Virus record (IMG/VR): IMGVR_UViG_3300030090_005424
Location: 1 to 24,117 of that record
Length of the DNA: 24,117 bases
Reading direction: 5' to 3' (one strand)
Source of the DNA: a virus
The notes below the pieces were generated by a model that worked only from the letters and a program-made list of their open reading frames with translations, had not been told where the DNA came from and did not search any database. Shown here piece after piece: positions 1 to 24,117 of the stretch; positions within the stretch are counted from its first letter, which is position 1; each line of letters begins with the position of its first letter. A program made the translations under genes and the position numbers.

Positions 1-650
1 TTAGACTTTTGCCCGTCTAAGTAGGCTTTAGCCTCGGCAACTTGCTCTTTTAAGGCTATTTTCTTTTTTCTAATATCGTTTTCCTCGTCTACTTCTTCAT
101 CATAAGAAAAGTTTTCTTTCATTAAAAAGTCTATTTCTTCTGAATCTAAATGAGGTTTAGTATTTTTATAATACTCTCTTAATAAAGCAGTATTATCTAG
201 TTTGCTATAATCTTGATTTAAGCGAACGTAGTCTTCTACATCTCCACCTGTCTCATTTATAAAGTCTACTAACTTTTGAATGTTTTCAGGTAAAGGCTCA
301 CCAGTTTCTTGAGCTTTAGCTACAGCTTCTTCAACTTGCTCTACAACCTCTTCAACTTCTTCTTCAACTTCTTTTTCAACCTCTTCATTAGTTATTTCTT
401 CAACTACAGGTTGTTCTTGTGCTTCGTCTTCCGGCTGTACTTCTTCTTGTTCTTGTACGGGCTCGGCGTTTTCATCGCTTCCAACCACTCCTGAGTCGTC
501 AGTTTCACTTGCTGCAACTTCTTCTGTTTGCTCTTCTGGTTTGTCATCTTCTTCCGTTACCGGTGGTTTGTTTAAATCTACTTTAATAACGCTATCGTCA
601 CCAGCAGATTTAAATTTCGTTTCTTCAACGTTTTCTAGTTCTTGTTCCAT
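1..650 (-). CDS. Acidic scaffold-like capsid assembly protein (partial)
   Basis: The start codon is at 650 and the frame stays open to the left edge, so only the first 216 residues are present. Residues about 30-115 are extremely rich in Glu, with Gln, Val and Pro, and likely disordered. After residue 115 the protein becomes helical and charged, with the piece GGDVEDYVRLNQDY near residue 135. An acidic, low-complexity, helical protein directly downstream of the portal gene is the classic place and composition of a phage scaffolding protein, which directs procapsid assembly and leaves before DNA packaging. The major capsid protein would be expected next, beyond the window. The role is inferred from position and composition; I see no catalytic motif. 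Confidence 0.65.
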   Translation of the reverse strand, partial: MEQELENVEETKFKSAGDDSVIKVDLNKPPVTEEDDKPEEQTEEVAASETDDSGVVGSDENAEPVQEQEEVQPEDEAQEQPVVEEITNEEVEKEVEEEVEEVVEQVEEAVAKAQETGEPLPENIQKLVDFINETGGDVEDYVRLNQDYSKLDNTALLREYYKNTKPHLDSEEIDFLMKENFSYDEEVDEENDIRKKKIALKEQVAEAKAYLDGQKS

Positions 651-687
651 AATATAAAATATAAAAAATTAGTGTTAATTAGCTAGG

Positions 688-3102
688 TTACATTGAACCT
701 AGATTAAATCCACCTTCAAGTATATCATTACCGGCAGACTCAAAGTTTTTAGGTGGTCTACCTGATTTTCTTTGATCTATCATCTCTGATTGTTGAGTGG
801 CTTGTATTTTTGTTCTTTTGTCTTTACGATCTTCTTTTTCTTTTTCTCTTTGCTTTAATCCATCAGTTTCAACTTGCTTTAACTGCATGTTATACTGAAA
901 CTCTAATTGCATTAACTCTTTTTTAAGATCAACTTCTTGTTGCATTTTTTGAGCATCAAGTTGAGCTTGCATTTGAGCTAGCTGCATTTTACTTTGATTT
1001 AAAGCTTGATTTTTTTGTACTTCTACTTGAGCAGCTTGTTGAGAAGCTTGAGCATTAGCTTGTGATTGAGCTTGTATATTTTCTCTTTGAAGTCTTATGT
1101 CATTAGCTTGTTTTTTCTTTCTTCTAATTTTTAAAACTTCATTAGCTAGCTTTACGTTTTTAACGTTTCTAATATCAATAGCGTCTTCAAGCTCTATAGT
1201 TTGTTGCTGTAACGCCATCTGTATATTATTCTCTAGCCTTTGTTTTTCTTCTTCATCTGGAGAAAGTTCAATAAATATACCAAAGTCATACAAGTGCAGT
1301 TCTGATATTTCTTCTAATGTAGCAACGTTATGAACACCTAATGCATGAATAAAAGCATCTTTAGTTGGCGAGTACTCTAACACATCGGATATTCTAAGTG
1401 ATAAACACTCTGCTAGCTCTGCTGTTAAAAATAAACCAGACTGCAATATATGTCTTGTAGCAGTATTACTATTAGCTGCTGCAATTTTTTGTATACCTAC
1501 TAAAGCGTTTTTATCTGGCATGCTACCATCACGAGCTTCGTTAAGCCCGGTGACATCACGTATCATTTGCATATAATAGTTGTAGTTTGCTATCAAAGCT
1601 TGTATTTTATTACCACCAGAGCCAGACGTAATTTCTTGTATAGGTACTTTGCCAGGGTTCATATCACCTTCGCTTGTAAACGATCTACCAATAACACTAC
1701 CTGTTTGGAAAAACATATTTAAAGCTTCTTGCGGATTATAGTTTGTTCCATTACCAAGATCAACTTCAGCTAAACCATCAGCATCAAGATATACACCGTC
1801 TGGTACCATGCGCGACATGACCTGCTGTAGCTTTAAATGTGTAAGTTGTATCATGTCAGCAAAGCCAGTAATACGTCTAACAAGAGAGTCAATTCTATTG
1901 TTATACATTCTTGGAGCAACAATACTATAGTTCATTTTAACTTTAGTATAATCGCTTTTTGGTCTTATCATGTTCTTGCACATCTCCCACCTTAAAAGCT
2001 TGTCAGTTCCAAGAACAATCGCACCATCGTATAAAACTTCTATAGCTCTTTGTAGTCTAATAAAACCTTCTTGTTTTTCTTCTGGAGGATTAAACGTATC
2101 ATCTTTTTCAATAGCTTTTTCTCCACCAGAAGCCATTTCTTTAATTTTATAAACATGATTCATATATGTTTTATAATTAAAATATAAAACTTGAATCTTG
2201 TTATTATCAGACTTTTGATCAGAGTAGTTAGAATATATATTATTTCTATAAGCAGGTTTTTGCTCTTTAATCTCTTCTAAGTCTTCTTCTGTTAAGTGCG
2301 GAAATTGTTTTACTAACTCGTTAATTGGTATCTGCTTTACTTCACCAACATAATATATATCATCAAAGTATGGAGAGTCAGTATAAGAATATACTAGATT
2401 AGCAGGATCAACATAATCTATTGTAATACCTTCAGATGTTGTAAAGTTGTTTTTAACAGCACCAATACCTAATACTGTTAAATCATAATAAAATCTTTTT
2501 TTAGTAAGCTCATACTTATTACCTTCCATAAGCATGCGTATAGCTTGCTCTTGTGCTATTTCTACATTTTGCTTGTAGTTTAACTGCATGTGTATGCCTA
2601 GCTCTTCTAAATTTTCAGGTAGCTCTTTTTCATCACTCTCTGTCATATCAACACCAAGCTCAGCTTGAACTAAGTCGTTTAAATCTTTAAACTCCATATC
2701 AGCCATTATAGCTTCCATGTATTCAGTTCTTTTATCTACTCCGTTTTGTGATTGTGAAAAAGCTTTTATATCGTATGTTCTTTCAGCTATACCGTTTACT
2801 ACAATATCAACAAACTTAGGCACTATAGGCACGGGGCTCCAGTCTAAATTTAAATAAGATAAATCACCATTTATAGATAATTCATCTTTGTATTTCTGTA
2901 TTGATTGTTCTCCTCTAGCATATAATCTTAAGCTATGAAACTCATTGTAGTTTGACTTAAACCTATTGCTGTTGCTATTGTTTCTTTCATCAGCAAACCA
3001 TTCATGCTCTATGGCTTTAGCAACTTTTAAACCATATTCATAACTAATCTTTTCAGCATCACTAACTACTTGACTTGGAAAATATCTATTAGTGTAAGCC
3101 AT
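688..3102 (-). CDS. Portal protein
   Basis: This 804-residue protein follows the large terminase by one base and precedes a scaffold-like gene, the standard order of a packaging and head module. The portal forms the ring at one capsid vertex through which DNA is pumped and to which the tail attaches. The first 600 residues are a mixed alpha/beta body. Residues about 650-770 are a long, Gln-, Lys- and Glu-rich helical region expected to be coiled coil, followed by a basic C-terminus. The length and general look resemble portals of crAss-like Bacteroidota phages, which is a recollection and not a search. The start ATG at 3102 is clear. The call rests on context plus general similarity. Confidence 0.82.
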   Translation of the reverse strand: MAYTNRYFPSQVVSDAEKISYEYGLKVAKAIEHEWFADERNNSNSNRFKSNYNEFHSLRLYARGEQSIQKYKDELSINGDLSYLNLDWSPVPIVPKFVDIVVNGIAERTYDIKAFSQSQNGVDKRTEYMEAIMADMEFKDLNDLVQAELGVDMTESDEKELPENLEELGIHMQLNYKQNVEIAQEQAIRMLMEGNKYELTKKRFYYDLTVLGIGAVKNNFTTSEGITIDYVDPANLVYSYTDSPYFDDIYYVGEVKQIPINELVKQFPHLTEEDLEEIKEQKPAYRNNIYSNYSDQKSDNNKIQVLYFNYKTYMNHVYKIKEMASGGEKAIEKDDTFNPPEEKQEGFIRLQRAIEVLYDGAIVLGTDKLLRWEMCKNMIRPKSDYTKVKMNYSIVAPRMYNNRIDSLVRRITGFADMIQLTHLKLQQVMSRMVPDGVYLDADGLAEVDLGNGTNYNPQEALNMFFQTGSVIGRSFTSEGDMNPGKVPIQEITSGSGGNKIQALIANYNYYMQMIRDVTGLNEARDGSMPDKNALVGIQKIAAANSNTATRHILQSGLFLTAELAECLSLRISDVLEYSPTKDAFIHALGVHNVATLEEISELHLYDFGIFIELSPDEEEKQRLENNIQMALQQQTIELEDAIDIRNVKNVKLANEVLKIRRKKKQANDIRLQRENIQAQSQANAQASQQAAQVEVQKNQALNQSKMQLAQMQAQLDAQKMQQEVDLKKELMQLEFQYNMQLKQVETDGLKQREKEKEDRKDKRTKIQATQQSEMIDQRKSGRPPKNFESAGNDILEGGFNLGSM

Positions 3103-3103
3103 A

Positions 3104-5314
3104 TTATTTTATTATTTTTGACATAGAGCCGTTATTAGAATATCTTGATATATTTATGTTCAATTTACTTTTTTCTTTTTTGGGATTAGGTCTATACAAA
3201 TGTCTGTTACAAGCCATAATCGCTAAGCCAGAGCTAATACTAGCATCGAACTTAGTTCTTTTGTTTATATCAAACTTTGCCCAATCATTAAGAAGACTGT
3301 TAAAATATAAGTCTCCAAAAGTATTATCAGGCATCATGCCAACATGGTTTTGAATATACATCTCTATAGCAGCAGCGTGAGCTTGTTTAATATCTTCACT
3401 TGAGTTTGGTATACCACCAATTTCTTTTTCTGCTACAGATAATTTATTCCATATTTTATCTGGTCTATTCATACTAAACCCTCTATAACCTCTACGTCTT
3501 AAATAGTACAATAATCTTGGTTTATTATTCTCTGCTAGTATTGGCATACCATAAAAAACTAACGCCATCAATACATCTTCAAAAAATATTTCAGCGGTTT
3601 GTGGTCTACATAAATACTCTAAGAAAAAATGGTTTGGTGGCGCGTCTTCCATAGAAAACTTTGTTAATCCATGAAGCGATCCTTTGGATCCACGACCGTC
3701 CACAGTACCGCTAATATCATAACTATCACAGCCAAACGCACCAATATGTTCATTTCCTGGGTATTTAATTCCATTTTTGCTTATAACTCTATTTTGCATA
3801 GTTTCTTTAGGCACCCAACTAACTTTAAATCTTCCGTTTTGGTCAGGGTAAAAAACTACTTTACTATCTTTTACACCGTTGATCCATTGAAAATTACCTG
3901 TAGTTACACCTAAAGTTCTACCAAGCTCTTCATTATAATCTATTTGTTCGTATATTTTAACTAAGTTAAATATACTGTTTTTTGTTTCATCTCTAAACGC
4001 GTGCTCTTCGGTTCTTGGAAACTGCCTGTAAAACTCGTTTAAAGCATCTTGATCATCTCTTAATCCTTCAGCTTCGTTTTGCCAGTGATCAATAACGCCA
4101 ATATCTATTAGTTCACCGTCGGGTCCATAACACTCTCGTGCTGGGGTATCAAACACTGGTCGTCCAAACTCATCAATAAAACCTTCATAGTTCCACTCCA
4201 TTGGGATAAACAAAGAATATAAACCAGAGCGTGTTTGACCATTTCTATTTCTTTTTGTGACATCGCTGTCGTTATACAATTTTTTAAAGTTATCACCACC
4301 TTTTTCTAATGAGTTGCTAGTTGAACCCATCATGCATTTACCTACAATTCTACTACCAAGACGTAAACAAGTTTTTGTTACACGCCAGTTATTTAAAATA
4401 TTATCAGGTCTTTCCCACTTACCACTTTCATCGTGTACTAACAGATTAAGCTTTTCTCCATCGTAGCTATTGTCGCCTGTATTTTTCCAATCAATAGTAG
4501 TGTCAAGTCCAGCCAACTCTTCTTGCTTTTCGTTGGTAGTAATTTTTTTACGCGTAAACTTACTTGCAGGTACGCGATAAGCAAGTTCAGACTTAGGTCT
4601 ATCCATACCGTCCTGAATCGGTTTAAAAAAGAACGGATAGTTGATCGATATTGGAACAACTTTGTCTGTAAACATTTTCTTAGCATCAGCACCACTTTTT
4701 GATAGTATTCCATATCTAGAATCACTTGATATAGTTGCTAAGTTAACGGTTTCAGCAGAACTCATAAACGAAAAACCACTACGTCTATTTTTTAAATAAC
4801 ACATACCGTAGCAGCGTTTATCAGCTTTACACGCTTCCCAAAATATAAAGAACAGTCTGTTAGCTTCTCTAAAATCTGGAGCGCCAACATCTATTTTACT
4901 CCATTGTAAATACATATAATGGCTACCTGTTATGTATGTAGGCTTGCCATTGTTCATAAACCAAAAGCCTTCTTCTCTACGTTTAAACTCTTCGTCTATA
5001 AAATCGTACCACTTGTCTTTGTTTTCTTCCGGATAATTTCTCCAGTCAAATATATTTTTAAGTTTACTTAACTCTTTAGGGTACTCTATTTTTTGCCATT
5101 TGTCGTTGTGCACGTGCACTGTTTGCGGTTTAGCTGGCAAGCCAATTTGCAAACCTTGTATCTCCAGTATCTGTCCAACTCGCCCAGTTTTAGAGATAAC
5201 CACGATATTATGTTCTTTATTGTATCCATACTCCCATTTACGTTTTTTATTAAGTCGACTTATTGTTGTCTTCTTAACTGGTTCAACTATTTTATATAAG
5301 CTTTGTTCGTACAT
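3104..5314 (-). CDS. terL: Terminase large subunit (TerL)
   Basis: This is the ATP-driven DNA packaging motor and headful/cos nuclease. Counting from one residue upstream of the chosen ATG: a P-loop-like segment LKNRRSGFS lies at about 175-183, a Walker B with catalytic glutamate (LNLLVHDE) at 290-297, and a motif III-like MMGSTSNS at 329-336. A C-terminal RNase H-like nuclease half starts near GAFGCDSYD (about 527-533), whose aspartate is a likely metal ligand. The open frame begins with a TTG at 5317, but the adjacent ATG at 5314 is the better start and gives 736 residues. At over 700 residues it is longer than most TerL proteins (about 450-600), as I recall for crAss-like phages. Confidence 0.9.
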   Translation of the reverse strand: MYEQSLYKIVEPVKKTTISRLNKKRKWEYGYNKEHNIVVISKTGRVGQILEIQGLQIGLPAKPQTVHVHNDKWQKIEYPKELSKLKNIFDWRNYPEENKDKWYDFIDEEFKRREEGFWFMNNGKPTYITGSHYMYLQWSKIDVGAPDFREANRLFFIFWEACKADKRCYGMCYLKNRRSGFSFMSSAETVNLATISSDSRYGILSKSGADAKKMFTDKVVPISINYPFFFKPIQDGMDRPKSELAYRVPASKFTRKKITTNEKQEELAGLDTTIDWKNTGDNSYDGEKLNLLVHDESGKWERPDNILNNWRVTKTCLRLGSRIVGKCMMGSTSNSLEKGGDNFKKLYNDSDVTKRNRNGQTRSGLYSLFIPMEWNYEGFIDEFGRPVFDTPARECYGPDGELIDIGVIDHWQNEAEGLRDDQDALNEFYRQFPRTEEHAFRDETKNSIFNLVKIYEQIDYNEELGRTLGVTTGNFQWINGVKDSKVVFYPDQNGRFKVSWVPKETMQNRVISKNGIKYPGNEHIGAFGCDSYDISGTVDGRGSKGSLHGLTKFSMEDAPPNHFFLEYLCRPQTAEIFFEDVLMALVFYGMPILAENNKPRLLYYLRRRGYRGFSMNRPDKIWNKLSVAEKEIGGIPNSSEDIKQAHAAAIEMYIQNHVGMMPDNTFGDLYFNSLLNDWAKFDINKRTKFDASISSGLAIMACNRHLYRPNPKKEKSKLNINISRYSNNGSMSKIIK

Positions 5315-5325
5315 CAAAAACGCTA

Positions 5326-5604
5326 TTATTTTGATCTGCCTTCCGCGAAACCTTTAAATACTCTTTCTTTTTTCTCTTCAGATGTCTTTCCTTCCAGAAT
5401 ATTCTCTTCTTCTTGTACGCGGTTGAGGATTTCAAATGCATCAAATATAGCTAGCTTTTTAGTAGCCGCAGCGTTTTTCAATCGATCAGCAGACACGTCA
5501 TCTTCTGTATTAGTGATGATTTGCTCTTCAGCAACTTTAATCAACTCATCAACTGCTTTGCGCCCAGCTAGGATTATACGCTTCTTCGTTTCCTTGATAC
5601 TCAT
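5326..5604 (-). CDS. Small helical protein, candidate small terminase subunit
   Basis: This 92-residue protein is almost all predicted helix and rich in Lys, Glu and Ala. It lies immediately upstream of terL with an 8-base gap, where the DNA-recognising small terminase subunit is commonly encoded. No clear helix-turn-helix can be seen by eye, so the terminase role is inferred from position and size only. The start at 5604 lies 56 bases inside the end of the preceding gene, an unusually long overlap, but no later ATG gives a sensible protein. It could instead be a head-tail or scaffolding accessory protein. Confidence 0.4.
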   Translation of the reverse strand: MSIKETKKRIILAGRKAVDELIKVAEEQIITNTEDDVSADRLKNAAATKKLAIFDAFEILNRVQEEENILEGKTSEEKKERVFKGFAEGRSK

Positions 5605-6139
5605 ATTTGATTGTAATAAATTTATTCATAACCCTATAAAGCTTTGTATCGTCTATAATAAACTCATAGGTTGAAAATGGTGTAAAACCAACTAGCTCTT
5701 CTTTATTCCAAACTCCGTCTGTATATTTAACTATACCAATACACTGTTCTTCTTCTTCAGTAGCTAGCTTGTTTCTTTGTTTTATTGGTTGAACAAAACA
5801 ATAACCATCACAAGTTTTCCAATCATTATTTCTTTTATATAGAAATATCTGATCTTCTTTTACTAAGTAAGTGTTTTCATCAAAAAAACTTCTACTGTTT
5901 TTTTCTTTACCGTAAACATCATGCCATCTTCTAAAAATGTTATGATGAACTATAATGGTATCACCAACTTTTATTTTAGTTTCATACGCAGTAGGTACAG
6001 ATTTAACTATAGCTTGTCTATTAACATATTCGTGATTATAAACTTCTGTATTTAAAATAAGTTTTTTATCACCTACTTTTCTACTATTGTTATATCTTTC
6101 ACCTTTTGGTTCTATTACAAAATCAAAAGGCGCTTTCAT
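5549..6139 (-). CDS. Protein with two GroES-like halves
   Basis: This 196-residue protein seems to contain the GroES beta-barrel pattern twice. In the first half, a turn into KVGDTIIVHH (about 57-66) and a strand ending TYLVKEDQIFLYK match the GroES order of 'VGD-VIF' followed by 'EYLIMREDDILA'. The second half (about 112-190) repeats the theme, from GYCFVQPI through ECIGIVKYT-like and TKLYRVMNKFITIKYE segments. GroES proteins cap the GroEL chamber, and T4 gp31 shows that a divergent phage co-chaperonin can serve capsid folding. Here the gene sits beside terL, over 4 kb from groEL. It has no clear mobile loop (no GGIVLT-like segment), so it may be a structural barrel instead. The fold call is by eye. 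Confidence 0.5.
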   Translation of the reverse strand: MKAPFDFVIEPKGERYNNSRKVGDKKLILNTEVYNHEYVNRQAIVKSVPTAYETKIKVGDTIIVHHNIFRRWHDVYGKEKNSRSFFDENTYLVKEDQIFLYKRNNDWKTCDGYCFVQPIKQRNKLATEEEEQCIGIVKYTDGVWNKEELVGFTPFSTYEFIIDDTKLYRVMNKFITIKYEYQGNEEAYNPSWAQSS

Positions 6140-6360
6140 CAGTACTCTAAATTATACTCAACTGATACTGCCATGTTTTTGTTGAAGTCTTTCCAAGGTA
6201 TAACTACTTTGTTTTTTCTTATGTAAACAGAGTATTTATCTTTTTCTTCAACAATATCGCATATAGTGTGACCACCGTATACTTCTTGTCCAACAGCATA
6301 GTGCATAGCATCGTTTTTATAATCTTTACCTACACTAATCTTTCTTATCAACTTCGCCAT
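6139..6360 (-). CDS. Small protein of unknown function
   Basis: This 73-residue protein is dense in short beta-strand-like segments (HTICDIV, KYSVYIR, KVVIPW) and looks like a small beta fold, possibly a barrel or SH3-like unit. The gene overlaps the next by one base (TAATG) and its start lies 26 bases inside the preceding gene, so translation is probably coupled. It sits upstream of the GroES-like protein, small terminase candidate and TerL, suggesting a part in head assembly or packaging. No catalytic residues or known motif are recognised. Confidence 0.7.
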   Translation of the reverse strand: MAKLIRKISVGKDYKNDAMHYAVGQEVYGGHTICDIVEEKDKYSVYIRKNKVVIPWKDFNKNMAVSVEYNLEY

Positions 6361-6640
6361 CTTCTTTCGGATAATTTATTACACCTGTTTGCATATCAAC
6401 ATCAAATGTACCGTATTCTTTTTCAAAATCATTTTGCAAGTTAGTAATACTTTCTTGCACGATAGTTAGTTGATGTAGTATTTGATGTTTTCTTGACTCA
6501 GCCACTCCAATATCCATTTGCATCCTATGCATCGCTGTAACTAATCCTTGAACTTCTTTAAGTTGTTCTTCTGTAATTTTTTCTGGTTTAGGCGTAATGT
6601 CAATAACGTCTTTTACCTTTGGTGTTTTTCTTTTTGCCAT
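6335..6640 (-). CDS. Coiled-coil protein of unknown function
   Basis: This 101-residue protein begins with a short basic tail and then has a long helix (about residues 22-75) with heptad-like hydrophobic spacing, likely a coiled coil. The C-terminus is acidic with a short strand (GTFDVDMQTGVINYP). Its gene lies between the LamG-like structural gene and the packaging genes. A structural or assembly role is plausible from context, but no family is recognised. Confidence 0.7.
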   Translation of the reverse strand: MAKRKTPKVKDVIDITPKPEKITEEQLKEVQGLVTAMHRMQMDIGVAESRKHQILHQLTIVQESITNLQNDFEKEYGTFDVDMQTGVINYPKEDGEVDKKD

Positions 6641-6663
6641 GATTTTATTTAATTAAATTATTA

Positions 6664-7371
6664 TTATAAACTATTTCTAGATTTTATATCTGTTTCTATT
6701 AAAGCTATATTTGCGTCACTTACTAATTCGTTGAAAACAATAAATTCAAAAAACTTAGTTCCAACAGCTGATGCAGATGTAGAACCTAGCCTAAGTATTG
6801 AAAATGTTCCAGTTGTAGAATCTGGAAAACCACCACCTAGAGAAGTACCGTCTTCAAAAAAGTCAAAATTGTTACTACTATCTCTAGACATTCTAAATAA
6901 AGCTTTGCTATTACTAGGCGCTGTACCTGCGTTTACTATATTATCGTTACCATCAAACTTATATCTAAATCTTGCATCAACATCATTGTGCGCCATTCTA
7001 AAAAAGTTTGTTCCACTACCTTGAAGTATTGTTTCTGTATTTAAACCATCCTCTACATCTATTACCATAAATATAGTAAAAGCTCCTGTCAAATCCATTT
7101 CAGAAGTAAAGTTTGCCTCTGGATGTGTACTACCATCTACTTGTTTTAAGTGCAATGCTCCTCCGGTAAATTCCACCCTATCATTCGTACCAGCACTAGA
7201 GTCTGATATAGGATTTCCTTGACCACTACTGTCAGCCCATGTAATTGTAGAACCATCATCTGTTTGGCCTTCGTTAAACTTTAACCAAGTTTGTATACCA
7301 GGTACATTTGCTATGCTAAATGCAGAGCTTAGTCTAGGAGATGATGTTATGCCGTTTCCTAGTCCTAACAT
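6664..7371 (-). CDS. LamG/concanavalin A-like jelly-roll structural protein
   Basis: The 235 residues show the alternating strands of a LamG-type jelly roll. Near residue 30, TWLKFNEGQTDDGSTITWAD opens the domain. FTIFMVIDVEDG, FRMAHNDVDARFRYKFDG and the C-terminal GTKFFEFIVFNELVSDANIALIETD-type ending, split here by short loops, are typical of Laminin_G_3-like domains in phage and marine bacterial proteins. Such domains bind carbohydrate or stabilise exposed virion fibres and decoration proteins. The gene overlaps the upstream structural gene by one base. It may be a head fibre or host-surface binding protein. The fold is fairly secure; the exact virion position is inferred. Confidence 0.7.
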   Translation of the reverse strand: MLGLGNGITSSPRLSSAFSIANVPGIQTWLKFNEGQTDDGSTITWADSSGQGNPISDSSAGTNDRVEFTGGALHLKQVDGSTHPEANFTSEMDLTGAFTIFMVIDVEDGLNTETILQGSGTNFFRMAHNDVDARFRYKFDGNDNIVNAGTAPSNSKALFRMSRDSSNNFDFFEDGTSLGGGFPDSTTGTFSILRLGSTSASAVGTKFFEFIVFNELVSDANIALIETDIKSRNSL

Positions 7372-7742
7372 TATACACCTACGTAAGCTATAACTCTACC
7401 GGTTGCTAATTGAAAACCAGTCCATCTGCCATAAATAGTTAAACCTTCTGGAAAACTTTCACCGTCTACAGCAACACCACCATCAGCATCTATATCTGTA
7501 CTAGCGCCATCTGAACTAGGAAAGTTTTGCGCGTCTGCAGGTACTAAGCCTGTGGCGCCTGTGTTAAAAGTTGTAGTCTCTAAAAATGTTATAGCTACAA
7601 AAACTTTTGTTATTCTATTTACATTACTAGCAGGCGTAACATCAGTGTCATCGCCACCAATTAATGTTACTGCGTTAGTACCAGCTACGTGTATGCTACC
7701 TAACTGACCGAATGCGTAATCTGTTGGATCTTTAAATGCCAT
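7371..7742 (-). CDS. Small virion structural protein
   Basis: The open frame extends upstream to 7784, but the added residues are Lys/Asn-rich and overlap the holin gene. The ATG at 7742 gives 123 residues beginning MAFKDPTDYAFGQLG, which looks like a natural N-terminus (compare MAFKL in two other genes here), one base after the holin stop. The body is Thr-, Gly-, Ala- and Asp-rich with beta-strand segments and no cysteine, as in decoration or minor head proteins. It is probably translated together with the LamG-like gene. No family name is recognised. Confidence 0.65.
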   Translation of the reverse strand: MAFKDPTDYAFGQLGSIHVAGTNAVTLIGGDDTDVTPASNVNRITKVFVAITFLETTTFNTGATGLVPADAQNFPSSDGASTDIDADGGVAVDGESFPEGLTIYGRWTGFQLATGRVIAYVGV

Positions 7743-7743
7743 T

Positions 7744-8166
7744 TTATTTTTCTTTTGATTGTTCGTTTTTCTTTGAGCTTCCACCGAAGAAGAAGTCTAT
7801 TATTGTATTTACTTTAGCACTCATCGCACCAAATATCGTAGAGATGAAACTAATTTCAAACTCTCCTAAGTCTATTGACTTTGTAACAAAATAATTAAAC
7901 ATTACAAATGTAATGCCAAAGTAAGCTATAGTAAATAATGTTGCTAATACTTTTTGTATAATAGCATCGTCTTTATACATATCGCGCGCAGACTTACGAT
8001 CTTCTACTTCTTTAGCAAAAGCTTCACGTTCTGCGTCTAATAATAGTTTTTTAAGAGCTAGCTTTGCTTCGTCTCTTTCTTTGTCAGTGGTAATTACTTT
8101 GTCGAGTATGCCTTCTGCATTATCAACAATTTTACCAAACAAACCTCCTACTAAGTTATTTATCAT
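7744..8166 (-). CDS. Holin-like membrane protein (3TM type)
   Basis: This 140-residue protein has an amphipathic, charged N-terminal half (to about residue 68) containing the run DKERDEAKLALKKLLLDAER. Two hydrophobic segments follow, VLATLFTIAYFGITFVMF and a second around FEISFISTIFGAMSAKV, then a charged C-terminal tail. This arrangement matches the 3TM holin superfamily often found in phage structural operons, whose members open the inner membrane for the endolysin. The start lies 4 bases inside the HEXXH gene, so the two are translationally coupled. It could also be another membrane-bound assembly protein. Confidence 0.65.
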   Translation of the reverse strand: MINNLVGGLFGKIVDNAEGILDKVITTDKERDEAKLALKKLLLDAEREAFAKEVEDRKSARDMYKDDAIIQKVLATLFTIAYFGITFVMFNYFVTKSIDLGEFEISFISTIFGAMSAKVNTIIDFFFGGSSKKNEQSKEK

Positions 8167-8558
8167 ATCTTGTTATTTTCCCAAGGTAAACGTCTGTCTC
8201 CTTCAGCAAACCTTTCACCGGTTTTTGGATCTGTCACATAACCATTGTTACGCTTCCAAACTTCACCTTTATAATAAACAGCATTGTCGTCATAGTATTC
8301 AGTACCTAACTTCATTGCTGTAATGTGTTGCATTTCATGAGCTAAAGCTTGCTGCATCATTGGATCATCTAGTTTTATACTTTTGTCAATATAAATACTT
8401 CCGTCGTAGTTTGCTTCAGCAATAACATCTTTACCTAGTTGCTTTCTAAATACAGGCGTTCCAGGTACTATTTCATCTCCAGACTTAAAGCTAAGTTTGC
8501 TTTTTATATTGCCTTTATCGGCGTTAAGTTTTTTAGATGAACCTAGTTTAAATGCCAT
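8163..8558 (-). CDS. HEXXH zinc-metallopeptidase-like protein
   Basis: Residues 74-78 read HEMQH within ALAHEMQHITA, a zincin-type HEXXH motif in a predicted helix. The protein is 131 residues long, and the region before it (GSIYIDKSIKLDD) could supply the edge strand such small peptidases have. A likely third ligand is not obvious; a glutamate or histidine after residue 86 would be needed. Position beside the holin suggests a role in lysis or virion maturation. The N-terminus MAFKL is shared with another gene in this block. The peptidase activity is inferred from the motif. Confidence 0.6.
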   Translation of the reverse strand: MAFKLGSSKKLNADKGNIKSKLSFKSGDEIVPGTPVFRKQLGKDVIAEANYDGSIYIDKSIKLDDPMMQQALAHEMQHITAMKLGTEYYDDNAVYYKGEVWKRNNGYVTDPKTGERFAEGDRRLPWENNKI

Positions 8559-8998
8559 TATCTATCTTTATCTTTTATCATATCATCAATAGCTTTGTTG
8601 TAAACTTTATCAGTATATGATTTATTATCGTAAAATATACTTCTGTTTGATGTAGGTAAATCTTCTTCACCAAGAAGTATTCTATATATTCTACTTATTA
8701 GTTGGCCGCATTTAAACGACGTTTTAAATACAGAGTATTTTATAGTCGTTCTATTTCTTTGTCTCCACACTTCGATCCAGCCATCAGATCGTAATCTTTC
8801 CCACCTTTCTTTATCCCAAGAGTATGTATATGTTCCATCAATAAACTCTTGTCTTGTAAAACGCTTTTTACAGTCTAAATATATTAGTAACTCTAAATCA
8901 GCATCTTTTAACCCGTAAGTCTTACAGGCCCATTTTCTAACGAGCCTGTAATACTTAAGGATTTGTAATTCACGTAAATCGTGACTAGTTAATCTCAT
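8558..8998 (-). CDS. Winged-helix (MarR-like) protein
   Basis: The 146 residues follow a MarR-like plan: an N-terminal helix (KYYRLVRKWACKTYGL), a helix beginning at DADLELLIYLD, a recognition-like helix around SWDKERWERLRSDGW, a beta wing (IEVWRQRNRTTIKYSV), then C-terminal helices around CGQLISRIYRILLGEE. This supports DNA binding. Its place in the middle of the virion block is unusual for a regulator. It could control late genes or act in packaging. The gene overlaps the HEXXH gene by one base. The fold is judged by eye. Confidence 0.55.
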   Translation of the reverse strand: MRLTSHDLRELQILKYYRLVRKWACKTYGLKDADLELLIYLDCKKRFTRQEFIDGTYTYSWDKERWERLRSDGWIEVWRQRNRTTIKYSVFKTSFKCGQLISRIYRILLGEEDLPTSNRSIFYDNKSYTDKVYNKAIDDMIKDKDR

Positions 8999-9004
8999 TT
9001 AAGA

Positions 9005-9298
9005 TTAAGAAGCAGCACCAACAGCGGTAAAGCCATCTACAGCGTAAACACTGTTTACATCATCAGCAATAACGTAAACTCCATCAGTATGGGCTGGCCC
9101 ACCTAAAAACTCTGCTAATTTTACCATTTGGTCGTGTTCAGCAGCAGAGCAAGTTACAGTTAAAACATCTTCACCAGCTATAGTGTCAAATGTAAAATTA
9201 AGCGCCGTAGAAGCTGCTTCTACTGATTTTAATTTTGACAAAGGATACACCATGCAATCGTTGGCTGCGTTTTGAAATAATAAAAACTTATCGTTCAT
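9005..9298 (-). CDS. Small structural protein, paralogue of next gene upstream
   Basis: This 97-residue protein shares a layout with the 105-residue product at 9323-9640. Both start with a strand ending in a short hydrophobic run, then ND-M--PLS-L-S, then FDT/A-V-TVTC, then a helix (VKLAEFL here, VKQVSRAL there). They look like products of a tandem duplication. The protein is Ala/Val/Thr-rich and acidic, like small marine phage structural proteins. Its role is not known. Confidence 0.7.
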   Translation of the reverse strand: MNDKFLLFQNAANDCMVYPLSKLKSVEAASTALNFTFDTIAGEDVLTVTCSAAEHDQMVKLAEFLGGPAHTDGVYVIADDVNSVYAVDGFTAVGAAS

Positions 9299-9322
9299 TT
9301 TCTTAGTTTTTTATGTTAATAA

Positions 9323-9640
9323 TTAAGCTATAGTGCTACATCCAGTAATCTCTGGAACAATTGTAACTGTAGCCGATGCAGCAGCTGAATCAGCTAGTAC
9401 TACAACGTTTGATTGCGTGTTTCTGCAAGCGTTGTTTAAAGCTCTACTTACTTGTTTTACAGCTTCAAACTCGTCAGCGCCACACGTTAGTGTAACTGTA
9501 TCTACGTTTGCACCAGCATCAAAAGTTAGTACAACAGATCCTGTGCCACCGTTTATAGATCTTAATCTAGATAAAGGCGCCATCATACCGTCGTTGTCTG
9601 CAGTTGTTGCTATTAACATAATTTCATCTGCTCTTGTCAT
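9323..9640 (-). CDS. Small structural protein, paralogue of neighbour
   Basis: The 105 residues align by eye with the downstream 97-residue protein. DNDGMMAPLSRLRSI corresponds to NDCMVYPLSKLKSV, and VDTVTLTCGADEFEAVKQ to EDVLTVTCSAAEHDQMVK. The C-terminal region is Ala/Val-rich with repeated short strands. The untranslated stretch before it (9641-9731) is one of the longest gaps in the block and may carry its own promoter. It is probably a virion component; no enzymatic motif is seen. Confidence 0.7.
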   Translation of the reverse strand: MTRADEIMLIATTADNDGMMAPLSRLRSINGGTGSVVLTFDAGANVDTVTLTCGADEFEAVKQVSRALNNACRNTQSNVVVLADSAAASATVTIVPEITGCSTIA

Positions 9641-9667
9641 TTTTTTCTTCTTTAATGATTAATAAAT

Positions 9668-9712
9668 AATTTGTTTTAAGTTCTAAGTTTTAAGTTTATG
9701 GATTGTGGTTTA
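9668..9712 (-). promoter_or_regulatory. AAGTT-repeat leader upstream of structural gene
   Basis: The 91-base gap before the gene starting at 9640 holds a run of near-direct repeats of TTTTAAGTTCTAAG type read on the + strand (CTTAAAAC/CTTAGAAC on the coding strand). It is AT-rich, has no stem-loop and is a plausible promoter or regulator site inside the late block. Direct evidence is only the repetition and the location. Confidence 0.25.
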
Positions 9713-9731
9713 GGTTTAATCTGTTAAGCTA

Positions 9732-10202
9732 TTAAATGTTAGATAAAACAGCTGAACCATCAGTATCTGCATCATCAGAAATCATAAATCCTGATATAGC
9801 AAATCTGTTAGCAGCAATTTTTGTAACATCCATATAAGAACCTGGCTCACCAGCTCCGTTAGCTAAGTTAGCATCAAAAGCAATTTGGCTATCGTCACCT
9901 GCAGCAAGTACACCATGTCCGAAACCAGCAGTTGTTGAAGCTACACTAAAGCCTCCTACAAACATTTGCCCTGTTGTATCTGTTACATCTGAACACTTAA
10001 TAAGATATGCGTTGTCATTTGCTGTTTTAACATAAAAACGACAGTTCCAACCTTCTGAAATATCAGCGTCAGCAGGTAGTGTAACAACTACAGCACTTGT
10101 GCTATCAAGTACAAATGTTTTACCAGAATCACTAGATAAAGCTTGGTAATCAGCAGTAATAGTGTGGATGTGATCTCTTGTGTTAAAAAATACTCTTCCC
10201 AT
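9732..10202 (-). CDS. Probable head decoration or structural protein
   Basis: This 156-residue protein is rich in beta-strand segments (HTITADYQALSSDSGKTFVL region, AVVVTLPADADI, WNCRFYVKTAND) with many Gly, Ala, Asp and Thr. A pattern of 'value-or-default' strands followed by 'VTLPA-DI--GW-CRFYVK' is common in phage decoration and fibre-tip beta folds. It lies downstream of groES and upstream of the paralogue pair. There is a 57-base AT-rich gap after groES. Function is inferred from composition and neighbours. Confidence 0.6.
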   Translation of the reverse strand: MGRVFFNTRDHIHTITADYQALSSDSGKTFVLDSTSAVVVTLPADADISEGWNCRFYVKTANDNAYLIKCSDVTDTTGQMFVGGFSVASTTAGFGHGVLAAGDDSQIAFDANLANGAGEPGSYMDVTKIAANRFAISGFMISDDADTDGSAVLSNI

Positions 10203-10259
10203 TTTTTAAAATTTTTTAATAATTAATAATTATGATTAAGTAATCGGGTTGTAATTAAC

Positions 10260-10517
10260 TTAATCGATTAACACGACGTCTCTTTGTGTAATTACGCCGT
10301 AAAATTTATCGTTATGTTGGATACCATGACCAGCATGTTTATCGTAATAAACGACATCGTTTTCTTTAATACCTTCGACAAGGTTTCCTACTGACATAAC
10401 TTTAGCTTTTAAATATCTATTGTCTTCGTTTACGTCATCTGTAAGAACTAATCCGCCAACCTTTTTGTGATCCTGTTTTATAAACTCAATCACTATGTAG
10501 TTATTAACTGCTTTCAT
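10260..10517 (-). CDS. groES: Co-chaperonin GroES
   Basis: At 85 residues, this is a short GroES. The first strand NNYIVIEFI, the mobile-loop segment GGLVLTDDVNED (GroES GGIVLT), LKAKVMSVGN (matching the RGEVLAVGNG strand), KENDVVYYDKHAG (VGDIVIFNDGYG) and FYGVITQRDVVLID (EVLIMSESDILAIV) follow the family order. It caps the GroEL chamber and helps fold substrates, here presumably capsid or tail proteins. Its start lies 14 bases inside groEL, so both are made together, with GroEL first. That is the reverse of the usual bacterial groES-groEL order. Confidence 0.88.
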   Translation of the reverse strand: MKAVNNYIVIEFIKQDHKKVGGLVLTDDVNEDNRYLKAKVMSVGNLVEGIKENDVVYYDKHAGHGIQHNDKFYGVITQRDVVLID

Positions 10518-12066
10518 TTACTCTGATATTAGAGATTACACAGTCTGCGGATATAATAGTAGTTACAACTGATACAGCGTTTTTAAGCGCAGTCTTAGTA
10601 ACTAACACAGGGTCAATGATACCTTCTTCAACCATATTAACAGGTTTTCCAGTTATTACATTTAATCCACAACCTTCTTCTAGGTTTACATTAAAATCTA
10701 TACCACCGTTTTCTAGTATAGTGTGAAAAGGTGATTTAATAGCTTGAAGTAGTATATCTTCACCTATTGTTTCAGTTATAATTTTCTCTGAAGCATTTAA
10801 TAAAGCTACACCGCCACCTGGCACAATACCTTCTTTCAAAGCAGCTTTAGTAGCATATATAGCGTCTTCAACACGATCTTTCTTTTCTTTTAACTCTACT
10901 TTTGAGTTAGCTCCAACTTTAACAATACCAACGCAGCCAGATAACATAGCTAGCCTATCTTGTAGTTTCATTTTAATAAAACCGTTTTTTTCTTCAGCTA
11001 TACGCTTAGTTACTTCGTCAATACGATCTTCCACTAACTCATGCATGTCTTCTACTGTAACAACAGTACTTGTTTCGCTAGTTTCTGCATATTCAACTTC
11101 ACCAAGGTCTTCTACACTCATAGAGTCAAGATCATCACCTAACTCTTCATTAAACATAGTAGCACCTGTAATAATAGCTAAATCTTCGCAAGTATCTTTC
11201 TTAGTAGGCCCAAAACCTGGCAAATCAATAATGTTTACTTTAATATTACCTTTTACCTTGTTCATCAACAACGCAGACTTAACCTGCTGTGATACTGGAG
11301 CTACTATCAACAAAGATCTGTTTTGCTTTATAACGTGTTCTAATATTTTCTGTATCTTACGCACGTTAGGTATTTCAGATCCACATATTAAAACATAAGG
11401 ATTATCTAGCTCTGCTTTTTGCTTGTCTGTGTTTGTAACAAAGTGAGGTGATGTTAAGCCGCACTCGATTTGAACACCGTCAACCATTTCAACGTAAGTC
11501 TCATCTGTTTCCGATGTTTCCATTAATACTACGCCGTCTTTACCTACAGCCTCGTAAGCTTCTGATATAATCTTACCAAGAGCTTCGTCATTGTTACAAC
11601 TAATAGCTGACACGTTTTTAAGCATATCGCCATCAACATCTATCTTGATGCTGTCTAAATACTCATTTACTTTTTCTAAACAAGAGTATATACCTTCCTT
11701 TATCTCTCTAACGGAAGAGTCTTTTAGATTATTATAAATACTTTTAATTAATGCTTGCGCCAAGACTGTGGCTGTTGTAGTACCATCACCTGCTTCACTA
11801 ACAGTTTTTTGTGCAGCTTCTTTTATTAAAGTAGCTCCCATGTTTTCAACCGGGTCAAATAAGACTACGCTCTCTGCAACGGTTACACCATCTTTTGTGA
11901 TGACCGGTTTGCCTCTGCCGTCTTCGTAGATAACGCATTTTCCTGAGGCTCCAAGGGTAGACTTTACAGCTCGAGCAAGCTTGTCTACTCCAGTGATGAT
12001 CTTTTGTTTAGCGGAATCGCCAAAGTTCAAGTCTTTGACAATTTCGCTAGGTAAATTGTATTCCAT
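10504..12066 (-). CDS. groEL: Chaperonin GroEL
   Basis: This 520-residue protein is a phage-encoded 60-kDa chaperonin. Visible family motifs include KSTLGASGK (about 35-43), TKDGVTVAE (57-65), the ATP-site GDGTTTAT at 93-100, and IVPGGGVALL in the C-terminal equatorial domain. It ends without the Gly-Gly-Met-rich tail of host GroEL. Some apical stretches (EEELGDDLDS-like acidic insert after MFNEE, about 300-325) look diverged. Together with the overlapping groES it likely folds virion proteins. It begins an operon-like set after a 24-base AT-rich leader with no Shine-Dalgarno. Confidence 0.95.
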   Translation of the reverse strand: MEYNLPSEIVKDLNFGDSAKQKIITGVDKLARAVKSTLGASGKCVIYEDGRGKPVITKDGVTVAESVVLFDPVENMGATLIKEAAQKTVSEAGDGTTTATVLAQALIKSIYNNLKDSSVREIKEGIYSCLEKVNEYLDSIKIDVDGDMLKNVSAISCNNDEALGKIISEAYEAVGKDGVVLMETSETDETYVEMVDGVQIECGLTSPHFVTNTDKQKAELDNPYVLICGSEIPNVRKIQKILEHVIKQNRSLLIVAPVSQQVKSALLMNKVKGNIKVNIIDLPGFGPTKKDTCEDLAIITGATMFNEELGDDLDSMSVEDLGEVEYAETSETSTVVTVEDMHELVEDRIDEVTKRIAEEKNGFIKMKLQDRLAMLSGCVGIVKVGANSKVELKEKKDRVEDAIYATKAALKEGIVPGGGVALLNASEKIITETIGEDILLQAIKSPFHTILENGGIDFNVNLEEGCGLNVITGKPVNMVEEGIIDPVLVTKTALKNAVSVVTTIISADCVISNIRVNESS

Positions 12067-12090
12067 TATATTATATTAAATTAAATTGGT

Positions 12091-12381
12091 TTATTCAAAT
12101 GTTTTAACGACCTTAGGGCCTTTGGTTGCTTCTAGCTTTTTAGTAAAGTGTTCAATACTTCCATCAATAGCTTTTTCAGCACCTTCTATAGTTTCTCGTC
12201 TTGTAACATCGACATATTCATCGCTGTTAGGTTTTGAAACTTCTGTTTGGTAATAACCGTTTGGCAGCTGGGTAATACGCCAATTAGCTTTATTAGCTAA
12301 GTGTTCCCATTGCTCTTTGGTTTTTTCATTAATCTGTGGATTACCGGTCCACGTGCTTGTCTTGTAATACAAATACGTCAT
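12091..12381 (-). CDS. Small protein of unknown function
   Basis: The 96 residues contain short strand-like segments with many aromatic residues (YLYYKTSTWTG, WRITQLPNGYYQTEV) and then a helical, charged C-terminal half ending KGPKVVKTFE. The gene lies just upstream of groEL and downstream of the Met/Lys/Ala repeat gene, in the middle of the late block. I recognise no family. It is not obviously basic, unlike its upstream neighbours. Confidence 0.65.
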   Translation of the reverse strand: MTYLYYKTSTWTGNPQINEKTKEQWEHLANKANWRITQLPNGYYQTEVSKPNSDEYVDVTRRETIEGAEKAIDGSIEHFTKKLEATKGPKVVKTFE

Positions 12382-12411
12382 TTTGGTTTTATTTATTGGT
12401 TAGTAATTAAT

Positions 12412-12726
12412 TTACTTTTTGTGGCCCATCTTCATAGCAGCCTTCATCATTGTAGCCGCTTTCTTAAGCTTCATAGCAGATTCTTTTTTCATCTTCATAC
12501 CTGCTTTCTTCATTTTCATAGCTGCATCTTTTGCTTTCTTCATTTTCATAGCAGCAGCTTTTTTCATTTTCATAGCAGCGTCTTTCTCTTTTTTAAGCTT
12601 CATAGCTGCAGCTTTCTTCATCATTTTTGGGCTTTTACCTTCTTTCTTTTCTTTTGCAATAATTGCTTTTTGTAAGTTTTCAGGTAAAGTCTTTTGTTTT
12701 GCCGTAATTTTCTTTGGACTTTTCAT
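12412..12726 (-). CDS. Met/Lys/Ala-rich repeat protein
   Basis: The frame opens at 12765, but the ATG at 12726 (MKSPKKITAK) follows the PAP2 stop by one base and is the better start, giving 104 residues. From about residue 36 to the end the protein is a low-complexity run of units such as AAAMKMKKA, DAAMKMKKA and SAMKLKKA, with Lys and Met each at high frequency. It should be strongly basic and helical, with Met along one face. This resembles histone H1-like tails, suggesting DNA or RNA binding or packing inside the virion. The function is inferred from composition only. Confidence 0.75.
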   Translation of the reverse strand: MKSPKKITAKQKTLPENLQKAIIAKEKKEGKSPKMMKKAAAMKLKKEKDAAMKMKKAAAMKMKKAKDAAMKMKKAGMKMKKESAMKLKKAATMMKAAMKMGHKK

Positions 12727-12727
12727 T

Positions 12728-13276
12728 TTAAATTTTGTTTTTAATATGTTTAAACATTGCATCACCTATTTTTTCACCAAACTTACTGTCTGACTTATAA
12801 TGAGCGTGAGCTACTCTTCTACTATAAGATATGTTTTCTGCTGTTTTCTTAAAAGCTTTAGAAGCCTTAGGATGTTTATCAGCTAAAACATTACCTATTA
12901 ATATTCCTTGAACAGAGTGACCCGACGGATACGAAGGAGTTTTCATAGAATCCATTTCGTAATCTTTCATGCTAATATTCATTTTCTTAGCAGATACTTT
13001 AGGTCTTGGCCTGTTAAAGTGTTTCTTCAATTTTAATATTACAGGCGCAGAGTCTTTTATTAACTTTGTGGCTATACTTTTGTCGTAGTCTTCTATATTG
13101 TTTTCCTCTGCTGTCTTTTTAAAAGCAGCTTCAATATTATCATACTTTTTTACAAACTCTTTTTTAAGTGGTATGCTTTTAAGCTCTTTAACCTCTTGCA
13201 TAGTTCTAAAAGAATTATTACTAGGTGGTTTTTGTTTTTTAAAACTAGATATATTAAAATCTTTAAACAAACTCAT
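12728..13276 (-). CDS. PAP2-type acid phosphatase-like protein
   Basis: All three phosphatase motifs of the PAP2/class A acid phosphatase superfamily are present: K84-x6-R91-P92, PSGH at 117-120, and S152-R153-x5-H159-x3-D163. These bind phosphate and supply the nucleophilic and acid histidines. At 182 residues it lacks a signal peptide and any clear membrane segment, so it should act as a soluble enzyme in the cytoplasm or virion. The substrate cannot be read from the sequence; phospholipid or polyprenyl pyrophosphate, or nucleotides, are possible. Its start overlaps the previous gene by 4 bases. The N-terminus (about 1-45) is basic and probably flexible. Confidence 0.85.
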   Translation of the reverse strand: MSLFKDFNISSFKKQKPPSNNSFRTMQEVKELKSIPLKKEFVKKYDNIEAAFKKTAEENNIEDYDKSIATKLIKDSAPVILKLKKHFNRPRPKVSAKKMNISMKDYEMDSMKTPSYPSGHSVQGILIGNVLADKHPKASKAFKKTAENISYSRRVAHAHYKSDSKFGEKIGDAMFKHIKNKI

Positions 13277-13551
13277 TTTTCACCGCATTTTTTACTTGGA
13301 TCATTAACTTGTCTCCAGTCTTCTTTTTGAAACCAGTCTCTAAGTGTAGCTCCTTTTTTACGAGCACCTTTTACATTTGTTTTAGATGATCTTTTGTATT
13401 TACCTTTAGCACCGGATGCTTTTTTAGCACGAACAAGCTTATCTCTTTCAGCTTTACTCATACTACGTATTTTAGCGGCAGGCAAACAAGTTTTAGTTGT
13501 ACCACCACCTTTTTGTTTTTTCTTAAACGGATTACTTTTTTGAACGTACAT
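13273..13551 (-). CDS. Very basic small protein, family seen in marine viruses
   Basis: The 92 residues are dominated by Lys, Arg and Gly. A patterned core, CLPAAKIRSMSKAERDKLV, is followed by AKKASGAKGKYKRSSKT and a conserved-looking tail LRDWFQKEDWRQV. Such small basic proteins occur in marine phages and, as I recall, in giant algal viruses; I did not search. The N-terminus MYVQKSNPF is almost the same as that of the gene at 14523. Nucleic acid binding is likely from the charge. Confidence 0.7.
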   Translation of the reverse strand: MYVQKSNPFKKKQKGGGTTKTCLPAAKIRSMSKAERDKLVRAKKASGAKGKYKRSSKTNVKGARKKGATLRDWFQKEDWRQVNDPSKKCGEK

Positions 13552-13996
13552 GTTGTGCTTTTAATTGTTTTTTAGCAACTCTCGCAAGTCTTGCTTGTTC
13601 CATTTTACCCATAACCTCAGCTCTTTGCTCTAAAACGGTTAATATTTGTATTTTACGAGCGTAAGGTTTATTTATTCTTTTTACTTTAGCTATAGTTTTT
13701 CTAGCATCAGCTACTGTAGCAAATTTAATACTTACTGTATCTTTTGGATTTTCGTCAGTATATAATCTTCTACCGCTGCCTTTTGGTTTTTTACCAGTAC
13801 CAACAACCGGGTCTTTGCGTTTCTTTTTTGGTGATGGCCTATTAGTTTGCATGTTTATAAACCAGTTTGCTAATTGCTTATCACGAGGCGTAGCGTCTTT
13901 TCTGTTTTTTAAAGCTCTAGCTTTTGCCACAGTTACATCTCCACCGTATAACTTAGATATACGAGCTTTTAATACGCCTCTGTAAGCTTTACTCAT
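13532..13996 (-). CDS. Basic protein of unknown function
   Basis: The 154-residue protein is strongly basic. A helical N-terminal part (residues 1-50) is followed by a Lys/Pro-rich linker around SPKKKRKDPVVGTGKKPKG, then a folded-looking part with TVSIKFATVADARKTIAKV and a C-terminal helix of alternating hydrophobic and basic residues. The 'strand, then helix beginning ADARKTI' layout recalls families shared between phages and giant viruses. It overlaps its downstream neighbour by 20 bases and its upstream one by 8, showing tight coupling. A role in DNA condensation is possible. Confidence 0.7.
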   Translation of the reverse strand: MSKAYRGVLKARISKLYGGDVTVAKARALKNRKDATPRDKQLANWFINMQTNRPSPKKKRKDPVVGTGKKPKGSGRRLYTDENPKDTVSIKFATVADARKTIAKVKRINKPYARKIQILTVLEQRAEVMGKMEQARLARVAKKQLKAQHVRSKK

Positions 13997-14351
13997 CTTT
14001 CTTTTTGCCTAATCGTTTTCTAACGATGTCCATAGTTCTACGCATTTTAGCCGCGTACTTTGGATCTTTATTTCTTCTAAACACTACTTGTTGATTTAAA
14101 CTGCTAATAATCTTAGATAAATTACCTTTTCTTGACTTAATCATCCAGCTAGCTAAAGCAGGTGCAGATAAATCTCTAAACTTACCTTTAGCATCAGGCG
14201 CATCAGATTCTTGAAACTTACCCATACGTTTGTTCATAGGTGAGCTTATAGCATTTTGCAGTTTGTCAGCTTGCTTAGCGTGTGTTTTACTAGCTTTTTT
14301 AAGCTCTGTAATAACTTGCTTTATTTTATTATTATTTAACTTAAATGCCAT
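13989..14351 (-). CDS. Basic helical protein of unknown function
   Basis: This 120-residue protein starts MAFKLNNN and is Lys-rich throughout, with helical N-terminal segments (KIKQVITELKKASKTHAKQ), a middle region around PMNKRMGKFQESDAPDAKG, and a helix-rich C-terminus ending RKRLGKKKDE. No cysteine or catalytic motif is present. It overlaps the next gene by 8 bases and the previous by one (TAATG), as part of the basic protein run. Function unknown; nucleic acid binding is plausible. Confidence 0.7.
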   Translation of the reverse strand: MAFKLNNNKIKQVITELKKASKTHAKQADKLQNAISSPMNKRMGKFQESDAPDAKGKFRDLSAPALASWMIKSRKGNLSKIISSLNQQVVFRRNKDPKYAAKMRRTMDIVRKRLGKKKDE

Positions 14352-14512
14352 TACTTTTTCTTTTTACCTCCGCCAAATCTACTAGGACCACCGGCTCTAG
14401 TGCATCGTACACCCCAACCAGAGGCATAAGCTGAAGGCCATACTTTAAACTTACGCTTTGCAGCAGCCTTACAAGCAGCAGATATTTTCTTTAATGCTGA
14501 ACTTTTCTTCAT
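14351..14512 (-). CDS. 53-residue basic protein with WPSAYASG motif
   Basis: This short reading frame begins MKKSSALKKISAACKA, then KRKFKVWPSAYASGWGV, then RCTRAGGPSRF, and ends in GGGKKKK. The WPSAYASG core strongly suggests a small family I recall as DUF5872, found in marine phages and large algal viruses; this has not been searched. The stop overlaps the downstream ATG by one base and the gene sits exactly in the 171-base gap between its neighbours, so it is very likely real. The charge suggests nucleic acid contact. Confidence 0.72.
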   Translation of the reverse strand: MKKSSALKKISAACKAAAKRKFKVWPSAYASGWGVRCTRAGGPSRFGGGKKKK

Positions 14513-14522
14513 GTTATATATT

Positions 14523-14927
14523 TTAGCAGTTCCATCTGCGTCTAGCAGCTAAACCTCGTTTACTTTTCCAATTTCTTGATCTTGCACAGAACGACTTTCT
14601 GCGTTTTGCGGCTTTGCTACCTTTTTTAAGCCTTGATGGCGGTGTTGTTACCGCTGTTTTTAGCTTACTACCAGGATTTTTACGTCTATATTCACGTACG
14701 CCTTTCTCGGTCATACCACCACCTGCTTTACCACCGGTGCCAGTTGACTTAGCTCTGTTAAAGTTTTTGCCAGGACCTATAGTTCTACGTACATCTGGCT
14801 TGCGTTTACGCTTTTGCATCGGACTTTCATCCTCTACTAGACGTAATGGTGCCGATGTTGTTTGAAAACTACGACGTCTACCACAACTAGTAACAGGAAA
14901 TGGATGATTTTTTTGTACGTATGCCAT
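14523..14927 (-). CDS. Basic protein with DUF6321-like C-terminus
   Basis: This 134-residue, Arg/Lys-rich protein has a C-terminal half containing GGKAGGGMTEKGVREYRRKN, PGSKLKTAVTTPPSRLK and GSKAAKRRKSFCARSRNWK-type sequence. It matches what I remember as DUF6321, a small basic domain of marine phages and giant viruses; this was not searched. Four cysteines (residues about 15, 117, 134 included) may bind metal. Residues 1-10 (MAYVQKNHPF) nearly match the start of the gene at 13273. Its product is probably an abundant DNA- or RNA-binding virion or host-manipulating protein, but that is inference. Confidence 0.72.
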   Translation of the reverse strand: MAYVQKNHPFPVTSCGRRRSFQTTSAPLRLVEDESPMQKRKRKPDVRRTIGPGKNFNRAKSTGTGGKAGGGMTEKGVREYRRKNPGSKLKTAVTTPPSRLKKGSKAAKRRKSFCARSRNWKSKRGLAARRRWNC

Positions 14928-15163
14928 TATTTTTCTTTTTTAGTGCCTTTTCCGTCATTACCACGGTTGTCTTTAACAGACTTAAACTTACGATCTTTGT
15001 GATCGAAGTCTTTACCACTGATATTTATACCAGCTTTCATTGCAGCACGTCTTTTTCGTTGATTTTCGGCTTTTTTCCTACGTCTAGCAGGCGTCATCGC
15101 AGCTTCTTTATCACGTTTAGCTTTCATACGCGCAGCGGTAGGTGTTAATTTTTGCTTTGCCAT
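14927..15163 (-). CDS. First gene of leftward block, basic protein
   Basis: The 78 residues begin MAKQKLTPTAARMKAKR and are mostly Lys, Arg and Ala in a helical arrangement (MTPARRRKKAENQRKRRAA), with a C-terminal part DFDHKDRKFKSVKDNRGND. This layout is familiar from small unnamed proteins of marine phages. The stop overlaps the next ATG by one base. As the first gene after the divergent hub, its upstream region (15164-15275) should hold the promoter for the leftward block, although no copy of the rightward motif lies there in reverse. Confidence 0.7.
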   Translation of the reverse strand: MAKQKLTPTAARMKAKRDKEAAMTPARRRKKAENQRKRRAAMKAGINISGKDFDHKDRKFKSVKDNRGNDGKGTKKEK

Positions 15164-15391
15164 AAGATTATTATCACATAGTACTAAAAATAGTTAAAAG
15201 TGTGACAATAGCTTGCTACTAATACACCTTAATAGGCTTATGTCACATAAAAATACGTTATAAATATAGGAATAGAGTGTAGCCCCTACCTCCCTGGTAC
15301 CCAGCCAGTTACAAAAATCGTTTATAAATACCCCACCGGCCCCCGTTTTTGCCGTTTTGCCGCAGATTTTTTGCGTTTTACACTTACAATA
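15164..15391. other. Divergent hub, non-coding with GC-rich stretch
   Basis: No gene fits here on either strand. On the left-gene side, TGTGACA at 15201-15207 is the reverse complement of TGTCACA at 15241-15247, a possible operator pair. About 15277-15375 is markedly richer in C and G than its surroundings, with C runs (CCCCAC, GGCCCCC), a CTGG-TAC-CCAG hairpin at 15294-15304, and spaced CCGTTTT repeats at 15342-15362. In phages such hubs often hold the replication origin or divergent promoters. No known site motif is recognised, so the function is inference. Confidence 0.5.
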
Positions 15392-15418
15392 TAAATACGA
15401 AGTGTATTGGATAATATA
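15392..15418 (+). promoter_or_regulatory. Phage promoter-like motif, copy 1
   Basis: TAAATACGA at 15392-15400, a 7-base spacer, then TGGATAATATA at 15408-15418. It lies 33 bases before a 42-residue gene and is the first of seven aligned copies. The exact 7-base spacing in all copies and the repeated place before genes support a shared promoter, presumably with GATAAT as the -10 element. Confidence 0.75.
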
Positions 15419-15451
15419 TACGAATATAATAAATAAATAAAAATAAATAAA

Positions 15452-15580
15452 ATGGAAAAATTAAAAATAAAATTATTGGAATTATTATTAAAGAATATAT
15501 TTAAATATAATGAGAATGATTGTCCAGAAAAATATATGGAGACGACTATTGATGATATAAAATATTTATTAAATAAATAA
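15452..15580 (+). CDS. 42-residue early protein
   Basis: The reading frame MEKLKIKLLELLLKNIFKY then NENDCPEKYMETTIDDIKYLLNK starts with an ATG 33 bases after the first promoter-like motif and ends at TAA 15578-15580. A Lys/Leu-rich helix of about 18 residues is followed by an acidic second helix. It looks like a genuine micro-protein because the promoter copy 1 has nothing else to drive. There is no recognisable function. Many phage early micro-proteins bind host proteins, but nothing in the sequence shows a target. Confidence 0.55.
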   Translation: MEKLKIKLLELLLKNIFKYNENDCPEKYMETTIDDIKYLLNK

Positions 15581-15591
15581 AATATACAAAA

Positions 15592-15618
15592 TAAATACGA
15601 CTAACATTGGATAATATA
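15592..15618 (+). promoter_or_regulatory. Phage promoter-like motif, copy 2
   Basis: TAAATACGA at 15592-15600, spacer CTAACAT, TGGATAATATA at 15608-15618, followed by an A/T-rich leader of repeated AAATT units to the ATG at 15663. It matches copy 1 in both boxes with no mismatch. Confidence 0.8.
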
Positions 15619-15662
15619 TACAAATAAACTTAAACTATTAAACTAAATTAAATTAAATTATT

Positions 15663-15881
15663 ATGACTAAATTAACTAAAAAAAGATTTGTTATCTCAAA
15701 ATCTCTAATCGGAAAAAATGTAACTATTGAATTTACAACTAAAAAAGGTACTTTTGAATATAATCATGACGATGTATACTCAATCAATCAAGAAAGACTT
15801 GAGTCAATGGAGTGCTTCCAAAAATATGGTAACTACACTAACAGTAATAACTTACCAACATGGGCTCGCCTATCTGAGTAA
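15663..15881 (+). CDS. Small early protein of unknown function
   Basis: This 72-residue protein follows promoter copy 2 by an A/T-rich leader. It starts MTKLTKKRFVISKSLIGKN, has beta-like segments (VTIEFTTKKGTFEY), and ends PTWARLSE. The stop codon TAA at 15879-15881 is inside the 5' strand of the hammerhead ribozyme stem I, so the mRNA is probably cut a few tens of bases downstream. No catalytic or binding motif is recognised. An overlapping frame from 15727 to 15942 is a shadow. Confidence 0.7.
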   Translation: MTKLTKKRFVISKSLIGKNVTIEFTTKKGTFEYNHDDVYSINQERLESMECFQKYGNYTNSNNLPTWARLSE

Positions 15882-15927
15882 TACTGATGAGACTTCAATA
15901 GTCGAAACTACTTCGGTAGTCTATTAC
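15878..15927 (+). ncRNA. Type I hammerhead self-cleaving ribozyme
   Basis: All core parts are in order. Stem I, 15878-15883 (GTAATA) pairs perfectly with 15922-15927 (TATTAC). The core box CTGATGA is at 15884-15890. Stem II is GACT 15891-15894 with AGTC 15900-15903 around a 5-base loop. GAAA is at 15904-15907, its last A closing stem III. Stem III is ACTAC 15907-15911 with GTAGT 15916-15920 around a TTCG tetraloop. The site is C15921, so cleavage is expected between 15921 and 15922. Only stem I is open-ended, which makes it type I. It lies between two small genes; its role may be to separate them or set mRNA stability. Confidence 0.92.
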
Positions 15928-15947
15928 AAATCAACTAATTAAATACT

Positions 15948-16058
15948 ATGTTATCATACATTTTAGAAATTATTACTATTCTTACAATTACAGGCACTAT
16001 TTGTTACATAATGGAAAAATTCATTATGGAGAAAGAGAGTGAGAGTAGTAACTCCTAA
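15948..16058 (+). CDS. 36-residue single-pass membrane micro-protein
   Basis: The frame starts 21 bases after the end of the hammerhead ribozyme and encodes a strongly hydrophobic helix (residues 3-21, YILEIITILTITGTICYI) followed by a short charged tail with SES repeats. After ribozyme cleavage its mRNA would begin 26 bases before this ATG. It looks like an inner-membrane micro-protein, a kind phages often use early. No family is recognised. Confidence 0.55.
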   Translation: MLSYILEIITILTITGTICYIMEKFIMEKESESSNS

Positions 16059-16105
16059 TGAAATTTATCACTTAAACAATTAACCTACTTTAAAAATATA
16101 CTATT

Positions 16106-16237
16106 ATGAAAAAAAATAAAACATACAGAGTTTGTTTCGACAAGAAATTAAACAAGTTAAATTCAAAACAATTACTTCGTTTTTACAACGGTACTCCTTA
16201 CAAAGTATTGATAAATGAAAATAAAAATACAAACTAA
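16106..16237 (+). CDS. 43-residue protein of unknown function
   Basis: The frame MKKNKTYRVCFDKKLNKL continues with NSKQLLRFYNGTPYKVLI and ends ENKNTN, stop TAA at 16235-16237. That TAA is also the start of promoter copy 3. The basic, beta-like character recalls a small nucleic acid- or protein-binding fold, without a recognisable motif. No own promoter copy precedes it, so it shares a transcript with the membrane micro-protein or is read from the cleaved product. Confidence 0.55.
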   Translation: MKKNKTYRVCFDKKLNKLNSKQLLRFYNGTPYKVLINENKNTN

Positions 16238-16261
16238 ATACGTTACTCGTTGGATAATATA
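16235..16261 (+). promoter_or_regulatory. Phage promoter-like motif, copy 3
   Basis: TAAATACGT at 16235-16243 (last base differs), spacer TACTCGT, TGGATAATATA at 16251-16261. Its first TAA is the stop codon of the preceding gene. Confidence 0.75.
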
Positions 16262-16285
16262 AATGAACTTAATAAAATATATACT

Positions 16286-16531
16286 ATGTCTTACAAAAAA
16301 TCTCAAATTAACATTTTAAAATTAAAAAACCAAACTTATTTACCATTTCAACTACATCAATTGCCAAAATACTTTAATACGTCAACAACTGACTATTTTA
16401 ATCACAAAGGCTATTGCTATATAAACTTAAATGACATACTTGAAAATAATCCATACTTTAATCTTCAAACATTTAAAGACAACTTAACATTCAATAAACA
16501 ATTACCTCAACAATATACTAAACATAAATAA
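16286..16531 (+). CDS. Small protein of unknown function
   Basis: An upstream TTG frame begins at 16250, inside the promoter-like -10 box, so the ATG at 16286 is the better start and gives 81 residues beginning MSYKKSQINILKLKNQ. The protein is Asn-, Gln-, Tyr- and Lys-rich with several short strands and helices, no cysteine cluster, and a basic C-terminus (QYTKHK). It follows promoter copy 3 by about 24 bases. No family is recognised. Confidence 0.65.
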   Translation: MSYKKSQINILKLKNQTYLPFQLHQLPKYFNTSTTDYFNHKGYCYINLNDILENNPYFNLQTFKDNLTFNKQLPQQYTKHK

Positions 16532-16540
16532 AATACAAAT

Positions 16541-16567
16541 TAAATACGATACTAACTGGATAATATA
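16541..16567 (+). promoter_or_regulatory. Phage promoter-like motif, copy 4
   Basis: TAAATACGA at 16541-16549, spacer TACTAAC, TGGATAATATA at 16557-16567. It lies 21 bases before the ATG at 16589. Confidence 0.78.
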
Positions 16568-16588
16568 ATTGAATAAAATAAATACATT

Positions 16589-16792
16589 ATGACTAAATTA
16601 TTAAACAAATACAAGTTTCATTATAACTATGCTAAACAATATGGCGATACTGATATACAAGTAACTTATTTTACTAAAATTACTGACTTGTTTGCTCAAG
16701 AATTATATAGCGAGTTTGGCTTTGATACTTGTCATGAAGAAGAAAAAATAAATATACTAGATAAAACTTTTAAATTACTACAAAATGACTAA
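16589..16792 (+). CDS. Small protein of unknown function
   Basis: The 67-residue protein MTKLLNKYKFHYNYAKQYG is helical with many Tyr, Asp and Lys, and a C-terminal half of acidic helices (HEEEKINILDKTFKLLQND). Eight bases overlap the start of the next gene. It follows promoter copy 4 and opens an operon that seems to run to 17600. No family is recognised. Confidence 0.68.
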   Translation: MTKLLNKYKFHYNYAKQYGDTDIQVTYFTKITDLFAQELYSEFGFDTCHEEEKINILDKTFKLLQND

Positions 16793-17018
16793 ACTAGAAT
16801 TACAACAAATGTTACAAAGTATGGACCACTATACTCAATACTCAGATGATTATAGCGTTGTTGAGCATGGTAGAAAACAAAGAGATTTTATACTTGAGCA
16901 ACTAGATAATCTATTCAACAAGAAGTCTGAAGCTCTTGAGTTTTACAATGAAAATACACCTGATGGTTTAGGTTATACTAAAAGTTACATTGATGAATTA
17001 AAAGCAGAAGGAAACTAA
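16785..17018 (+). CDS. Small helical protein of unknown function
   Basis: This 77-residue protein has a helical N-terminus (MTKLELQQMLQSMDHYTQ), a middle helix with RKQRDFILEQLDNLFNKK, and a C-terminal helix TKSYIDELKAEGN. It is translationally coupled to the previous gene (8-base overlap) and to the lipoprotein gene, whose ATG follows its stop by one base. No motif is recognised. Confidence 0.68.
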   Translation: MTKLELQQMLQSMDHYTQYSDDYSVVEHGRKQRDFILEQLDNLFNKKSEALEFYNENTPDGLGYTKSYIDELKAEGN

Positions 17019-17019
17019 T

Positions 17020-17373
17020 ATGAAAAAAATAATGATAGGTGTGGGTGTTATACTAGGTATGACCTCATGTAGCAAAGAAGAACTAATACCAGAACATCGC
17101 TCGTATGTTAATGTAAGCACTCACAATCAAACTTGGTTGGTAGCTTATGCGGTAAATATAGCGACAATACCAGGTATTTATGATATAAATAGCGACTACA
17201 AGTTCTATGCTTTATCAGGTGGCGAAAGAATATGTTGCAACGTAGACAGTTACACTTTTGATAATAGAGTGTCAGTAGACTTAACTAGCGTTGGTTATAT
17301 GGACCAAGTGGATGGCTTCTATGTTGAAGTTGATGGAATAAATTATGAACTAGAAATAAATGAAATATACTAA
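17020..17373 (+). CDS. Lipoprotein with surface-export-like signal
   Basis: The 117 residues start MKKIMIGVGVILGMTSC, a signal peptide with lipobox GMTSC and acylated Cys at residue 17. The next residues are SKEE, fitting the lipoprotein export signal (lysine followed by two acidic residues beside the cysteine) that sends lipoproteins to the cell surface in Bacteroidota. The rest is a beta-rich, two-cysteine domain (C in ICCNVDS). A phage early surface lipoprotein typically blocks receptors or DNA entry of rival phages, so superinfection exclusion is the leading inference. It could instead modify the envelope. The lipoprotein call is strong; the role is not. Confidence 0.78.
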   Translation: MKKIMIGVGVILGMTSCSKEELIPEHRSYVNVSTHNQTWLVAYAVNIATIPGIYDINSDYKFYALSGGERICCNVDSYTFDNRVSVDLTSVGYMDQVDGFYVEVDGINYELEINEIY

Positions 17374-17374
17374 T

Positions 17375-17518
17375 ATGACTTATATTTACAAACATATAGA
17401 AAAAGATAAAGTAACTACAATTGTTACAACAGTAGATGAAAATGATAATGTAGAAGTAACACGAGAGGAAGTGTTAATTAAAGAGTGGGAAGAGCAGCAA
17501 AAAGATAAACATTACTAA
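17375..17518 (+). CDS. 47-residue protein of unknown function
   Basis: This frame starts one base after the lipoprotein stop (TAATATG) and reads MTYIYKHIEKDKVTTIVTTV then DENDNVEVTREEVLIKEWEE and ends DKHY. A beta hairpin followed by an acidic helix is likely. Same-style stop/start spacing as its neighbours supports it as real. No family known. Confidence 0.55.
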   Translation: MTYIYKHIEKDKVTTIVTTVDENDNVEVTREEVLIKEWEEQQKDKHY

Positions 17519-17519
17519 T

Positions 17520-17600
17520 ATGACACCTATAGATTTAGCAGTTTACCTATTGTTTTATTATTACTTAGTAGCACTAAAAAGATTTATTTATACAAAATAA
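17520..17600 (+). CDS. 26-residue membrane micro-protein
   Basis: Begins at an ATG one base after the previous stop. It encodes a hydrophobic helix with many Tyr and Leu (IDLAVYLLFYYYLVALK) ending RFIYTK. Its stop TAA at 17598-17600 is the first three bases of promoter copy 5. The length is close to the limit of what can be called a gene; spacing consistent with neighbours is the main support. Confidence 0.4.
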   Translation: MTPIDLAVYLLFYYYLVALKRFIYTK

Positions 17601-17624
17601 ATACGATTACTATTGGATAATATA
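17598..17624 (+). promoter_or_regulatory. Phage promoter-like motif, copy 5
   Basis: TAAATACGA at 17598-17606, spacer TTACTAT, TGGATAATATA at 17614-17624, 34 bases before the ATG at 17659. Its TAA is also a stop codon. Confidence 0.78.
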
Positions 17625-17658
17625 TATGACAAAAGCCAATTAAATAAAATTAAACTAT

Positions 17659-17871
17659 ATGAATTATTGTAGATGTGGTGAGCCCGTACACCCAGTTAGA
17701 CAAAAATACGGGTACAAAACATGTGTTAGTTGTAGTGGAGTTGAGCGTGTAGCTTCAGCTCCAGTCATAAACCATAAAACTGGTAACACAATACAAATTG
17801 TTACTCAAGAAGTAGCAAAAGCATTACATAAAGCAGGTAGACGTAAAGGTTACGGCACTTGCCTTAGATAA
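17659..17871 (+). CDS. Small zinc-ribbon protein
   Basis: The 70-residue protein carries C4-x-C6 and C22-x2-C25 in YCRCGEPVHPVRQKYGYKTC followed by VSCSG, a four-cysteine zinc ribbon comparable to the DksA/TraR C-terminal finger and seen in small marine phage proteins. The second half (PVINHKTGNTIQIVTQEVAK) is strand-helix, ending basic. Such proteins may bind RNA polymerase or nucleic acid. Its stop codon (17869-17871) begins a ninth-base copy of the promoter upstream box, and the structured RNA follows directly. Confidence 0.72.
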   Translation: MNYCRCGEPVHPVRQKYGYKTCVSCSGVERVASAPVINHKTGNTIQIVTQEVAKALHKAGRRKGYGTCLR

Positions 17872-17873
17872 AT

Positions 17874-17990
17874 ACGAGCGTGGCGCGTGAGATGTGTATA
17901 CGGTGAGAAACTGGTTGGAAGTCCACACCGTAATCTTACACGGTTGAACCTGTATAATAAGTGCCGTGTGTACTCACTTGGCCACCTCGT
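17874..17990 (+). ncRNA. Structured RNA candidate of unknown class
   Basis: The closing helix pairs ACGAG 17874-17878 with CTCGT 17986-17990 and, after one bulged C (17879), GTGGC 17880-17884 with GCCAC 17981-17985. A further helix pairs GTGAG 17887-17891 with CTCAC 17973-17977. Inside are two hairpins: ACGGTG 17900-17905 with CACCGT 17926-17931, and ACACGG 17938-17943 with CCGTGT 17964-17969. GGTT 17913-17916 and AACC 17947-17950 could form a loop-loop contact. The GC content is well above that of its flanks, and it fills almost the whole intergenic gap. It does not match a riboswitch or ribozyme I can name. Confidence 0.7.
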
Positions 17991-18013
17991 TTTATAAAGT
18001 AAATTAAATAACT

Positions 18014-18214
18014 ATGATTATATTAACAGTATTAGACTTTGAAGACGGCTTAGTATATCAGTATGATATAGAAGTCTTTCAAGATGGTAGTAAACCAGAA
18101 CTAGATGCAGATGACTTTGAAAAACTATTAGTAGAACAAGGTCACAACTTAAAAAATTGCGAGTGGATGTCACATAGCGATAACACTCTTAACAAGATTA
18201 AAATAGAATTATAA
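18014..18214 (+). CDS. Small acidic protein of unknown function
   Basis: This 66-residue protein is MIILTVLDFEDGLVYQYDIEV and then an acidic helix (ELDADDFEKLLVEQGHNLKN) and a terminal strand. It is the first gene after the structured RNA, about 23 bases behind it, so that RNA could act as its leader. A one-base overlap (TAATG) couples it to the next gene. Similar short proteins occur in marine phages; no role is recognised. Confidence 0.68.
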   Translation: MIILTVLDFEDGLVYQYDIEVFQDGSKPELDADDFEKLLVEQGHNLKNCEWMSHSDNTLNKIKIEL

Positions 18215-18402
18215 TGGAAGAATTTGAAACAGATATATTCTGGTTAGATAAATTTGAAGGAAAAGCTCAAGGAGGCTTATGGTTTCGAGCATTTGACTTA
18301 AATAAATTTATACAAAAAGTACAAACTGATGACAAAAAAGTTGTTGGTATAAGATTTGAAGGAAATAATTTAGAACTAATATACACAGAAAATGAAGTAT
18401 AA
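18214..18402 (+). CDS. Small protein of unknown function
   Basis: The 62 residues are MEEFETDIFWLDKFEGKAQ with a strand-rich body (GLWFRAFDLNKFIQ; KKVVGIRFEGNNLELIYT). It shares one base with the preceding stop and overlaps its downstream neighbour by 11 bases. Part of a compact early operon from 18014 to 19316. No family is recognised. Confidence 0.65.
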   Translation: MEEFETDIFWLDKFEGKAQGGLWFRAFDLNKFIQKVQTDDKKVVGIRFEGNNLELIYTENEV

Positions 18403-18907
18403 AGTAACAACAGCAACCGAAGCATTGCAAGTATTTGATATGCTCGGTATTAAAAACGTCTCAACAAGACGACAAAAACAAAATGGTACACAAGTATACG
18501 AACTACCTATACAACAAATGTGGCAGACGTGTAATCCAAAACCTTTGCGTTTTGCTTGTTATAGATCAGGTTATGTGCGTAATGTAAGTGAGTATAACTC
18601 AAGCGCTTACCAAATTAACAAAACTAAAAAGCAACCAGCAGGCAATGGCTATCACTTTGAACATACAGAGCGTATACTTATACCTAATTATGATGAGCGA
18701 TTAGTATACTTAGCTAACTTTGTACTAAGAAATTACTATCAAAAACCTACATACTTAATAAACGACTATGTTATTAAGTGTTTGAAAGAAGCTTATCACA
18801 AGCAAAACAAAACAGGTTTACCATGGGGCGACTCTGTTCACCCAGAATCTACACCAGAAAATGACATACAAGTAATTATTAACGGACATAGATACAATTT
18901 ATCATGA
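18392..18907 (+). CDS. Unknown early protein
   Basis: This is the longest unknown gene of the early region (171 residues). It begins MKYKVTTATEALQVFDMLG, with a helix-turn pattern that could be the start of a winged fold (TRRQKQNGTQVYELP), and continues with several helices; there are cysteines near residues 47 and 56 and a basic mid region. It overlaps both neighbours (11 and 4 bases). The length and mixed fold suggest an enzyme or a nucleic acid binding protein, but no catalytic motif is clear. Confidence 0.65.
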   Translation: MKYKVTTATEALQVFDMLGIKNVSTRRQKQNGTQVYELPIQQMWQTCNPKPLRFACYRSGYVRNVSEYNSSAYQINKTKKQPAGNGYHFEHTERILIPNYDERLVYLANFVLRNYYQKPTYLINDYVIKCLKEAYHKQNKTGLPWGDSVHPESTPENDIQVIINGHRYNLS

Positions 18908-19125
18908 GTACATTTTACAAAGACACAAGAGTTAACGGCAAGCTAGCTAGACTAGAAGACGTTATAGAAGAAGCATATAATAGAGCATTAGCAACTATCG
19001 ATGATGCTTTATATGAACTAATAGGTACAAGCGAAAGCGATCCAGATGAGTTTTACATGGACTATAAAGAAGCGTTTGGACATATAGTAGAACAATTAAA
19101 TAAGTTTCACAATGTTGAAGATTAA
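18904..19125 (+). CDS. Small helical protein of unknown function
   Basis: The 73 residues are mostly helix, MSTFYKDTRVNGKLARLEDVI, then EEAYNRALATIDDALYELIG, and DPDEFYMDYKEAFGHIVEQ. It overlaps the preceding gene by four bases (ATGA). The acidic helical composition gives no function. Confidence 0.66.
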   Translation: MSTFYKDTRVNGKLARLEDVIEEAYNRALATIDDALYELIGTSESDPDEFYMDYKEAFGHIVEQLNKFHNVED

Positions 19126-19246
19126 GAATATATTTAAGTACGAACCTGAACTAGTTAAAAATTTAAAAGAGTATGACAAAAAAGAGGAAGCTAAACAGCA
19201 AAAATCCAAAGTACAAAACAAAAGCAGAAGTAAAAGCAACAACTAA
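19112..19246 (+). CDS. 44-residue protein of unknown function (overlapping)
   Basis: An ATG within the end of the preceding gene opens a frame MLKIKNIFKYEPELVKNL, then EYDKKEEAKQQKSKVQN and a basic tail. It overlaps the next small frame by 74 bases in another register. The first half looks protein-like, but the second is a Lys/Ser-rich run that may be only the shadow of the next gene. It is weaker than its neighbour. Confidence 0.35.
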   Translation: MLKIKNIFKYEPELVKNLKEYDKKEEAKQQKSKVQNKSRSKSNN

Positions 19247-19316
19247 AGATGTTGACAAAAGGGTGTTAATAGCTGAGGCTAAAGGCGCTAAAGTATACGC
19301 TACGTTTTACAAGTAA
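19173..19316 (+). CDS. 47-residue basic protein
   Basis: The frame MTKKRKLNSKNPKYKTKAEV continues KATTKDVDKRVLIAEAKGAK and ends VYATFYK, stop 19314-19316, just before promoter copy 6. The C-terminal strand-helix-strand pattern (RVLIAEAKGAKVYATFYK) is well formed and not expected by chance. Strongly basic. The overlap with the frame at 19112 is one of two possibilities: both are used, or only this one is real. Confidence 0.55.
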   Translation: MTKKRKLNSKNPKYKTKAEVKATTKDVDKRVLIAEAKGAKVYATFYK

Positions 19317-19323
19317 TACAAAA

Positions 19324-19350
19324 TAAATACGAACACTAACGGATAATAAT
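19324..19350 (+). promoter_or_regulatory. Phage promoter-like motif, copy 6
   Basis: TAAATACGA at 19324-19332, spacer ACACTAA, then CGGATAATAATATA, which has C for T at the first place of the second box and one extra AAT. It lies 24 bases before the ATG at 19374. Confidence 0.72.
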
Positions 19351-19373
19351 ATAAACCAATTAAATAAACCATT

Positions 19374-19748
19374 ATGACAAAAGTAGAATTAGAAGTAAAG
19401 ATTGAAGCTTTACAAAAGTTACTAGGTGAAAAAGTAACAGAACAAACAACTTATCAAAACCAAATAAACGAGTTGCAGCAAAAACTAGATGATTTAAACA
19501 AACCAAAGCTTACTGGCTTTCAGTTTAATCAAGTTGCAAAAGTAATTGAAACCGCCGTTATGAACTACCCACTTGACGACGTTGACAACTATAGCATTGA
19601 CTATGGTATTGACTATGATAACAGAATAACTTGTGAATCATTTACCTTTGACTCTGCTGATGACTTAGCTGAAGATATAGTTCGAGGTGTTGAGTACTTG
19701 TTTGAAATAATAGATGATGAAGATGATAACCAAGAAAACCAAGACTAA
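19374..19748 (+). CDS. Coiled-coil early protein
   Basis: This 124-residue protein starts with a Leu/Gln/Lys helix of about 43 residues with heptad spacing (LQKLLGEKV, INELQQKLDDL), a likely coiled coil. A second domain of acidic strands and helices follows, DYGIDYDNRITCESFTFD, and then an Asp/Glu-rich tail (DDEDDNQENQD). An acidic tail can mimic nucleic acid or bind basic proteins, but no target is seen. It is directly behind promoter copy 6. Confidence 0.68.
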   Translation: MTKVELEVKIEALQKLLGEKVTEQTTYQNQINELQQKLDDLNKPKLTGFQFNQVAKVIETAVMNYPLDDVDNYSIDYGIDYDNRITCESFTFDSADDLAEDIVRGVEYLFEIIDDEDDNQENQD

Positions 19749-19749
19749 T

Positions 19750-19941
19750 ATGAAAGACGGTATATATGAAAGCGATAACGCTAGATACTTTGTACAAAAC
19801 GGTAAAGTGCTAATGCACTTAAAAGGTATCGGTTGGTACAAAACAACTAAACATTTTAACTTCGGTACATGGGTTTCAGAGTTAAACTCAGCAATGAGCG
19901 CTAACTTTAACCACGCGTATACTATAGCTAAACAATGGTAA
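19750..19941 (+). CDS. Small protein of unknown function
   Basis: The frame opens at 19714, but that overlaps the acidic tail of the previous gene. The ATG at 19750, one base after the stop (TAATATG), gives 63 residues beginning MKDGIYESDNARYFVQNGKV. It is a compact beta-strand protein with several Trp and Tyr. The stop is followed one base later by the next ATG. No family is recognised. Confidence 0.63.
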   Translation: MKDGIYESDNARYFVQNGKVLMHLKGIGWYKTTKHFNFGTWVSELNSAMSANFNHAYTIAKQW

Positions 19942-19942
19942 T

Positions 19943-20188
19943 ATGAGTAGTTTACCAAAGTGGTTCAACGGTGAAGTTTACACCGAGGGTGCCGAAGTAC
20001 AAAATAGATTTGGTGGTGACAGTTGCTACCTAAATGCAGAAGAGCTTAGTATGTATGACTTTGTTATAGGTGCTAGCACTATGTATGAAATGGGTATGCA
20101 CCATGATAAATTAGTAACCGATCTTAGAAAAGGTCTTGATTGGTTCAGAAAAAATAACCCGTCAGCTTATATGACATTATTAGATTAA
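19943..20188 (+). CDS. Conserved-looking small protein of marine phages
   Basis: The 81 residues have the pattern LPKWFNGEVYTEGAEVQNRFGG then CYLNAEELSMYDFVIGA and GLDWFRKNNPSAYMTLLD, which I remember from many unnamed small proteins of marine phages, including cyanophages, although I have not searched. The function of that family is not known to me. The gene is coupled with its neighbours by one- to three-base spacings. Confidence 0.68.
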   Translation: MSSLPKWFNGEVYTEGAEVQNRFGGDSCYLNAEELSMYDFVIGASTMYEMGMHHDKLVTDLRKGLDWFRKNNPSAYMTLLD

Positions 20189-20191
20189 ATT

Positions 20192-20452
20192 ATGACAGCA
20201 GAACAAATAGAAAATTACATTACAACTCAACTAGAGTGCACGCCAAGACATGACTGTGAAGCTTTAGCTAATGCTATTAACGATATTGCAGATGAAGTAG
20301 ATTTTGACTCATTTAGGATAATGCAGTTATTATTAGAGAACAAACCTATTGATGCACTACATACGCATAGCTATGGCTTCCATACATCTAATGGTAGAGA
20401 AATTATTAACGGAATACAAAGTAAATATTATGAGTACGAGAGCACAAGTTAG
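20192..20452 (+). CDS. Small protein of unknown function
   Basis: This 86-residue protein is helical in its first half (AEQIENYITTQLECTPRHDC; EALANAINDIADEVDFDSF) and has aromatic and histidine residues in the second (ALHTHSYGFHTS). It overlaps the next gene by 23 bases. No recognised motif; two cysteines and several histidines might bind a metal. Confidence 0.62.
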   Translation: MTAEQIENYITTQLECTPRHDCEALANAINDIADEVDFDSFRIMQLLLENKPIDALHTHSYGFHTSNGREIINGIQSKYYEYESTS

Positions 20453-20792
20453 ATTTGCCACACGAGAGCAAGGTGTATCATTTAACGATCACCCACAAAA
20501 GATACACGCACAATTTTACTGTCATTATGACGGCTATCCTGAAGGCTTAGGTGTAGAAATAGCAGAGTGTTTTACTAAATACGGTAAAATATATAGCTGG
20601 GAAATAGAAGACCTAAACCATAAGCATGACGACCTTGAATATATATATTACGTATGGCAACATCCAATGAAAGAAACGTGGATAAGTATATTTAAAGTAA
20701 GCTGGACAGATATAAGTGGTGAGTGTATATTTGTAGGTCGACCGAGTGATCTTATAGATAGATACAAACCAAATACGAACACTGATGGATAA
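20430..20792 (+). CDS. MSTRA-type small phage protein
   Basis: The frame opens at 20349, but the ATG at 20430 gives the natural N-terminus MSTRAQVRFA. With an aromatic and histidine-rich centre (HAQFYCHYDGYPEGLG), the 120-residue protein matches the 'STRA...HWDGYPEG' pattern I know from unnamed proteins of cyanophages and other marine phages. That fold is unassigned. Its C-terminus contains promoter copy 7, so the promoter lies inside the coding sequence. Confidence 0.65.
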   Translation: MSTRAQVRFATREQGVSFNDHPQKIHAQFYCHYDGYPEGLGVEIAECFTKYGKIYSWEIEDLNHKHDDLEYIYYVWQHPMKETWISIFKVSWTDISGECIFVGRPSDLIDRYKPNTNTDG

Positions 20793-20796
20793 TATA
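20770..20796 (+). promoter_or_regulatory. Phage promoter-like motif, copy 7
   Basis: CAAATACGA at 20770-20778 (C for T at the first base), spacer ACACTGA, TGGATAATATA at 20786-20796. It overlaps the end of the previous gene and sits only 3 bases before the ATG at 20800. Confidence 0.75.
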
Positions 20797-20799
20797 GTT

Positions 20800-21054
20800 A
20801 TGACAGAAAAACAATTAAATCAACTAGTAGATAAACTAGCGGGCGCTATGATTAAGCGTATCTACGGTATAGAACAAAACGATGCTAGAGATAAAATGTC
20901 TTACTTTGCAGACAACATGGACGATCACGCTGTTGGTGAGTTAGCTAGGCTAATGACACTAATGAACTTATATGAAGACCGTGAAGAGTATGAAAAATGT
21001 GCTGCAGTTAAAAAGCATTTAGATAAAGTAAACAAAATTATAGACCAATTATGA
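20800..21054 (+). CDS. Small protein with UVR-like C-terminus
   Basis: An ATG at 20785 lies inside promoter copy 7, so the ATG at 20800 (MTEKQLNQLVDKLAG) is the better start and gives 84 residues. If transcription starts a few bases after the -10 element, this mRNA would be leaderless or nearly so. The C-terminal helix pair (EDREEYEKCAAVKKHLDKVN) resembles the UVR motif found in UvrB/UvrC and other DNA repair or Clp-binding proteins. It overlaps the ligase by 4 bases. A repair-related role is a weak inference. Confidence 0.62.
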   Translation: MTEKQLNQLVDKLAGAMIKRIYGIEQNDARDKMSYFADNMDDHAVGELARLMTLMNLYEDREEYEKCAAVKKHLDKVNKIIDQL

Positions 21055-21911
21055 TGAGAAAAAAACCAATGCTAGCTTATCCAGTTAGCGACAAACCAAT
21101 TGATTACAACAATACTGTATTTATGCAACCAAAGCTTGATGGCGTACGTTGCCTTATACAATACGAACAAATAACACCATTGCAGACAGGCCCTGTAGCA
21201 TACTCACGTACAGGTAAACAGTGGAAAAACATTGACCATATACTAGAAAGTCTTACACCTTTCTTTGAAGCTAATCCTGATGTTATACTCGATGGCGAGC
21301 TATACAATCACGCGCTACGCGATGACTTTGAAAAGATTATATCTTGTGTACGTAAAACAAAGCCAACGCCTATTGACAGAGTTGAGTCGCGTAAACTAGT
21401 ACAGTTTCATTGCTACGATTATGTAGATGAAACAATGCCTTTTGTAGATCGCGCTCATATATTACCTGAGCTTTTACGTGAGCCGCTACCTTATGGCGTT
21501 AAGCTAGTAGAAACTACCCCTGTTCATGACTACGAAGATGCTAAGCTATATCACAAATGGCTTCTTGAACGTGGCTACGAAGGCTCTATATTACGTCTTA
21601 ACGATGTATATCAATGTAAACGTTCATATAGCTTACGTAAGTTTAAAGACTTTCACGATGCCGAAGCTACAATCACTGACTGGGTTGAAGGCAAAGGTAA
21701 ACGTAAAGGCACAATCGGTAAGTTTATGGCTATCGATGCTGATGGTAATACATTTGGCATGCCAGTTATGGACAATTTTAAAAAGTTACAAACAATGTTC
21801 AAAGAGATGCAAAGCTGGGTCGGTAAAGAAGCTACGTTTACATACTTCGAGCGTACAAAAGCTGGTAGCTACAGACATCCATTATTTAAAGCAATACGTG
21901 ATTATGAATAA
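21051..21911 (+). CDS. ATP-dependent DNA ligase
   Basis: This 286-residue protein seals nicks in DNA. Motif I is PKLDGVR with Lys28 as the adenylated residue. GYEGSILR at about 180 fits motif IV, and SYSLRKFKDFHDAE matches motif V. The C-terminal part (about 210-286) has an OB-fold-like pattern, as in small phage ligases, with KATFTYFERTKAGSYRHPLF near the end. Two ATGs sit in tandem at 21051 and 21054. The gene overlaps its upstream neighbour by 4 bases and its downstream one by 8. It belongs to a replication and recombination set with sigma, ERF and nuclease. Confidence 0.93.
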   Translation: MMRKKPMLAYPVSDKPIDYNNTVFMQPKLDGVRCLIQYEQITPLQTGPVAYSRTGKQWKNIDHILESLTPFFEANPDVILDGELYNHALRDDFEKIISCVRKTKPTPIDRVESRKLVQFHCYDYVDETMPFVDRAHILPELLREPLPYGVKLVETTPVHDYEDAKLYHKWLLERGYEGSILRLNDVYQCKRSYSLRKFKDFHDAEATITDWVEGKGKRKGTIGKFMAIDADGNTFGMPVMDNFKKLQTMFKEMQSWVGKEATFTYFERTKAGSYRHPLFKAIRDYE

Positions 21912-22035
21912 AAAATTAAAACAAAGAATTAAGGAATTTAATAAAATTAAATATCCTAATGATAAATCAAATAGAATTATTATAGCATCGTTAAAACCTA
22001 CAGGGACTGTGACAACAGCCTCTAATAATAAGTAG
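21904..22035 (+). CDS. 43-residue protein of unknown function
   Basis: An ATG at 21904, 8 bases inside the ligase gene, opens MNKKLKQRIKEFNKIKYPND and then KSNRIIIASLKPTGTVTT before a TAG at 22033-22035. It is a helical, Lys-rich N-terminus followed by a strand. A longer frame running up to 21526 in the same register is inside the ligase and is a shadow. The PTGTV piece recalls a ribonucleotide reductase motif but is too short to support that. Confidence 0.5.
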   Translation: MNKKLKQRIKEFNKIKYPNDKSNRIIIASLKPTGTVTTASNNK

Positions 22036-22045
22036 TAACAGGCTT

Positions 22046-22663
22046 ATGTCACAAAGAAACCTAACATACCTCAACAATAATCGCATCGTCTATAGGCGTT
22101 TACCAATTACTGATAAACCTACTATCGAGACTAATCAGTACATGTTCTATGAAAATGGTACGCACGAGTGTTACGAGTTGTTTAGATCGTCAGCAAAGAT
22201 TACAACATATAAATCTTTGAAGTGGCATTTGCTTGTTCTATGGTATTTAAATCCTAAACTTAATCCTGATAACTTTAAGTATCTAGCAGAGTACATAGTA
22301 CACAAGCCAAACGGCTTTGTAAGTTTCAACGTGTCAGAACGTTTACTAGAAAAAGTTATATATGGAGTTAGCATGTCTGATCTTGATAGACCACCTAAAA
22401 ATAAATTACGTAAAGTAATATTTAAACCTTTTACTGGTTTATCAAAAGAACAAAAGCTATCTATTGTAGGCTCTTTAATAGGTGTTACAAATAAGATATG
22501 TTCTGACGACGTTTATCAATGTATGATAGATATACATGACCTAGGTAAAAAGATTACAATAGGGCGTATCGCTGGCCTATTAGACTGTTCATCACGAACT
22601 ATACACAGACACATGTGCGAAGATTTAAAGCGTGAAAAAGAATTATTGAACCAACAACTATGA
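22046..22663 (+). CDS. HTH DNA-binding protein, probable regulator
   Basis: This 205-residue protein ends in a clear helix-turn-helix, about residues 166-197: ITIGRIAGLLDCSSRTIHRHMC, with the second helix SSRTIHRHM as the recognition helix. The first 110 residues are a mixed domain with several aromatic residues and no recognised motif. It overlaps the sigma factor gene by four bases (ATGA), so the two are translated together and may act together. It may be a transcription regulator or a replication initiator; the HTH alone does not decide. Confidence 0.7.
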   Translation: MSQRNLTYLNNNRIVYRRLPITDKPTIETNQYMFYENGTHECYELFRSSAKITTYKSLKWHLLVLWYLNPKLNPDNFKYLAEYIVHKPNGFVSFNVSERLLEKVIYGVSMSDLDRPPKNKLRKVIFKPFTGLSKEQKLSIVGSLIGVTNKICSDDVYQCMIDIHDLGKKITIGRIAGLLDCSSRTIHRHMCEDLKREKELLNQQL

Positions 22664-23406
22664 AAAAATATAATCAAGAAAACTACAATAGATATAGAGC
22701 AGACCTAAAAAAGTCTCAACCTAAAAATAAAAAATGGAGTGATTACACGCGTGATGAATTAGTAGCTAAATTTCTTCCATTAGTAGAAAACTTAGCACGT
22801 AAATTTTCTACATCAAACCAAGCTTCTGGCGTTATGACAGTAATGGATATGATGGCCGAAGGTCATGTTGGTCTTATCAAAGCTATAGATAAAATTGTAT
22901 GGAAAACTATATATGAATCAGAAAATCCTGAACGTAGATTAAAATCGTTTTTAGCTAAACGTATTAAAGGCGCAATACGCAGAGCTATTGATAACAACAG
23001 AGGTAGCATGCGTATACCTGAACATAAGCTAAACGAAATAAGAAAACAGTTTGATGATAATAAGAAAGCTGTTGAAATGTATTTTAACTCTGTATTTCAG
23101 TCTATTGACTCATTTGAAAACAAAGATGCAATACTAGAAATACCAGATGAAACAAATGAATATAATAACGCTAATTTAAACAAGTGTTTATTAAATATAT
23201 TAAATAAATTCTTAAATAAAAAAGAGTCTGATGTAATTAAAATGAGTTACGGGCTTGATTGCGATAAAAAATCTGCTACTGAAATAGCTGATCATTTAGG
23301 TATCAAAGGTAGTAGCTCATACGTTCGTGTTTCGCAGTTAAAAAAGCAAGCTATTGAAAAATTAAGAGAAGCTACAAAACACTCGCAAGTGATTGACTTT
23401 GAATAA
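22660..23406 (+). CDS. Sigma-70-family RNA polymerase sigma factor
   Basis: This 248-residue protein carries region 2 (about residues 25-115), with LPLVENLARKF, VMTVMDMMAEGHVGLIKAID, then FLAKRIKGAIRRAID and NNRGSMRIPEH (region 2.4/3.0-like). It then has region 4 (about 185-240), with SDVIKMSYGLDCDKKSATEI then HLGIKGSSSYVRVSQLKK. This suggests it redirects the host RNA polymerase to phage promoters. It is the obvious candidate to recognise the seven-fold TAAATACGA-N7-TGGATAATATA motif, but it may instead drive the leftward late block. The linkage is inference. Confidence 0.88.
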   Translation: MKKYNQENYNRYRADLKKSQPKNKKWSDYTRDELVAKFLPLVENLARKFSTSNQASGVMTVMDMMAEGHVGLIKAIDKIVWKTIYESENPERRLKSFLAKRIKGAIRRAIDNNRGSMRIPEHKLNEIRKQFDDNKKAVEMYFNSVFQSIDSFENKDAILEIPDETNEYNNANLNKCLLNILNKFLNKKESDVIKMSYGLDCDKKSATEIADHLGIKGSSSYVRVSQLKKQAIEKLREATKHSQVIDFE

Positions 23407-23441
23407 GTTACTTTGTTAAATAACAATAATCTTATGTAACT
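23406..23441 (+). promoter_or_regulatory. Dyad-symmetric site before recombination genes
   Basis: In the 61-base gap before the ERF gene, AGTTAC at 23406-23411 is the reverse complement of GTAACT at 23436-23441, and TTGTTA at 23413-23418 is the reverse complement of TAACAA at 23421-23426. This nested symmetry can be an operator or a weak terminator of the sigma transcript. No promoter-like motif copy lies here. Confidence 0.3.
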
Positions 23442-23467
23442 ATATATATAACTAAACCATATACCAA

Positions 23468-24010
23468 ATGACAGAATTAACTAAAAAACTAGCTGATGTA
23501 CAGACTAAGTTAAAAGCTAAAAAGTCTTCATACAACAAGTTTGGAAAATACTATTTTCGTAAAGCTGAAGACATCCTCGAAGGCGTAAAGCCATTTTTAT
23601 TACAACACAATATTTATGTAACGGTATCAGAAGAGCTAATAGCTGCAGAGCCTATGCCTATGATACAAACAACCGCTACAATTAGCGATGGCAAAAATGC
23701 TATACACGCTACAGCAGTAGTTGGCGTAGACCTACAACAAAAAGGTATGCAAACTGCTCAACAATTCGGCGCAGCATCTACATACGCTAAAAAATATGCG
23801 CTTGGTAATTTATTTTTAATTGATGATACTGAAGACGCTGATGCCACTAATCAACACGGTAAAGCTAAACAAGTTACAGCAAAGCCAAAAGCTAAAATAA
23901 CAAAAGATCAAATGACTAAAGCTATTGAGTTTGTAAAAGGTGGTGGATCAGTAGATGCTATTAAAAAGAAATATGAATTAACTTCAGCGCAAATTAAACA
24001 ACTAGCGTAA
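23468..24010 (+). CDS. ERF-family single-strand annealing protein
   Basis: At 180 residues, this is a recombination protein that anneals complementary single strands. The family shows YFRKAEDILEGVKPFLLQH near residue 30, a strand region (ISDGKNAIHATAVVGVD), and the typical QFGAASTYAKKYALGNLF then DDTEDAD. The tail is a Lys-rich linker with a small helical domain. The stop overlaps the next gene's ATG by one base. With the following nuclease it forms a recombination pair. Confidence 0.88.
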   Translation: MTELTKKLADVQTKLKAKKSSYNKFGKYYFRKAEDILEGVKPFLLQHNIYVTVSEELIAAEPMPMIQTTATISDGKNAIHATAVVGVDLQQKGMQTAQQFGAASTYAKKYALGNLFLIDDTEDADATNQHGKAKQVTAKPKAKITKDQMTKAIEFVKGGGSVDAIKKKYELTSAQIKQLA

Positions 24011-24117
24011 TGACAAAAGAAATTTACAAAAAACTAAGAAACGACGAGCACTATTATGGTGACTTTGGTAAACAGTTTCTAAGCAACTCGGATATAAGTG
24101 TACTACTTAAAAATCCT
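24010..24117 (+). CDS. Start of probable PD-(D/E)XK exonuclease (partial)
   Basis: Only 36 residues are in the window: MTKEIYKKLRNDEHYYGDFG then KQFLSNSDISVLLKNP. The phrase 'SNSDIS-LL-NP' is typical of the N-terminus of RecE/YqaJ-like nucleases of the PD-(D/E)XK class, which supply single strands to annealing proteins. The position directly after ERF fits. The catalytic residues lie past the edge, so the call is tentative. Confidence 0.6.
   Translation, partial: MTKEIYKKLRNDEHYYGDFGKQFLSNSDISVLLKNP

Follow-up and report, generated by a model that had tools for sequence, protein, structure and literature searches.

What occupies the gap between a zinc-ribbon gene and a gene of unknown function in this phage, and what might a structured RNA do at such a place? 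The window, that is, the whole stretch of DNA analysed here, is a virus record of 24,117 bases that encodes a portal protein, a terminase, a sigma factor and a DNA ligase, together with a GroEL/GroES-like gene pair as judged from the translations. The virus is tentatively assigned to hosts among the Bacteroidota, since the assignment rests on one binned contig (L136, from a Sphingobacteriales MAG). The zinc-ribbon gene (17659-17871, + strand, 70 aa), for which Pfam and PHROGs gave no family, has relatives upstream of the RNA or of an RNA array in many related phages, and the gene beyond the gap (18014-18214, + strand, 66 aa) is not the same among relatives.

Predicted structure and transcription

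The original prediction had described an unclassified structured RNA in a GC-richer block of this gap, built from an 11-position closing helix, a second helix and two hairpins. The block indeed has a GC content of 0.50 versus 0.30 in its flanks, and the minimum-energy fold of 17869-17990 (-40.7 kcal/mol, z = -2.56, with 4 of 200 shuffles as good) contains the closing helix, the second helix and both hairpins as drawn. From closing helix to closing helix, the RNA, which belongs to type 1 of the three frame types described below, spans 17874-17990 on the + strand; it starts 2 nt after the zinc-ribbon stop codon and ends in TTTT (T run, 17990-17993). The 11 positions of the closing helix P1 are made up of ten pairs and one bulge: on the 5′ strand (17874-17884), ACGAG (17874-17878) pairs with CTCGT (17986-17990), C17879 is bulged, and GTGGC (17880-17884) pairs with GCCAC (17981-17985). 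P2 is an invariant helix of 5 bp between GTGAG (17887-17891) and CTCAC (17973-17977), and the 3′ part of the RNA (17973-17990) accordingly consists of the P2 strand, an internal loop TTG and the P1 strand GCCAC-CTCGT. The core internal loop has a conserved 5′ side (17892-17898, consensus AYGUGUN) and the 3′ side N′UCUUA (17933-17938). Hairpin 1 (P3, 17899-17932), with a stem of 17899-17905 and 17926-17932, bears an exchangeable tip common to L136, and hairpin 2 (P4, 17937-17970), with a stem of 17937-17944 and 17963-17970, is optional, being present in 12 of the 44 members; all of these elements lie on the + strand.

A scan of the window for the phage promoter AATACGA-N9-GATAATA gave 11 matches with at most two mismatches, versus 0.44 expected. 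Seven of them are near-perfect, with zero or one mismatch (15394-15416, 15594-15616, 16237-16259, 16543-16565, 17600-17622, 19326-19348 and 20772-20794). The copy at 17600-17622 (+ strand) is an exact match that stands before the zinc-ribbon gene and 251 nt before the RNA, and it probably drives both. A phage sigma factor gene is located at 22660-23403. The nine bases at the RNA start had originally been equated with the upstream promoter box, lacking a -10 box. The 9-mer TAAATACGA is literally present at 17869 and the second box is indeed absent after it, but as a promoter half-site the match is a coincidence: it consists of the zinc-ribbon stop codon TAA (17869-17871) and the first bases of the closing helix. 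The same 9-mer occurs six times in the window and is carried by 3 of the 27 type-1 members. A half-site at the RNA start was rejected on these grounds, the real promoter being the one before the zinc-ribbon gene. Elsewhere in the window, a stop codon and an adjacent promoter form an empty slot (19314-19326, + strand), in which L011 and L013 carry a type-2 RNA.

A constant frame with covarying hairpins

Related loci were collected by a search with the DNA ligase of the window, which yielded 80 phage loci, and a nucleotide search of these loci revealed that both ends of the RNA are strongly conserved and its middle is variable. Exact-pattern scans widened the member set, which then numbered 44 distinct sequences and fell into three frame types: type 1 (27 members, among them the window and L136), type 2 (15) and type 3 (2). 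The frame of the window is thus present in 26 other phage contigs, and the same inner core in 17 more with two other frames. In type 1, 35 of the 36 compared positions are invariant in 27 of 27 members, the exception being the bulged base. Ascertainment accounts for part of this invariance, since exact patterns were the route to many of the members; nine type-1 members fetched via the unrelated DNA ligase gene have the same invariant frame, and the invariance therefore does not come from pattern searching only. Judged from the sequences, the recurrence and invariance of the frame are far beyond chance.

In 25 of the 27 type-1 members, the RNA is 3′ of a zinc-ribbon gene, the exceptions being L010, where the RNA is in another slot, and L104, which ends before the gene; at least four different next genes follow the type-1 RNA among the relatives. 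A covariance-model search for divergent members found none beyond the known set and none in other clades, and the conservation could therefore reflect a young RNA family instead of strong constraint. When 50,697 phage records were searched at the nucleotide level, only three 32-nt matches came up, and these were judged to be due to chance.

At L019:8439, the entire core of a type-2 frame has given way to a hairpin module, about 50 nt long, which serves as a tip in L098, L137 and L138, and even the core therefore behaves as a module. A conserved noncoding element, CTGGCGCGTTGAGATGTGT..CATCACCAG..GTTGAACAGATC, resembles the 5′ half of the core (L049:4390, L050:4073, L053:3720, L055:3452, L056:4293 and L074:4056). 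As a candidate divergent core at these same loci (L049, L050, L053, L055, L056 and L074), GGCGCGTTGAGATGTGT was excluded, since it contains one additional base and lacks a matching 3′ half.

For the covariation analysis, we aligned trimmed cores of 39 distinct sequences, from which the loops were cut out and hairpin 2 was removed so that the stems align. In this alignment, both strands of hairpin 1 varied at the first four stem pairs, with all four Watson-Crick types, and 92.3% of its cells were paired. The covariation score of the trimmed-core structure was 0.449, versus 0.085 after shuffling (0 of 500 shuffles as high), and sliding the pairing partners destroyed it. Across the 12 sequences that have P4, its pairing reaches 97.6%, and the substitutions from A-U to G-U agree with an RNA on the + strand; every core examined lies on the same strand as its flanking genes. 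P1 and P2 are invariant and hence provide no covariation evidence, so that both rest on the fold and on conservation. A conserved coding frame, named in the original prediction as evidence against an RNA, was not found in the 27 members. The RNAs are 69-193 nt long, in all three phases modulo 3 and with stop codons in most frames, and the region is therefore not coding. The window RNA thus combines the invariant P1 and P2, the core AYGUGUN/N′UCUUA and the covarying plug-in hairpin of the type-1 modular family.

Exchange of hairpin tips between frames

Across the relatives, the hairpin tips are hypervariable and almost always paired, and tips that are identical or nearly so turn up in more than one frame, tRNA-like and tmRNA-like frames among them. 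A 46-nt tip is common to the type-2 RNAs of L077 and L116, the type-1 RNA of L104 and another frame in L006 and L124, and in the three frames it is mounted on the stems CGC/GCG, CAC/GTG and GAAG/CTTC. Similarly, a 27-nt tip is common to the type-1 RNA of L005 and the tRNA-like RNA of L107, one tip serves as hairpin 1 of L006 and as hairpin 2 of L107, and the tip CAAGCTG..CAGTAG is common to the type-2 RNA of L013 and the tmRNA-like RNA of L062. The sequence GGCGTAAGCAAAGG is present in the type-1 RNA of L004, the tRNA-like RNA of L005, the tmRNA-like RNA of L060 and a further frame, and a further joint module carries nested tips in L133 and L116. When all swapped blocks were tested globally for location on their own complementary stems, the signal was weak (p = 0.049), because the set mixes frames and tips. 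Exchange of modules is an established feature of these RNAs, alongside their covarying predicted structure, strand, noncoding nature and invariant frame.

Hairpin 1 of the window recurs in L136 only, with one change. In an exact search of viral contigs, its tip gave no match, and the tip of hairpin 2 matched L139 only (AT-rich, without such an RNA), which was judged to be chance. Two finer points of the original prediction did not hold up against these comparisons. A GGTT/AACC loop-loop contact between the hairpins is not borne out by L136, which has the same hairpin 1 and no hairpin 2. The alternative hairpin around 17938-17953, taken as a sign of a two-state switch, sits in hairpin 2, whose tip occurs in no other RNA, and the stem that it would compete with is the hairpin 2 stem, kept with covariation in 12 sequences.

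Neighbouring RNAs in related phages

In the relatives, arrays of small structured RNAs with short AT-rich linkers between them lie 3′ of the zinc-ribbon gene, and these arrays include tRNAs, tmRNA-like domains without an ORF and other structured RNAs. The type-1 RNA directly adjoins a downstream tRNA-Arg in L003 and L010, and no tRNA was found in the window by ARAGORN. The slot RNAs of L070, L045 and L044 scored 61-65 bits versus the Rfam tmRNA cut-off of 47, and two further ones (L030 and L078) scored as tmRNA below this cut-off. The tmRNA-like slot RNAs are 72-164 nt long, which leaves no room for a tag reading frame. Among the acceptor stems listed for them, 34 distinct sequences have G3-U70, the alanine identity pair read by alanyl-tRNA synthetase, and 2 have A3-U70.

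In these tmRNA-like RNAs (L070:8215-8296, L045:7303-7383, L044:969-1049, L030:7883-7967 and L078:7794-7917), the messenger part is replaced by a short hairpin. A second RNA of tRNA-like form, 157-215 nt long, has the acceptor GCCCAAG/CTTGGGC, a canonical T-arm and large modular inserts; it was observed at L014:6250 and L116:9021 and on the minus strand of L096 and L107 (6458 and 2598 of the reverse complement, respectively); ARAGORN reported no tRNA for it in L014.

Discussion

On balance, we consider it probable that the locus encodes a small, stable noncoding phage RNA, derived from the zinc-ribbon transcript and acting in trans, with a fixed docking frame and exchangeable heads. The RNA would be made within the transcript of the zinc-ribbon gene, given their presumed co-transcription, and excision would probably release it as a stable, trans-acting product. 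As to such processing and trans action, we infer from the tRNA-like and tmRNA-like company that excised trans RNAs, which would work close to the translation machinery or counter RNA-directed defences of the host, are favoured. The fixed frame, formed by the closing helix, the second helix and the conserved internal loop, would carry one or two exchangeable hairpins, and in the relatives the RNA would be one bead in a stable-RNA array that draws on a common pool of hairpin modules. The constancy of the frame and its invariant internal loop suggest one fixed partner, on which the frame may dock; speculatively, this could be the ribosome or a protein encoded by the phage or its host. The tips, replaced wholesale yet paired, point either to heads whose targets change or to filler for which folding is the sole requirement. 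As heads, they would be interchangeable and renewed by module exchange, possibly under an arms race with a host RNA-targeting defence or the translation machinery, which we offer as speculation. We further propose, tentatively and with some doubt, that a library of hairpin heads shared by several unrelated stable-RNA frames might yield combinatorial, fast-changing trans RNAs directed against host translation or defence.

The 2-nt gap after the stop codon and the TTTT end count against a trans-acting RNA, as they would also suit a 3′-UTR or terminator role. Such a cis-acting element would cap the 3′ end of the zinc-ribbon mRNA, where it would stop exonucleases or terminate transcription; any folded block would suffice for this, which would leave the tips free to vary. 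Consistent with this, several type-2 RNAs start 0-1 nt past the stop codon, and T runs end the type-2 RNAs right before the next promoter. However, a scan of the window for intrinsic terminators found none, P1 closing a loop of about 100 nt that is followed by four T. Furthermore, the gene at 18014 has no AATACGA-N9-GATAATA-type promoter of its own in front of it, according to the window scan, and transcription must therefore read through the RNA. The conservation of the frame is also far above the needs of a mere block, and the RNAs occur as tandem beads, with tRNAs between the RNA and the gene. A role as a 3′-UTR element thus appears unlikely.

The recurrence of tips in many unrelated frames, together with the presence or absence of hairpin 2 at one fixed point (the window versus L136), could also reflect selfish or neutral hairpin modules, which would have spread among phage RNA loops by recombination or transposition and been tolerated where the frame was undisturbed. 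This account is quite improbable, as the cores are in one orientation only, the stems under the tips covary, and no transposase or target duplication was identified; the frame is invariant, and a function is therefore needed for the frame at least. A ligand-controlled switch or self-cleaving ribozyme, to which the conserved internal loop and the alternative hairpin drawable in the window might point, is hardly credible, given that no Rfam covariance model of a riboswitch or ribozyme class matched the window at an E-value limit of 10, that the alternative hairpin lies within a tip absent from every other RNA, and that there is no constant downstream gene to control.

Swapping of whole hairpins among RNA classes that are otherwise unrelated, all within a single group of viruses, would add a new mode of RNA diversification. 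The frames and heads would also provide a natural set for finding the binding partners of such phage RNAs, and the tmRNA-like RNAs without an ORF beside tRNAs, most of them with G3-U70, make a link to ribosome rescue directly testable.

Relation to known RNAs

The label of an unclassified RNA was confirmed, in that comparison of the window with Rfam gave no match at the gathering cut-off or at E ≤ 10. The open-licence literature on phage RNA arrays, tmRNA-like phage RNAs and modular hairpins contained no description of such an RNA. Taken by itself, the window RNA would count as a new orphan RNA of phages, and we rate hairpin exchange among several frames, including tmRNA-like ones, as new in kind within the open-licence literature covered.

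GOLLD and ROOL are phage and prophage RNAs of unknown function found near tRNA islands, with sizes from about 660 to over 800 nt, and GOLLD has a constant region and a less conserved one (PMC12286853). The window RNA is likewise a phage-encoded structured noncoding RNA; it lies beside tRNA genes in some relatives and not in the window, and the RNAs of its family are far smaller (69-193 nt). The Rfam models of GOLLD and ROOL matched neither the window nor its relatives. We know of no sharing of GOLLD or ROOL tips with other RNA classes.

With tmRNA (RF00023), the likeness is that the tmRNA-scoring slot RNAs of relatives carry hairpin modules also found in the frame type of the window; the difference is that no tag reading frame is present in them. 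Neither Rfam nor ARAGORN detected a tmRNA or a tRNA-like domain in the window RNA, and that domain (T-arm and acceptor stem) is present only in other slot RNAs of the relatives. Phage tRNA arrays are similar in that a single slot contains a tandem series of structured-RNA beads, some of which are genuine tRNAs in the relatives, but most of the beads here are non-tRNA and hairpin tips are common to the beads. Finally, the mobile hairpin elements of organelle genomes are short hairpins that occur at several places in structured RNAs; in contrast, the tips described here are renewed on a few conserved frames and in one orientation.
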